Source: Phycisphaerae bacterium | Lineage (GTDB): Bacteria; Planctomycetota; Phycisphaerae; Phycisphaerales; UBA1924 | DNA length: 64,000 bases | Assembly (NCBI GenBank): GCA_030426605.1 | Contig: JAUHXM010000001.1 | Location: forward strand, 91,379-155,378 | Reading direction: 5' to 3' | Program-made: the position numbers and the translations under genes | Shown: positions 1 to 64,000 of the stretch, piece by piece | Layout of the letters: each line of letters starts with the position of its first letter | Position numbering within the stretch: position 1 is the first letter of the stretch | The notes under the pieces: model-generated | The model's database searches: none | Told to the model about the DNA's origin: nothing | The model's input: the letters and a program-made list of their open reading frames with translations, nothing else

Positions 1-2
1 TG

Positions 3-131
3 GGGGCGCTGGGCGAAGCCGGGCTGGTCGAGCGCGCGATCGCGGACGAACGCCCGCCCGCGCCGAGGTACGAGCTCACGCGCACGGGATCGCGCGTGCA
101 CGCGCCGGTGGTTGCGCTGGTTGGGACTTGA
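3..131 (+). CDS. C-terminal fragment of a winged-helix (HxlR/PadR-like) transcriptional regulator, truncated by the window start
   Basis: Frame 3 translation GALGEAGLVERAIADERPPAPRYELTRTGSRVHAPVVALVGT* has the typical wHTH C-terminal pattern (L..aGLVeR....PpryeLT.tG). Confidence 0.5.
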   Translation, partial: GALGEAGLVERAIADERPPAPRYELTRTGSRVHAPVVALVGT

Positions 132-166
132 ATGCGCCCAGGACCGGTGGGACAGGCGTCCCCCGC

Positions 167-1741
<1,575 letters not shown>

Positions 1742-1789
1742 GGCGGGAACTCTAGACGGGCCCCGTGCGAAAGCGAGAAGGAGGCTCTC

Positions 1790-2041
1790 ATGGCGAAGAA
1801 CGGGCCGGCAATCACCCTCATCATCTGCGGCACGGCGTTGGCGCTGATGCCTCTGATCTACGCGGCCGTCGAGCGGGCCAACGTGCTCTACGCCCGGGCG
1901 ATCGCGGCGGCAAACGACGTGGTGCTTGATGAATCGGGCGGGATGGGCGCGGCGTGGTTGGCGCCGGTGAGCGTCGGACTCGGGGTGGTCATGATCTGTG
2001 TCGGGGTGGTTCTTGCAGTTCGCCGCCCGACGAACGGCTGA
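1790..2041 (+). CDS. Small membrane protein, hypothetical
   Basis: ATG at 1790 preceded by AGGAGG; MAKNGPAITLIICGTALALMPLIYAAVERANV... with two hydrophobic segments. Confidence 0.6.
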   Translation: MAKNGPAITLIICGTALALMPLIYAAVERANVLYARAIAAANDVVLDESGGMGAAWLAPVSVGLGVVMICVGVVLAVRRPTNG

Positions 2042-2408
2042 CCCACTCCTCGCCGCACTCGGGGCACTTCATGACTTCGCCTCGTACCATCATCGGCTTC
2101 AGGTCGTACCCGCACGACGGGCACGCACCGACCTCGCGGAACCGACGCCCGTGCGTGCCCGGCAACTTGCCCCCGAAGGCGCGCACGATCACCAATACCC
2201 ACAACACGAACCCTCCGACACAGATCACGAACCCGACCGCCATCCCGATCCACGCGCCGTTCCCCGTCATCGGGATCAGCTCAAGACGCCACCCCAACTC
2301 CCCGATCACGACCCACGCGACGGCGAACCACGCGGCGAGAGAACCGACGATCCAGCCCAGGGCGGCGATGGCTCTCATCCAGAATGGTCGTGCGGCCCGT
2401 GATGTCAC
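1989..2408 (-). CDS. Membrane protein with C-terminal zinc ribbon (CPSCGYDL...CPECG), hypothetical; the real start may be at 2378
   Basis: Two TM segments followed by CxxC-x(n)-CxxC. Confidence 0.6.
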   Translation of the reverse strand: MTSRAARPFWMRAIAALGWIVGSLAAWFAVAWVVIGELGWRLELIPMTGNGAWIGMAVGFVICVGGFVLWVLVIVRAFGGKLPGTHGRRFREVGACPSCGYDLKPMMVRGEVMKCPECGEEWVSRSSGGELQEPPRHRS

Positions 2409-3370
2409 CGGACGTATCGTTGGGTTTGACTGTCCCTCCTTCCATCCCCGTCATCGTGGGCCCCACCGCCGGCGGGAAGACGGCCCTCGCTGTCGAGCTG
2501 GCGCTGACGCTCCGCGAGCGCGGCACGCCGGCGGAGGTCGTCACCGCGGACGCCTTCCAGGTCTACCGGCGCTTGGACATCGGCACCGCCAAGCCGACCA
2601 CCGAAGAACAGCGCGGCGTCCCCCACCACCTGCTCGACATCGTCGACCCGACCGACGCGTTCACGGTGCACGACTGGCTCAAGCGGGCGGACACGCTGGT
2701 CGCGGACCTCCAATCCCGCGGCGTCGTGCCCATCGTCGTCGGCGGGACCAACCTCTACGTGCGCGCGTTCCTGGACGGTCTGTTCGAAGGGCCCGAGCCC
2801 GACGAAGCCATCCGCGACGAGATCCGGGCGATCGGGTTGCCCGCGATGCGGGCCGAGCTCGAGCGGGTGGACCCCGCCGCGGCGGCGCGGATCGACCCCG
2901 CCGACGAGCGCCGAACCGTGCGCGCCCTCGAAGTCCACCGCCAGACGGGGACCCCCATCAGCGACCTCCAGCAGCAATGGGAGGACGGCAAGGGCTCCGG
3001 GCGACCGGGCGTGGCGCTCGTCGGGCTCGTGTGGCCGATCGACGCGATCAACGCCCGCATCAACGCCCGGGTGAAGGGGATGGTCGAGCGGGGGCTGGTC
3101 GAGGAGGTCCGCGGGCTGTGGAAGGCCGGGCGGCTGGGCCCGCAGGCGGGGCAGGCGTTGGGCTACAAGCAGCTCATCGAGCATTTCGAGGGGCGGGCCA
3201 GCCTGGACGACGCCCTGGAGCGGATCAAGATCGAGACGCGTCGGTTTGCCAAAAACCAGCGCACGTGGCTCAAACGGTTCCGGGCACGGGCCGGGTCGGT
3301 GTGGTTCGACGCGTCGGGGCGGGACTCGGTCGAAATCGCGCAAGAAACTATCCAGAAGTTGTTTACGTGA
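2402..3370 (+). CDS. miaA: tRNA dimethylallyltransferase MiaA
   Basis: PVIVGPTAGGKTALAVELAL, DAFQVYRRLDIGTAKPT, VVGGTNLYVRA, LGYKQLIEHFEG. Confidence 0.95.
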   Translation: MSPDVSLGLTVPPSIPVIVGPTAGGKTALAVELALTLRERGTPAEVVTADAFQVYRRLDIGTAKPTTEEQRGVPHHLLDIVDPTDAFTVHDWLKRADTLVADLQSRGVVPIVVGGTNLYVRAFLDGLFEGPEPDEAIRDEIRAIGLPAMRAELERVDPAAAARIDPADERRTVRALEVHRQTGTPISDLQQQWEDGKGSGRPGVALVGLVWPIDAINARINARVKGMVERGLVEEVRGLWKAGRLGPQAGQALGYKQLIEHFEGRASLDDALERIKIETRRFAKNQRTWLKRFRARAGSVWFDASGRDSVEIAQETIQKLFT

Positions 3371-3548
3371 TTTTCCGAGGCTGATCCGGGCGTGACGGGA
3401 ATGGACGGGCGGGTCGGCGGGGTTCAGAGGCCCCGGGATCGGGCCGAATCAGACCCGTTCGGCGGGCCCGACTTGACAGGACGCCGGCAGTCGCGTTCCC
3501 TCTGCCCGAACGGACTCCCCCGGGGCGAACGCCCCCCCAGGACGAACG

Positions 3549-6278
3549 ATGGCCAAAAAGACCGCCAAAAAGACGGGCAAGAAGACCACGAAGACGGCGG
3601 GGAAGAAGGCCGCGTCGCGGTCGGGCGGTCGGTCCAAGCAGTCCTACAAGGCCGGCGACGCGACGGGCAAGAGCCTCGTGATCGTCGAGAGCCCGTCCAA
3701 AGCGAAGACCATCAATAAGTATCTGGGCAACGACTTCGTCGTGCTCGCCTCGATCGGGCACGTGCGCGACCTGCCCAGCAAGAACCCGAAGGGCGTGAAG
3801 GACCCCGTGCCGGGCGTGAAGCTCGAGAAGCGGTTCACACCGAGCTACGAGATCCTCAAGGGCAAGGAGCAGGTCATCAAGGACCTGAAGCGGGCCGCGA
3901 AGGACGCGCTCTCGTCGGGCGGGGACGTCTGGTTCGCGACCGACCTCGACCGCGAGGGGGAGGCCATCGCGTGGCACCTCGCGCAGGAGCTCGGCATCGC
4001 CTCGACCGACGCGAAGCGCGTGATCTTCCCCGCGATCACCAAGGCGGAGATCGACAAGGCGTTCTCCAAGCCCCACTCGATCGACGAGGACCGGGTGAAC
4101 GCCCAGCAGGCGCGGCGGATCCTCGACCGGATCGTGGGGTACCAGGTCTCGCCGCTCTTGTGGAAGAAGGTCGCGCGGGGCCTGAGCGCGGGTCGCGTGC
4201 AGTCCGTCGCGGTGCGGCTGATCGTGGAGCGCGAGCGCGAGATCCGGGCGTTCGTGCCCGATGAGAGCTGGTCCGTCAGCGGGTACTTCTCGCTCAAGGA
4301 ATCCGACGCGGCGAAGCTCGGGCCCGAGTGGCGGGAGTTCCTCGCCCAGCGCGACGAGAAGGGCAACGGGCCCACGCAGAAGTCGCAGAACGCCTGGCTG
4401 GGCGGCAACGACGCGATCCGCGCCGAGCTCGTCGAGTTCGACGGGTCGAAGTTCGACCTGGGCGTGAAGGCGGACGAGGGCGAGAAGGACGTGACGCCGA
4501 GCGTGTCGAAGATCGCCGAGGCGTGCGGGCTGCGCGACATCGACGTGACGGCGACGGAGGACCCGGACGGCAAGGGCCCCGCGGCGTGGAAGCGCACGGT
4601 GACGGGGGTCGCCGATCCTTCCACGCCGTACGAGATCACCAAGATCGAGACGAAGCGGACGAAGAGCCGCCCGGCGCCGCCGTTCATCACGAGCACGATG
4701 CAGCAGGGCGCGTCGAGCCGGCTCGGGTTTGGCGCGCAGCGGACGATGCGTGCGGCGCAGTCGCTCTACGAGGGCGTCAACGTGCCGGGCGAGGGACCGA
4801 CGGGCCTGATCACGTACATGCGTACCGACGCGACGTACGTCTCACCCGAGGCGATCGACGCGGCCCGCGCGCACATCAAGCGGACCTACGGCGACGGCTA
4901 CCTCCCCGACAAGCCGATCTTCTACAAGAGCTCGAACAAGGACGCGCAGGAGGCCCACGAGGCGATCCGACCGACGGACCCGGCGCGCACGCCCGACGCG
5001 GTGAAGAGCGCGCTGAAGCCCGACGAGTTCCGCCTGTACAAGCTCATCTGGGAGCGGTTCGTCGCCTCGCAGATGGTGCCGGCGGAGTGGGACTCGACCG
5101 CCGTCACGATCGTGGGCGGGGCGAACGACGCCGCGACGTTCCGCGCGACCGGGCGCATCCTCGCCTTCGACGGGCATTTCCGCGTCTCGGGCGTGCCGAC
5201 CTCGGGCGACGAGTTGAATCTGCCCAAGCTCAGCGAGGGGCAGGGCCTGCACCCGTTCGACATCCGCCCGACGCAGAGGTTCTCGAGCCCCCCGGCCCGG
5301 TTTACGGAGGCGGGGCTGATCAAGACCCTCGAGGCGGAGGGCATCGGGCGGCCCTCGACGTACGCCTCGATCATCCAGACGATCCAGGACCGGAAGTACG
5401 TCGAGCAGATCGCCCGCGCCTTCTGGGCGACGGATCTGGGCGAGGTCGTGACCGACAAGCTCGTCGAGGCGTTCCCCGAGATCATGGACATCGGGTACAC
5501 GCGCGACATGGAGGCGCAGCTCGACAAGGTCGAGGACGAGCACCTCGACTGGATCGAGATGCTCGAGCGGTTCTACGGCCCGTTCGCCGAGCGCCTCGAA
5601 CGCGCGCACGAAGAGCTCACCCACGCCAAGGCCGAGGTCCAGCCCGCGCCCGAGGAGTACCGGTGCGGCAAGTGTGATGCGTCGCTGGTCTACCGCTTCG
5701 GGAAGAACGGGCGGTTCCTGAGCTGCTCGCGCTACCCGGACTGCGACTGGGCCTGCCCGTGCGATCGCCAGGGACGGCCGCAGGCGGCCGAGTTCGTGGA
5801 CGTCAAGTGCCCCAAGACCGGGCGCCCGATGATCCGCAAGACCGGGCGGTTCGGGCCGTTCCTGACGACGCACCTGGAGGACGGCGAGTCGAACGATGTC
5901 GGGATGATCCTGAACATCGACAAGAAAGGCTTCGTGACCGCGCCGTCGCTGCCGCCCCTCGAGACGGACCTTCCCTGCCCGACGTGCGAGGCGCCTCTGA
6001 ACCTCCGCTCGGGCGTGCGCGGGCCGTGGCTCGGGTGCTCGCGGTTCCCCAAGTGCCGCGGGCGTGGGAAGTGGACCGAATTGGACGAGGCGACCCAGAA
6101 GAAGCTCGAGGCCGACCTCGACGCGCTCGAGAAGGCGAACCCCGTGCCCATCATCGAGCGTTTCACCGACGGCACGCCCCTGACGGACACGAAGGGCAAG
6201 CCCGTCGCGAACGCGCCGAAGGCGGACGAGCTGATCCTCGACGGCGATCCGCGCGAGGTCGCCGGGTCCGCCGCGTGA
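3549..6278 (+). CDS. topA: DNA topoisomerase I (type IA) with C-terminal zinc-ribbon repeats and a Lys-rich N-terminal tail
   Basis: SLVIVESPSKAKTINKYLG, TDLDREGEAIAWHLAQ, ITYMRTDATYVS, EGIGRPSTYASIIQTI, several CxxC pairs at the C-terminus. Confidence 0.96.
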   Translation: MAKKTAKKTGKKTTKTAGKKAASRSGGRSKQSYKAGDATGKSLVIVESPSKAKTINKYLGNDFVVLASIGHVRDLPSKNPKGVKDPVPGVKLEKRFTPSYEILKGKEQVIKDLKRAAKDALSSGGDVWFATDLDREGEAIAWHLAQELGIASTDAKRVIFPAITKAEIDKAFSKPHSIDEDRVNAQQARRILDRIVGYQVSPLLWKKVARGLSAGRVQSVAVRLIVEREREIRAFVPDESWSVSGYFSLKESDAAKLGPEWREFLAQRDEKGNGPTQKSQNAWLGGNDAIRAELVEFDGSKFDLGVKADEGEKDVTPSVSKIAEACGLRDIDVTATEDPDGKGPAAWKRTVTGVADPSTPYEITKIETKRTKSRPAPPFITSTMQQGASSRLGFGAQRTMRAAQSLYEGVNVPGEGPTGLITYMRTDATYVSPEAIDAARAHIKRTYGDGYLPDKPIFYKSSNKDAQEAHEAIRPTDPARTPDAVKSALKPDEFRLYKLIWERFVASQMVPAEWDSTAVTIVGGANDAATFRATGRILAFDGHFRVSGVPTSGDELNLPKLSEGQGLHPFDIRPTQRFSSPPARFTEAGLIKTLEAEGIGRPSTYASIIQTIQDRKYVEQIARAFWATDLGEVVTDKLVEAFPEIMDIGYTRDMEAQLDKVEDEHLDWIEMLERFYGPFAERLERAHEELTHAKAEVQPAPEEYRCGKCDASLVYRFGKNGRFLSCSRYPDCDWACPCDRQGRPQAAEFVDVKCPKTGRPMIRKTGRFGPFLTTHLEDGESNDVGMILNIDKKGFVTAPSLPPLETDLPCPTCEAPLNLRSGVRGPWLGCSRFPKCRGRGKWTELDEATQKKLEADLDALEKANPVPIIERFTDGTPLTDTKGKPVANAPKADELILDGDPREVAGSAA

Positions 6279-6294
6279 TACATTCTGCGGACCG

Positions 6295-6897
6295 ATGACG
6301 ACACCACCCACCAGCGTGGACGAGGCCTTCCGGTACCTCGTCGAGGGCAACGAGCGGTTCGTCAACGGCTCGTGCCGGCACCCGAACACCGATCTGAGGC
6401 GGGTGATCGAACTCAGCACGTCGGGCCAGAAGCCCTTCGCGGCGGTCCTCGCGTGCTCGGACTCGCGCGTCCCCGTCGAGCGCGTCTTTGACCGGGGCGT
6501 GGGCGATCTGTTCGTCGTCCGCGAGGCGGGGAACGTCTGCGGCACCCTCGCCGCGGCGAGCCTCGAGTTCGCGGTCACCGTCCTCGGGTGCGGTGTCGTC
6601 GTCGTGATGGGGCACACCGGGTGCGGCGCCGTGCAGGCGGGGTGCTCGCCCGAGAAGTGCACGGACACCGTCGAGACGCTGCTCGCCCCGATCCGCGAGA
6701 CGGCCCGGTCCGAACGGGACAAGGCGTCCGACGAGTCCCTCGAATCGCGCGTGATCCACGCGAATGTCACCCGATCGATCGCGGACCTCCTGCGCGCCAG
6801 CCCGGCGGTCGAGCAGGCCCGGCGCGAGGGGCGCGTCGTGATCGCCCCGGCCGTCTATGACCTCGCGACGGGTCGGGTCGAGTGGATGGAGACCTAG
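6295..6897 (+). CDS. Beta-class carbonic anhydrase
   Basis: VLACSDSRVPVERVFDRGVGDLFVVREAGN ... GHTGCGAVQAG. Confidence 0.93.
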   Translation: MTTPPTSVDEAFRYLVEGNERFVNGSCRHPNTDLRRVIELSTSGQKPFAAVLACSDSRVPVERVFDRGVGDLFVVREAGNVCGTLAAASLEFAVTVLGCGVVVVMGHTGCGAVQAGCSPEKCTDTVETLLAPIRETARSERDKASDESLESRVIHANVTRSIADLLRASPAVEQARREGRVVIAPAVYDLATGRVEWMET

Positions 6898-6941
6898 CGT
6901 CCCGGCCCGGTCGGGCGCGGGGTTTATGATGCCATCCCCGC

Positions 6942-8780
6942 ATGACCGCCGCCGTTTCATCCAAGCCGAGCCTGCGTGACCGCGTACAACGGGTGATCCG
7001 CGAGCGCCACCGCGCCGGGTGGTGGCTGACGGTCCTCGGCGCGATCGTCGGCATCGTGACGGCGCTGGGCGCGATCGCGTTCGACTTCGCGCTGCACGAG
7101 GTGACGCACTGGTCGGGGGAGGCGCAGGGGCGGATGCCGCTGTGGCTCTTGCCCGCGATCCCGATGATCGGAGCGTTGATTACGGGTGTGCTCGTTTTCT
7201 TCTTCGCGCGTGAGGCGGGCGGGCACGGCGTGCCCCAGGTGCTCGACGCCCTCATCCGGCGCTCGGGCAACATCCCGGCGCGCATTGGCATCACCAAGGT
7301 CCTCGCCTCCATCGCGACCGTCGGCACCGGCGGCAGCGCGGGCACGGAGGGGCCGATCATCCAGATCGGGTCCACCGCGGGCAGCGTGCTGGCGCGCCGG
7401 TTGGGCGTGCCGCGTGAGCACGTGGGGACGCTCGTCGGGTGCGGCGCCGCGGCGGGCGTGTCGGCGATTTTCAACGCGCCCCTCGCGGGCGTCTTCTTCG
7501 CGATGGAGATCCTCCTCCGCGATTTCTCGCTCAAAACGTTCACACCCATCGTGATCGCGTCGGTCTTCGCGACGGCCGTCGCGCACGAGTTCGGCGGGTC
7601 GTCGGACGCGATCTTCGAGTTCGAGCTGATCCACTACACGTTCGCCGCGGCGGAGCTGCCGAGCTACGCCGTGCTCGGGCTCGTGTGCGCTGTGGTCGCC
7701 ACGGCGTTCACGCACATGCTGCACGCCGCGGAGGATTTGGCGGGTCGCCTGCCCGTCCACCCGATCCTCAAGCCCGTGCTCGGCGCGATGCTGCTGGGCG
7801 TGCTCGGGGTGGCATACATCTCGACGTACGGCACGGGCGTCTCGTCCGGGGGAACGGCCGTCCCAGCGTTCTTCGGCAACGGCTACGAGACCATCCTCGA
7901 ATTGCTGGACCCGGCGCGGTACGGCGGGCGCGGGCTCGCCGGGCTGCCCGTGCTCGCGTCGCTCTGGATGGTGATCCTCCTGTGTGCGTGCAAAGCGCTC
8001 GCGACGACCTTCACCCTGGGCACCAAGGGCTCGGGCGGCGTCTTTGCGCCGAGCCTGTTCCTCGGCGCGTGCGCTGGCGCGGCGTTCGGGATGGGACTCG
8101 AAGAGGTCGGGCTGCTGCCCGCGACCGCCTCGCCCGCCGGCTATGCCCTGGTCGGAATGGCGGCCGTCGTCGCGGGGACGACCTTCGCGCCCCTCACGGC
8201 GATCCTGCTGCTCTTCGAGATGACGCAGGAGCCGCGCGTGCTCGCGCCCATCATGCTCGCCGCGATCGTGAGCACCGCCATGGGGCGCGTGCTCATGCGC
8301 GACTCGATCTACACGTTCCGTTTGCGCCAGGCCGGCATCCTGATCGGGACGGACCGCGATCTGACGCTGCTGCGCCGCGTGCCGGTGAGCCGGGTGACGT
8401 CGACCGCGCTTCCGCGCGAGCCGGTCTACCCGTCCGACCCCCTGAGCAAGCTCATCACGCTGCACGCGCACCACAACGTGCCCGATTTCCCCGTCGTGGA
8501 CGCCGAGGGCCGGTCGATCGGCATGGTCACCGGCGGCGACATGCGGACCGCCCTCATCGACCGCGAGGCGATCCCCCTGCTGCTCGTGGCGGAATTGCTG
8601 CGCGACGACCTGCCCACGATCGACCCGGCCGAGACGCTCGACACGGTGCTGGACAAGTTCGCCCGCCACGACGCGTCGAGCCTGACCCTCGTGGACCCCG
8701 CGACGGGCAAGCCGACCGCCCTCATCACGCGCAGCAGCGTGATGGCGTGCTACCAGCGCGAGCTGGAGGCGGGCGGGTAA
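6942..8780 (+). CDS. ClC-family chloride channel/transporter with C-terminal CBS domains
   Basis: GTGGSAGTEGPIIQIG, NAPLAGVFFAMEILL, TLGTKGSGGVFAPSLFLGA, CBS-like C-terminus. Confidence 0.92.
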   Translation: MTAAVSSKPSLRDRVQRVIRERHRAGWWLTVLGAIVGIVTALGAIAFDFALHEVTHWSGEAQGRMPLWLLPAIPMIGALITGVLVFFFAREAGGHGVPQVLDALIRRSGNIPARIGITKVLASIATVGTGGSAGTEGPIIQIGSTAGSVLARRLGVPREHVGTLVGCGAAAGVSAIFNAPLAGVFFAMEILLRDFSLKTFTPIVIASVFATAVAHEFGGSSDAIFEFELIHYTFAAAELPSYAVLGLVCAVVATAFTHMLHAAEDLAGRLPVHPILKPVLGAMLLGVLGVAYISTYGTGVSSGGTAVPAFFGNGYETILELLDPARYGGRGLAGLPVLASLWMVILLCACKALATTFTLGTKGSGGVFAPSLFLGACAGAAFGMGLEEVGLLPATASPAGYALVGMAAVVAGTTFAPLTAILLLFEMTQEPRVLAPIMLAAIVSTAMGRVLMRDSIYTFRLRQAGILIGTDRDLTLLRRVPVSRVTSTALPREPVYPSDPLSKLITLHAHHNVPDFPVVDAEGRSIGMVTGGDMRTALIDREAIPLLLVAELLRDDLPTIDPAETLDTVLDKFARHDASSLTLVDPATGKPTALITRSSVMACYQRELEAGG

Positions 8781-8789
8781 CCTGACCCC

Positions 8790-9794
8790 ATGACCGACTT
8801 CTCCCCCATCGACCCTGACGGCGGGCTCATCATCGCGACCACCCTCCCCGGGCGTACCGAGGACTTCAACCGCGACGCCGAGACCGCGTGGGCGTCGCTC
8901 GGTGCCGGCACACCCGACGCGCCCGTGTGGGTCCACCTCGATCGCACCAAGGAGCGCGCCCAGCGGTGGGTGCGCGAGCAGGCCGGGCTCGACGAGATGA
9001 TCGCCGAGTCGCTGCTCGCCGAAGAGACCCGCCCGCGGTTCGCCGAGCACGAGGGCGGCGTGCTCGTCATCCTCCGCGGCGTGAACATGAACCCCGGCGC
9101 CGAGCCGGACGACCTGATCGCCCTGCGGATGTGGATCGAGCCCGGCCGGGTCATCTCGCTGCGGGCGTTCCGGTTCAGCACGATCGTCGAGCTGCGCAAG
9201 CGGGCGCAGGAGGGGCGGGCCCCGGCGACGCCCGGCGCGTTCGTCTCCGCCGTGGCGCGCGGGCTGGCGACGCGTCTCGGCCCCGTCGTCGAGAACCTGG
9301 ACGCGATGCTCGACGACGTCGAGGCGGACCTGATCGACAAGCCGGACGCGGACGGCGACCGCTCGCTGCTCGCGACGATCCGGCGCCAGGCGATCACCTA
9401 CCGACGCTACATGGTCCCGCAGCGCGACGCGATGCGCGGCCTGGCGCTGCTGGACGCCCCCGTGCTGTCCAAGCGTGATCAGGCGGAGCTGCGTCACGCC
9501 GCGGAGCAGGTGACACGCGTCGTGGAGGACTTCGAGGAGCTCCGCGATCGGGCGGCGGTCACGAGCGACGAGATCCGCGCGCGCCGCGAGGCACGCCTGA
9601 GCAAAACGACATATCTGCTCACGGTTGTCGCGACCGTCGCGCTGCCCCTCGGGCTGCTCACCGGCCTGCTGGGCATCAATGTGGGTGGCATGCCCGGCGC
9701 GAACAACGGCTGGGCCTTCGCCATCGTGTGCGCGGCGATGTTCATCATCGCGGGCATCGAGCTCTGGATGCTCCGCAGGCTGCGTTGGCTCTAG
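8790..9794 (+). CDS. CorA-family divalent cation transporter (ZntB-like)
   Basis: Two C-terminal TM segments with GLLGINVGGMPGANNGW; N-terminal CorA-like domain. Confidence 0.88.
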   Translation: MTDFSPIDPDGGLIIATTLPGRTEDFNRDAETAWASLGAGTPDAPVWVHLDRTKERAQRWVREQAGLDEMIAESLLAEETRPRFAEHEGGVLVILRGVNMNPGAEPDDLIALRMWIEPGRVISLRAFRFSTIVELRKRAQEGRAPATPGAFVSAVARGLATRLGPVVENLDAMLDDVEADLIDKPDADGDRSLLATIRRQAITYRRYMVPQRDAMRGLALLDAPVLSKRDQAELRHAAEQVTRVVEDFEELRDRAAVTSDEIRARREARLSKTTYLLTVVATVALPLGLLTGLLGINVGGMPGANNGWAFAIVCAAMFIIAGIELWMLRRLRWL

Positions 9795-9829
9795 GTTGGG
9801 GCGATGGACCACCCGCCGTAGGATCGGTG

Positions 9830-10336
9830 ATGACGGAAACTCCCCCGACCCCGGACCGATCGTTCCCCAAGTGGATCTTCGTGCCCATCGTGCTGGGCGT
9901 GATCTTTCTGATGGTCTTGCCGTGCGCGGGGCTGATCGTTGGCATTGTGCTGCCCGGGCTGGAAGACTCGCGCGAGATGGCGGACATCCGCGAGTCGCAA
10001 CGCCGCATGCGCGGGATCTACCAGGCGATGGTGATTTACGCGCAGAACCACGACGACGCCTACCCGCCCGCGGACACGTGGCAGGAGATCCTGGTCTCGA
10101 CGGGGTACGCGCCCGCCGACTTGCTCGTCTCGCCGGTTTCCGACGGCGACAACGAGGAGTACGTCTGGCTGCCGGGCGACCTCTGGCACCGTGCTGGTGA
10201 CTCACCCCCGCTCGTGATGTACGAAGACCCGGACCACCACCCGCAGGGCGTCGTGGCGCTGTACGGCGACGGGCGGTCGGACACGATCTCGCGCGAGGAA
10301 CTCGCGGCGTTGCTGGCGGAGCAGGCCGGTCCCTGA
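9830..10336 (+). CDS. Pilin-like single-TM protein carrying an H-X9-DG motif
   Basis: ATG at 9830; TM then RMRGIYQAMVIYAQNHDDAYPPADTW ... HPQGVVALYGDG. Confidence 0.6.
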   Translation: MTETPPTPDRSFPKWIFVPIVLGVIFLMVLPCAGLIVGIVLPGLEDSREMADIRESQRRMRGIYQAMVIYAQNHDDAYPPADTWQEILVSTGYAPADLLVSPVSDGDNEEYVWLPGDLWHRAGDSPPLVMYEDPDHHPQGVVALYGDGRSDTISREELAALLAEQAGP

Positions 10337-10339
10337 CCC

Positions 10340-11794
10340 TCACTCCCCCAGCGTCTTCTTCTTGCGAAGCAGATGGTGGTACTGCTGCGCGAACCGGTGC
10401 GCCTCGTCGCGCACCTGTTGGCACAGGCGCAGGCCCGCGTTCGTGCGTGCGAGGCGCACGGGCTCGGCACGCTCCTGCACATAGATCAGCTCTTCTTTCT
10501 TCGCGAGGCTGATGACCATCGGCGGCTGGACGTCGAGCGTCTCGAAGGCTTCGAGCGCCGCGTGGAGCTGCCCGAGCCCGCCGTCGATGAGGACGACGTC
10601 CGGGTAAAGCTCCTCGCCCGCGCCCGCCTCGCGGTAGCGCCGGCTGACGACCTCGCGGATGGACGCGTAGTCGTCGTTCGCGCGCCCGCCGGGCAGGTTG
10701 GACACGGAGTTGATGCGGAACCGGCGGTACTCGTCCTTGAAGGGTCTGCCGTCCACAAAGCAGACCTTGGAGCCCACGGTCTCGCCACCCTGCAGGTGGG
10801 CGATGTCGATGCCCTCGATGCAGCGGACGGGCTTATCGAGCCCGAGCGTCCTGGCGAGCGAGCGGGTCGCCTTCACCGGGTCGCGGTATTCCAATTCGGC
10901 CTCGGGCTGCCACTGGTCGGCCACCGTCGCGCGCCGGTCCAGGCGCTCGATCGCGCGGACCTGGTCGCGGATCGCGGCGGCCTGCTCGAAATCGCGCGAC
11001 GCGGCGGCCACCTCCATCTCGGCGCGCAGCTCCCGGATCATCGCGCTGCGCTTGGACCCGATGAACCGCACGAACCGGTCGATGTCCCTCCGGTAGGCCT
11101 CGGGCGAGATCGACTCGTTGCACGGCGCGGTGCACTGCCCGATCGCGGCGAGCAGGCACGGGCGGAAGCGCCTGTTCTTCGGGTCGCCGTGCTTGATGTC
11201 CAAAGAACACGTCCGGTACTTGAAGACCTTCTGCAGCTGCGGCAGCGCCTCGCGGAGCGCGCCCGCGTCGGTGAACGGACCGAAGACCTTGGCGCCGCGC
11301 ATCTCTGGCGCGAGCTCGCCGGTCTTTGAGTCCGCGCCCGTCGGGTTGCGCGTGATGACGACGCGCGGGTAGTCCTCGCGCATGGTGATCGCGAGGTAGG
11401 GGAAGGTCTTGTCGTCCGTCTGCATCGCGTTGTAGCGCGGGTGGATGTCCTTGATGAGCCGGTTCTCGGCGAGCACGGCCTCCCACTCCGTCTCGAACGC
11501 GAGCACGTCGAACGTGTGCACCTCGTCGAGCATGGGCGACTTGCGCGGGCCCAGGTCCGTCGAGGGGACGAAGTAGCTCGAGACCCGGTCGGGCAGCTTC
11601 TTCGCCTTGCCGACGTACAGCACCACGCCTTTGTGGTCCTTCATCAGGTAGACGCCGGGCACGCCGGGTAGGTCGCGGGCCTCGCGCCCCAGGCGGGCGA
11701 GGCGTTCGGCGCGCGACTCGGTGCCCCACGGCGGCGGGGCGTCCGCCGCTTGCAGGCCTTCCTCATCCACTGGGATCGGGTCCGGGTCGTCCAC
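10340..11794 (-). CDS. uvrC: Excinuclease ABC subunit C (UvrC), lacking the C-terminal HhH domain; start uncertain (long ORF extends to 11908)
   Basis: PGVYLMKDHKGVVLYVGKAKKL (GIY-YIG), UVR motif region, VVLIDGGLGQL; ends RDEAHRFAQQYHHLLRKKKTLGE*. Confidence 0.9.
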   Translation of the reverse strand: MDDPDPIPVDEEGLQAADAPPPWGTESRAERLARLGREARDLPGVPGVYLMKDHKGVVLYVGKAKKLPDRVSSYFVPSTDLGPRKSPMLDEVHTFDVLAFETEWEAVLAENRLIKDIHPRYNAMQTDDKTFPYLAITMREDYPRVVITRNPTGADSKTGELAPEMRGAKVFGPFTDAGALREALPQLQKVFKYRTCSLDIKHGDPKNRRFRPCLLAAIGQCTAPCNESISPEAYRRDIDRFVRFIGSKRSAMIRELRAEMEVAAASRDFEQAAAIRDQVRAIERLDRRATVADQWQPEAELEYRDPVKATRSLARTLGLDKPVRCIEGIDIAHLQGGETVGSKVCFVDGRPFKDEYRRFRINSVSNLPGGRANDDYASIREVVSRRYREAGAGEELYPDVVLIDGGLGQLHAALEAFETLDVQPPMVISLAKKEELIYVQERAEPVRLARTNAGLRLCQQVRDEAHRFAQQYHHLLRKKKTLGE

Positions 11795-11888
11795 GGGGCA
11801 TCCTAGAAGCGGTCTTGCACGCCCAATCCGCACGCCAATTCCGCACATTGGGTCAGGCACGAGTGATTCGCGGGGGGACAATGCCCGG

Positions 11889-12812
11889 ATGCCGATCCGA
11901 CACGACACCGCGATGGACTACCGCGAGCGCCTGGTGCGGGTGCTCCGAAGGCTGCAGGAGGTCGCCGCGGCGGGCGAGCCGACGCCCGGCGTCGAGGACC
12001 TCGCCAGGCTCGCCCATTTCTCACGCTACCACTTCAGCCGGCTGTTCAGCTCGATGACGGGCGAGTCGATCGCGGCCCACACGCGGCGTCTGCGCCTGGA
12101 GCGCGGCGCGGGCGAGCTGGCGCGCACGGACCGGCAGGTCATCGAGATTGCGCTCGCCTGCGGGTTCGAGGCCCACGAGTCGTTCGCCCGCGCGTTCAAG
12201 ACGCACTTCGGGCGCACGCCGACGGAGTTCCGCGAGCTCGCGACCGAGCCTCTGGACCTGCCGCCCGCGCCCAACGGCGTGCGGTTCGGCGTGGACGACG
12301 CCGCGGGCCGGTTCGTGCCCATCCTCAGAGACAACCCGATGCAGGAGGTCCGCGTCGAGGTCGTCAAAGCGCGCCGGCTCGCGGCGCTCCGGCACGTCGG
12401 GCCGTATCACCAGATCGGCGACGCGTTCGGCAAGCTCTTCGCGTGGGCAGGCCCGCGGCGTCTGCTGGGCCCGTGGACCGAGACCGTCGGCATCTACCAC
12501 GACGACCACACGCAGCTTGAGCCCGGCGATCTTCGCGCCGACGCGTGCGTAACCGTCCTGCCCGGCGTGCAAGCCGACGATGACGCGAGCGTCTCGATCA
12601 TCGAGCTGCCCGAACGCCGGTGCGCCGTCGCGCTCTACAAGGGCCCGTACGCCCGGTTCGCCGAGGTCTACCAGTGGTTCTACGGCACGTGGTTGCCCGA
12701 GTCCGGGCTCGCCCCGGCGGACGCGCCGTGCTTCGAGGTGTACCTCAACAACCCGATGGAGGTCGCGCCCGAGGACTGCCTGACGGAGATCTGCATCCCC
12801 GTCGAGGGGTGA
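11889..12812 (+). CDS. AraC-family transcriptional regulator with C-terminal GyrI-like effector-binding domain
   Basis: LAHFSRYHFSRLFSSMTGESIAAHTRRLRLERGAGEL...GRTPTEFRE then GyrI-like domain. Confidence 0.88.
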   Translation: MPIRHDTAMDYRERLVRVLRRLQEVAAAGEPTPGVEDLARLAHFSRYHFSRLFSSMTGESIAAHTRRLRLERGAGELARTDRQVIEIALACGFEAHESFARAFKTHFGRTPTEFRELATEPLDLPPAPNGVRFGVDDAAGRFVPILRDNPMQEVRVEVVKARRLAALRHVGPYHQIGDAFGKLFAWAGPRRLLGPWTETVGIYHDDHTQLEPGDLRADACVTVLPGVQADDDASVSIIELPERRCAVALYKGPYARFAEVYQWFYGTWLPESGLAPADAPCFEVYLNNPMEVAPEDCLTEICIPVEG

Positions 12813-12813
12813 C

Positions 12814-13407
12814 TCACTCGGCCGGCGGCGCCAGCGCCGGCTTGGGCCCGCGCACGATCAACGCGATGAAGAACCCCGCGATGATCCACCCGCCGGCGAC
12901 GTCGGCCATCATCATCAGCGTGTAGTCCGTCGGGATGTAGAACCAGTTCCACAGCATCCCGTGCGACGCGATCGCGGCCCCGATCGCGAACGCCCAGACC
13001 GCGACGAGCTTGCAAACGATCCCCCCGCCGTTCTTCGCGACGCTGAAGGTGATCATCGAGACCAGGAACGCGACGATCACGTCGATCGCGATGCCCTTGA
13101 CGAAGACCATCGGCGACATCGCCGGCAGGCCCTCCTGACGGTAGATGACCTTGCCGATGGGCCCGGCTTGGTGGCGCTCGGCGTACGCCTCCATCGCCAC
13201 CTCGTCGCTCATGTCGGCGGGCATCTCGGGGAAGTAGTACACGCCCGTCTCATCGAGCGCGAGGTCGAGCCCCTCGACGACGGCCGCCTCGGCGGGCAAC
13301 GGCTTGAGCCCGTCGAACGCCTTGTTGATGCCGCCGGGCCAGAAGGCGAAGCCCCAAGCGAAGAAGACGATGCCGCCCACGATCGATGCGATGATGACGC
13401 GTCCCAT
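12814..13407 (-). CDS. Hypothetical multi-TM membrane protein
   Basis: MGRVIIASIVGGIVFFAWGFAFWP...; several hydrophobic segments. Confidence 0.65.
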   Translation of the reverse strand: MGRVIIASIVGGIVFFAWGFAFWPGGINKAFDGLKPLPAEAAVVEGLDLALDETGVYYFPEMPADMSDEVAMEAYAERHQAGPIGKVIYRQEGLPAMSPMVFVKGIAIDVIVAFLVSMITFSVAKNGGGIVCKLVAVWAFAIGAAIASHGMLWNWFYIPTDYTLMMMADVAGGWIIAGFFIALIVRGPKPALAPPAE

Positions 13408-13499
13408 GCCGAACCCCCTTCGTGCCGTGTCCGGGTGTCAGCATCGGCGCGCACCGCAGACCGGCGTGAGGATGAGGGGCGTCTGGATGTCGGGATGGG

Positions 13500-13970
13500 T
13501 TAGGAAGCCCCGGGGCGGACGGTGAAGCTCTCGCGGTTCGTGTGCCACCCGGGCCCGCGCCACATCTGCCATGGCTGCAGGCGGTTACGCCAGAACTGAC
13601 GCTCGAAGTTCAGCTGCGTGTCTGCGTCCCAGCTCTTGTACGCCTCGAGCCCGCGGACCTCGTCGGCCAGCAGGATGAATTCATCCTCGGCTTCCTGGAC
13701 CCGCAGGGGCTCGGCGGTCGCCGAGCGGACCATGCCGTTCACCAGATCCGAGTACATGCCCAGGAGGGCGTCGTACTCCTCCTGCATGCGTTGGGGGTCG
13801 GTGTTGGGGTTCTGGGTCGCCAGACGGGCCGACTCGTTCTGGAGGACCGTCTCGATCGCCCGGACCTGGTGGCGTTGCCCGCGGGTGCGCTCGACGCGGC
13901 AGCCCGTGAGGGGGGCCACGGTGCAGGCAGCCAGACAGATCCCGATCGCGATTCGCTTCTTCATGATCAC
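13500..13970 (-). CDS. Hypothetical lipoprotein/secreted protein
   Basis: MKKRIAIGICLAACTVAPLTGCRVE signal/lipobox-like. Confidence 0.6.
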   Translation of the reverse strand: MIMKKRIAIGICLAACTVAPLTGCRVERTRGQRHQVRAIETVLQNESARLATQNPNTDPQRMQEEYDALLGMYSDLVNGMVRSATAEPLRVQEAEDEFILLADEVRGLEAYKSWDADTQLNFERQFWRNRLQPWQMWRGPGWHTNRESFTVRPGAS

Positions 13971-14075
13971 TCCTTCGGCCCCCGCGGGGTACGGACGTTA
14001 CGTTCGCCGGGTTCGGAGTACAACCCGGGCATTCTCGGACCCGCCCGTCCCATCCATCCCACCCCCGATCAGAAA

Positions 14076-15305
14076 CTAGCTCAGCGCCAGGCGGACCATC
14101 ATCTCGACCCCGATCCCGATCGCGCCGTCGTTGAAGTCGAACTCCGCCTGGTGGAGCTGGGGCTGCGTGGCGGGGTTTTCCCCGGGTGGGCAGAGCCCGA
14201 CGAGGTAGAAGCAGGCGGGGACGTGCTGGCCGTAGTACGAGAAGTCCTCGCCGCCCATGGAGGGCTCCTGGTCGGTGCTGACGTTCGCCTCGCCGACGAC
14301 GCTCCGGGCGATCTCCGCGACGCGCTGCGTCTCCGCCGGGTCGTTGTGGGTGACGGGGTAGCCCTCGTCCCACTCGATGCGCGCCCGGCACCCGTGCGCC
14401 TCGGCCGTCCGCTCGACGAGTTGGAAGAGCTCGCGCTTCGCGGCCTTGCGGACCTCGGCGCCGAGGGTCCGGACGGTGCCCACGAGCCTCACCTCGCGCG
14501 GGATGACGTTGTTCGCCGACCCGCCGTGGATCGACCCGATCGTCACCACGACGGACTGCAGCGGCGAGACGCGCCGCGACGCGATGGTCTGCAGCGCCGT
14601 GACGACGTGCGCGCTGGCGACGACGGGGTCGGCCGCGAGGTGCGGGTAGGCCGCGTGCCCCTGCACGCCTTCGACGGTGATCTCGATGTCGTCCGTCGCG
14701 GCGAGCAGCGGGCCCGGGGCGGTGGCGATCTTGCCGAGCTCGATGCCGGGCCACCCGTGCAGGCCGTAGATGCGCCCGACAGGCGTGCCGAGCCCCCCGT
14801 TGCCCGCGCCCTTGAGGCAGCCCTCGTCGCGCATCCGCTCGCCGCCCGCGCCGCCTTCCTCGGCGGGCTGGAAGACGAACGTGACGGGGTTCGGGCGGTG
14901 CTCCAGCCCCGCGAGGACGCGCGCCGCGCCGAGGAGGATCGTCGTGTGCCCGTCGTGCCCGCAGGCGTGCATGACGCCCGGGTTCTCGCTCGCGTAGGGC
15001 TTGCCCGTGTTCTCTTGGATGGGCAGGGCGTCCATGTCCGCCCGCAACGCGACGGCGGGCCCCTGCTCGGCGGTCGTCGCGGGCAGGTGCGCGAGCACGC
15101 CCGTGCCCGGCTTGCCATCGAAGACCGCGAACCCGGTCGTGTGCTCGATGCCCAGCGCGGTCAGCTCCCGCACGACGCGGGCGGACGTCTCGCGTTCGTT
15201 GTCGCTCAGCTCGGGCTGGCGGTGGAAGGCGCGGCGCAGCTCGGTGAGCGCGTCCAGCTCGGCCTGCACGCGTGAACGAATCTCGGCGGCGGTGTCGGTC
15301 AGCAT
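14076..15305 (-). CDS. M20 family amidohydrolase/peptidase
   Basis: RRAFHRQPELSDNE, ALRADMDALPIQENTGKPYAS, MHACGHDGHTTILLGAA, SMGGEDFSYY. Confidence 0.93.
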   Translation of the reverse strand: MLTDTAAEIRSRVQAELDALTELRRAFHRQPELSDNERETSARVVRELTALGIEHTTGFAVFDGKPGTGVLAHLPATTAEQGPAVALRADMDALPIQENTGKPYASENPGVMHACGHDGHTTILLGAARVLAGLEHRPNPVTFVFQPAEEGGAGGERMRDEGCLKGAGNGGLGTPVGRIYGLHGWPGIELGKIATAPGPLLAATDDIEITVEGVQGHAAYPHLAADPVVASAHVVTALQTIASRRVSPLQSVVVTIGSIHGGSANNVIPREVRLVGTVRTLGAEVRKAAKRELFQLVERTAEAHGCRARIEWDEGYPVTHNDPAETQRVAEIARSVVGEANVSTDQEPSMGGEDFSYYGQHVPACFYLVGLCPPGENPATQPQLHQAEFDFNDGAIGIGVEMMVRLALS

Positions 15306-15329
15306 CCGCGATGATACGCGGACGACCGA

Positions 15330-16379
15330 TCAGGCCGCCTGCGGCTCGCTCGGCTCGGGCTGCGGGGTGACGCTGTCGCGGTTGTCCAGGAACTTCTGCG
15401 CCAACTCGACCATCTTCGGCGCTGGGACGGAGCCGTCGCGCGGCTGCATCGATCGCCGGACGTCGTCGAACCGACCGGCCATCTTCAGGAACGCGTCCAC
15501 GATCTCGGGATCGAAGTGTGTGCCGCGCAGCGAACGGATGAGCTCGACCGTCTCCCGGTGCGGCATCGCGTCCTTATACACGCGGACGCTCGTGAGCGCG
15601 TCGTAGAAGTCCGCGAGCGCGACAATGCGGGCGGGCAGCGCGATGTTCTCGCCGCTGATCCCGAAGGGGTAGCCCGTGCCGTCCCACTTCTCGTGGTGCT
15701 GCAGCGTCACCTCGATGCCCATGTCCAGGAACTTGTCCTGCCCCATCTTGCGCCGGATCGCGAGCAGCGTGTCCGCGCCCATGAGCGGGTGCTGCTCCAT
15801 GAGCAGGCGCTCGTCGGGGTCCAGACGTCCGGGCTTGAGGAGCACCCCGTCCGGGATGCCGACCTTGCCGATGTCGTGCAGCGAGCTGGCGAGGCGCAGC
15901 CGCTCGATCCACCGGTCGTCGATCTCCTCGTGCGTCTCGCGCAGCGCGTCGGCGAGCATCGTGACGTACTCCCCGATGCGCTCGAGGTGCGTGCCCGTGT
16001 CGTTGTCGCGGTAGTCGGCGAGCTTGGCGAGCCCGAAGATCAGCGCGTTGCGCGACGCGAGCGACTCGCTCACACGCTGGCGGACCTCGGTCTCGAGCTT
16101 GAGGTTCATTTGCTTGAGCGCCGCACGCTGGCGGGCGTCCGTGATGGACGAGAGCACCGTCGCCATGCCCGGGCCGGCGATCGCGAGCCCGCACACGACG
16201 CCCACGAGCTGGAAGAGCACCGCCATCGGGGGCTCGGGCCCGGTGTGCACCGCCAGCCGCATGAGCAGCAGCACCCCGTACCCCACGAGCCCGATGTGCA
16301 GCGTGGACAGCGCCAGCGTGAGCAGCTGGCCCGCGCGGCCGCGGAAGATCGACAGGGGTTGGCGCTCGGTGGCAGACAC
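15330..16379 (-). CDS. HD-GYP domain protein with N-terminal TM region
   Basis: SSLHDIGKVGIPDGVLLKPGRLDPDE, HHEKWDGTGYPFGISGENI. Confidence 0.92.
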   Translation of the reverse strand: MSATERQPLSIFRGRAGQLLTLALSTLHIGLVGYGVLLLMRLAVHTGPEPPMAVLFQLVGVVCGLAIAGPGMATVLSSITDARQRAALKQMNLKLETEVRQRVSESLASRNALIFGLAKLADYRDNDTGTHLERIGEYVTMLADALRETHEEIDDRWIERLRLASSLHDIGKVGIPDGVLLKPGRLDPDERLLMEQHPLMGADTLLAIRRKMGQDKFLDMGIEVTLQHHEKWDGTGYPFGISGENIALPARIVALADFYDALTSVRVYKDAMPHRETVELIRSLRGTHFDPEIVDAFLKMAGRFDDVRRSMQPRDGSVPAPKMVELAQKFLDNRDSVTPQPEPSEPQAA

Positions 16380-16488
16380 GGGCCCTCTATCGGGCCGACG
16401 GGCAAGCGGATGCCCAGAACCATTCTCATCCGATGCAGACCACCACGGTCGGGCCGGCTGGCGCGGGCTGGGCGCGTCCGAGAACCGA

Positions 16489-17550
16489 CTAATCGAGAAC
16501 GCGCTCGCAGATCGCCATCGTTTCGTCCACCCGATCCGCGATCGCCTCGAACCGAGCCGCCGTGGCTGCCTCGGGCCGGCGCGCCTCGGGGTGGGGCTCG
16601 ACCTCGGGTTTGACGGGGTCGTTGCGGCTGTCCGATGCGCGCATCACGCGCTCGGCCGGGCCCAGCAGGAGGTACTCGACCAGGCGTCGCGCGGGCTCGG
16701 GGTTCGGGCCGCCGCGCACGAGAGACACCGTGTTGGGGATCACGAGCGCGCCGGGGCTCCACGTGGGGTCGAATCCTCGTGGGGCCGACATGTCATCCGC
16801 GTCGAGACGCTCGAACGCGAGCCCGATTTCCCACCCGTTGCGCCACGCGACGTAGACATCATCCGTGTCCGTGAGCCCGACGTCGATCTCGCCCTCGGCG
16901 ATCTTGCGCACGACCGTCGCGTTGCCGTCGTAGACACGAAGCCCGTTGTCGCGCATCGCAATGAGCCATCGCTCGAACGCCGTGGGCCCCCACGCCTCGC
17001 ACAGCAGCGCCATGTGACCGCGCGTCGTGCCGAACTGCGGGCGGGCGATGCCCACGCGCCCGCGCCACTCGGGGCGGGTCAGCTCGTGCAACGCCGTGGG
17101 CGGCTCGGGGACGCGCGCGGTCGAATACCCGAAACACCGCGCCCGCTGCGCGATGCCCACCCACGATCTATCCTCGCTCACGAGCGTCGCGGGCCACTCG
17201 GCGCGTCGGTCGCCCAGCACGCCCGCGGTCGCCGGGTCCAGCACACCCTCGCGCGCCAGCTTCATGGTCCCGAACGGCTCTGACGACCACCAGACATCCG
17301 CCCGCGGGTCGTCCTTCTCCGCCAACAACCGCGTGACGAGCCCGGTGGTCTTCGTCGCCTCCGTGTCGCCCACGAGCAGGACCTCGATGTCAGTTTCACG
17401 CTCGAAGTCCGTGATCACCTCGCGGAGGACGTAATCGTCCACCGAGGAGTAGAGCACGACGCGCGGCGTCTCGGGCCCGCCCTCCGTCCGCCCGCACCCG
17501 GCGCACGCGAGCAACGCGAGCACGATCGCGATGGACGCGGCGGCCCTCAT
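16489..17550 (-). CDS. Extracellular solute-binding protein (iron-type ABC substrate-binding family), lipoprotein
   Basis: MRAAASIAIVLALLACAGCGRTEG then VVLYSSVDDYVLREVITDFERETDIEV...DVWWSSEPF. Confidence 0.82.
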   Translation of the reverse strand: MRAAASIAIVLALLACAGCGRTEGGPETPRVVLYSSVDDYVLREVITDFERETDIEVLLVGDTEATKTTGLVTRLLAEKDDPRADVWWSSEPFGTMKLAREGVLDPATAGVLGDRRAEWPATLVSEDRSWVGIAQRARCFGYSTARVPEPPTALHELTRPEWRGRVGIARPQFGTTRGHMALLCEAWGPTAFERWLIAMRDNGLRVYDGNATVVRKIAEGEIDVGLTDTDDVYVAWRNGWEIGLAFERLDADDMSAPRGFDPTWSPGALVIPNTVSLVRGGPNPEPARRLVEYLLLGPAERVMRASDSRNDPVKPEVEPHPEARRPEAATAARFEAIADRVDETMAICERVLD

Positions 17551-17918
17551 CGGCGCGACGTCGGGATGATGAACCGGTGCGGCTCGTCCGTCAGACGCCG
17601 CGGCTGCACCGTGAGCGGCTCGCGGCCGCTCGCGTGCTCCCAGTCCAGCTTCAGCGTGAGCGTCTGCGCGTTGCGGGCGATGCCGAACGTGACGATGCCC
17701 GCGCCGTCGGTCTGCCCGCTGTCGTAGCTGGTGGCGTCGGCCGGGCAGGGCCCGCCCTCGGGCCAGGCCTGGTGCATATGCACCGTCGCGCCGACGATCG
17801 GGGCGCCCGAGCCCGCCTCGACGAACGCGAACGAGCGCGGTTTGACATGGCAGCACCCGCCCGCGAGCGCGAGGCCCGCGAGCAACGCCGTGGTCAACAG
17901 GATCGGTGATCGATTCAT
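17547..17918 (-). CDS. Hypothetical lipoprotein (possible carboxypeptidase-regulatory-like/Ig fold)
   Basis: MNRSPILLTTALLAGLALAGGCCHVKPRSFAFVEAGSGAPIVGATVHMH. Confidence 0.55.
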   Translation of the reverse strand: MNRSPILLTTALLAGLALAGGCCHVKPRSFAFVEAGSGAPIVGATVHMHQAWPEGGPCPADATSYDSGQTDGAGIVTFGIARNAQTLTLKLDWEHASGREPLTVQPRRLTDEPHRFIIPTSRR

Positions 17919-17927
17919 GCCGGGATC

Positions 17928-19682
17928 TTATGACCCCGCGTCGGCCTCGCCCGCGGCGTCATCGCCGGAGGTCGCTGCACGCTCGAGACGCCCAAAGTAG
18001 TGCTGGACCGCCGCCTCGTGGCGCCGCGGCACACGCGAATGCTCGATCGCCTCGGCCGCCTCGGCGCTCGCGGACGACGCGACCGCGGAGAACGTCTGCC
18101 TGGACTCACCCCGGATCTGCGCGCCGTGGACGAGGGTGGACGCGATCACCGGGCCCTCGCCCGTGTTCACGTTCGCCTTCTCGGTGCGGACCATGTAGTC
18201 GGTCTGCTGTTCCTGGGGGCCGACGCCGTTGCCGCGCCCGGGCCCGCCCGAGCCGCTTCCCATTGACGTGCTCTGGCCCATGCGCCAGGCGCCGTTCATG
18301 CCCTGCCCCGACCCGGGGTTCTCGCACATGCCCTGGCCCATCTGCGCCATCTGCGACTGGCACTCGCTCATCGCCATCTGGGCGGACTGCATCTCCGCCT
18401 GCATCATCTCCATCTGCGAGAGCTGCTGGCTCATCGCCTGCGCGCCGTCCATCGACTGCTGGCCGCCCTGCTGCGATTCGTTCTGCAGGCCCTGGGCCAT
18501 CTGGCTCATCGCCGAGCACGCGCCGTTCATGCAGTCCGACGCCTTCTGCTGCGCCTGGGCCTGCTGCTGGAGCTGCTCCTTCTGCTCGGGCGACATGCTC
18601 TGGTTCTGCTCGAGCTGCTGCTGCATCTGGCTCGGGTCGCGGGCCATCTGCTGGGCCTGCTCCTTCGAGAACCCCGCCGCCTGCAGCTGCTCTTCGAGCT
18701 GCTGACGCTGGTCGGCGAGCTGCTCGAGCTGCTGGCTCATCGCTTCGAGGTTCTCCGCGAGCTGCTGCTTCTGCTCCTCGGACATCTCGCCCGACGCGAT
18801 CTGCTCGGCGAGCTTCTCCAGCTCCTTCTGCGCCTGCTCGTAGTTGCCGCGGGCCATCTGCTTGGCCATCTCCGACCCCGGGCCCTCGCCCGGCGTCTTG
18901 AGCTGACGCATCGACCGGTTCAACGCTTCGAGCGCCTTGGCCTCCTCGGACTCATTGAGCTTCTCGTCGAGCTGCTCGGCGAGGTTCGTCAGCTTCTTGA
19001 TCGCCTCGCGACGGACGTCGTCGGGCGTCAGCGGCGCTTTGGGATCGATCTCGGGCTGCTCGTCAACCGCGTCGCCCTCGTCATCGACCTCGATGCCCGC
19101 CTTGGACATGAGCTCCTCGATCTTGTCCTCCGCCGCCTGCGCCTCGGCGCGGACCTCCTGGATCTCGCGCTGCTGCTGCTCGGCCTGCTCGCGCTGGGCG
19201 AACATGCCCGTGACGTCGTAGCTCGGCAGCCACCAGACCGCCGCGAGCGCCAGCAGCAACGCCGCGGGCATCGCCCACAGCTTCGGCGCCGTGATCGGCA
19301 CCGTGTCGCGCACGACAACGCGCTTGGCGCGGGCTCCCGCGTCCGCGACGATGTTCCGGCTCCACCCGTCCTGATCCTTCGAGACGACCAACGCCGTCGA
19401 GAGCGACTCGCGCAACCCAGCCCGCTCGTCCACGTGCTGGGCGATCTCGAGTTCCTTCTTCCGCGCGACCAGCGCCCACACGCCCGCGAGCACGAGCGCG
19501 ACGCAAGCGCCGATCAGCCACGCCATCGACCACGGCACCTCGAAGGGCACGAGCTTCTGCCCCACGCGCGCCGCGAAGGCCACCCCCAGCACGACCGTCG
19601 CCAGCACCGTCAGGCGGGCGAGCCAGTCGTTGAACAGCAGTCGCCGGCCGGCGGCGTCGATCACGCGGCGGATGTCGTCCAT
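17928..19682 (-). CDS. DUF4175-like membrane protein with long Gln/Met-rich coiled coil
   Basis: Two N-terminal TMs plus hydrophobic segment before an EQAEQQQREIQEV... coiled coil and Q/M-rich region. Confidence 0.65.
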   Translation of the reverse strand: MDDIRRVIDAAGRRLLFNDWLARLTVLATVVLGVAFAARVGQKLVPFEVPWSMAWLIGACVALVLAGVWALVARKKELEIAQHVDERAGLRESLSTALVVSKDQDGWSRNIVADAGARAKRVVVRDTVPITAPKLWAMPAALLLALAAVWWLPSYDVTGMFAQREQAEQQQREIQEVRAEAQAAEDKIEELMSKAGIEVDDEGDAVDEQPEIDPKAPLTPDDVRREAIKKLTNLAEQLDEKLNESEEAKALEALNRSMRQLKTPGEGPGSEMAKQMARGNYEQAQKELEKLAEQIASGEMSEEQKQQLAENLEAMSQQLEQLADQRQQLEEQLQAAGFSKEQAQQMARDPSQMQQQLEQNQSMSPEQKEQLQQQAQAQQKASDCMNGACSAMSQMAQGLQNESQQGGQQSMDGAQAMSQQLSQMEMMQAEMQSAQMAMSECQSQMAQMGQGMCENPGSGQGMNGAWRMGQSTSMGSGSGGPGRGNGVGPQEQQTDYMVRTEKANVNTGEGPVIASTLVHGAQIRGESRQTFSAVASSASAEAAEAIEHSRVPRRHEAAVQHYFGRLERAATSGDDAAGEADAGS

Positions 19683-19874
19683 CAGTCGTCCTTCCGTCCC
19701 GGGTAGTCTCCCATAACAGTACGGGCAAACCCACCCTTCTATTCGGATTCCAGGCCCTCCCGGGTTCGCGCGGTGCCCGGAATGCCCGGTTCCGGGCCCT
19801 CAGCCGCACCAGGGGCCGCGTCACGCGGGTGTCACGCCGGTTGCCGGGCGTCCGCCGCGGCGACATGATGCGTC

Positions 19875-21260
19875 GTGCCCCCCGCCGACCACCACCCCGA
19901 TCCCACGCCCGCGGGCCCGGTCCGCTGGCTGCTCGACGGCGGGTGGGTCGATCGCGGACGGGCCCAGCACGCGTTCGATCGCATGCACGAGCGCGACGCG
20001 ATCGGGGACCGGATCCACCTCGCCCTCGCGTGCGTCGCCGCGTTCGGACTCGCGGGCCCGACGTCCGCCGTCGAGATCGCGTACCTCCCCCTGCTCGTCT
20101 TCTTCTTCGTGCGGGTCTTGCACGCGGGCCCGACGTGGATCCACTGGCTCGGGCAACCCATGATGCTCGGCGCGCTCGCGCTCGCGGGTTGGCAGGCGAT
20201 CGCCCTCGCGTGGTCGGGCGATCGCGCCCTCGGGCTCGACCACCTCGGGTCGCTCCGCTGGCTCGCGGTCGGCGTGCTCTTCTGGCCCGTGATCGAACAT
20301 CGGCGCGCGATCATCGCGGCCTTCGCCCTGGGCATGCTCGCGGGCAGCGCCTCGCAGCTCGCCCACGCGATCGGGACCGCCGCACAGATCGACTGGCTGA
20401 CGTTCCCGCGCGCCAAATTCCGCAACTCCGGCTGGTGGGACCCCGTGGTCGGCGGCACCCTGCTCACCGCGGCCCTCGGGCTGCACCTGCCCGCGGCGAT
20501 CCTCGCACGCGGCGCCGCCCGCTGGCTCGCGCTGACGGCGGCCGGCGTCACCCTCGCCGGCGTCCTCGCGACGGGCACCCGCGGCGCCTGGCTCGCCTCA
20601 ACGGGGCTCGTCGCGATCGCGATCGCGTGGGGCGCGTGGACCGCAATTCGCGCCCATGCCTGGACAGTCCGCGGCGCGCTGGCGCGCGGCGCGGTGCTCG
20701 CCGTGGTGCTCGCGATCGCGGGAGCCGGCGTCTGGCTCGCCGCGGGCGACACCCTCACCCGCCGGTCCGACAAGGCCCGCGAGGAGATCGCCGCGGCGCT
20801 GCGGGGCGAGCACGATACGGACACCGGCGCCCGCGTCTCCATGATTTTCTGGGCGACCCGCGCCATCGGTGAGCGCCCCATCACCGGCGTGGGCACCGGG
20901 GGGTACCGCGCGTGGGTCGAGGATCAGGCGGACGGCACGCACGTGCACGATCACGCGCACAACGCGCCGCTGCACATCGCCGCGACGAACGGCGTGGTCG
21001 GGCTCACGCTCGCGGGGTTTGTCGTGCTCGTCGGCGTGCGCGCCGGGTTCACGCGGTTCGATGTCACGCCCGGCGCGCGCGGGTGGAGTGCGTATGACGC
21101 GGGCCCGGCGCTCGCGATCGTGGGGCTCATGCTCGCGGGGATGTTCGACGGCGTGCACATGAACACGCAGACCGCCGCAGTGCTCGGGCTCATGCTCGGT
21201 TTGTGCCCGGTGTGGCGACCCGTCGGCACCGAAGAGCCGGTCACGCACGCTCGCGGCTAG
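19875..21260 (+). CDS. O-antigen ligase family membrane protein
   Basis: Polytopic; GTRGAWLAS motif and GVGTGGYR...HDHAHNAPLHIAATNGVVGL (Wzy_C pattern). Confidence 0.82.
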   Translation: MPPADHHPDPTPAGPVRWLLDGGWVDRGRAQHAFDRMHERDAIGDRIHLALACVAAFGLAGPTSAVEIAYLPLLVFFFVRVLHAGPTWIHWLGQPMMLGALALAGWQAIALAWSGDRALGLDHLGSLRWLAVGVLFWPVIEHRRAIIAAFALGMLAGSASQLAHAIGTAAQIDWLTFPRAKFRNSGWWDPVVGGTLLTAALGLHLPAAILARGAARWLALTAAGVTLAGVLATGTRGAWLASTGLVAIAIAWGAWTAIRAHAWTVRGALARGAVLAVVLAIAGAGVWLAAGDTLTRRSDKAREEIAAALRGEHDTDTGARVSMIFWATRAIGERPITGVGTGGYRAWVEDQADGTHVHDHAHNAPLHIAATNGVVGLTLAGFVVLVGVRAGFTRFDVTPGARGWSAYDAGPALAIVGLMLAGMFDGVHMNTQTAAVLGLMLGLCPVWRPVGTEEPVTHARG

Positions 21261-21281
21261 TTGTTGGGATCAGCCGACCGT

Positions 21282-21581
21282 TCAGTCGTCGAGCGGGCGG
21301 ACGGTCTTCGGGCCTTCCTTGCCCGCGACGCGGCTGAGCCCGCCGTCCGTGTTCTTCTCGTACTTCGTGAACCCGAGGCGCTCCAGGTTCGAGTTCGAGA
21401 GCTGCCCCTTGGACTTGATGTCCGACCACTTGCCCGCGATGTTGGGCGCCTGGGGGACGCGGTGCACCTTGCGCCCCTCGTGCTCGGTCAGCGCGTCCGC
21501 GGTGATGGGCTGGACGAGCTCGAAGCTCTCGCCCGTGCCCTCGCCCTGGTCGTCGAGATATTCGTACACGTACGTCGGCAT
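21282..21581 (-). CDS. FmdB-like small protein lacking the zinc-ribbon cysteines
   Basis: MPTYVYEYLDDQGEGTGESFELVQPITADALTEHEGRKVHRV resembles FmdB MPTYEYRC..CG..FE..Q.I.D.PLT.C. Confidence 0.5.
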   Translation of the reverse strand: MPTYVYEYLDDQGEGTGESFELVQPITADALTEHEGRKVHRVPQAPNIAGKWSDIKSKGQLSNSNLERLGFTKYEKNTDGGLSRVAGKEGPKTVRPLDD

Positions 21582-21610
21582 GATCGATTGTTGGCGCCCG
21601 AAGAGCCCTA

Positions 21611-21685
21611 CGAGCCGCGACCGGGAGGGAGCGGGTCTGCTCTTCGCGAGCCGCGATTCTCCGCTCCCTCCCGGCCGCGGCTCGT
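21611..21685. repeat. Long inverted repeat (25-bp arms, 1 mismatch, 25-nt loop), REP-like
   Basis: ACGAGCCGCGACCGGGAGGGAGCGG (21611-21635) vs CCGCTCCCTCCCGGCCGCGGCTCGT (21661-21685). Confidence 0.85.
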
Positions 21686-21690
21686 CTCGC

Positions 21691-22023
21691 TCACCCGAAA
21701 ATCTGGCCCGATTCGGTGTCCTGCATCTTCCACCCGAGCGTCTTGCACAGGCGGCTCAGGACGGGCCAGGCGGATTCCGCCTCGTACACCGACACCATCG
21801 CCTGGTTCACCATGTCCTGTCCCGAGGCGTACTCGACGGTGTACCCCGGCCCGTGCAGCACCGCCGTGCCCAGGCGGCTTGTGACCGACCCGTCCGGCGC
21901 GGTGTTGAACAGCGCCACCGCCTCGGCGAACTCCTTGGGCGTGCCCAGCGGGTGATTCCCCGCCAGCGGGTCGTCCGGGTCCTTGGGTTTGATGAGCACC
22001 AGCAGGCGCTTGGACTTCGCCAT
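21691..22023 (-). CDS. Hypothetical protein
   Basis: MAKSKRLLVLIKPKDPDDPLAG...; coding consistent with genomic codon bias. Confidence 0.5.
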   Translation of the reverse strand: MAKSKRLLVLIKPKDPDDPLAGNHPLGTPKEFAEAVALFNTAPDGSVTSRLGTAVLHGPGYTVEYASGQDMVNQAMVSVYEAESAWPVLSRLCKTLGWKMQDTESGQIFG

Positions 22024-22057
22024 GACGGGCAGGATAGCCCGCGACGGGCCCGCCCGG

Positions 22058-22489
22058 TCAGTCGTCGCCCACCGCGTCCAGCTCGGCGTCCTCCCGCTCG
22101 ATCAGCTCGACGGCCGTGTCCAGCAACCGTCCCAGCGGCACGGGCTTGAGCAGGTACGCGTCCACGCCCAGCGAATCGGCGTACGCCTGATGACGCTTGC
22201 CCTCGTTGGCCGTGATCATGATCACCAGCGGCGAGTCCTCGCGCCCCTTGATCTTCTCGAGCGCCAGGAACCCCGAACGCTTGGGCAGCATCATGTCCAG
22301 GATGACCAGGTCGGGCGGGTCGTCGTGGCAGATCTGCACCGCCGTGTCGCCGTCCATCGCCGTGAGGGTCAGCGCCCCCTCGGACTGGAACGCCGCGTCC
22401 ACGGATTCGAGGACGTCGCGTTCGTCGTCCACGATCAGAACGCGGACCTCCTCGAGTCTGCCGAGTTTCTCTTCGATGTTGTCGCTCAT
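22058..22489 (-). CDS. Response regulator receiver (CheY-like)
   Basis: VRVLIVDDERDVLESV...DLVILDMMLPKRSGFLALEKIK...VIMITAN. Confidence 0.92.
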   Translation of the reverse strand: MSDNIEEKLGRLEEVRVLIVDDERDVLESVDAAFQSEGALTLTAMDGDTAVQICHDDPPDLVILDMMLPKRSGFLALEKIKGREDSPLVIMITANEGKRHQAYADSLGVDAYLLKPVPLGRLLDTAVELIEREDAELDAVGDD

Positions 22490-22577
22490 GCCCCGTGTCC
22501 CCTGTCGCGGGCCCAGCCCCGCCAGCTCCCCACGAACGCCGATCGGATGTACCGCCGGGGTGTCCCCCTCGGATGCA

Positions 22578-23756
22578 TCACAGCAGGCGCGTCGCGCCGT
22601 TCTCCTTCAGCCACGCACGGTCCTGGTCGGACCGATCGACGATCGCGTCAACCTCGGCCTCGGACATCCAGGGCAGCTGGAGCAACTTCTCGCGCAGCGC
22701 CGGCGGGAAGGGCGTGTCCAGCCGCTCGTGCTTCGGGCGGCTCTTCCAGATTCGGTGCATCCAGAGGTACTGTTCCGGGCTCGACCGGACCATCTGCTCG
22801 ATCCCGCGCCGGTACCGGGCCGTGAGGTAAAACAGGGGGTCCGGCTGGGCGTCCCAGTCTTCCGGGCGAATCACGTCCACCACCTCGAGCCGGTGGTGCA
22901 GCGTCCGCGCCGAGCCCGGAACAGGCGGCAGCCGCCGCGCCTGCCCCACGATCACGGGGCACCGGTACTTGAGCCCCAGCAGCCCGATCGTCTTGTACGT
23001 GGACGCCAGCCGGTTGAAGAAAGGCACAAAGACGCCGCGCTCCCCCGCGTTCTGGTCCGCCACGAACCCGACGGACGCGCCACGGTCCATCACGTGCGGC
23101 AGCTCCTGGATCGCCCCGAACTTGTCCATCAGCATCAGCCCGCGACGCTCGCGCGTCCGGCGTACGAACCGGTCCATGGGCTGCACGTCCAGCGGGCGGT
23201 ACAGCGCGTACATCGGGAAGCCCAGCAGCGCCAGCGCGTACCCCACGATCTCCCAGTTGCCGCAGTGCCCCGTGATCAGGATCACCGGGCCCTCGCGCGT
23301 GAGCTCGGTGATCACCGTCCCGATGTCGCCCAGCTCGATGTAATCGACCCAGGCGTCCTCGTTCAGGAGTCTCGGCGCGAGCGCGAACTCGACCGCGAGC
23401 TCGGCGAGGTGCTCGTAGCTCGCGAGCACCAGGTCTCGGCGCGCGGGGGCGTCCATGTCCGGGAACGCCACCGAGAGCCGGTCCGCCGCGCGGGAGACGC
23501 GCTTCTTGTTGAACGGCATCGACCCGAACGTGCGCCCGATCGAGCGCGCGACCGCGGCGCTGGGCCCAAGCCCGGCAACGTGGATCGGCGCCATCCCCGC
23601 GCGGATCGTCTGGTAGATCAGCGGGTGGACGAGCGCGGACTGCAGCCGTGTCGGCGGGTTGCGGGGGTCGTACCTCGATCGTTCGACGGCGCCGGTGCCC
23701 AATGCCGTGTCCCCCAAACAGAACCGGGGCGAAGACGCCCCGGCTCGCGTGGTCAT
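22578..23756 (-). CDS. Lysophospholipid/lauroyl acyltransferase family protein (LpxL-like)
   Basis: ELTREGPVILITGHCGNWEIVGYALAL, GVFVPFFNRLAST, typical HtrB/LpxL layout. Confidence 0.85.
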   Translation of the reverse strand: MTTRAGASSPRFCLGDTALGTGAVERSRYDPRNPPTRLQSALVHPLIYQTIRAGMAPIHVAGLGPSAAVARSIGRTFGSMPFNKKRVSRAADRLSVAFPDMDAPARRDLVLASYEHLAELAVEFALAPRLLNEDAWVDYIELGDIGTVITELTREGPVILITGHCGNWEIVGYALALLGFPMYALYRPLDVQPMDRFVRRTRERRGLMLMDKFGAIQELPHVMDRGASVGFVADQNAGERGVFVPFFNRLASTYKTIGLLGLKYRCPVIVGQARRLPPVPGSARTLHHRLEVVDVIRPEDWDAQPDPLFYLTARYRRGIEQMVRSSPEQYLWMHRIWKSRPKHERLDTPFPPALREKLLQLPWMSEAEVDAIVDRSDQDRAWLKENGATRLL

Positions 23757-23796
23757 TGGATGACTGTACCCCGGCGGGCGACCCGTCGGGCCCGGC

Positions 23797-25173
23797 TCAG
23801 TCCGGGTAATCGCCGATGAGCGTGCGCAGGCGGTTCTCGTTCAAGACGGGGACCGCCGTCGCCTGGGCCGTCGCGAGCAGCTCGTCGTACGCCTCAATCT
23901 TGTTGCGCAGCTCGGTGAACGCGAGCACCACCTCGAGCGGCGCGTCGGGGTCCGGCTCGGGCGGGAGCTCGGGACGCTCGCCCAGCACCAGGAAGTCGAT
24001 GTTGCCCTCGATCGAGTCCACGACCTCGCCGCCCCAGCGGACGATGAGCGCCTCGACGTCGTCGCGCTCGTGCGCCGTGGCGAGCCCGTCGTTGTTCCGG
24101 TCGAACAGCCCGTAGACGACCATCTTGTACGTCTTGTTGGGGTCGTAGACGGCGTTGGCGACGACGTCGCCGCGGACGATCGGGTTGCCGCGCGACTCGG
24201 AGATGATCCGGGCCCGCGAGAAGTTGCCCTCGACGCGGGTGACCTCAACGACCGCCTTGGGCAGGTCGTAGATGCCGGTGGCCGGGTCGGGGCGGATCTC
24301 GGTGGCGTCGGAGAAGACGCCGAACGTCATCCCGAGGACGACCTTCTGACGGCGGCCGATCGAGAGGATCACCTCGTTGTTCGGCGCGTCCACGCGGTCG
24401 ATGTTGCCATCGACGAGCGACGCCTCGTCGAGCGGGCGGATCGCGTTCGGGTCGCCGTCGGCACGCAGACGCCGGAGCTGGTCCTGCAGCACCAGGTTCT
24501 CGCGGCGGGTGGACTCGAGCTGGCCCTCGAGCTGGTCCTCACGCTGCTCGGCCTGATCGAGGATGTTGTTGATCTCGCCGCGGTACTTGTCCTCGAGCGC
24601 CTGGATCGCCTGCTCCATGCTGGCGAACTGGAGCCCATAGTCGCGGACCTGACCGCCGAGCACCTGGCCCGCGGCGTCGTACTCGCTGCTGAGCTCGTTG
24701 ACCCGCATCGCCAGCGCCTCGCGCTCCTCATTGGCGGCGTCGAAGTCTGCCTGCGCCTGGGCGAGCTGGGCTACGAGCGACGCGATCTCGCGCTCACGCG
24801 TCGCGATGATCTCGATCATCGGGTTCGCGTCCGAGCCTTCGACGGTCGCCAGGCGGTTGCGGAGGTCCGCCGTCGTCGCGGTAGGCGAGCCGATCGCCAT
24901 GTCCATCGTGTCGCGGACCTCGCGGACGAGGTAGCTCACGACGGACTCGCGGTTCGCGCGGGCGCGGTCGGCGATCGCCTGCACCGACTCGAGGTTGCGC
25001 TCGGCGGTTGTGATGTAGTCCCGGGCCGCCTCGGCGGCTTCTTCCGCCTGCCGGCGCTCCGAGTTCGCCCTGCCGTAGAACACCATCGTCAGCACGAACA
25101 ACGCGAGGCAGAGCATGCCCAGCAGGGTGATCGTGACGGCGACGCCGACGCTCGCTCCGGTTCGTGCGGCCAT
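23797..25173 (-). CDS. Membrane-anchored coiled-coil protein with BRCT-like C-terminal domain
   Basis: TM MAARTGASVGVAVTITLLGMLCLALFVLTMVFYG; long coiled coil; C-term YKMVVYGLFDRNNDG...VEALIVRWGGEVVDSIEGNIDFLVLGE...VPVLNENRLRTLIG. Confidence 0.7.
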   Translation of the reverse strand: MAARTGASVGVAVTITLLGMLCLALFVLTMVFYGRANSERRQAEEAAEAARDYITTAERNLESVQAIADRARANRESVVSYLVREVRDTMDMAIGSPTATTADLRNRLATVEGSDANPMIEIIATREREIASLVAQLAQAQADFDAANEEREALAMRVNELSSEYDAAGQVLGGQVRDYGLQFASMEQAIQALEDKYRGEINNILDQAEQREDQLEGQLESTRRENLVLQDQLRRLRADGDPNAIRPLDEASLVDGNIDRVDAPNNEVILSIGRRQKVVLGMTFGVFSDATEIRPDPATGIYDLPKAVVEVTRVEGNFSRARIISESRGNPIVRGDVVANAVYDPNKTYKMVVYGLFDRNNDGLATAHERDDVEALIVRWGGEVVDSIEGNIDFLVLGERPELPPEPDPDAPLEVVLAFTELRNKIEAYDELLATAQATAVPVLNENRLRTLIGDYPD

Positions 25174-25349
25174 AAATCTCAGCTCCGTTCGGTGACCCCG
25201 CCCCCGCGGGAGACGCGTCCGCGCCCGTTCAACCCGGTTCGCACCCGAGGCGAATCGGGTTCCGAGCCCGGGAGGGCAAGTGTCTGGCACCGCGGGCCCC
25301 CGGTCAACCCCGCACACCCCGCCCACACCCATCCCACCCCCACGGGCGC

Positions 25350-25377
25350 AAAAAAGCCGGCCCCCGAGGGGGCCGGC
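25350..25377 (-). terminator. Rho-independent terminator of the metalloprotease gene (minus strand)
   Basis: GCCGGCCCCCGAGGGGGCCGGC hairpin followed on the minus strand by TTTTTT, ~40 nt past the stop at 25415. Confidence 0.85.
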
Positions 25378-25414
25378 AGCGGTTCAGACAGGATTCACCA
25401 GGTTGCCAGCGGGC

Positions 25415-28138
25415 TCACTGCCCGATCACGTACGCCGCGTCGAGCGTCCGGGCGATCCGCGTGCGGACGTCGTCCAGGTGGGCCTTGGTGTAGGTGCCCG
25501 GGTTCGAGCCCAGGGCCTCCTCGGCCATGCCATCGACCCGGCGGAGTTCCGCTGCCGCGAGCGTCGCGATCGTCCGGAGCGTCGGGCTCGAGCTGTCGAG
25601 CAGGGCGAGGGTGGTGAGGCGTGAGAGGTGCTCGCGCTGCAGCCCGCGCTGGAAGCTCGAGATCTCGTCGCCTCGCGAGACGTCGCCCAGGTCCGACCAC
25701 GCCGCGTCCGTGACGGTCGTGACGAGCTCGGCCATGGTGAACGGGTTCTCGTCCTGGGCCTTGTACTCGTTGTCGTAGACGCGGCGGAGGCGGGTGGGGT
25801 TCATGACGAGCGACATCGCCGCCGCCTGGATGCTGCCCACCATGTCGTGCACGGGGACGTTCGGGTCGGACATCAGCTCGTTGATGCCCGCCGGGTCCCA
25901 CCAGTGCTCCTTGCCCATGTGGGCGAGCAGCTCTGGGGTGAGCCCGAAGGCGTCGTCGTCGAAGCTGCTCTCGAGGATGAGGGCGAGGGCCTCGCGCTGG
26001 CGGTCCGCCGGGACCTCCTCGACCGGGACGCGCTCGCCCGGGTCGCCCTTGAAGTCGTTGTTGTAGAAGGACCCGCCGATCCACCCCGACGCGATGACCA
26101 TCGCCTGGAAGTGGGTGTTGAGCAGCGAGTTGAACCGGCGCCGCGTCTCGGCCCAGCTCTCACCCTCCTTCACGATGTCCTCGACGAGGCGCGAGCGGAG
26201 GTCGGCCACGATGCCCAGGCGCGAGCGGGCGAACTGCAGGTTGTCCGCGCCCATGTCCCACGTCACGTTGCGCGGGTCGGACCCGGCCGACATCGCCTGC
26301 TGGGGCACCCAGATGTGCCCCGGCTCGGAGACGCGCTTGAGCGTCTCCTCGACCTTGTCTTCGGGGCCGTACCCGAACGCGATCGCCCACAGGTCGTACG
26401 GCCCGACCTCGGTCGTCGCGTACGGGCCCTGCGCCTCGCCGAGCTCGTGGTTGAGGTTGACCGCCGCGTACTCCATGACCGACCCGATCATCGGACCCGA
26501 GAAATCGGGCGAGTTGATCTCCTCGAGGGTGTTGATCGTCGAGGACGTCATGTTGTGCTGCAGGCCCAGGCAGTGCCCGACCTCGTGCGCGCTGATGTAC
26601 CGGATGATCTGCGAGTAGAAAACCTCGGGGATGCCGTCGAGCAGGTTGTCGGGGTCGGCACCCGTGGGGAGATCGAGCAGCCCGGTCTGCAGCGCGGTGC
26701 CCGCGAGGGCGAAATCGACGGCGAGCATGTTGCCCATCTTGCACGCCGCGTTCACGTGGCTCGTGCCCGGCGTCCAGGGATGATCGGGCGAGCCGAACTC
26801 GACCTCGGTCGCTTTCTCCATGCGTTGCGAGCGCATCGCCATGCGGTGCGCGCGCCGCTCGGGCGAGGCGAGCCGGATCCGCGGGTCCCAGTCCGGGTGC
26901 TCCTCGAAGAACGCGAGCGTCTCGGGCCCGAACGCCTGCTCGGTGAAGTCGTCGGACAGGATCTCCAGGCTTGCGCGCAGCGAGCGCGTCAGCCCCTGGT
27001 GCCACACCACGTCGGCGTCGAGGATCTCGCCCGTCAGCGGGTTCGTGCGGCTCGGGCCGATCGCGTAGCCCTGGTTCGAGGCGTTCCAGCGGAAGAAGTT
27101 GTACCGCGCGTCCTCGGGGTCCTTGTCCATGTGGGCGCCGGTGACCGAGTCCTGCTGGTAGACCTCGAGGGCACCCACAATCCCGATCTCCTCGAACGCC
27201 TTGTTCCACATCTCGATCCCCTCGCGCACGTACCGGCGGTACTTCACAGGGGTCGTGTGCTCGATGTACCAGACCAGCGGCTCCTTGGGCGGGCTCATCT
27301 GCAGCTTCGGGTCCGCCTTCTCGATGTTCCAGCGGCTGATGTACCGGTCCGTGACCTTCGCGTTCGCGTCACGCGAGAAGTCCTGGTGCCAGTTGTAGAA
27401 GTACCCGACGCGCGGGTCCGCGTGGCGCGGCTTGTACCCGGGCGTGCCCTCGAGGTTCCCGATCGAGTACGACAGCCGCACGATCTGGCCCGAGCCGGGA
27501 CGCGGCGCCTGGTACTCGAACACGATGTTGTCCGGGAAGGCCTTCGCCTTCGTCAGCTTCGCCAGGCGCGCGTCGATCGGCCCGCCCGACGACCCGTACC
27601 CGCCCCAGGGCGAGCCCGGGAAGAACGTCGCCGCCTGCTGCGTCGCGATGCCGCCCAGGTCGATCACCGGGCGACCGTCCTTCGTCTCCGACACGATGGG
27701 CGTCGAGAGCAGCACGCGGCCCGTGTAGAGCTGCTCGTTGGAGTCCTGGGCCTGCTTGTCGCCGTCGGTGCGGACCGACAGGTTCGGCGCGACAAGCATG
27801 AGCTGCTTGTCAACGCGCTCCCACTGGACGTAGTGCGTCGGGCCCATGACGCCCGCGTGCGCGTCGCCGCCCGAGACGGTGCAGGCGATCATGATCATCT
27901 TCTTGTCGTACCCGCGCGGCAGGGCGGCCAGGAGCTTCCCGCTCTCGCGGTCCTCGTAGAGCTCCCAGAGCGGGTCGGACCCGTCGGCCGTCGAGACGAC
28001 CTTGCTCAGCCCCTCGGTGACCTTCTCGATCGGGGGGAAGTCCGGCTTGTCGTCGGCGTACACCGGGGTCACCCCGCCGGCGAGCGTCAACATCATCGCG
28101 ACGACGGCTGCGCCGCCCGCACGCTTCATACTCCGCAT
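25415..28138 (-). CDS. Secreted zinc-dependent metalloprotease (DUF5117/DUF4953-type)
   Basis: ISAHEVGHCLGLQHNM zinc motif, signal peptide MKRAGGAAVVAMMLTLAGGVTPVYA. Confidence 0.88.
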   Translation of the reverse strand: MRSMKRAGGAAVVAMMLTLAGGVTPVYADDKPDFPPIEKVTEGLSKVVSTADGSDPLWELYEDRESGKLLAALPRGYDKKMIMIACTVSGGDAHAGVMGPTHYVQWERVDKQLMLVAPNLSVRTDGDKQAQDSNEQLYTGRVLLSTPIVSETKDGRPVIDLGGIATQQAATFFPGSPWGGYGSSGGPIDARLAKLTKAKAFPDNIVFEYQAPRPGSGQIVRLSYSIGNLEGTPGYKPRHADPRVGYFYNWHQDFSRDANAKVTDRYISRWNIEKADPKLQMSPPKEPLVWYIEHTTPVKYRRYVREGIEMWNKAFEEIGIVGALEVYQQDSVTGAHMDKDPEDARYNFFRWNASNQGYAIGPSRTNPLTGEILDADVVWHQGLTRSLRASLEILSDDFTEQAFGPETLAFFEEHPDWDPRIRLASPERRAHRMAMRSQRMEKATEVEFGSPDHPWTPGTSHVNAACKMGNMLAVDFALAGTALQTGLLDLPTGADPDNLLDGIPEVFYSQIIRYISAHEVGHCLGLQHNMTSSTINTLEEINSPDFSGPMIGSVMEYAAVNLNHELGEAQGPYATTEVGPYDLWAIAFGYGPEDKVEETLKRVSEPGHIWVPQQAMSAGSDPRNVTWDMGADNLQFARSRLGIVADLRSRLVEDIVKEGESWAETRRRFNSLLNTHFQAMVIASGWIGGSFYNNDFKGDPGERVPVEEVPADRQREALALILESSFDDDAFGLTPELLAHMGKEHWWDPAGINELMSDPNVPVHDMVGSIQAAAMSLVMNPTRLRRVYDNEYKAQDENPFTMAELVTTVTDAAWSDLGDVSRGDEISSFQRGLQREHLSRLTTLALLDSSSPTLRTIATLAAAELRRVDGMAEEALGSNPGTYTKAHLDDVRTRIARTLDAAYVIGQ

Positions 28139-28472
28139 GGTCCATCTCCGTAATCGCGGGCCCGCGGCCCTGAGCGCTTCGTCGGCGGGCACAGCCCCTC
28201 TGGCACCGTGGGAGCCCCACGGCGCCGGCTCCGCCGCACGCGCGCCCGACATCGACGCCTACCAAGATCGAGCGTGAATGGTTGCGTGCGAGCGCTGTCC
28301 CGCGGGGCCCACCCCTTCGGTGCGGCACCCACGCCGACCCCGAATCACCCCCCAAGCCGGTCATGCCCGCTTCTGCGTGTTTGGTTTATATGCGGGCTCG
28401 CCACAACCCCCCTTAACGCTTTCTTTGCGCAGTGCTTATGCTTTGTTCGGAGTCACGCCGAATCGGGGTGCC

Positions 28473-29003
28473 ATGCTGCAGGAGATGACGGACATCGAAC
28501 CCGACACCGCGCTGGGCGTTGCGACGATCGCGAGCCGCCTGGGGCTCGCGGTGCTCTTCGGCGCGGTCGTCGGGTTCGAGCGCAAGATCGCCGACAAGCC
28601 CGCGGACGTGCGCACGATGGTGATGATCAGCGCCGGCGCCGCGGCGTTTGCGCTCATGGGCGTCCAGATCACCGCTGGCGTGTCCGCGAACACGGGCATC
28701 CAGGCGGACCCGACGCGCGTGCTCGCGTACATCATCTCGGGCGTGGGTTTCCTGGGCGCGGGCGCGATCCTGCACTCGAAGAAAACGATCCGTGGGATGA
28801 CGACCGCCGCGGCGATCTGGGCGGCCGCGGCGATCGGCGCGGCGTGCGGGCTTGGGCTCCTCACGATCGCGACGTCGCTGTTCGTCGTTGTCTTCGCGAT
28901 GCTCTGGTTGCCCTGGACGGCGCGTTTCGTCGGGCTCGACAACGGCGACGACGATTCGGACGAGCTCGACGCCGAATCCACGCGCTGGCGTGCCGGCGGG
29001 TAG
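28473..29003 (+). CDS. MgtC/SapB family membrane protein (paralog 1)
   Basis: LAVLFGAVVGFERKIADKPADVRTMVMISAGAAAF, SGVGFLGAGAILHSKKTIRGMTTAAAIW. Confidence 0.88.
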   Translation: MLQEMTDIEPDTALGVATIASRLGLAVLFGAVVGFERKIADKPADVRTMVMISAGAAAFALMGVQITAGVSANTGIQADPTRVLAYIISGVGFLGAGAILHSKKTIRGMTTAAAIWAAAAIGAACGLGLLTIATSLFVVVFAMLWLPWTARFVGLDNGDDDSDELDAESTRWRAGG

Positions 29004-29019
29004 GCTGAGGCGCGCCGTG

Positions 29020-29487
29020 ATGATCGAGCCGCTGACCGAATTTGAGATCTTCGTCCGCGCCGCCGTCGCCGCCGCCCTCGGGCTCGCGATCGGGTGGGAC
29101 CGCGAAAAGAAAGAGAAGGCCGCGGGCGTGCGCACGATGGCGCTCGTGTCGCTCGGGTGCGCGGGGTTGGTGATCGCCGGGTTCGAGATCACCGCCCGGT
29201 TCGCGCATACCGACGCGACACTCGACCTCCTGCGGCTCGTCTCAGGGGTCGCGGGCGGCGTCGGCTTCCTCGGCGCCGGGGCGATCATCCAGTCGCGCGG
29301 CGAGATCCGCGGCATGACGACCGCGGCGTCCATCTGGGCCGCCGCCGGCATCGGCGTTGCGTGCGGCGCGGGCCTGTTCACGCTCGCCGGGATCCTGTGC
29401 GGGCTCGTGCTGGCGGTGCTCGTGGTCGTGACCATGTTCAAGGGCAGCGTCCTGCCCGACCGCGAGGACGCCAAGAGCGAGGGCTGA
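29020..29487 (+). CDS. MgtC/SapB family membrane protein (paralog 2)
   Basis: LGLAIGWDREKKEKAAGVRTMALVSLGCAGLV, AGGVGFLGAGAIIQSRGEIRGMTTAASIW. Confidence 0.88.
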   Translation: MIEPLTEFEIFVRAAVAAALGLAIGWDREKKEKAAGVRTMALVSLGCAGLVIAGFEITARFAHTDATLDLLRLVSGVAGGVGFLGAGAIIQSRGEIRGMTTAASIWAAAGIGVACGAGLFTLAGILCGLVLAVLVVVTMFKGSVLPDREDAKSEG

Positions 29488-29535
29488 ACGACCGATCCGG
29501 CGCCGCACCGTGCCGCCCGTTCGCGGCGGCACCGC

Positions 29536-30069
29536 TCAGCGTGCCGGCGGCCGCAGAATGCCCATGTCGTCCCGCCAGGGCCCGACACGCTCCGCGTACC
29601 GACCGGCGAGCCCTTTGCAGATCTGCGACGTGTGGTGCAGGTCGTGCGCCGCCCACGCGCTGACGAGCTCGCCGAGCGTGACACGCCCGAGGCTCGGGTG
29701 TGTGCCGGCGCGTTCGAGGTCGGCCGCGGTCAGACTCAGCCCATCGAGAACCGCGACGCTTTCGGCGCGCAGATTCACGAACTCCTCGAGCAGCTCCGCG
29801 GCCGGCGGCCCGTCCGAGGGCTCGATCGTCGCGTTGTGGTCGAACGCGTCGAACGGGCGCGCCTCCCCGTGCTCGAGGATGATGCGGATGCGCGGCACCC
29901 AGTCCTCGCGCTCGTTGATCACCAGGTGCCCCAGCACGTGGTACGGGCTGAACGAGCCCGGCGCGTACCGACGCGTCGCGGCGGCGTCATCCAGCCCTTC
30001 CAGCAACGCGCGGAGCACGCCCGGCGTGCGCGCGATCGTCGCCCGTGCGTCGGCGAGCGCGCTCAACAA
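29536..30069 (-). CDS. DinB family protein
   Basis: YAPGSFSPYHVLGHLVINEREDWVPR... VSAWAAHDLHHTSQI. Confidence 0.85.
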   Translation of the reverse strand: MLSALADARATIARTPGVLRALLEGLDDAAATRRYAPGSFSPYHVLGHLVINEREDWVPRIRIILEHGEARPFDAFDHNATIEPSDGPPAAELLEEFVNLRAESVAVLDGLSLTAADLERAGTHPSLGRVTLGELVSAWAAHDLHHTSQICKGLAGRYAERVGPWRDDMGILRPPAR

Positions 30070-30770
30070 CGCCGGCGTCTGACGGCGAACAGACCGGCGA
30101 CCCCGATCGTCAACGCCGGCCCCGGTGCGGGAAAGATCCGGAGCTCCGCGTCGCCCGAAGCGTTCCCGCTGGTGTACACGCGGAACCGGTAGTCGCCCGC
30201 GTCGAGCGTCCCGCTGGCAACAACTCCCGCGGAGTCGAACGGAGAGATCGAGTAGATCAACCCGCCGCCGACTTCTTGGAGCACAAGGCTGCCGCTGCCC
30301 GTGTCGTTGTCATACGCGAAGGAATACAGCTCGAGCTCGAACGACATGGACGCCGTGAGCGTGAACGCGAGCTCTGCGACGGCGGTTGGGCCGTACGGGA
30401 AGTCGTAGGCGGGGTTCACGCTCGCGCTGGCGGCCAGCCGCGTGTCGAGTCCGCCGCCCGCGGTCTCGGTCGCGACGCCGGACACGGTGACGTCCTCGCG
30501 CGGGTAGGGGAACCCGAACTGAGCGCCCCCCATCGCGGACTGGCTGAAGGGCGCGATGCCCAGCCCGCCCGATACATCGAACGAGTTGTTGCCGACGCTC
30601 ACGTAATTCGGGCTGCCGTAGACATACGTGCCGTCCCATTGGTACTCGTCGGAGACATCCCCGGTGAACCTGAACAGCTCGTTGACCACCTCTCCGCGCG
30701 CGTCGGCCCCGGCCAGGCCGGCACAGAAGATGGCGCCGCCGAACAGCATGCCTCGAATCGCAATGCTCAT
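30063..30770 (-). CDS. Secreted protein with PEP-CTERM-like sorting tail
   Basis: N-terminal signal; C-terminal FPAPGPALTIGVAGLFAVRRRRC. Confidence 0.65.
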   Translation of the reverse strand: MSIAIRGMLFGGAIFCAGLAGADARGEVVNELFRFTGDVSDEYQWDGTYVYGSPNYVSVGNNSFDVSGGLGIAPFSQSAMGGAQFGFPYPREDVTVSGVATETAGGGLDTRLAASASVNPAYDFPYGPTAVAELAFTLTASMSFELELYSFAYDNDTGSGSLVLQEVGGGLIYSISPFDSAGVVASGTLDAGDYRFRVYTSGNASGDAELRIFPAPGPALTIGVAGLFAVRRRRC

Positions 30771-30924
30771 GATGCGTCCCTCGATTGTGGGCGGCCGCAC
30801 GAGGTGGTCGTTGCCCGCCTTCCCGCTGCCGTACCCCCGCCCAAAGGTACCGCCGGCCGGGGCGGGCGGCAAACCAATATTGGAACTTGCCCGCTAAGAA
30901 CGCGCCAATCCGGGCGGGGATGCT

Positions 30925-32502
30925 CTACACGCCCCGGTCGCTCGTCCCCAACGATTCCAACTCGTCCGCGTACCGCTCGCGCAGCGGCTCGACGACCTCC
31001 GCCAGGAACCGCTCGGTCTGCTCGACCGCGCGCCCGACGTACTTCATCGGGTCCAAGAGAGCTTCCTCGGTCAGCAGGTGGTGCACGCTCTTGAACGCGT
31101 CATCGCCCCGCAGGCGCTCGATCAGGTCGTTGTCGAGCCCTTCGGACTTCACCCGCATGCCGGCGGCCTGCGCGTGCACGCGGATCTTCTCGTGCAGCTC
31201 CTGCCGGTCGCCGCCCGCCTTGACGGCCTCCATCAGGATGTTCTCCGTCGCCAGAAACGGCAGCTCGGCCATCAGGTTCTTGCGGACCATCGCCTCGTGC
31301 ACCACCAGCCCGCTCGCGACCTGATGCATGAGGTCGAGCGCGCCGTCGAGGGCGAGGAACGCCTCGGGCAGGCTCAGCCGCCGGTTCGACGAGTCGTCCA
31401 GCGTCCGCTCGAGCCACTGCGTCGCGGCGGTGTCGTAGGCGTTGCCCACGAGGTTCATCACGAAGCGCGTGAGGCCGCAGATCCGCTCGCACTTCATCGG
31501 GTTGCGCTTGTAGGGCATGGCCGACGAGCCGATCTGCTTGTCGCCGAAGGGCTCGTCGAGCTCCTTGCGGTTGGAGAGCAGGCGGATGTCGGTGGCGATC
31601 TTGTGGAGGACGGCGGCGATTGATGCGAGGTCGGCGAGGATGAACGTATCAATGACACGCGGGTAAGTCTGCCCGGTCAGATACTCGCTCGTGGTACTCG
31701 CACCAAAGTCTCTGTCCCACCGTGCTTCCTGAGCATCGTTCATGCCACCCGGCTTCGGCCAATGCCACAGCCGAAGAATGACATTGGTGCTCAGGCGATC
31801 AACTCGATCCCCCGAGTTCTCAAACAGATTGAGGTAAGACGCTTGGGTTCCCGTTGCGCCCCGAATACCGCGGGACATGAGCATGAGCTGTTTGTAATTG
31901 TCATCGTGCTTGCCAGCACCGTCACGGTAATAATCGTCATAGACCTCGAGCCGACGTTGGGCGAGTGCGAGATCACTCGCCCAGCCCGCGAACCGACGTC
32001 CCACCGTAACCGGTTGCGCAACCTGATAATGGGTAAATCCAAGCGTGGGGATCGACTTATGGCGATCCGCTTCTCCCGCGATGCCCTCTGTTGCTCGTAC
32101 CGATTTGGTGTGGAGCAACTGGATGCTCTCAAAGAGGCACATCAAGTCCGCGTTGCACACCACGTCCTGGCTCGTGCACCCGAGGTGGATGATCGGCTTC
32201 GCCTTTGGGCAGCTCTCGCCCAGGCAGTGCACGTGGGCCATCACGTCGTGCCGCAGCTCGCGCTCCAGCTCCGCCGCCCGCGCGAGCTCGGCGTCCGTGA
32301 TGCCCCGCTCGACGACGCCCCGCAGCGCGGCGACCTGCTCTTCAGAGATGTCCAGCCCGCACGCCCGCTGCGCCTCGGCGACGGCGAGCCAGATCCGCCG
32401 CCACGTATCGAACTTGTGCCGCGCCGACCAGATCCGCAGCATCTCCGGGCTCGCGTTCCGGCTCGCCAGGGGCGACGTGTACGTGTCGTAGGGGCTCGTC
32501 AT
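30925..32502 (-). CDS. purB: Adenylosuccinate lyase
   Basis: KQIGSSAMPYKRNPMKCERICGL signature; LGCTSQDVVCNADL; FTHYQVAQPVTVGRR. Confidence 0.93.
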   Translation of the reverse strand: MTSPYDTYTSPLASRNASPEMLRIWSARHKFDTWRRIWLAVAEAQRACGLDISEEQVAALRGVVERGITDAELARAAELERELRHDVMAHVHCLGESCPKAKPIIHLGCTSQDVVCNADLMCLFESIQLLHTKSVRATEGIAGEADRHKSIPTLGFTHYQVAQPVTVGRRFAGWASDLALAQRRLEVYDDYYRDGAGKHDDNYKQLMLMSRGIRGATGTQASYLNLFENSGDRVDRLSTNVILRLWHWPKPGGMNDAQEARWDRDFGASTTSEYLTGQTYPRVIDTFILADLASIAAVLHKIATDIRLLSNRKELDEPFGDKQIGSSAMPYKRNPMKCERICGLTRFVMNLVGNAYDTAATQWLERTLDDSSNRRLSLPEAFLALDGALDLMHQVASGLVVHEAMVRKNLMAELPFLATENILMEAVKAGGDRQELHEKIRVHAQAAGMRVKSEGLDNDLIERLRGDDAFKSVHHLLTEEALLDPMKYVGRAVEQTERFLAEVVEPLRERYADELESLGTSDRGV

Positions 32503-32554
32503 GCCCAAGGGTAGACGCGGCGCGGTCTAGGATGGCGCTCACGGAGGGCACACC

Positions 32555-33016
32555 ATGCACGAGTTCGCGATCACCACCGAGTGGACCGGCGCCGGCGACC
32601 AGGGCACCGCGACATACAAGTCGTACACCCGCGCGTACGACGTCTCGTCGGCGGGCAAGCCGACCCTGCACGCGACCGCCGCCCCCGCGTACGGCGGGGA
32701 CCCCGCGAAGTACAACCCCGAGGACCTGCTCGTCGCGGCTGCGTCGGCCTGCCACATGCTGTCGTACCTGCACGTCTGCGCCGTCAGCGGCGTCGTGGTG
32801 ACGGCGTACACGGACGACGCCGTGGGCCGACTCGAGACGGACGACTCGGGCTCGGGCGTGTTCACGGAGATCGTCCTGCGCCCGCGGGTGACCATCGCGC
32901 CGGGCTCGGACGCAAAGAAGGCCGAGGAGCTGCACCACAAGGCGGGCGAGATCTGCTTCATCGCGCGCTCGCTCGCCTGCCCCGTGCGCCACGAGCCGAC
33001 GATCGTCGCGGGGTGA
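32555..33016 (+). CDS. OsmC family protein
   Basis: NPEDLLVAAASACHMLSYLHVCAVSGVVVTAY...CFIARSLACPV. Confidence 0.85.
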   Translation: MHEFAITTEWTGAGDQGTATYKSYTRAYDVSSAGKPTLHATAAPAYGGDPAKYNPEDLLVAAASACHMLSYLHVCAVSGVVVTAYTDDAVGRLETDDSGSGVFTEIVLRPRVTIAPGSDAKKAEELHHKAGEICFIARSLACPVRHEPTIVAG

Positions 33017-33041
33017 GCGCGCGGGGCGGGTCGCTGCCGGT

Positions 33042-33743
33042 CTACATCCGCCCCTCGCGGACCAGGGCCTTGGCGCCCTCGCGGTAGCTCAGCGGGCTCA
33101 GCTCGCTCTGGTGCTTCCGGAGGAACGCGATGACGTCGTCGGGCGCGTCGTACGAGTACTGCCGCAGCGCCCACCCGATGCCCTTGCGGATGAAGAACTC
33201 GGTCTCGTGCATCCGCGCCCGGCAGTACGAAAACAGCCGGTCGGCGTCCGTCTCGCCCTTGTGCTTGACCTGCCCGATGATCGCCGCCCGGCGCAGCCAC
33301 ATGTCGTCGGACGCGACCCACCCGTCCGCCCACGGCTCGACCGCGGCCCGTTCGCGCAGCCACACCCGCCCCACGATCTGCACCGCCAGCTCGTCGACCA
33401 GATCCCACCAGGCGCCCTCGATCATCAGCGTCTCGAACAGCGGGACCGACTCGATCGTGACAAAGTCATCGAACGCGCGCGCGTAGAGCAGCGCCACGTA
33501 CCGCTCCTCGCGGTGCGGCTGCTTCCACAGCGCACGGATCGCGGACTCGTACCGCCGGCGGGACGTCGGCACGAACCGTTTCTTGATGTCGCGCATCAGC
33601 ACCACCCGCCCCGGCTTCTTGACACCGTAGAAGGGCTGCTCGGTCTTCATGTACCGCTGCATCGGCGCCGCGTCGGCGCGCACGGCGAGCCTCTCGAGCC
33701 CCTCGGCGACCGCGTCCGTCAGCTCGGCGTTCGTCCAGGGCAT
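33042..33743 (-). CDS. DNA alkylation repair protein (AlkD-like)
   Basis: YMKTEQPFYGVKKP, WDLVDELAVQIVGR, FFIRKGIGWALRQYSYDAPDDVIAFL. Confidence 0.88.
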   Translation of the reverse strand: MPWTNAELTDAVAEGLERLAVRADAAPMQRYMKTEQPFYGVKKPGRVVLMRDIKKRFVPTSRRRYESAIRALWKQPHREERYVALLYARAFDDFVTIESVPLFETLMIEGAWWDLVDELAVQIVGRVWLRERAAVEPWADGWVASDDMWLRRAAIIGQVKHKGETDADRLFSYCRARMHETEFFIRKGIGWALRQYSYDAPDDVIAFLRKHQSELSPLSYREGAKALVREGRM

Positions 33744-33744
33744 G

Positions 33745-36700
33745 TCAACTCGCGACGATGTTCACCATCCGCCCCGGCACCACAATCACCTTGCGCACCG
33801 TCTTGCCCTCGAGCAGCTCGACGATCCGCGGGTCCGCCAGGGCCGCCGCTTCCATCGCCTTCTGATCCGCGCCCGCCGGCACGACGATCTTCGACCGCAC
33901 CTTGCCCAGCACCTGCACCGGGATCTCGATCTCGTCATCGACGAGCATCTTCGGGTCCACCTCGGGCCACGCCTGCAGCGACACCGGGCCGTGCGACTCG
34001 GTGCGCCCCAGCTTGGACCACAATTCCTCGGCAAGATGCGGCACGAACGGGCTCAGGGTGCGCGCGAAGCGGTCCATCTGGTCTTCCGTCAGCACGTCCG
34101 CGGCGTTCACGAACTCGATCATCGCGGCGATCGCCGTGTTGAACGCCAGCCGGTCGATGTCGCGCCCCACCTTGTCGATCATCCGGTGCAGCTTCTTCTC
34201 GACGCCCTCCTCGGGCTGACCCGCGAAGACGGGGTTGCCCGATTCCTCGTCCACGCACAAACGCCACAGCTTCTGGCAGAACCGGAAGAGCCCGATCGTG
34301 TCCTTCGTGTTCCAGGGCTTGGACGCCTCCAGGGGCCCCATGTACATCTCGTAGAGCCTGAACGTGTCCGCGCCGTACTGCTCGATGACGTCGTCGGGGT
34401 TCACGACGTTCTTGAGGCTCTTGGACATCTTCGCCGTGATCTGCAGCACCTTCTCGCCCGTCGCAATCTCGACCCACTCGGGCTTCTCCTCGGTGCCCCG
34501 GTTTTCGACCTCGTCCACGGGCACGAGCGTGCGGTCGAGCCGCTGGAACGCGAAGCTCGTGATCAATCCCTGGTGGAACAGCTTCGCGAACGGCTCGGGC
34601 GTGCTGACCGCGCCCAGGTCGTACAGCACCTTGTGCCAGAACCGCGCGTAGAGCAGGTGCAGCACCGCGTGCTCGGCGCCGCCGATGTACAGGTCCACGC
34701 CCGGGTGCTTCGTGTCCGCGCCCATCCAGTAGCGCTCGGCGTCCAGCCCGACGAACCGCGATTGGTTCTTCGGGTCGCAGTAGCGCAGCTGGTACCAGCA
34801 GCTGCCCGCCCACCCGGGCATCGTGTTCGTCTCACGCGTGACCTTGGCGTCCGCGGGCAACCCCTCGACGCCCGCCTCGCCCGCGGTCGTGTGCAGCCAG
34901 TCGGTCGCCTTGGCGAGCAAGGGCTGGGGGTCCTGCGATTCGACGGGCTCGTAGTCCGCGATCGCGGGCAACGCGACGGGCAGGCTCTCGGCGCGCACGG
35001 GGTGGTGGTGCCCCTGCTCGTCGAAGACGATCGGGAAGGGCTCGCCCCAGTAGCGCTGGCGGCTGAACAGCCAGTCGCGCAGGCGGTAGTTCACCTTGCC
35101 CGCGCCGATGCCCCTGGACTGCATCCACGCGATGATCGCGGCCTTCGCCTCGGGCACGTTCATGCCGTTCAGCGAGACCTCATCGTTGGACGAGTTGACC
35201 GCGCGCCCCGTGCCGGAGAACGCCGCGCCGGACCTGTCCCAGTGGCGCTTCTCCGCGAACCGGGCGCGCATGGAGGCGAGGTCGGGCTCGCCCATGTCCG
35301 CGATCGCCAGCAACCATTCCGCCTGCACGCCGCCGCGCACGGCCGGGCCCTCGTCCGCCGTCTTCCGCCGCGTCCGCACGATGCCGAGCAACGACTGGAA
35401 CCGCTCGGGCCCGGCGTTCTCGCTCGTCACGAGCCCGATGAAGTCCGCCATCAGCGACTGCCACCCGCCCGGCTCATCTTCCCGCGCGTGCTCGGCGGCG
35501 TACGCCATCGCGAGGATCGGCGTGGGGTAGACCACGTCCACGATCGGCAGGTTGAACTCCTTGGCGAACTCGTAGTCGCGCTCGTCGCCCGAGGGCACCG
35601 CCATGATCGCGCCCGTGCCGTAGCCCATGAGGACGTAATCCGCCACCCACACCGGGATCCGCTCGCCCGTCGCGGGGTTCACGACATCGACGCCCAGCGG
35701 CACGCCCGTCTTCTCCTTCGATTCCTGACGCTCGACGTCCGACCGGTTCCGCGCCGCCTCGGCGTACGCCCGGACCGCCCCCGCGTCCGTCCCCGCCGGC
35801 GGGTCCAGCAGCACCGCCCCGACCAGCGGGTGCTCGGGCGCGACCACCATGTATGTCGCGCCGAAGATCGTGTCCGGGCGCGTCGTGTACACACGCAACG
35901 CCGCGTCCGCCCCGGCGGGCGGGTCGGCCAGCGCAAAGTCCACCTCCGCGCCCTCGCTGCGCCCGATCCACTCCGTCTGCTGGATCCGCGTGGAATCGGG
36001 CCAATCCACGCTCGAGAGCCCGGCGAGCAACCGGTCCGCGTACGCCGTGATCCGGAACATCCACTGGCGCAGCGGCTTGCGCAGCACGGGGTGGCTCCCA
36101 CGCTCCGATCGGCCGTCGATGACCTCCTCGTTCGCCAACGCCGTGCCCAGCTTGGGGCACCAGTTCACCGTCTGCTCGCCCAGGTACGCCAGGCGGTAGG
36201 AATCGATCACCAGGCGCTTGTCGTCCGTGGACATCGCGTCCCAGGTGTCCCAGGTGCGCGCCTTGGTGTCGGTGTCGTGTTCCGCGGCGTCCGGGTTGAC
36301 GCGGATGGCGCGGTCGCCGCGCGCGAACTGCTCGATCAGCTCGGCGATCGGGCGCCCCTTGCCGTGCCCGCTGTCCGCCTCGGTGTCGAACCACGAGTCG
36401 TAGATGCGCAGGAAGATCCACTGCGTCCAGCGGTAGAAGTCCTCGTCGATCGTCCCGAACTCACGCGACCAGTCGTACGAGAACCCGAACCGCTTGAGCT
36501 GGCGCCGGAAGTTGTCGATCGATTTCTTGGTCGTCTCCGCGGGGTGCACGCCCGTCTGCACGGCGTACTGCTCGGCGGGCAACCCGAACGCGTCCCACCC
36601 CATCGGGTGCAGCACGTTGTGGCCTGTCATGCGCCGATACCGGCTGATGATGTCGCTCGCCGTGTACCCCTCGGGGTGCCCCACGTGCAGGCCCGCGCCC

Positions 36701-36885
36701 GATGGGTAGGGGAACATGTCCAGGCAGTAGAACTTGGGCTTGGACGTGTCGAACCCGGCGTCGCCCGGGTTGGGCGTCACAAAGGTGCCGCGCTCGTCCC
36801 ACCACGCCTGCCATTTCGTCTCGATCTCGCCGGCGAGCTTGGCGGTGTACTTGTGCGTGGCTCGCGCCTCGGTCTGGGTCGTCAT
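33745..36885 (-). CDS. leuS: Leucyl-tRNA synthetase
   Basis: YPSGAGLHVGHPEGYTASDI, MSKSLKNVVNPDDVI (KMSKS), NYRLRDWLFSRQRYWGEP. Confidence 0.96.
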   Translation of the reverse strand: MTTQTEARATHKYTAKLAGEIETKWQAWWDERGTFVTPNPGDAGFDTSKPKFYCLDMFPYPSGAGLHVGHPEGYTASDIISRYRRMTGHNVLHPMGWDAFGLPAEQYAVQTGVHPAETTKKSIDNFRRQLKRFGFSYDWSREFGTIDEDFYRWTQWIFLRIYDSWFDTEADSGHGKGRPIAELIEQFARGDRAIRVNPDAAEHDTDTKARTWDTWDAMSTDDKRLVIDSYRLAYLGEQTVNWCPKLGTALANEEVIDGRSERGSHPVLRKPLRQWMFRITAYADRLLAGLSSVDWPDSTRIQQTEWIGRSEGAEVDFALADPPAGADAALRVYTTRPDTIFGATYMVVAPEHPLVGAVLLDPPAGTDAGAVRAYAEAARNRSDVERQESKEKTGVPLGVDVVNPATGERIPVWVADYVLMGYGTGAIMAVPSGDERDYEFAKEFNLPIVDVVYPTPILAMAYAAEHAREDEPGGWQSLMADFIGLVTSENAGPERFQSLLGIVRTRRKTADEGPAVRGGVQAEWLLAIADMGEPDLASMRARFAEKRHWDRSGAAFSGTGRAVNSSNDEVSLNGMNVPEAKAAIIAWMQSRGIGAGKVNYRLRDWLFSRQRYWGEPFPIVFDEQGHHHPVRAESLPVALPAIADYEPVESQDPQPLLAKATDWLHTTAGEAGVEGLPADAKVTRETNTMPGWAGSCWYQLRYCDPKNQSRFVGLDAERYWMGADTKHPGVDLYIGGAEHAVLHLLYARFWHKVLYDLGAVSTPEPFAKLFHQGLITSFAFQRLDRTLVPVDEVENRGTEEKPEWVEIATGEKVLQITAKMSKSLKNVVNPDDVIEQYGADTFRLYEMYMGPLEASKPWNTKDTIGLFRFCQKLWRLCVDEESGNPVFAGQPEEGVEKKLHRMIDKVGRDIDRLAFNTAIAAMIEFVNAADVLTEDQMDRFARTLSPFVPHLAEELWSKLGRTESHGPVSLQAWPEVDPKMLVDDEIEIPVQVLGKVRSKIVVPAGADQKAMEAAALADPRIVELLEGKTVRKVIVVPGRMVNIVAS

Positions 36886-37141
36886 CGCTGGGTCTCGCGA
36901 AAAGAGGTCTCGGGGGTGGGTGAGCAGAGCGGTCGGTCGTTAACGAACACGGGCCCCGCCGACGCGGAGCCCGGTGTGAGAGTCACTCTCGGCGCGCGCG
37001 TCAACGGGTGCTGGGCACCTTGGCAAGCGGCGAGATGGTCCCTCCGTCGTTCATCGCGGGCGAGTATACGCCGCCGCGCGAACACGAATCGGGCCACCCC
37101 CAGTCCTGGGGCCGATGGAGGGATCGATTCTGCAGCGTGAA

Positions 37142-37624
37142 TCAGGAGCCCGCGCCGGGCTCGCCGGTCTGCACCGCGATCGCCGTCATCCGCACGCGGT
37201 AGACCGGGCGCGTCGCCGCGAAGTCGCCCCCGCCGGGCCGAAGCAAGTCGCGCGACGAGTCCTCGAACGACCCCGAGACGGACCGGACGGGCTGCCCGTC
37301 CTGCTCGGTGATCTCGCGCTGGATCTCGATGATCGCGTCCGCCCCGATCTCGCCCGCCCGCTTGCGCAGCTCGGCGAGCGCCAGCCGCTCGGCGTTCTCG
37401 ATCCGGTGCTCGTACCGCGCCTCGGCGGTCGCGTACACCCGGCCCAGCTCGCGGTACGCCGCGGGCGTCGTGTCGGAATAGACCGCGACGTCCAGGAACG
37501 CCGTGGGCTCGGCGGGCGGGGTGACCCCCCGCGCCAGCTCCGTCCGCCCGGTGCTCGACTCGCACGCGCCCAGCAACAGCCCCAACGCGACGCACCCCGC
37601 GACGATGAGCAACCGGTGATTCAC
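37142..37624 (-). CDS. Hypothetical lipoprotein (GTG start)
   Basis: NHRLLIVAGCVALGLLLGACESSTGRTEL lipobox; overlaps the end of folC. Confidence 0.6.
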   Translation of the reverse strand: MNHRLLIVAGCVALGLLLGACESSTGRTELARGVTPPAEPTAFLDVAVYSDTTPAAYRELGRVYATAEARYEHRIENAERLALAELRKRAGEIGADAIIEIQREITEQDGQPVRSVSGSFEDSSRDLLRPGGGDFAATRPVYRVRMTAIAVQTGEPGAGS

Positions 37625-39093
37625 GACGCCCCCTCCGCGCGCTTGCGCTCGAGCATCTGCTGGACGAGCCGCTTCGCCTCGCCCGCGAGGTGGAAGCTGC
37701 CCGTGACGCAGATGAGGTCCTCGCGCGTCACCGCGCGGGCGGCGGTGTTGATCGCGTCCTTCAGCGTCGGCTCGACCTGCGCCATCTTCGTGGACGCCTC
37801 GGCGAACCGGCGCGCCAGCTCGGCGGGGTCCTCGGCGCGGGGGTTGTCCGCCGCGCGCGTGAAGATGACCTTGTCGGCACCCCGTGCGACCTCGGCGAGC
37901 AGGCCGTCCACGTCCTTGTCCGCCGCGCATCCAAAGATCATCACCATCGAGTCGTAGCGGACGTGCGCGCCGATCGACTTGACGAGCGCCCCCAGAGACA
38001 CCGGCGTGTGCGCCCCGTCGATCACGATCCGGGGCGAGTCGAGCACCTGCTCGAGCCGCCCGTTGCGCGGCGTATTCGCAAGCCCGACCGCGACGTCGCG
38101 TTCGGGCGCCTCGAACCCGCCCTCGCGCAGGCGGTCCAGGATCGCCAGGACCACGCCGCAGTTCGCCGCCTGGTGCTCGCCGGGCAGCGGCACCGCGAGG
38201 TGCTCGTACTCCGTCCGCGCCGTCGAGACGCTGACCCGCGCGTGCGGGCCCATGTCGTGCGACGCGACGAACCGCCAGGAATAATCGATGTCCTCGCCCA
38301 GCACCACGAGCGTCGCGCCGACCTCCTCGGCGTGCGCTTTGAGAACCTCCATCACCCCGTCCTCCTGCGGCAGGGTGATCGTGGTCACGCCGGGCTTCAT
38401 GATGCCCGCCTTCTCCCTCGCGATCTCTTGGAGGGTGCTGCCGAGCAGCTGCGTGTGCTCGAGCTGGATCGTCGTGATCGCGCTGACCTCGGGCGTGATG
38501 ACGTTCGTCGAGTCCAGGCGTCCGCCGAGCCCGACCTCGATGACCGCGGCGTCAACCGCTTTGTCGGCGAAGAACCGGAACGCCAGCGCGGTGAGCAGCT
38601 CGAAGTAGGTCGGCTCCCCCAGCTTCGCCGGGACCTTCTCCGCGGCTTCGCGGACAAGGTTCATCTGCTGCGCAAAGCTGTACTGCGTGATCGGCTCACC
38701 GCCGAGGCGCACGCGCTCGCGGACATCGGTCAGGTGCGGGCTCGTGAACAAACCAGTCGTGTACCCGCACGCGCCGAGGCAGCTGGCGAGCATCTCGCAG
38801 ACGCTGCCCTTGCCCTTGGACCCCGCGACGTGCACGAGCTTGATCGCCTCGTGCGGGTTGCCCAGGTGCTCGAGCAACGCCCGCATCCGGTCGAGCTTGA
38901 ACGCCTCGCTGGTCACGCGCCCGGGGCGCATCGCCTCGACGTTGGTGCGTTCGTCGAGCCACCGAAGCGCCCCCGCGTAGGTCATCGGGGCGGCGTCGGG
39001 CTCTCGCTTGCCCGCGCCGCGGGGCGCGGGGCGGGCGGGTTTCGTCTCAACGGTCCGCGCCGAAGCGCGCGACCGGGTGGTGCTTCGCGGCAT
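37621..39093 (-). CDS. folC: Folylpolyglutamate synthase/dihydrofolate synthase
   Basis: VHVAGSKGKGSVCEMLASCLGACGYTTGLFTSPHL, VGLGGRLDSTNVI. Confidence 0.93.
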   Translation of the reverse strand: MPRSTTRSRASARTVETKPARPAPRGAGKREPDAAPMTYAGALRWLDERTNVEAMRPGRVTSEAFKLDRMRALLEHLGNPHEAIKLVHVAGSKGKGSVCEMLASCLGACGYTTGLFTSPHLTDVRERVRLGGEPITQYSFAQQMNLVREAAEKVPAKLGEPTYFELLTALAFRFFADKAVDAAVIEVGLGGRLDSTNVITPEVSAITTIQLEHTQLLGSTLQEIAREKAGIMKPGVTTITLPQEDGVMEVLKAHAEEVGATLVVLGEDIDYSWRFVASHDMGPHARVSVSTARTEYEHLAVPLPGEHQAANCGVVLAILDRLREGGFEAPERDVAVGLANTPRNGRLEQVLDSPRIVIDGAHTPVSLGALVKSIGAHVRYDSMVMIFGCAADKDVDGLLAEVARGADKVIFTRAADNPRAEDPAELARRFAEASTKMAQVEPTLKDAINTAARAVTREDLICVTGSFHLAGEAKRLVQQMLERKRAEGAS

Positions 39094-39195
39094 GGATGCA
39101 CTGTATCCCTCGACCCGGCGCGCTCAAAGCCCGACGCCCGCAACACGCGGCCCGCCAGCGCCTGAATAGGTGGTGTCCCCGCCCGGGTTGCGGGC

Positions 39196-39981
39196 TCACC
39201 CGCCGGTGCGAGACGCCTGCGCGATCGCGCGCTTCATGTCCGCAACCGCTGATCGCAGCCCGACATAGATCGACCGGCTCACGATCGCGTGCCCGATGTG
39301 GAGCTCGGCGAGCCCGGGCAACGCCGCGATCGGCCCGACGTTGTGGTAGTTCAGGGCGTGCCCGGCGTTGAACCGCATGCCACGCTCGCGGATGCGCACC
39401 CCGGCATGCTCGACCGCCGCGATCGCCGACGCGAGCGACCCGCGCCGGGTGTCCCCCCCGCACGCCGCGAACGCCTCGGCGTACGGGCCCGTGTGCACCT
39501 CACACACGTCGAACCCCGCGTCCGCCGCCGCATCGACCTGCGCCGGGTCAGCGTCGATAAAGGCAGACACGATCAGCCCCGCCTCGCGGAGACGCCCCAC
39601 CACCTCACGCAGGCGGTCGGGCTGGCCCGCGACGTCCAGCCCGCCCTCGGTCGTCACCTCCTGGCGTCCCTCGGGCACGAGCATCGCCGTGTGGGGCTCG
39701 ATCGCGCGGGCGATGCCCACCATCTCGTCCGTCGCGGCCATCTCCAGGTTCAGTCGCACCTTGACCAATCGGCGGAGAAGCTCGACGTCGCGGTCCTGCA
39801 CGTGCCGTCGGTCCTCGCGCAGGTGGACGGTGATCCCGTCCGCCCCGCCCAGTTCCGCCTCGTGGGCAGCCCGGACCACATCGGGCTCCCCCAGGTCGGG
39901 CTGGCCCGGGTACCGCGCCTGCCGCACGGTGGCGACGTGGTCGATGTTCACGCCCAATTGCACGTTGGTCGGTGTGTCCAC
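39196..39981 (-). CDS. pdxJ: Pyridoxine 5'-phosphate synthase
   Basis: LGVNIDHVATVRQARYPGQPD, GADGITVHLREDRRHVQDRDV, FNAGHALNYHNV. Confidence 0.96.
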   Translation of the reverse strand: MDTPTNVQLGVNIDHVATVRQARYPGQPDLGEPDVVRAAHEAELGGADGITVHLREDRRHVQDRDVELLRRLVKVRLNLEMAATDEMVGIARAIEPHTAMLVPEGRQEVTTEGGLDVAGQPDRLREVVGRLREAGLIVSAFIDADPAQVDAAADAGFDVCEVHTGPYAEAFAACGGDTRRGSLASAIAAVEHAGVRIRERGMRFNAGHALNYHNVGPIAALPGLAELHIGHAIVSRSIYVGLRSAVADMKRAIAQASRTGG

Positions 39982-40066
39982 GCCGAATCGTACGGCCCGG
40001 GTCGCCCCCCACGGGCCCCAGAAACGGGTTCAGACCGATTCCACCTCAAAAAATTCAAACTCACCA

Positions 40067-40095
40067 TTGACATTGTGAAAGATGTCATTAAATAT
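40067..40095 (+). promoter_or_regulatory. Candidate sigma70-type promoter (TTGACA-17-AAATAT) with internal inverted repeat GACAT...ATGTC
   Basis: Direct reading of an AT-rich patch just upstream of the DUF2089-like gene. Confidence 0.5.
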
Positions 40096-40103
40096 TGTTC
40101 AAG

Positions 40104-40433
40104 ATGTCTTCAGAAATTCAAAACAACGGCGACCCGACCGCGGACCACCCGCTCACACGCCTGCCCCGCGAGGACCTGGACCTGATCTGCGAGCTCGTGC
40201 TCCAGTCGGGGTCGCTCAAGGGGCTCGGCGAGTCATACGGCGTGAGCTACCCGACGATCCGGACGCGCCTTGATCGCACCATCGAACGACTCCGCGCGAT
40301 CGTCGAGGGCACCGCGCCCGACCCGGTCGCGTCGCTGCTCGCATCGCTCGTGGAGCGCGGCGAGCTGACGCCCTCGGGCGCCCGCCGCCTGCGCGACACC
40401 CTCCGTGACACCGACTCGAAAGGAACCAACTGA
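40104..40433 (+). CDS. DUF2089-like HTH protein
   Basis: LTRLPREDLDLICELVLQSGSLKGLGESYGVSYPTIRTRLDRTIERL...LVERGELTPSGARRL. Confidence 0.72.
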   Translation: MSSEIQNNGDPTADHPLTRLPREDLDLICELVLQSGSLKGLGESYGVSYPTIRTRLDRTIERLRAIVEGTAPDPVASLLASLVERGELTPSGARRLRDTLRDTDSKGTN

Positions 40434-40792
40434 TGGACCCGTGGTGGACCGAACCAGGAGCCGGCATCGCCGGCGCGATCATCGGAGGCGTCGGGGGCAC
40501 CGTGCTCGGTGGGATCGGGGGCGGCGTCTGCGGCCCGCTCGCCGCCGCGGGCAAGGCGCGCGGATTCGTCATGGGCTTTTTCTGGACGGCGCTCATCGTC
40601 GGCGCCGCGCTCGTCATCACGGGCGTCGTCGCCATGATCTTTCTCGATCAGCCCACGCATGTCTGGCTCGTGCTGACCGCGCCGGGGGCGCTCTTCGCCG
40701 CGCTCTCCGGCGGGCTCATACCCGCGATCAAGAAGCGCTACACGGACGCCGAGCAACGCAAGCTCGCGGCGGAAGAGCTCCGGCGCGGGTGA
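40433..40792 (+). CDS. Hypothetical membrane protein, translationally coupled to the DUF2089-like gene
   Basis: ATG overlaps the upstream stop (CTGATGG); three hydrophobic segments. Confidence 0.65.
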   Translation: MDPWWTEPGAGIAGAIIGGVGGTVLGGIGGGVCGPLAAAGKARGFVMGFFWTALIVGAALVITGVVAMIFLDQPTHVWLVLTAPGALFAALSGGLIPAIKKRYTDAEQRKLAAEELRRG

Positions 40793-40795
40793 CCG

Positions 40796-41746
40796 TCAGC
40801 AGACCCGGAACGCCGGCTCGTGCCCCTCAAGCACGCGCCAAACGTCCGAAACCACCCACCCCATGCGCTCCTTCGCGCCCGCCGTCGCGGAGGCGACGTG
40901 CGGCGACAACTCCGCGTTGGGCAGGCCGACCAGCGGGTGACCCGCCGGGATTGGCTCGGGCTCGTGCACGTCCAGCAATGCGCGCGCGTGCGGGTTGGAC
41001 CGGAGAAACGCGGCGAGCGCCGACGCGTCCATCACCTTGCCGCGCGCGGTGTTCACGATCAGCACGTTCGGTTTGACGCGCTCCAGCGCCGCCCCGTCGA
41101 TCAAGCCCCGGTTTCCCGGGCGCCCGTCCACGTGGATTGTCAACACATCGGCGCGCATCAGCAGCTCTTCGCGCGACACGGGCTCGGCGCCGTTGGACAC
41201 GGACAGATCGAGCAGATCGTGGAAGATCACCCGCATGCCCAGCGCCGCGCCCACGCGCGCAACGCGCGTCCCGACGCGCCCGAACCCGTAGACGCCAAGG
41301 GTCAGCTCGGCGAGCTCACGCGGCACGATCGCCGACGCCCGCGCCGCGTGCCACGCCGAAGCGCTCAGTGCACCCTCGATCGTCGTCACCGGGCGCAGGA
41401 CGGGCAGCACCCACGACCAGACGTACCCCACCACCGCGTCGGCGTTCGCCTCGGGGGTGTTCACCACGGCGACGCCCCGCGTCCGGCACGCTTTGAGGTC
41501 GATGTTGTCCACCCCCACCCCGGCGCGCCCGACGACCCGCAGCCCGGGGGCCCGGTCGAGCATCGCATCATCCACCCGGGTGTGGGTGCGGATGACGAGC
41601 GCCGCCGCGCCGGCGAGCGCATCCCCGAATCCGGGATCGTCGGGTGCCACCTGCGCGACCTTCGCCCGCTCGCGCAGCCACGCGAGCGGCTCGTCCGAGA
41701 TCGGCTCGGTGACGACAACCCGCGGCCCGTCTGCAACCTCTTCCAC
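40796..41746 (-). CDS. D-isomer-specific 2-hydroxyacid dehydrogenase, D-3-phosphoglycerate dehydrogenase-like
   Basis: GLRVVGRAGVGVDNIDLKACRTRGVAVVNTPEANADAV, TLGVYGFGRVGTRVA, LIVNTARGKVMDASAL. Confidence 0.88.
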   Translation of the reverse strand: MEEVADGPRVVVTEPISDEPLAWLRERAKVAQVAPDDPGFGDALAGAAALVIRTHTRVDDAMLDRAPGLRVVGRAGVGVDNIDLKACRTRGVAVVNTPEANADAVVGYVWSWVLPVLRPVTTIEGALSASAWHAARASAIVPRELAELTLGVYGFGRVGTRVARVGAALGMRVIFHDLLDLSVSNGAEPVSREELLMRADVLTIHVDGRPGNRGLIDGAALERVKPNVLIVNTARGKVMDASALAAFLRSNPHARALLDVHEPEPIPAGHPLVGLPNAELSPHVASATAGAKERMGWVVSDVWRVLEGHEPAFRVC

Positions 41747-41866
41747 GCCAACACGATAGCCAAGATCGCCGATGCCTGGCCGGAAATGTGGTGCCCGGGC
41801 CGGCCCGCCGCCGATCCCATCAGCACCGGGCGAGGTCGCCCGAGGCAACCCATTTGGGAGGATCCC

Positions 41867-42136
41867 ATGAACAAGTCTGATCTGATCGAAGCCGTCGCCT
41901 CCGAGCTTGAGGTTTCGAAGTCCGAAGCGTCGTCCGCCATCGACGCCGTCATCGCCTGCATCTCCGACGGCATCAAGCGCGACGAGAAGGTCGCGATCGC
42001 CGGGTTCGGCACCTTCACCAAGAAGATCCGCGCGGCCCGCACCGGGATGAACCCCGCGACGCGCCAGCCCATGCAGATTCCCGAGTCCACCACCTGCGGG
42101 TTCAAGCCCGCGACGGCGCTCAAGGAAGCGATCTGA
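41867..42136 (+). CDS. HU-family DNA-binding protein
   Basis: MNKSDLIEAVASELEVSKSEASSAIDAVI...VAIAGFGTFTKKIRAARTGMNPATRQPMQIPE; SD GGGAGGA. Confidence 0.93.
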   Translation: MNKSDLIEAVASELEVSKSEASSAIDAVIACISDGIKRDEKVAIAGFGTFTKKIRAARTGMNPATRQPMQIPESTTCGFKPATALKEAI

Positions 42137-42175
42137 ATCTGAGTCGGATCCTGTCGGATCCGAGCTGTGACCGAC

Positions 42176-42197
42176 CACGGGCCCGAGAGGGCCCGTG
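42176..42197 (+). terminator. Candidate hairpin downstream of HU (9-bp perfect stem, no U-tract)
   Basis: CACGGGCCC GAGA GGGCCCGTG. Confidence 0.4.
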
Positions 42198-42417
42198 CCG
42201 CACATCGAATGAATCACCACTCGAGCCCGCGCGTCACTTGGTGGCGTGCGGGCTCTGACGTGCGCGAGCGAGGACGCCGGGTCCAACCCACCATGGACCC
42301 GGGCGCCCCTCTCGCTCGCGGTGGGCGGCCCGGATGGGGATTGGGCCGCCTCCACTCTCCAGGATTCAGAGCGTCATCCGCGCCCGCGACTCACACCTGA
42401 ATCCGAGGAAATCTTCT

Positions 42418-44058
42418 TCAACGCCCCTCAGAGGCTTCAAACGCGGATTCCGCGACGTCGATCGCCCTCCCCAGGGCCGCTGCCTTGTTCACGGTTTCCA
42501 TGAACTCGGCGTCGGGGTCGGAGTCCGCGACGATGCCGCCCGCCGCCTGGACGTGGTAGGTCCACTTGGTGCTGGGCGACTCGGGGCGGTACAGGTCCGT
42601 CGGAACGACGATGGTGCGCAACGCAAGGGCGATGTCCATCTGCCCGTCGAGCCCGACCCACCCCATGCCCCCGCCGTAGGGGCCGCGGCGGACCTTCTCG
42701 AGCTCGTCGATGATCTGCATCGCGCGGATCTTGGGGGCGCCCGAGATCGTGCCCACGGGCAACGCGGCACGCAGCGCGTCCCAGCAATCCAGGTCCGGGC
42801 GGAGCTCGCCCGTGACGGTCGAGCTGATGTGCATGACGTGGCTGTAGCGCTCGACGGACATGATGTCCGCGAGCTCGATGGTGCCGGGGGTGCAGACGCG
42901 GCCGACGTCGTTGCGCCCCAGGTCCACGAGCATGACGTGCTCGGCGCGCTCCTTGGCGTCGGCGAGCAGTTCGCGCTCGAGCGCGGCGTCTTCTTCGGCG
43001 CTGCGCCCGCGCCGGCGTGTGCCGGCGAGGGGGCGGTTGGTTACGACCATCCTCGGGTCGCCCACGGACCCCTCGTCGCGGACGCGGCAGAGGATCTCCG
43101 GGCTCGACGCGACGAGGATCGTCCCCGCGGCCTGCAGGTAGACCATGTACGGGCTCGGGTTCACGGCACGCAAGGCCCGGTAGACGTCGAACGGATCGAC
43201 GTTGGTCGTGCGCTCGAACCGGTGCCCGAGGACGACCTGGAAGATGTCGCCCGCGCGGATGTACTCCTTGGCGCGCTCGACCATCGCCCGGTGCTCGTCG
43301 CGCGTCGTGTTGGACGGCATGGGCTCGGCGTCGCCCGACGCGGCGGGCGACACCCGCCCGGACGCGAGGGGCGTCACGTGCGTCTGGATCTGATCCACCC
43401 GCGACTCGAGGGTCTTGATCGTGTCGCGGTAGACGGACGCGGGGTCGTCGTCCGGCCCGACGAGCGCGAGCTGGACGACGTGGACCAGCTTGTCCACGTT
43501 GTCGAACGCGACAACGCCCGGGTAGAGCCCGAAGTGCAGGTCGGGCAGACGCCGATCGTCGGGCGGGGCGTTCTTGGGGTGGAGCTTGTCGGGTTCGGCG
43601 TAGCGGACGGTGTCGTAGCTCGCGTACCCGAACCACCCGCCGAGCGGGCAGGCGGGGAGTTCTTTGCGCTGCACGGCTCCCGGGGGCACGCTGATGCGGA
43701 TCGACGCGCCGAGCTCGCGGAGGGTGCCCATCGGGTCGGTCTGGCGTTCGGTCCGGCGGGCGTCGGACGAGAGGCGGTCCGTCACCGTCACGGCGTGCCC
43801 GAAGGCGACGACCTCGATGGCGGGCTGGGCGCCCAGGATCGAGTATCGCCCCTGGCGCTCGCCGCCCTCGACGGACTCGAGCATGAACGAGGGGGCGGTG
43901 CGTTCGTCGGCGCTCACCAGGCGTCGGTACGCCAGCACGGGGGTGAGCTGGTCGGCGAGCAGGCGCACGCCGACGGGCACGGCGAGCGTGTCGCCCGGGT
44001 GCTCGGCGCGCTGGGAGGCGACGTGATCGACGAACTCGGGCTCGCGGATGCTCGGCAC
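42418..44058 (-). CDS. trpE: Anthranilate synthase component I
   Basis: FQVVLGHRFERTTNVDPFDVYRALRAVNPSPYMVYL, RPLAGTRRRG, LPVGTISGAPKIRAMQIIDELE. Confidence 0.92.
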   Translation of the reverse strand: MPSIREPEFVDHVASQRAEHPGDTLAVPVGVRLLADQLTPVLAYRRLVSADERTAPSFMLESVEGGERQGRYSILGAQPAIEVVAFGHAVTVTDRLSSDARRTERQTDPMGTLRELGASIRISVPPGAVQRKELPACPLGGWFGYASYDTVRYAEPDKLHPKNAPPDDRRLPDLHFGLYPGVVAFDNVDKLVHVVQLALVGPDDDPASVYRDTIKTLESRVDQIQTHVTPLASGRVSPAASGDAEPMPSNTTRDEHRAMVERAKEYIRAGDIFQVVLGHRFERTTNVDPFDVYRALRAVNPSPYMVYLQAAGTILVASSPEILCRVRDEGSVGDPRMVVTNRPLAGTRRRGRSAEEDAALERELLADAKERAEHVMLVDLGRNDVGRVCTPGTIELADIMSVERYSHVMHISSTVTGELRPDLDCWDALRAALPVGTISGAPKIRAMQIIDELEKVRRGPYGGGMGWVGLDGQMDIALALRTIVVPTDLYRPESPSTKWTYHVQAAGGIVADSDPDAEFMETVNKAAALGRAIDVAESAFEASEGR

Positions 44059-44103
44059 GCGGCGAGTGTACGCCGGGGGCTGGCCGACCCGGCGTGCTAG
44101 TGT

Positions 44104-46239
44104 GTGGTGATGTCACGGACCACCCGGATCGTCGCCGCGGCGGCGGCGCTGGCAGCGGCGAGCGCGCTGCACGCCCAGCCCGACGCCGACCCCAACCCGC
44201 CGCGCCTCGATCTCTCCGAGCTCCCGCCCGGGCTGGCGCTGGGCGTTCGCGCGTCGCTCACGCACCGGACGCAGGTGTCGGTGCCCGTCGTCGTGATCGC
44301 GCGCGACCTCGCGTCGTACGTGCGGGCCATCGAGGGCTGGCGGGGTGTGTCGCGGTACCCGGTGCTGATCGACGACGGGTCGGCGCGGGCGGCGGTGCGG
44401 ATCGGGCAGTTCGTGCGCGCTTACGAGCCCGAGGAGATCGTCGTCCTCGCGCCCGGCGTGGAAGAAACCGCGTCCGAAGCGGAGCCGGCGGAGTCCGGCG
44501 GGCTGCGGGCGGTGGGCGGGTTCGTGCCCAGCTCCCAACTCGACAACGAGACCGATGACGAGGACGGCGGCGACGCGGGCGTCTCGCACGAAGTCATCGA
44601 GCCCCTGCCGGCGGACCGGTCGGCGCTGCAGGACCGGATCGTCGGCGCGTGGGCGCGGGCGATGGACGTCGCGAACGTGGTGGGCTCGCGCGACGAGGCG
44701 GTCGCGCTGATGCGCGCCGCGGGGTATTCGCCCCCCGGCGTGGTGGTGATGGACGTGGACGACCCCGCGTGGGCGGGCGGGCTCGCGCTCGCGGCGGCTC
44801 ACCTGTGCCCGATCGTGTTCGTCCAAACGCCGACGCTGGACGTGAACCGGTGGTACACGCACGAGCAGGCGGACGATCTGGCAACGCAGATCGAGGATGA
44901 CCTGGGCGCGTCGTCGCTCGCGTGGGCTGGGCTGCACGACGACATCGACGCGGTGACGCTCGCGACGAACACGCCGGCGAAGATCCGGTACGACGACGCC
45001 GGCTCGCGTGCGCACGTGGCGCTGACGGACCGGATCGGGCGTCACACGCAGCGCGGCGCGGGGAACCGGTGGGCGTGGGCCTCGCAGGTGCACGGCGACG
45101 CGAGCGCCTCGAGCTGGCGCGCGATGTGCGCGATCTTCCTGCCGATGGAGTCCGGGTGGGTCTTCGACGGGTACCCGGGCACGAGCCCGTGGAACCAGTA
45201 CGACGGCACCGAGGCGGGCGAGGAGCTGCGCAAGGCCGGGCTCAGCGCCCGCGTGCACGACCTGCCCGACAACGGGATCGCGAACTGGCGCCACGCGGTG
45301 TCGCACGGTGTCTCGGCGGACCTGTTGCTGATCAACTCCAAGGGACGCCCGACGTTCTTCGAGCTCGACCCGGACGACCTCGGGTTCGCGGACATGCCTG
45401 TCCTCGAGCGTCCCGCGGCGGTGCACCTGGTGCACTCGTTCGCGTTCGAGCGCCCGGGCAACGAGCGGACCGTCGGCGGACGATTGATGGCCCACGGGGC
45501 GTACGCGGCGTTCGGCGCGGTGGACGAGCCGTACCTGCAGGGGTTCGTGCCCACGCCCATGTTTGCGCGCCGGCTGCGCGCGGGGTACGCGTGGGGCGCG
45601 GCGGGGCGTGTGGACACCGGCCCGCCCTGGCGGATCGCGGCGTTCGGCGACCCGCTCATCACGATCACGAACCCGCCCAAGCGCGGCGAGGCGGACCGGG
45701 GGCTCGACGCCGTCTCGACGCTCGACCGCGAGGACCTCGACGAGGCGCGGGCCGCGGCGGTGCGCGCCGAGGACTACGACACCGCGATCCGGCTGCTCGT
45801 GCTGTCCGGGCGTGACGGAGACGCGGCGCGGCTCGCGGCGTCCCTCCTCGAGCACGCGCCGGAGAAGCTCTCCGAAGCGGGTGCCGAGGCGGCGCTGGGC
45901 GCGCTCTTCCGCGAGCGCCGGTTCAAGCCCGCGATGGCGGCGTACGAGCGGATGAGCGACGAGCGCCGGAGGGACGCCGTGAACGCCGACGTCTTCTGGA
46001 ACGCGGCCCGGGCGCACTTCATGACGACCGCCGACGGGTCCGTCGTCGGGCCCATGGACGCGTACGTGCGCGAGGGGCAGGCGGCGTTCGACATGATCGA
46101 GATCAGCGGGTACGTCCGGCGCGCCAGCGGCATCGACGCGGCGAAGACCTACCTCGCGCGGGCGCTCGAGCGTGTGAGTTCCAAGAGCGATACGGACCGC
46201 GTGCAGCGGGCGCTCAAGGACCTCGACGCGCGGCCCTGA
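44104..46239 (+). CDS. Large secreted protein, hypothetical (possible caspase/C25-like fold without obvious catalytic dyad)
   Basis: Signal peptide RIVAAAAALAAASALHAQ; C-terminal GGRLMAHGAYAAFGAVDEPYLQ...FGDPLITI. Confidence 0.65.
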   Translation: MVMSRTTRIVAAAAALAAASALHAQPDADPNPPRLDLSELPPGLALGVRASLTHRTQVSVPVVVIARDLASYVRAIEGWRGVSRYPVLIDDGSARAAVRIGQFVRAYEPEEIVVLAPGVEETASEAEPAESGGLRAVGGFVPSSQLDNETDDEDGGDAGVSHEVIEPLPADRSALQDRIVGAWARAMDVANVVGSRDEAVALMRAAGYSPPGVVVMDVDDPAWAGGLALAAAHLCPIVFVQTPTLDVNRWYTHEQADDLATQIEDDLGASSLAWAGLHDDIDAVTLATNTPAKIRYDDAGSRAHVALTDRIGRHTQRGAGNRWAWASQVHGDASASSWRAMCAIFLPMESGWVFDGYPGTSPWNQYDGTEAGEELRKAGLSARVHDLPDNGIANWRHAVSHGVSADLLLINSKGRPTFFELDPDDLGFADMPVLERPAAVHLVHSFAFERPGNERTVGGRLMAHGAYAAFGAVDEPYLQGFVPTPMFARRLRAGYAWGAAGRVDTGPPWRIAAFGDPLITITNPPKRGEADRGLDAVSTLDREDLDEARAAAVRAEDYDTAIRLLVLSGRDGDAARLAASLLEHAPEKLSEAGAEAALGALFRERRFKPAMAAYERMSDERRRDAVNADVFWNAARAHFMTTADGSVVGPMDAYVREGQAAFDMIEISGYVRRASGIDAAKTYLARALERVSSKSDTDRVQRALKDLDARP

Positions 46240-46242
46240 GTT

Positions 46243-48762
46243 TCAGCGTCTGTCGATCATCGCGCCCGATGTGATGGACCCGTCGAGCAGGATCTCGGCG
46301 TGGGCGGCGCCGTGCTCGGCGGTCACCCACCAGGCACGCCCGGCGCGGACACCCGACCACGCGGGCTCGCGCGCCCGCTGAACGCCCGTTGATTGCAGCA
46401 CGACGGCGGGGTCGAGCGCCTGGACGAGCGCCGCGGCTTCGGGCGAGACGCTGCCGTGGTGCGGGAGTTCGAGGACGGCAACGCGGGCGTCGTCGCCCAG
46501 CGCATCGAGGACGCCCCGGATGCCGGCCGCCTGGATATCGCCCGTCATGAGCGCGCGGCGGTCGCCGGTCGTGGTGGAGACGACGAACTGGGCGACGAGC
46601 GACGTGTCGTTCGCGGCGGTGACGCCTCGTGTCGGGAGATCCTCGGGCGGCCAGACGATGTCGACCCGGGCGTGCCCGAGGTCGCGGGTGTCGCCGGCGC
46701 GGAGTGTCTCGATCGTGACGCCCAGGGTGCGAAGTCGCGCGAGGGTACGGCCCTCGGGCGACCACGGGCGTTCTTCAGCGGCGCGCACTAAGACGTCGGT
46801 CGTCAGCACGGTCTCGATGCCGAACACCTCGGCGAGGTGGGGCAGGGCGTTGAAGTGGTCGAGGTTCGCGTGGGTGATGACGGCGGCGTCGATCGAGCGC
46901 ACGCCCAGGGCGCGCAGGGCGGGTTCGAGCGTGCGATCGGCGATCCCCGGCGCGAGCGAGCCGGCGTCCCAGAGCATGGTCGCCTCGGCGGAGCGGACGA
47001 GGTGGCAGGTGCCGTCGCCGACGTCGAGCGTGTCCACCCGCAGCGCGACGGCGGGGCTCGGGTGCTCGGCGGTCCGCATCTCGATGACCGCCCACGTGCC
47101 CAGCAGCAGCACCGCGGCCCACGCGAGGGGGTCGCGCCAGCGGGCGCGGGAGGCGATCCAGAACGCGACGGACGCGGCGACGAAGGCCCAGAGGGCCGAG
47201 ACCGGGCCCGTGCGCACGCTCGTGAGCGCGAACGCATCCACCCACGTGACGAACGCGACGGTGATGTCGCCCATCCACCCCGCGCCCCCGCCGAGCCAGC
47301 CGACCGGGCCCGTGACGAGCCCGACGAGGGCCGCGAGGTACCCGAGCTGCAATGAGACGAGCACGAGCGGCATCGTCAGCATCGTCGCGATCGGGCCCAG
47401 CGGGCTCAGCACGTGCAGGTGTGCCATCACGATCGGCGTCGCGACCAGCCAGCAGGCGATGCACGTGCGCCCGTACGCGGCGGTCCAGTTGGCGGGGCCG
47501 CGGATCCAGCGGGGCAGGCGCGGTGGTGTCGGGAGTGCGGCTCGGATGTCCGCCCGGCGTGCCACTTTCTGGTGCTCGCCCATCGCGAGCAGCACCGCGG
47601 TGACCGACATCGACAGCTGATACCCCGCGTTGAACAGGTCGAGGGGGCGCCAGACGAGCAGCGCGATGCCCGCCCAGGCGAGGACGGTCAGGCGGTCGTA
47701 CCGGCGGCCGGCGGTCTCGGCGCCGAGCAGGAGCAGGACCATCAGCGCGGCGCGCAGGATGGGTGTGCGTGCGGGCAGGACGAAGACGTAGAGCAGCACG
47801 ACGAGCATGACGAGCGCGGGTTCGACCCACCCGCGCTCGCCGGACGCGCGGACGAGCACGAGCGCGAGCCCGGCGAGCACGGCGAGGTGGAAGCCCGAGA
47901 TGGCGAGCAGGTGCCCGACGCCGACGCGCGCGAACGCCTGGGTGTGCGGGTCGAGCGTCGGGTCGCGCTGGCCGAGGACGATCGCGCCGATGAGGGCGTC
48001 GCCGGGGTCGCCGGGGGTGATGCCCATGGCACGCTGCGCCCGGGCGCGCACGCGGGCGCGGAATCCTGACCACCCGGCGCTCATCCGCGCGCGGACGCCG
48101 ACGATCGGGGCGGGCTCGATCAGCGAGCCGTCCGGCACGTTCAGGGTTCCTGCGAGACCGACAGCGCGGGCGTGCGCACCGCGGTCGGGCTCGCCCGGGT
48201 TCGAGGCTGGTTTCATGGGCTCGAAGGTGCCGGCGAGGCGGACGCCGTCGCCCGCGCGCCAGGGGATGCCGCCCTCGCGGACGAAAACGGTGAGCGACCC
48301 GCGGGCCCGTTGCCACCCGGCCGGGGTCTCGACGCGGGCGACGTCCAACCGCGCGTAGCTCGACGGCTGATCATCGAAGGGGAGGTCGAGGTTTGTGCGC
48401 ACGGAGCGTGTGATCACGGGGTCCGCGGTGAGTGTGCCCTCGACGCGAACGGCGGGGCTCGTGAGCCAGGCGTCGGGCGGGACGAGGCGTGAGAGCGCGT
48501 CGCGGGCGGGCTCGTGCACGCGGGCGGTGAGGTAGCAGCCCGAGATCGCGATCGCGCCGACGACCAACGCCACCCGGCAGGCCCACCCGCTGGTGAGGAA
48601 CGCCGCGGCGCCCGCGCCTGCGGCGATGGCGAACCAGACGGGCGCGGGCAGGTGCACGTGCCAGCGGGCGAGCGAGATCCCGAGCGCCACGCATGCGAAC
48701 GCGCCGACGGCGCGGGCTCGTGCCCGCGGCGGCGCGGTCGCGGGCCGAGCGGGCCGGTGCAT
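46243..48762 (-). CDS. comEC: ComEC/Rec2-family DNA-uptake channel with metallo-beta-lactamase-like domain
   Basis: GHLLAISGFHLAVLAGLAL, PAGRRYDRLTVLAWAGIALLVWRPLDLFNAGYQLS, VITHANLDHFNALPHLAE, VLELPHHGS. Confidence 0.9.
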   Translation of the reverse strand: MHRPARPATAPPRARARAVGAFACVALGISLARWHVHLPAPVWFAIAAGAGAAAFLTSGWACRVALVVGAIAISGCYLTARVHEPARDALSRLVPPDAWLTSPAVRVEGTLTADPVITRSVRTNLDLPFDDQPSSYARLDVARVETPAGWQRARGSLTVFVREGGIPWRAGDGVRLAGTFEPMKPASNPGEPDRGAHARAVGLAGTLNVPDGSLIEPAPIVGVRARMSAGWSGFRARVRARAQRAMGITPGDPGDALIGAIVLGQRDPTLDPHTQAFARVGVGHLLAISGFHLAVLAGLALVLVRASGERGWVEPALVMLVVLLYVFVLPARTPILRAALMVLLLLGAETAGRRYDRLTVLAWAGIALLVWRPLDLFNAGYQLSMSVTAVLLAMGEHQKVARRADIRAALPTPPRLPRWIRGPANWTAAYGRTCIACWLVATPIVMAHLHVLSPLGPIATMLTMPLVLVSLQLGYLAALVGLVTGPVGWLGGGAGWMGDITVAFVTWVDAFALTSVRTGPVSALWAFVAASVAFWIASRARWRDPLAWAAVLLLGTWAVIEMRTAEHPSPAVALRVDTLDVGDGTCHLVRSAEATMLWDAGSLAPGIADRTLEPALRALGVRSIDAAVITHANLDHFNALPHLAEVFGIETVLTTDVLVRAAEERPWSPEGRTLARLRTLGVTIETLRAGDTRDLGHARVDIVWPPEDLPTRGVTAANDTSLVAQFVVSTTTGDRRALMTGDIQAAGIRGVLDALGDDARVAVLELPHHGSVSPEAAALVQALDPAVVLQSTGVQRAREPAWSGVRAGRAWWVTAEHGAAHAEILLDGSITSGAMIDRR

Positions 48763-48776
48763 GGCGGGAGGTTACA

Positions 48777-49970
48777 TCAGTTCGACGTGACCATCACGTC
48801 GTCGAACTTGAGGAGCATGTCCTCGGTGATGACGGCGTTGTTGACGGCGGTGAAGTTCTGGTGGAACTCGAGGTAGCCCGTGCCGCCGCCCTTGGTGCGG
48901 TAGGCGGCGTCGTTGCTGGAGAAGTAGACGGCGTCCACCCCGGCGGACTGGAGGATGAAGTCGCCGCGGGCGCCGGTGGGGACGACCTCATCGGCGCTGA
49001 CGGCGTCGGGGATGGACTGCCCGTTGAGGCCCTTGGGGAAGTTCGGGTTGCCCAGCAGGGCCATGAGGGTGCGGCGCTGGTCGTCGTCGAACATGCCGCC
49101 CTTGAAGCCGATGAGCGAGGTTTTCACGCTCGGGTCGATCGGGGCGGTCATGTCCAGCTGCTTCTTGCCAAGCGAATTCGAGGCGAGGAAGGCCTTGTTC
49201 GCGTTGGGGTAGAACAGGGCGTTGACGGCGAAGTTGCCGGCGTCGGCGTTGTCGAGGATGAAGTCGTCGAGGGCGATGTCGAGGTCGGACTGGTCGATCT
49301 GGGAGATCGCGGTGTCGGGCACCCAGAGCAGCATGGGGGTGCCGAACGCGTCCACGAGGTCGGGCATCTGCGCGACACCCTCGGCGGCGGTGTTGGCGAA
49401 CTGGCTGGGGTTCGCGTCGGTCGGCGCGGAATCAGAGAACTGCGCGGCGATCCCGCCGGACCCCGTGTTGATCTGGGCAACGAGATAGCGCGAGTCTGGC
49501 GCGAAGTACGCGTTGCCCGAGCCCAGCAGGGCGGTGTTGACGTAGACCTGCCGGGTCGGGTCGTCGATCGATGGGCCGGCGATGATGATGTTGTTGTTGC
49601 CCGAGTCGTAGTCGGGGTAGAGCGCGGGGTCGTTGTTGACATCCTCGACGGTGCCGATGACGGCGTCGGCACCGATGAGGTCGAGCAGGGCGTTCTCCAT
49701 GACGGAGAAGCCTGCAGTCGCGTTGTCGTCCGAGCCGAGGTCGCGCTGGGTGAAATAGCCCGGGTCGGTGTTGTTGTCGATCTTGTACTGGCCCCAGGCG
49801 TTCTGGAAGTCCTGCATGACGGTGCGGGACTCGGCCGATCGGACCGCGTTGCGCGCGGCGCCCAGCGCGGGCAGGACGAGCGCGATGAGGATCGCGATGA
49901 TCACGAAGACCACGAGGAGCTCGACGAGGGTGAACGCGCGCGCGGCGCAACGGCTTGGAAGGCGACGCAT
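48777..49970 (-). CDS. Prepilin-type N-terminal cleavage/methylation protein (type II secretion/type IV pilin-like)
   Basis: RAFTLVELLVVFVIIAILIALVLPALGAARNAV. Confidence 0.85.
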   Translation of the reverse strand: MRRLPSRCAARAFTLVELLVVFVIIAILIALVLPALGAARNAVRSAESRTVMQDFQNAWGQYKIDNNTDPGYFTQRDLGSDDNATAGFSVMENALLDLIGADAVIGTVEDVNNDPALYPDYDSGNNNIIIAGPSIDDPTRQVYVNTALLGSGNAYFAPDSRYLVAQINTGSGGIAAQFSDSAPTDANPSQFANTAAEGVAQMPDLVDAFGTPMLLWVPDTAISQIDQSDLDIALDDFILDNADAGNFAVNALFYPNANKAFLASNSLGKKQLDMTAPIDPSVKTSLIGFKGGMFDDDQRRTLMALLGNPNFPKGLNGQSIPDAVSADEVVPTGARGDFILQSAGVDAVYFSSNDAAYRTKGGGTGYLEFHQNFTAVNNAVITEDMLLKFDDVMVTSN

Positions 49971-50220
49971 GGGTCGGCTCCTCGCACCCCGAGGGTGCCC
50001 GGCATGAGGGGGTTTGCTCGTGCCCGGGGCGCGTCGCTCCGGGCGGATGGTGTCGTGCCGGCGCGGGGGCACCCCCTTGGTTCACCCCTGCGGCCCGGTC
50101 CCCGCTGGGGAGTCTATACGCCCCGTTGGGATGCCCGGGTCCGCCCGGTTCGGACTGATTGCGTGGCCCGGTGACCGCCCGAGGGCCCGCGCCGGGCCGA
50201 TGTGGCCCTATTCTGTGCTC

Positions 50221-51351
50221 GTGCCGACCCTCAACGCCAGATTGAGCGACCTCGACCCCCGCGAACGCGAGCTCGCGATCGGTCGGGCCGCGGATGCCCT
50301 GCGCGAGGGCGGGCTCGTGGTGCTCCCCACCGAGACGGTCTACGGGGTCTTCGCGGCGGCGAACGACGCGGCAGCCGTCGCGGCCCTCACCGAGGCGTGG
50401 GAGGGCGGGCCCGCGGAGGCATCGGCCCCGAGGTTTTTCTGGCACGCGGGCTCACGTGACGAGGTGACCGACCGCGTCGAGCTGCCCACGCCGGTGGCGC
50501 GCCGCCTGATCGAGCGCCTGGCCCCCGGGCCGGTGCGGTTCGAGATCGAGCAACCCGGCGCGACACTGGGAACGCTCCGCGGTGATCTTGGGATCGCACC
50601 GGGCGTGATCGACAACGGCGAGACGCTGACGGTGCGTGTGCCCGACCACGCGGTGTGCGCCGAGGTGCTGGAACGTGCGGGCGTGCCCGCGGTGGCGCTC
50701 GGGCTCGGGCTCGCGGCGTTCGCGGGTGCGGGCGTGGGGGCGAGCCCGAACATCCGCGAGGACGCGGCGATCACGCCGGAGGTGGTCGTGGACGACGGGC
50801 CGACGCGGTTCGGCAAGCCCTCGACGCTGGTGCGGATCGCGTTGGACGGGAAGTTCGAGGTCGGCGCGGGCGGGGTGCTCGATGAATCGGCGGTGCTCGG
50901 GGCGCTGCAGCGGACGGTGCTGTTCGTCTGCACGGGCAACACCTGCCGGAGCCCGATGGCGCAAGCGATCGCGCAGAAGATTATCGACGAGCGGGCGTAC
51001 GAGGGCGTGACGACGCGGGCCGAGAGCGCGGGCGTCGCGGCGGGCCCGGGCGTGCCCGCTGCCTCGGACGCGGTGGACGTGCTCGCGTCGATGGGCATCG
51101 ACCTGAGCGGGCACCGGTCGCAGCCGATCACGCGGATGATGATCCGCGAGGCGGACGTCGTGTACACGATGACCCCTTCGCACGCCGAGGCGGTGATGAC
51201 GATGATGCCCGACGCGGCGGAGAAGGTCTTCCCGCTCGACCCGCGCGGCGTCATCGAGGACCCGATCGGGCAGGGGCGCGACGTCTACGAACGCACGGCC
51301 CGCCGGCTCGAAGAACTGATCCGCCAACGACTCGAGGAGCTCGACCGATGA
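50221..51351 (+). CDS. Fusion protein: Sua5/YrdC/YwlC-like domain + low-molecular-weight protein (Tyr/Arg) phosphatase
   Basis: GGLVVLPTETVYGVFAAANDAAAVAALTEAW then VLFVCTGNTCRSPMAQAIAQ...FPLDPRGVIEDPIGQG. Confidence 0.87.
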   Translation: MPTLNARLSDLDPRERELAIGRAADALREGGLVVLPTETVYGVFAAANDAAAVAALTEAWEGGPAEASAPRFFWHAGSRDEVTDRVELPTPVARRLIERLAPGPVRFEIEQPGATLGTLRGDLGIAPGVIDNGETLTVRVPDHAVCAEVLERAGVPAVALGLGLAAFAGAGVGASPNIREDAAITPEVVVDDGPTRFGKPSTLVRIALDGKFEVGAGGVLDESAVLGALQRTVLFVCTGNTCRSPMAQAIAQKIIDERAYEGVTTRAESAGVAAGPGVPAASDAVDVLASMGIDLSGHRSQPITRMMIREADVVYTMTPSHAEAVMTMMPDAAEKVFPLDPRGVIEDPIGQGRDVYERTARRLEELIRQRLEELDR

Positions 51352-51824
51352 GTCACCACCACACCGTCGCGATCGGCGCGGACCACCGGGGCATCGAGGC
51401 GGCGCAGGCCGTCGCGAAATCGCTCGAGGACGCGGGCGACACCGTCACCCTCCTCGCGACGTGCGCGCCCGGAGAATCGTGCGACTACCCGGACCAGGCG
51501 TGGAAGGTCGGGCGGGCGGTCGCGTCGGGCGAGGCGCAGTTCGGCATCCTCATCTGCGGGTCGGCGATCGGGATGTCGATCGCGGCGAACAAGATCCCGG
51601 GGTGCCGGGCCGCGGTCGTGCACGACGAGCTGACGGCCAATCTGAGCCGCTCGCACAACGACGCGAACGTGCTGTGCCTGTCGGGCGATCTGCTCGGGCA
51701 TCGGCTCATGCAGCAGATCGTGCGGGTCTGGCTCGACACACCCTTCGAGGGCGGTCGGCACGCGCGCCGCGTGGACAAGATCATGGCGATCGAGCGGGGC
51801 GAGGCGCCCGCGCCCACGGCCTGA
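51348..51824 (+). CDS. rpiB: Ribose-5-phosphate isomerase B (RpiB/LacAB family)
   Basis: VAIGADHRGIEAAQAVAKSLE, GILICGSAIGMSIAANKIPGCRAAVVHDELTANLSRSHNDANVLCLSGDLLG. Confidence 0.93.
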   Translation: MSHHHTVAIGADHRGIEAAQAVAKSLEDAGDTVTLLATCAPGESCDYPDQAWKVGRAVASGEAQFGILICGSAIGMSIAANKIPGCRAAVVHDELTANLSRSHNDANVLCLSGDLLGHRLMQQIVRVWLDTPFEGGRHARRVDKIMAIERGEAPAPTA

Positions 51825-51846
51825 GCAGGGCTGTCAAGGTGTGCCT

Positions 51847-51918
51847 GGGTGCCACGGGTTGACCCGGTGGGCAACCCGTGCATGGCGGGCGCGGCTTGCG
51901 AGACAAGCCGTGGCACCC
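51847..51918. repeat. Multi-stem inverted-repeat element between convergent genes
   Basis: Outer arms GGGTGCCACGG/CCGTGGCACCC; inner hairpins CACGGGTTG..CAACCCGTG and CGGCTTG..CAAGCCG. Confidence 0.85.
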
Positions 51919-51922
51919 CGGC

Positions 51923-54900
51923 TCACCCGCCTTCGTCCGTCGCGGGCGCTTCGACGACCATCGTGACGCCCGTGTACCCCAGCAGGATGCGCCCCTCCAT
52001 CAGCCCGATGGAGCGCGGGCGCGGGTCCACGCCTTCGGGGACGCGGATCGGCGCGCTCGCGAGCAGGCGGGCGGACTCGACGCTCAGGATGTGCAATTCG
52101 GCCGACGGCTGACCCGCGCGGCGGAGGGGCTTGTGCTCGACGGTGACGAGCACGCCCTCGGCGGCGGCGGCGGGGATGAGCTCGGAGTCCGTGTTCAGCG
52201 CGTCCACGCCCAGCAGGGCGCCGTCGGGACCGATGACAACGATGCCGCGCGCGCTGGCGAGCGCGACGGGGCCGCCCAGGTCGTGCGCGCGGGTTGGCGA
52301 GAGCCCGCGGATGCGCTGGCGGACGTCGAGCTGGTCGTGGTCGGGGCGGCCGTTGACGACGTCGAGGGAGACGAGCCGGCGTTCGAGGGTGAGGAGGATG
52401 ACGCGGTCGCCGAAGACCCATGCGTCGAGGGTGCCAGCGAGGTCGATGTCGCCCGAGGTCCAGTTCACGCGTCCCTCGACAAGGTTGACGGAGGTGACGG
52501 CGCGGTCGGTGCCGACGATGACGTCGCCCGAGCGCGTCGCTCGGACCCAGCGGACGCGCCCGCCGATCGCTTCGAGGCGTTGGAGGCGTTCGCCCGTTGC
52601 GGCGTCGTGCGCGACGACGACGGATGCGGGGAGCTCGCCCGGCTCCGCGCCGGGGGGCGCGGGGGCGCGGTCCTGCCCGCCCACGACCAGCACGCCCTGC
52701 GTGAGCACGGCGTCGGCGACGAGCGCGACCTCGAGCTGCTCGGCCCACGCCGTGGCGCCGTCGCGCAGGTCGTAGGACGCGGTGCGCCCGGTGCGTTCGA
52801 CGAGGCAGGCCGAGCGCTCGTCGGACGCGACGACGAGGTCGGCGAGCGCGACGTCCGCGCCGCCCGGGATGACCATGCGGTCGCCGGCGTCGGGCGCGAC
52901 GGTGTGGGGGAGGGCGTCCGACAGGGTGCGGGTGGTCCAGGCGGTCTCGCCCGTGGACTGATCGAGGGCCTCGACGCGCACGCCGCCGTCGGCCCCGGCG
53001 GGCCAGACGAGCACGACGCGGTCGTCGGCGTCTTCGAGCACCAGCGGCACGACGCCCTCGGTGAGCTCGCGCGTCCAGCGGACGTGCGCGACGTCGGCGT
53101 CGTCCGGGCGGATGGACGTGAGTTCACGCCGCGCGCCCGAGACGAGCAGCGCCCGCTGCCATGCCCCGGCGCCCGACCGCCGGACGGGCTCGAGGACGGT
53201 GCCCGCGAAGAGCGCGGGGGTGGGGTCGATGCGCGGGTGCGTGCCGACGAGGGGGCGGGCTCGGCGGCTCGTGCGCAGGCGGTCGGGCGAGCTCAGGATG
53301 GCCGAGACGTCCACGGGCTTCCCGGCGTCGGTTGGGATGAAGTCGTTGCCGAACGTGGATCGGGCATTGGACAGGGTCGCGTCGATCTCGGAGGCGCGGC
53401 CCTGCCGGGCGAGGGCGCCGGCGAGACGCCCGACGAGCTCGGCGGCGGCGGCGCGGTCGGGCTCGCCCCCCGCTTCGGCGACGGCGGTCGCGGAGGCGAG
53501 CCCCGCGCGCCAGGCGCGGATCGCCGCGAACGGGCGGTCTTCTCCCACCAGTTCGTCGCCCGCGCGCAGCCAGAGGCTCGGCGTGACGGTCGCGTAGGGG
53601 AAGGCGCGTGCCACGCGTTCGCTCGTCAGCCCGCTCTCGCGCGCGGCGCGGGCGGCGGCGTTCGAGAACGGGAGGTACACCCGCGCGCCGTGCTCGGCGA
53701 TCAGGCCTGCGACGCGCCGGGTTGCCTCCAGTTCCGCCCGGACCTCGAGGTGTGAGCCGGTCCACGATGCGCCTGCGAGCGCGGGGTCTTCCAGCACGCT
53801 CTGGTAGGCCTCGACCGCCGCGCCGGGGTCGCCGCCCGCCTCGGCGTAGCGGCCGGCGAGCATGAGGTGCGAGACGCGCTGCTCGGGCGTGCGCGCCAGA
53901 CGCGCGAGCTGCCCGACCAGTTCGTTGAGGACGTCCCGGTCCGTCAGCGCGGGCGAGCCCGAGCGGGCCGGGTCGAGCGAGGTGATGAGGATCGCGCGGA
54001 CGACGCCGAGCAGACGCTCGCGGGCGGGCTCGCTCGGGCGAGCGGAGAGCGCGTCCAGCGCTGCACGCACCGCGCCGCCGACCTCGCGGTCGCGTCCGGC
54101 GTGCCAGGCGAGCTCGGCGAGGGTGATCGACGGGCCCGCGTCGAGCGGGTCCGCCTCCACGCGTGCGCGCAGGGTGAGCGAGGCGTCCTCCCACGACAGG
54201 AAGGAGTGTGCCGAGGTGTCGTCGATCGCGATGATCTGCCCGGGCATCGCGAGGAGATTGCCCGTGTGGTCGAGCTCGATGAACGAGGCGGCGCGTGGAG
54301 ATTCGGGATCGATCACGAGCGCACCGGTCCGGTCGCCCTCGTCCAGGGGCACGACGAGCGTGCCGCCCGCGACGGCGACGCGTCCGCGGATGCCCGGCTC
54401 GGCGATCGCGCGCGTCGTCTGCACGCGCCCGCCGATCGGGTCGGCGAGCGGGACAAACGCGACGACGCCTTCCCCGACGCACGCGATCGAATCTCCCACG
54501 GGCAGGAGGTAGTTGGGGCGTCGGACATCCGCGAGGTCGCGTTCGCCCGTGATCTCGCCCGTGGCGCGGTCGAGCGTCATGAGCGTGCGCCCGTCGGGCG
54601 CGATGCAGACGAGGTCGTCGCCCGCGACGACGGGCGCGGAAGTGTTCCACGGCGGGATGCGCGAGTTGTTGAGCAGGTCGCCGCCCGAGAGCCGGCGGAG
54701 CCAGAGGGGGCGCCCGGTGTTCGCGTCGATCGCGACCGCGACGCCCATCTCGTCCACGCGGTAGACGACGCCGTCCGCGAGGGCGCATGCCTGCGGCACG
54801 CGGTTGTACTGCTGGAACGGGAGCGAGCCCGCCGTCGCGACCAACCGGTGCCAGGTGCGGTCGCCCGTTTCCAGATCGATCCCGACGAGGTAGACGGACA

Positions 54901-56155
54901 TGAGCCGGCGGTTGGGCACGCTCTTGCGCGCGGTCACGATGACGGTGCGCCCCTCGACGAGGACCGGGCCGCGCACGGTCGAGCGTTCGAGGTCTTCGTG
55001 GAGTTCGGCGACATCGACGGACCAGCGGACGCGCCCGGTGTCGCGATCGATGGCGTGCAGGCGCGCGTCGCCGTCGCGCCGGGCGGGGGTGGCGATGCCG
55101 GTCGCGGCGAGCACGGTCTTGCCCGCGAGGGTGACGGAGCTCGCGTCCTCGAGAATTCTGCCGAGCCGGCGCCGGGCGGTCGCGGCGTACCGGCCCTGCT
55201 GCGCGGGGTCGATCGTTGTGCGCACGCGCCACAGCGGGTGCAGCGTGTAGCGGTCGAAGGCGCTGACCGTCAGCCCGTCGTTCGTGTACAGCACGTCGCC
55301 CGAGGCGGCGGGGAGCGTCCACGCGATCGACTGGTACCCGGGGTTGTACGCCCGCGGCTCGTCGCCATCCGTGAGCGACGCGGCGGGCTCGGTGAGCGGC
55401 GCCGAGCGCAGCGGGCGGGCGACGACCTGCGTCGCGGCGGGGCTGTCGGGGCCCGTGCCCTCCACGGACGACACGCCGGGTGTGCCGGGCGTGGCCAGTT
55501 CGATCGAGCGCACGCCCATTCCCGGCATGCCCGCTTCGTCGGCCCAGCGGGATGCGAGCGCGCGGTCGGAGGCGTCGGAAGTGAATCGCGCGACCATCGC
55601 CGCGAGCCCCGCGGCGTCGCGCCCGGGCGTGGCGCGGCGGCGGTCCGGATGGGCTTCCAATTGCGCGAGCACGCGACGCGCGGTGCCGAACCGCGCACTC
55701 TCGAGGTGCTCCTGCGCGACGCGGAGGGTCGCTTCGAACCCCGAGGGCGTGAGCAGGCGGGTGCGCTCGGCGGTGAGGTGGTCGCCCGTTTCGACGAGCT
55801 CGCGGGCGGCGGGCTCGGCGATCTCGCGGTAGCGCTCAAGCAGCGCGGGTGCGTCGAGCAGGATCTCGTGCACCCGGTCGCGGACGGTTTGGAAGGTCTC
55901 GCCGTCGCGTGAGACGAGGCGCTCGGGCTCGTCGTCGAGGAGGCGCTGGAGGGCGCGGACCGCCTCGCCCTCGTTGCCCGCTCGCACGAGCGTGTCGAGC
56001 GACTCGATCGTCGCCCGGGCCTCGGTTGAGTCGTCGAAAAAGACGGGCGAGAGCCGGTCGTCCTGGGCACCGACCGGCGCGGCGGCGAGCGCGAGCCCGG
56101 CGAGCGGGATCCAGAACACGGCGAGGGGTCGGCGGGCGGGGTGTGGCATCGTCAT
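51923..56155 (-). CDS. Very large secreted PQQ-like beta-propeller repeat protein
   Basis: Signal peptide PLAVFWIPLAGLALAAAPVGAQ; repeats such as GDVLYTNDGLTVSAFDRYTLHPLW, DRDTGRVRWSVD, DANTGRPLWLRRLSGGDLL, DQSTGETAWTTR. Confidence 0.82.
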   Translation of the reverse strand: MTMPHPARRPLAVFWIPLAGLALAAAPVGAQDDRLSPVFFDDSTEARATIESLDTLVRAGNEGEAVRALQRLLDDEPERLVSRDGETFQTVRDRVHEILLDAPALLERYREIAEPAARELVETGDHLTAERTRLLTPSGFEATLRVAQEHLESARFGTARRVLAQLEAHPDRRRATPGRDAAGLAAMVARFTSDASDRALASRWADEAGMPGMGVRSIELATPGTPGVSSVEGTGPDSPAATQVVARPLRSAPLTEPAASLTDGDEPRAYNPGYQSIAWTLPAASGDVLYTNDGLTVSAFDRYTLHPLWRVRTTIDPAQQGRYAATARRRLGRILEDASSVTLAGKTVLAATGIATPARRDGDARLHAIDRDTGRVRWSVDVAELHEDLERSTVRGPVLVEGRTVIVTARKSVPNRRLMSVYLVGIDLETGDRTWHRLVATAGSLPFQQYNRVPQACALADGVVYRVDEMGVAVAIDANTGRPLWLRRLSGGDLLNNSRIPPWNTSAPVVAGDDLVCIAPDGRTLMTLDRATGEITGERDLADVRRPNYLLPVGDSIACVGEGVVAFVPLADPIGGRVQTTRAIAEPGIRGRVAVAGGTLVVPLDEGDRTGALVIDPESPRAASFIELDHTGNLLAMPGQIIAIDDTSAHSFLSWEDASLTLRARVEADPLDAGPSITLAELAWHAGRDREVGGAVRAALDALSARPSEPARERLLGVVRAILITSLDPARSGSPALTDRDVLNELVGQLARLARTPEQRVSHLMLAGRYAEAGGDPGAAVEAYQSVLEDPALAGASWTGSHLEVRAELEATRRVAGLIAEHGARVYLPFSNAAARAARESGLTSERVARAFPYATVTPSLWLRAGDELVGEDRPFAAIRAWRAGLASATAVAEAGGEPDRAAAAELVGRLAGALARQGRASEIDATLSNARSTFGNDFIPTDAGKPVDVSAILSSPDRLRTSRRARPLVGTHPRIDPTPALFAGTVLEPVRRSGAGAWQRALLVSGARRELTSIRPDDADVAHVRWTRELTEGVVPLVLEDADDRVVLVWPAGADGGVRVEALDQSTGETAWTTRTLSDALPHTVAPDAGDRMVIPGGADVALADLVVASDERSACLVERTGRTASYDLRDGATAWAEQLEVALVADAVLTQGVLVVGGQDRAPAPPGAEPGELPASVVVAHDAATGERLQRLEAIGGRVRWVRATRSGDVIVGTDRAVTSVNLVEGRVNWTSGDIDLAGTLDAWVFGDRVILLTLERRLVSLDVVNGRPDHDQLDVRQRIRGLSPTRAHDLGGPVALASARGIVVIGPDGALLGVDALNTDSELIPAAAAEGVLVTVEHKPLRRAGQPSAELHILSVESARLLASAPIRVPEGVDPRPRSIGLMEGRILLGYTGVTMVVEAPATDEGG

Positions 56156-56324
56156 GGTGTACCGGCGGGGGACCCAATGGGATCGGCCGCGTTCGAGAGT
56201 TCTCGGTCCGCCACGCGGCGCGCGGACGGCCTCACCCTCAGGATCGGTCCTCCCGGGCCCGCGGGGTTGAGGATCGGACGCCCGGCGGTGAATCACAGGA
56301 TCGGCCCGCCCGATCGCGGGCTGG

Positions 56325-56849
56325 ATGAATGCCGCGTCGCCAGCGATTCCGAGCGTGGGCACCGGGGGGTGGCCCCGGGTTTGGGCGTGGGGCGCGGCGC
56401 AGGCCCGCCGGGCGGCGGGGTCCCGCCCGCGCCGGGTGCTCCTTCTGGTGGGCGTGATCGCGATCCTCTCGGGGATCGATCTGTATCTGACGCTGCTGTA
56501 CGCCTCGACGGTCGGGATGGCCGAGGCGAACCCGCTGGCCCGGGCGTTGCTTCACACGGGGTCGCCGAGTGATATCGCGCTGTGGAAGTTCGCGACGGTC
56601 GGGATGTGCTGCGGGCTCTTGTGGCTCACGCGTCGGGCTCGGGCGGCGGAGCTCGGTGCGTGGCTCGCCGTCGCGGTGCTGTCCTGGCTGATGATCCACT
56701 GGTGCCAGTTCGCCCGCGAGACGCACCACATGGTGACGGTCGCGATGTCGGTGAACTACGAGTGGGACGCGAGCATCGACAACCGGTGGGTCCGGTTCGA
56801 CGCGGGCACGACGACCAACGCCCCGGCGTGGGCGACGGCGTCCCCCTGA
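56325..56849 (+). CDS. Membrane protein, DUF5658-like
   Basis: IAILSGIDLYLTLLYASTVGMAEANPLAR...WKFATVGMCCGLLW. Confidence 0.6.
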   Translation: MNAASPAIPSVGTGGWPRVWAWGAAQARRAAGSRPRRVLLLVGVIAILSGIDLYLTLLYASTVGMAEANPLARALLHTGSPSDIALWKFATVGMCCGLLWLTRRARAAELGAWLAVAVLSWLMIHWCQFARETHHMVTVAMSVNYEWDASIDNRWVRFDAGTTTNAPAWATASP

Positions 56850-56873
56850 CGGGCGCGGTACGCTCCGCGCCCC

Positions 56874-57350
56874 ATGACGCGATCCACACACTGCCGGACA
56901 TCCCTGATCCTGATCCTCGGCGCGCTTGCCGCGGTGCTGCCCGCGTGCTCGGGCGTGGTGCCCCCGCGGTTCCAGGCCGTCGGCGTGCGCACGGGTGAGC
57001 GGACGGACGAGGGGCTCGTCCTCATCTTTGAGATCGAGGCGACCAACGACAACCCCGACCCGATGCAACTGCAGACGGCGGAGTACACGCTGAGCGTGGA
57101 GGGCGCGGAGGTCTTCTCGGGGATCCGTTCGCCCGAGGCGAGCATCCGCCGGTTCGGGACGCAGCGGATCGAGCTGCCCGCCGTGGTCCCGTTCGACCGG
57201 GCGATCGCGTCGGGCACCCCGGCGTACCGGATCGACGGGACGTTCAGCTACCTCGAGCCCGGGCGGCTCGCCGAGGTGCTGTTCGATTCGGACGTGCGGG
57301 TGCCCAAGACCACGCTGGCCGTGAGCGGCGTGATCGACTTTGGGGAGTAG
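56874..57350 (+). CDS. LEA14/WHy-domain-like lipoprotein
   Basis: Lipobox VLPACSG; LVLIFEIEATNDNPDPMQLQTAEYTLSVEGAEVFSG. Confidence 0.7.
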   Translation: MTRSTHCRTSLILILGALAAVLPACSGVVPPRFQAVGVRTGERTDEGLVLIFEIEATNDNPDPMQLQTAEYTLSVEGAEVFSGIRSPEASIRRFGTQRIELPAVVPFDRAIASGTPAYRIDGTFSYLEPGRLAEVLFDSDVRVPKTTLAVSGVIDFGE

Positions 57351-57352
57351 GC

Positions 57353-57547
57353 ACGAGGCACTAGGCATCAGGCACTAGGCACTAGGCACTGGGATGATGG
57401 GCACCAGATTCCCTGATGCCTGATGCCTGATGCCTGATGCCTGATGCCTGATACCTGATGCCTGATGCCTGATGCCTGATGCCTGATGCCTGATGCCTGA
57501 TGCCTGATGCCTGATGCCTGATGCCTGATGCCTGATGCCTGATGCCT
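57353..57547. repeat. Heptanucleotide tandem repeat array: short GGCACTA-type block followed by ~19 copies of CCTGATG in inverse orientation
   Basis: ggcacga-ggcacta-ggcatca-ggcacta-ggcacta-ggcactg ... then (CCTGATG)~19 from 57412 with one variant unit (CCTGATA). Confidence 0.95.
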
Positions 57548-58701
57548 CAGATTCTCCTCAGCACGTCCCGGTCTTCGCGTGAGACGACGAACGACGCGGA
57601 CGGGATGCGTTCGTTGAGGCGTGCCGCGAGGATGGGCAGGTAGCCGCGCTCCGTGTTCGTGTGGCCCGCGAGCATGACGCCGATGCCCAGGCGGTGGGCG
57701 CGCATGACGTCGTGATGCTTCATCTCGCCGGTGACGAAGAGCTCGCACCCCTCGCGCGCCGCGTCGTCGAGCATCGACTCGCCCGCGCCCGCGACGACGC
57801 CGATCGTCTCGATCTTGCGAGACTCATCCCACGGCGCACCCGCGTGCATGCGGCAGTGGCCCAGGTGCGCCTTCAAGCGCTCGGCGAGCTCGGCGAGCGT
57901 CGCGCCCTGGTCGAGCATCAGCCGCCGACCCGATCCCACGCGGCGCTCGGGCTCGGCGTCCAGCGGGATCACGTCGAACGCGGGCTCCTCGTAGGGATGG
58001 AACTCGCGGAGCGTCTCGATCGCCAGGGGCAGCGAGCTGCGCGAGCAGACCATCTCGAGGCGGTGCTCGGGGGTTTGCTCGAGCTTGCCGGGCTTGCCGA
58101 CGGCGGGGTTCGTGTCCTCGCCGGGCAGGAATGTGCCCACGCCGGGCGTTGCGAATGAGCAGAGCTTGTAGTTCCCGATGCCGCCCGCGCCGGCGGTGCC
58201 CAGCGCCATGCGGATGCGCTCCAGATCCGCCTCGGGCACAAAGGTAACGAGCTTCACCTCGCGGTCTTTGGCGCGCGCGGGCCAGGGGACGAGCGCTCGG
58301 CAGTCGCCCGCGATCACGCCGGGCTCGCTCGTGCCGGCGGGATGGCTCAGCCCCTCGCACAGCCACTCGGTCAGCCCGCCGCGCGCCGCGTCCAGCGCGG
58401 TGTGCGGCGAATACACCGCGATCCCCGCCTCGATCGCGCCGAGCACGACCCGCCCCGTCGCGGTCTCGTCGGTCACGCGCTCGAGCGGGTTCCAGATCGG
58501 CGGGTGGTACGCGACGATCGCGCGGGCCCTGATCTCGATCGCCTCGGCGAGAACGGCGGGCGTCAGGTCGATTGTGAGCAGCACGGGCCCGTCCAGCGGG
58601 CGCGTGGGCGAGCCCACGTGCAGGCCGGTGCGGTCCCAGGGCTCGGCCGCCTCGGGCGGCGCGATCGCTTCGATCGCCAGGATCAGGTCCGCGATGGTCA
58701 T
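57547..58701 (-). CDS. Nif3-like dinuclear metal center protein (DUF34)
   Basis: AIVAYHPPIWNPLERVT, GIAVYSPHTALDAARGGLTEWL, LFVTGEMKHHDVM, GHTNTERGYLPILAARL. Confidence 0.9.
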   Translation of the reverse strand: MTIADLILAIEAIAPPEAAEPWDRTGLHVGSPTRPLDGPVLLTIDLTPAVLAEAIEIRARAIVAYHPPIWNPLERVTDETATGRVVLGAIEAGIAVYSPHTALDAARGGLTEWLCEGLSHPAGTSEPGVIAGDCRALVPWPARAKDREVKLVTFVPEADLERIRMALGTAGAGGIGNYKLCSFATPGVGTFLPGEDTNPAVGKPGKLEQTPEHRLEMVCSRSSLPLAIETLREFHPYEEPAFDVIPLDAEPERRVGSGRRLMLDQGATLAELAERLKAHLGHCRMHAGAPWDESRKIETIGVVAGAGESMLDDAAREGCELFVTGEMKHHDVMRAHRLGIGVMLAGHTNTERGYLPILAARLNERIPSASFVVSREDRDVLRRI

Positions 58702-58754
58702 GTGGCACCTCCCGATGGATCGTAGGGGTTCGGCGCGCGGCGATAGGCTTGGTT

Positions 58755-59627
58755 ATGGGCGAACCGGGCGTGATCGAGGTGACGGCGCACGCGAAGGTGA
58801 ATCTCGCGCTCGCCGTGGGCCCGCCGATCGCGTCGGGCGGGCGCGCGGGGTTCCACCCGATCTGCTCGTGGATGCATGCGATCGAACTGGGGGATTCGGT
58901 CCGCGTCGTGCGGCTGGCAGAGGGTGCCCCCACCACGCTCGACGTGCGGTGGGCGGACGGCCGCGGCGTGGACTGGGTGACAGACGACGATCTCGCGGCC
59001 CGAGCGCACCGGGCGCTCGAGTCGCACGCCGGGCGCGCGCTGCCCGTGTCGATCCGTGTCACCAAGCACGTCCCCGCAGGCGGCGGGCTGGGCGGCGGGT
59101 CGGCGGACGCCGCGGCGGTGATGCTCGCGCTCAACGAACTCTTCGACCTTGCGTTGGATGACACCGCGCTCCGCGCCGTCAGCGCGGTGATCGGGTCGGA
59201 TATCGCGTTTTTCATCGACGGCGGTTCGTTCCGCGATCGCCAGCCGCCGCGCCCGGCGGTCGTGTCCGGGCTCGGCGATGGGATCGAGCGCCTCGACCGG
59301 CGCGATGACGCCATCGCGCTGATCCTGCCACCGTTCGGCTGCCCGACGGGCGCGGTCTACCGCGCGTTCGACGAAGCCCCGACCGCGGGTGTAGACGAAG
59401 CCCGCGTTCGCGCGCTCGCGGCGGCGCCGGCGGTGGATTTCGATGGGCTCTTTAACGACCTCGCGGGCGCGGCGTGCGCCGTCCAGCCGGGCCTCACCTC
59501 GATCCTCGCGGTACCCGGCGTGAGGCTGTCGGGCTCGGGCAGCACGGCGTTTGCGCCGCCCGGGGCGCTCGACGCGGTCCGTGGGTCGGTGCCCGGCGCT
59601 CGGGTCGAGGTCACCCGGCTCGTGTAG
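58755..59627 (+). CDS. ispE: 4-diphosphocytidyl-2-C-methyl-D-erythritol kinase (GHMP kinase)
   Basis: VTAHAKVNLALAVG, KHVPAGGGLGGGSADAAAVMLALN, IGSDIAFFIDGG, RLSGSGSTAFA. Confidence 0.92.
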   Translation: MGEPGVIEVTAHAKVNLALAVGPPIASGGRAGFHPICSWMHAIELGDSVRVVRLAEGAPTTLDVRWADGRGVDWVTDDDLAARAHRALESHAGRALPVSIRVTKHVPAGGGLGGGSADAAAVMLALNELFDLALDDTALRAVSAVIGSDIAFFIDGGSFRDRQPPRPAVVSGLGDGIERLDRRDDAIALILPPFGCPTGAVYRAFDEAPTAGVDEARVRALAAAPAVDFDGLFNDLAGAACAVQPGLTSILAVPGVRLSGSGSTAFAPPGALDAVRGSVPGARVEVTRLV

Positions 59628-59664
59628 CGCCGGGGGTACACTGCCGGTTTCTCAGGAGCCCCCA

Positions 59665-60657
59665 ATGCCCGACGCCACGCCCTCGACCGACCTCCCCGCC
59701 TCGGCGCTCGCGATCGGCGTGGACCTGGGGGGCACGAACGTCCAGATCGGCGTGATCGACCCCGCGGGCACCGTGCTGGGTCGGGCCAAACGCAAGACGG
59801 GCGCGGACGACGGGCGTCGGGCGGTGCTCGACCGGGTCGCGTCGGGGATCGAGGACGCCGCGAACGAAGCGGGCGTGCGGGTCTCGGAGATCGCGGCGAT
59901 CGGGATCGGCGCTCCGGGTGCGGTCAACCCGCGCGAGGGCGTGGTGATCGAGGCGCCCAACCTCCGCTGGACGCGTGTCGCGCTCGCGAAGGAGCTCTCG
60001 GAGATGCTCGGGCCCGAGGTGCACCTGGACAACGACGTGAACGCCGCGGTGTTTGGCGAGTCGCGCCTCGGCGCGGGTCTGGGCGCGACGGACATGATCG
60101 GCGCCTGGGTGGGCACGGGCGTCGGCGCGGGGCTCATCCTGGACGGCAAGATCTTCTATGGCGCCCGGCACACCGCGGGCGAGCTCGGGCACATGGTGCT
60201 GATGCCGGGCAACGCGCCGGGAACGCGGTCCGTCGAGCATAACTGCTCGCGCACCACGATCGTGAACCGCCTGACCTACCTCATCCGGGCGAACCGACGC
60301 TCGTGCATCCCGGACCTCGTGGACGGCAAACTCGAGAAGATCAAGTCGAAGATCGTCGCCCAGGCCTACGAGATGGAGGACGAGCTGACGCGCGAGGTCG
60401 TGCACGACGCGGCGGACCGCCTGGGCGTCGCGCTCGCGGGCGTCGTCACGCTGCTCAGCCTGGAACGCGTGATCCTGGGCGGCGGGCTGACGGAAGCGTT
60501 GGGAAAGCCCTTCGTCGCGCGCGTGCGCGAGGCGGTGCAGCGTGACGCGTTCCCCGCGTCGGTCGGCGCGAGTGTTGAGGTGCGGGGGAGCGTGCTCGAG
60601 GACGACGCCGGGCTGGTGGGCGCGGGGCTGATCGCGCTGCACCGGCTGGGTGTGTGA
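59665..60657 (+). CDS. ROK-family sugar kinase (glucokinase-like)
   Basis: ALAIGVDLGGTNVQIGVID, LDNDVNAAVFGESRLGAG, GVGAGLILDGKIFYGARHTAGELGHM. Confidence 0.9.
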   Translation: MPDATPSTDLPASALAIGVDLGGTNVQIGVIDPAGTVLGRAKRKTGADDGRRAVLDRVASGIEDAANEAGVRVSEIAAIGIGAPGAVNPREGVVIEAPNLRWTRVALAKELSEMLGPEVHLDNDVNAAVFGESRLGAGLGATDMIGAWVGTGVGAGLILDGKIFYGARHTAGELGHMVLMPGNAPGTRSVEHNCSRTTIVNRLTYLIRANRRSCIPDLVDGKLEKIKSKIVAQAYEMEDELTREVVHDAADRLGVALAGVVTLLSLERVILGGGLTEALGKPFVARVREAVQRDAFPASVGASVEVRGSVLEDDAGLVGAGLIALHRLGV

Positions 60658-60689
60658 TCTGGGGGAGTGCGCTGGGGGTGAGAGCGCAA

Positions 60690-60725
60690 AAGACGGCCCG
60701 CGAACGTTGAACGCTCAGCGGGCCG
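60690..60725 (-). terminator. Rho-independent-like terminator for the FlgM-like gene (minus strand)
   Basis: Minus strand CGGCCCGC-N16-GCGGGCCG followed by TCTTTT. Confidence 0.65.
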
Positions 60726-60788
60726 CGGAGTGGGTCAGAAGTTGGATCAATTCGGCCGGGCCTCATCGGCCCGATCGGCTTGACGGGT

Positions 60789-61160
60789 TCAGTTCTGGAC
60801 GTCGTCGAGCAGGGCGTCGATCGCGCCGTCGATCTTGTCGTCGGTCAGGTAGGTGCCCTCGTCGATCTGTTGGCGGATCTCGCCGATGCGCTGCTCGGAG
60901 GTCCCATCGACGCCGCGGAGTTTGGCGAGCAGGGTCGCGAGGTGGTCGAGGTCGCCCGCGCCGTCGGCGGAGCCGAGGCGGTCGCGGGCCGCGTCCGTTG
61001 CGCGGAGTTTGTTGAGCAGGTGGGCCTGGTCGGAGACCTCGACGCGGTCGGTGCCGCGCCGGCGTGCGGGCTCGGACTCGAGGCCCGGGCGCTCAGTCGA
61101 TCGGCGTGTTTCCACCCGTCCGATGGCGGACTCACCGCCCACGGGTCGTACGTCACTCAT
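60789..61160 (-). CDS. FlgM-like anti-sigma factor (putative)
   Basis: C-terminal RIGEIRQQIDEGTYLTDDKIDGAIDALLDDV matches the FlgM C-terminal pattern. Confidence 0.55.
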   Translation of the reverse strand: MSDVRPVGGESAIGRVETRRSTERPGLESEPARRRGTDRVEVSDQAHLLNKLRATDAARDRLGSADGAGDLDHLATLLAKLRGVDGTSEQRIGEIRQQIDEGTYLTDDKIDGAIDALLDDVQN

Positions 61161-61390
61161 GTCTCGCTGCCCTTCCTCGCGTCCTCGGCGGCGTCATCCT
61201 GCGTGCGCCTTGTCCGCGGTGTGTCTCTAGGATGGGGTCCTTCCCGCACAGGATGTATCGGAACCCGAATCGAGCCCACTCCAAATTCGGGATCCGACCC
61301 CCCCGGGACCGCAACATCTTGGTGTATACCCCCTTACGGGGAATAACCAGAGACCGGACGAGCCCTCGAATTTCGACGCTGGAGCACGAC

Positions 61391-62377
61391 ATGCGCCCCA
61401 TGACGACCCCCGATCACGCCCCACGCACCGCGCCCGGACCGGGCCGAATCCTCGGCGTCATCGGGGTTCTCGCGCTCGTGCTGGCCGCGGGCGCGTGTGA
61501 CAAGAACAAGCGCGACGACGCGAGCAAAAAAAACTTGGCCGACTACGGGCAAGAATCGCGCGACGTCTTCGGACCCGGGCCTGAAGGCGGCGCGGCGAGC
61601 GCCGACCCCCCCCGTTTTGACGAGGAGGGCGCCCCGATCGAGCCCGAAACCGTCCGTGATCCCGGTCCCAACCCGTTCACGACACCGGGTTCGGGGTGGT
61701 CGATCATCATCGCGAACGTGCCGGGCTCGAACCGCGTGATCGGCGAGCAGATGCTCGCGCAGGTGCGCGGGGAGGGGAACCTGCCCGGGGCGTACCTCGC
61801 CGAGCGGGGCGACAAGCTCGTGATCGCGGTGGGCCGGCACGCCGAGCCCACGAGCGCCGAGGCAAAGGCGGAGCTCGAGCGCGTGCAGCAGACGCGGGTC
61901 CGCGGGCAGCTGCCCTACGCGGGTTCGTTCTTCTCGCCGCCGGTGGATCGAGCGGCGACGGCGTCGGCGTCGCCGAATGACCTGCGGAGCGTGAAGGCGG
62001 CCTACGGCGAGGACGCGATCTACACGCTGCAGGTCGGGGTGTATGGGTACGCCGACGGGCGGACGCCCCCGCCGGACGAGCTGGCGTTGTTCCGCAAGAC
62101 CGCCGAGGACGCGGCGGCGGACCTGCGGGCGCAGGGCGAGCTGGCGTTCTATTACCACGCCCCCGCGCGCAGCATGGTGACGGTCGGCGTGTTCGGCCCG
62201 GACGACTACGACGCCTCGGTCCGCCCGCCGCTGGAGAGCCCGCGGCTCGTGCAGGCGCGCAAGCGCCACGAGTTCAACCTGCTCAACGGGCAGGGGGTCA
62301 AGCAGACGGTGCGCGGCCCGGACGGGCGCCGGCGGAGTGTGTTCCAGAAGAGCTTCCTGGTCTCGATCCCCGATTGA
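61391..62377 (+). CDS. Hypothetical lipoprotein with SPOR-like repeats
   Basis: VLALVLAAGACDKNKRDD lipobox; YTLQVGVYGYADGRTPP...ALFRKTAEDAAADLRAQGELAFYYHAPARSMVTVGVF. Confidence 0.6.
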   Translation: MRPMTTPDHAPRTAPGPGRILGVIGVLALVLAAGACDKNKRDDASKKNLADYGQESRDVFGPGPEGGAASADPPRFDEEGAPIEPETVRDPGPNPFTTPGSGWSIIIANVPGSNRVIGEQMLAQVRGEGNLPGAYLAERGDKLVIAVGRHAEPTSAEAKAELERVQQTRVRGQLPYAGSFFSPPVDRAATASASPNDLRSVKAAYGEDAIYTLQVGVYGYADGRTPPPDELALFRKTAEDAAADLRAQGELAFYYHAPARSMVTVGVFGPDDYDASVRPPLESPRLVQARKRHEFNLLNGQGVKQTVRGPDGRRRSVFQKSFLVSIPD

Positions 62378-62382
62378 GGGGC

Positions 62383-63090
62383 TCAGCGGCCGCCGAAGAC
62401 CCAGAGAAGCTCGATGTGGGTCGCCTGCCACCCCTCGGTGGGGTGGTCGTCGGGTGCCGTGTGATCGCGCACCCAGTCCACACGCCACCAGCTGCCGGGC
62501 GAGCCGTACTCGGTCTCCGCAACGACGCGGACCTGGGTCGTCGCGATGTCGATGCCCGAGAGGGCGGCGTTCACCTCGGGGACGCGCGCGTTCGTGATGC
62601 CGGCGCCGGGGAGACGCCGCTCGACGATCTGGATGACCTCGTCCCGCCCCGTCGGCGACGCGAATGTGGACGTCGCGCGGACGTGCTCGTGCAGCATCAG
62701 AGCCAGGGCGTCGGCGTCCGCGCTGGCGGTCGCCCCGACGAGCGATCTGCATGCGGCGGCGACGCGCTCGCGGTCCGTGCGGACGAGTTCGGCCGTCGCG
62801 ACAACGGATGCGGCGATCAGCATGCCGGCGAGCATCGAAGCGAGCGCGGGTTTGCCCCGCCCGGCCCGGTTCATGGCGTACCCCGCCGCGAGCGCGACGA
62901 GCACAAGCCCGCCGGCGAGGGGCCAGGGATTCTCGAAAAGGTAGTGCTCGTGAAACGGCGGGTCGGGCATGGGCGGGAGGTCCGGGCCCATGCCCGCGAG
63001 CCCTTGGGCCAGCGCGCGGGCCGGGGCGATTCCGAGGGCCAGCAACAGAGCGGGGGCGGCGATCAACGGGCGGGGGGTGGTTGGGGGCAT
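62383..63090 (-). CDS. Hypothetical membrane protein with NTF2/SnoaL-like C-terminal domain
   Basis: Two TMs then AACRSLVGATASADADALALMLHEHVRATSTFASPTGRDEVIQIVERRL. Confidence 0.55.
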   Translation of the reverse strand: MPPTTPRPLIAAPALLLALGIAPARALAQGLAGMGPDLPPMPDPPFHEHYLFENPWPLAGGLVLVALAAGYAMNRAGRGKPALASMLAGMLIAASVVATAELVRTDRERVAAACRSLVGATASADADALALMLHEHVRATSTFASPTGRDEVIQIVERRLPGAGITNARVPEVNAALSGIDIATTQVRVVAETEYGSPGSWWRVDWVRDHTAPDDHPTEGWQATHIELLWVFGGR

Positions 63091-63184
63091 CCTGCAGTCT
63101 TTTGGGCCGGGAGGCCGATTGGGTTGCATGGGGTGGGGGTGCGCGCCCACCAGACGCCGGCGGAGCCAGCGATCGGACACGGAC

Positions 63185-64000
63185 ATGGACCTGCTCAACA
63201 TCGGGCCCCCCGACGCGGGGAAGCCAAACGAAACCCTCGAAGCCAACCTCCGGGCACTCGCCCGGTTCTCCCCCGAGACGGCGGCGCTGGTGCGCCAGGC
63301 CCAGCTTCGGGCGGACGTCGCGTTCCACGACGCGGACGACGGGGGCGTCGGGCTCAGCGCGGGCGGGCGGACGATCGCGAGCAAGCGCCGGCCCGTTGAC
63401 GAAGGCGAGCGGCTGGCGGCATCGGTGGACGCCGAGGCGAACGCGGTCGCGTGCGTGCTCGGGTTCGGCGCGGGGTACCACTGCAAGGCGCTGGGCGAGC
63501 GGCTGGGGCGTGCTGGGCTCGTGGTGTGCTTCGAGCCGGACGTCGGGCTGCTGCGGGCGGTGTTTGAGCGGATCGATCACTCGGCGTGGCTCGAGGGCGC
63601 GGGGATCACGAGCGCGCGGGTCGTGGTGCTCACGAGTTCTGAGGAGCGGGCCCCGGTCTCGCGGGCCTTGGATGGTCTCGAGGGGTTAATCGCGTTGGGC
63701 GCGCAAATCGTGGAGCACCCCGCGAGCAAGGCGCGGCTGGGCGACCTGGGCACGCGGTTCTCGACGCGGTTCACCGAGGTCGTGACGAGCCTGAAGAGCG
63801 TGATCACGACGACGCTGGCGCAGTCCGGGATCACATTGCGGAACTTGTTGATGAACGCGGACGCGTACGCCGCGAGCGAGGGCGTGCTGCCGCTGGCGGG
63901 TTGCTGCGCCGGTCGCGGCGCGGTGATCGTGAGCGCCGGGCCCTCACTGACGCGGAACCTGCATCTGCTGGCTGCGCCCGGCGTGCGCGATCGTGTGCTG
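63185..64000 (+). CDS. Motility-associated factor / DUF115 (MptE-like) glycosyltransferase family protein, truncated by the window end
   Basis: Open frame to the window end; VLGFGAGYHCKALGERLGRAGLVVCFEPDVGLLRAVFERID ... AVIVSAGPSLTRNLHLL. Confidence 0.78.
   Translation, partial: MDLLNIGPPDAGKPNETLEANLRALARFSPETAALVRQAQLRADVAFHDADDGGVGLSAGGRTIASKRRPVDEGERLAASVDAEANAVACVLGFGAGYHCKALGERLGRAGLVVCFEPDVGLLRAVFERIDHSAWLEGAGITSARVVVLTSSEERAPVSRALDGLEGLIALGAQIVEHPASKARLGDLGTRFSTRFTEVVTSLKSVITTTLAQSGITLRNLLMNADAYAASEGVLPLAGCCAGRGAVIVSAGPSLTRNLHLLAAPGVRDRVL

Follow-up and report, generated by a model that had tools for sequence, protein, structure and literature searches.

The window, by which we mean the whole 64,000-nucleotide stretch of Phycisphaerae DNA that was analysed, carries on its minus strand a gene for a protein of 458 amino acids, with further conserved genes downstream. 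The features relevant to this analysis are as follows, with positions being those of the window and residues those of the protein.

23797..25173, minus strand: whole gene, 458 aa, encoding a transmembrane (TM) helix, a coiled coil, an SH3/FlgT_C-like domain and a BRCT domain
25072..25140, minus strand: TM helix, residues about 12-34, from the AlphaFold2 helix 9-51, family hydrophobicity and flank charges
24463..24819, minus strand: coiled coil, residues 119-237, from AlphaFold2, lack of proline and hydrophobic periodicity
24154..24417, minus strand: SH3-like beta-barrel, FlgT_C-like, residues about 253-340, from Pfam and Foldseek
23800..24147, minus strand: BRCT domain, residues 343-458, from AlphaFold2, Foldseek, Pfam and a phylum profile
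24067..24102, minus strand: EF-hand-like loop D-R-N-N-D-G-L-A-T-A-H-E (residues 358-369), an insertion that separates strand 1 of the BRCT from helix 1
23938..23979, minus strand: insertion rich in proline, ERPELPPEPDPDAP, following BRCT strand 3 (residues 399-412)
22578..23756, minus strand: adjacent downstream gene, for an LpxL-like lipid A acyltransferase (Pfam PF03279, E 2e-34; HCGNWE motif)
22058..22489, minus strand: stand-alone response regulator receiver domain
21691..22023, minus strand: small conserved protein with no Pfam match
21282..21581, minus strand: second small conserved protein with no Pfam match

The open reading frame at 23797-25173 is real and coding: its ATG lies at 25173-25171, the product of 458 residues is followed by a stop codon, the methionine used here as M1 is common to 81/81 aligned Phycisphaerales relatives, and the protein of a sister genus is 78% identical across its full length. 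An upstream in-frame ATG, giving a form of 511 aa, was rejected, conservation favouring the M1 of the 458-aa form. Modelling of the full protein with AlphaFold2 and the 81-row family alignment gave a mean pLDDT of 84.5 and a layout consisting of a helix at residues 9-51, which holds the TM segment, short helices up to residue 109, a helix at 119-237, beta strands at 256-339 and finally an alpha/beta domain. Because long helices and coiled coils swamped the full-length searches with Foldseek and against PDB sequences, domain-wise runs were substituted for them.

The original prediction for this gene was an unusual combination of a single N-terminal TM segment, a coiled coil of about 200 residues, a small beta-rich domain and a BRCT domain, and the same combination was recovered here, with the TM segment falling within the first predicted helix. 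The coiled coil stands as well but its length does not, since the continuous helix covers only residues 119-237 and shorter helices precede it; this helix of 119 residues would be about 18 nm long if straight, and its region contains no proline among the 81 relatives and shows a hydrophobic repeat of 3.5-3.6. The small beta-rich domain proved to be an SH3-type barrel, matched by Pfam FlgT_C with E 0.0016 in the window protein and at E<=0.01 in 44/81 Phycisphaerales relatives (best 6e-7), and a Foldseek search with the full model placed the FlgT structures 3w1e and 8z5n among the best matches. At the same threshold only 3/80 distant relatives match, and because the similarity fades in this way "FlgT_C-like" is a description of fold and not of family membership. 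FlgT itself is a periplasmic component of the flagellar basal body, and basal-body entry titles were found among the Foldseek matches; in contrast with FlgT (PF16538; 3w1e), the protein described here yielded no further part of the FlgT domain set and no flagellar genes among its conserved neighbours, and its barrel is followed by a BRCT domain.

For the window protein taken alone the BRCT assignment is borderline: Pfam BRCT (PF00533) gave E 0.019 with the whole protein, below threshold, and E 0.0014 with the isolated domain (19.2 bits, below the cut-off of 21.3). It is nevertheless secure through the family, because family, structure and profile searches all lead to it. Pfam BRCT is matched by 61/81 isolated Phycisphaerales domains and by 36/80 distant relatives (best E 1e-14), many family members in planctomycete genomes exceed the cut-off with up to about 44 bits, and a phylum-wide profile finds the BRCT domains of LigA (1l7b, E 5e-13) and RFC1 (9e-10). 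AlphaFold2 modelling of the isolated C-terminal domain, the outcome of which could have contradicted the claim of a BRCT fold, instead predicted one with pLDDT 91.6 and pTM 0.81, with the elements in the BRCT order beta1-alpha1-beta2-beta3-alpha2-beta4-alpha3. The top Foldseek matches of this domain are likewise BRCTs, including those of DnlJ, RFC1, Dbf4, XRCC1 and TopBP1 (best E 3e-3, TM about 0.5). TIGR00575 (dnlj), a model for NAD-dependent DNA ligase, matches 20/80 relatives across the phylum with E down to 1e-17, presumably owing to the BRCT domain alone, and these matches are a likely source of misannotation, through which family members might be misread as pieces of ligase. At one locus (L146:6141-7478, minus strand) two tandem BRCTs are visible by sequence in a protein whose gene adjoins a second copy with a single BRCT.

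The best match in both sequence and structure is the BRCT of LigA/DnlJ (PF00533; 1l7b, 9a6z), with which the family shares fold, element order, a glycine after strand 1, a GG pair ending helix 1 and a hydrophobic strand 3 that ends in glycine. Fold and sequence pattern are also shared with the BRCT of human RFC1 (2ebu, 2k6g), a domain that binds 5'-phosphorylated DNA, and the modelled RFC1 DNA complex 2k7f was among the Foldseek matches. Unlike in LigA and RFC1, however, the phosphate-binding signature, consisting of Thr/Ser-Gly after strand 1 and a lysine in helix 2, is not conserved: threonine or serine occupies the LigA pocket threonine position in only 8/80 relatives, position 354 is Tyr, Phe or Asp in 73/81 Phycisphaerales, and at the pocket lysine position lysine falls outside the ten commonest residues, many replacements being found. 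The domain is also acidic, with a net charge of -4.9 to -6.5 per 100 aa (and acidic in 78/80 distant relatives), whereas the LigA BRCT is near neutral at +0.9; unlike that of LigA, it also sits behind a coiled coil with a membrane anchor. Pocket loss and acidity together speak against binding of DNA ends or phosphopeptides through the usual pocket, and the family BRCT is thus probably not a canonical reader of DNA or phosphate, though it may bind in other ways.

The Phycisphaerales proteins further differ from the LigA/DnlJ BRCT in having two insertions. In the proline-rich insertion P401 and P407 are invariant, and the loop follows a near-invariant pattern, D-x-[ND]-x-D-G-x-x-[TS]-x-x-E, with Asp at position 1 in 81/81 sequences, Asn/Asp at position 3 in 76/81, Asp at position 5 in 74/81, Gly in 77/81 and Glu at position 12 in 77/81. 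The loop is present in the class Phycisphaerae and in a second clade, and because proteins with and without it lie on either side of one branch of the family tree (support 98/95), it was gained or lost once; removal of the loop columns from the alignment still results in a single change. Its sequence has the D-x-[DN]-x-D-G core, the spacing of ligands and the Glu at position 12 that characterise the calcium-type Dx[DN]xDG loops, both EF-hand-like and dockerin-like, for which calcium binding is described in several settings other than the EF-hand, strand-loop-helix among them, and which are biased towards periplasmic, surface or secreted proteins (PMC3123361). That survey makes no mention of BRCT domains, and the difference here is that the loop is inserted within one. 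By this likeness the BRCT loop may well bind calcium.

The protein begins with a short tail, MAARTGASVGV, in which Arg4 is near-invariant, and its orientation in the membrane was approached through the charges flanking the TM segment. Across 84 relatives, of which nearly all lie outside the Phycisphaerales, the N-terminal tail has a net charge of +1.24 and the C-terminal flank of -0.62, a difference of +1.86, with N exceeding C in 73% and falling below it in 11%; in the Phycisphaerales rows alone the difference is only +0.25, a weak signal. Controls from the same phylum, scored identically, gave +0.56 for ExbD, -0.91 for RmuC and -0.38 for ATP synthase b, the last being noisy because a signal peptide was taken as the TM segment in some rows. 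ExbD is an N-in/C-out protein, while RmuC and ATP synthase b are N-out/C-in. We know of no extracytoplasmic BRCT domain, and the prior is therefore against a periplasmic one; even so, we regard an N-in/C-out orientation with a periplasmic head as fairly probable. Depletion of cysteine was also considered as a sign of an extracytoplasmic location, there being 0 Cys in the 81 Phycisphaerales BRCT domains, and was dropped since LigA BRCTs are just as Cys-poor (2 in 2081 residues).

It had been suggested that the protein might be a tether specific to this lineage, which the distribution of the family does not bear out. Almost all Phycisphaerales have the full-length protein, a copy is present in 59/61 genomes at order level or closer, the order-level profile matches 249/292 sampled Planctomycetota genomes, and a broader profile gave a clear match in 11/20 negative genomes that were re-tested with it. 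As some weak matches may be to the coiled coil only, the safe statement is that the family is present in most of the phylum Planctomycetota. The 80 matches retained from the genome scan are nearly all labelled Phycisphaerales, Phycisphaerae or Planctomycetota, with a few generic or oddly named bins, among them one labelled "Cyanobacteria". One taxonomic family (f46), represented by near-complete genomes, seemingly lacks the protein, and its weak matches, considered as possible remote members, were rejected as LigA and MurC. Some lineages have two adjacent copies, and such paired paralogues recur in several lineages. The protein is covered by no curated family model, and among the papers listed by literature searches, none was relevant to planctomycete or periplasmic BRCT proteins by its title and abstract.

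Within the Phycisphaerales the lpxL-like gene is linked to the BRCT gene in 68/81 loci, with 33 bp as the median gap, followed in frequency by the gene of the response regulator receiver domain (53/81) and those of the two small conserved proteins (49/81 for 21691..22023 and 29/81 for 21282..21581). In 76 loci from outside the order tatC lies on the same strand in 36, being directly downstream in 30, with cinA (18) and ychF (12) lying beyond it. The most widespread neighbours there are all divergent upstream genes, namely rho (41), coaE (33) and polA (15). The closest partners on the same strand suggest a link with envelope biogenesis, while the divergent housekeeping genes are the main argument for a rival, DNA-related reading.

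On balance we lean towards a bitopic inner-membrane tether, in which the N-terminus would stay in the cytoplasm, one TM helix would span the inner membrane, and a long coiled coil, probably oligomeric, would cross the periplasm, the tip of this rod carrying the SH3-like and BRCT domains as a docking head for proteins rather than DNA, in the service of envelope assembly. Where it is present, in Phycisphaerae and a second clade, the Ca2+-binding-type loop would probably stabilise the BRCT domain outside the cytoplasm. Periplasmic scaffolds of the MreC type are built similarly, from a short N-terminal tail, one TM segment, a coiled coil and a beta-barrel head; this likeness concerns the general build only and does not imply homology, the family protein differing in its BRCT head, and Pfam and NCBIfam yielding no match to MreC for the window protein. 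We give about an even chance to the broader proposition that a phylum-wide family has moved its BRCT domain out of the cytoplasm, where it forms a periplasmic, Ca2+-stabilised head on a rod and takes part in building the planctomycete envelope.

Two roles had been suggested for the protein at the outset, one in the cell envelope and the other as a tether between chromosome and membrane. The second would have the protein facing the cytoplasm, its BRCT head binding repair proteins, such as LigA and PolA, or the ends of DNA at the membrane; we rank it second and regard it as rather unlikely. BRCT domains are the usual markers of DNA repair and replication and are otherwise found as modules of the cytoplasm or nucleus, the nearest relative of this one is that of LigA, as the TIGR00575 matches also reflect, polA is among the upstream neighbours, with recG or uvrA adjoining the gene in single loci, and N-out/C-in orientation does occur among some bitopic proteins. 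Yet polA, like rho and coaE, is divergent and not co-transcribed with the gene, and the cell-envelope role fits better because the pocket is lost, the domain is acidic, the flank charges of the wider family and the calcium-type loop in its non-EF-hand setting suggest an extracytoplasmic head, and the same-strand neighbours are those of the envelope.

Two other roles within the envelope seem improbable to us. The protein might be part of an envelope-spanning machine of pilus or flagellar type, its N-terminus serving as a TadE/G or pseudopilin segment and its SH3-like domain acting as in FlgT, a reading suggested by the similarity to FlgT_C, by R-G-A type N-termini in many relatives and by a sub-threshold match of residues 12-50 to Pfam Tad (TadE/G-like, PF13400; E 0.001, 19.8 bits against a cut-off of 22.3). 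However, no pilus or flagellar genes were found among the conserved neighbours, either in Phycisphaerales or in other loci, FlgT_C similarity is rare among the distant relatives, and SH3-like barrels are found in many unrelated proteins. Similarly low odds attach to a main role as a Phycisphaerales-specific regulator of lipid A or the envelope that acts jointly with two operon partners, the LpxL-like acyltransferase and the response regulator: the tight linkage of these genes within the order speaks for it, but as the gene adjoins tatC, cinA and ychF instead outside the order, a role with LpxL only cannot have been ancestral.

If the periplasmic docking rod that we favour is real, it would widen the known uses of the BRCT domain to a membrane rod that is probably extracytoplasmic, and would offer, for a phylum with poorly explained cell biology, a conserved candidate for organising the envelope.

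Several other genes of the window may be mentioned. The small protein at 21282-21581 (minus strand) has an FmdB-like look without the cysteines. Just upstream of the BRCT gene and on the same strand, 25415-28252 (minus) encodes a large protein of zinc metalloprotease type (Pfam DUF4953 met-zincin and DUF5117), found near the BRCT gene in only 6/81 loci. Beyond it lie two adjacent genes for similar MgtC-like membrane proteins, 28278-29003 (plus) and 28852-29487 (plus), the Pfam MgtC test referring to the first, and 23 loci have homologues of the second on the upstream side of the BRCT gene.
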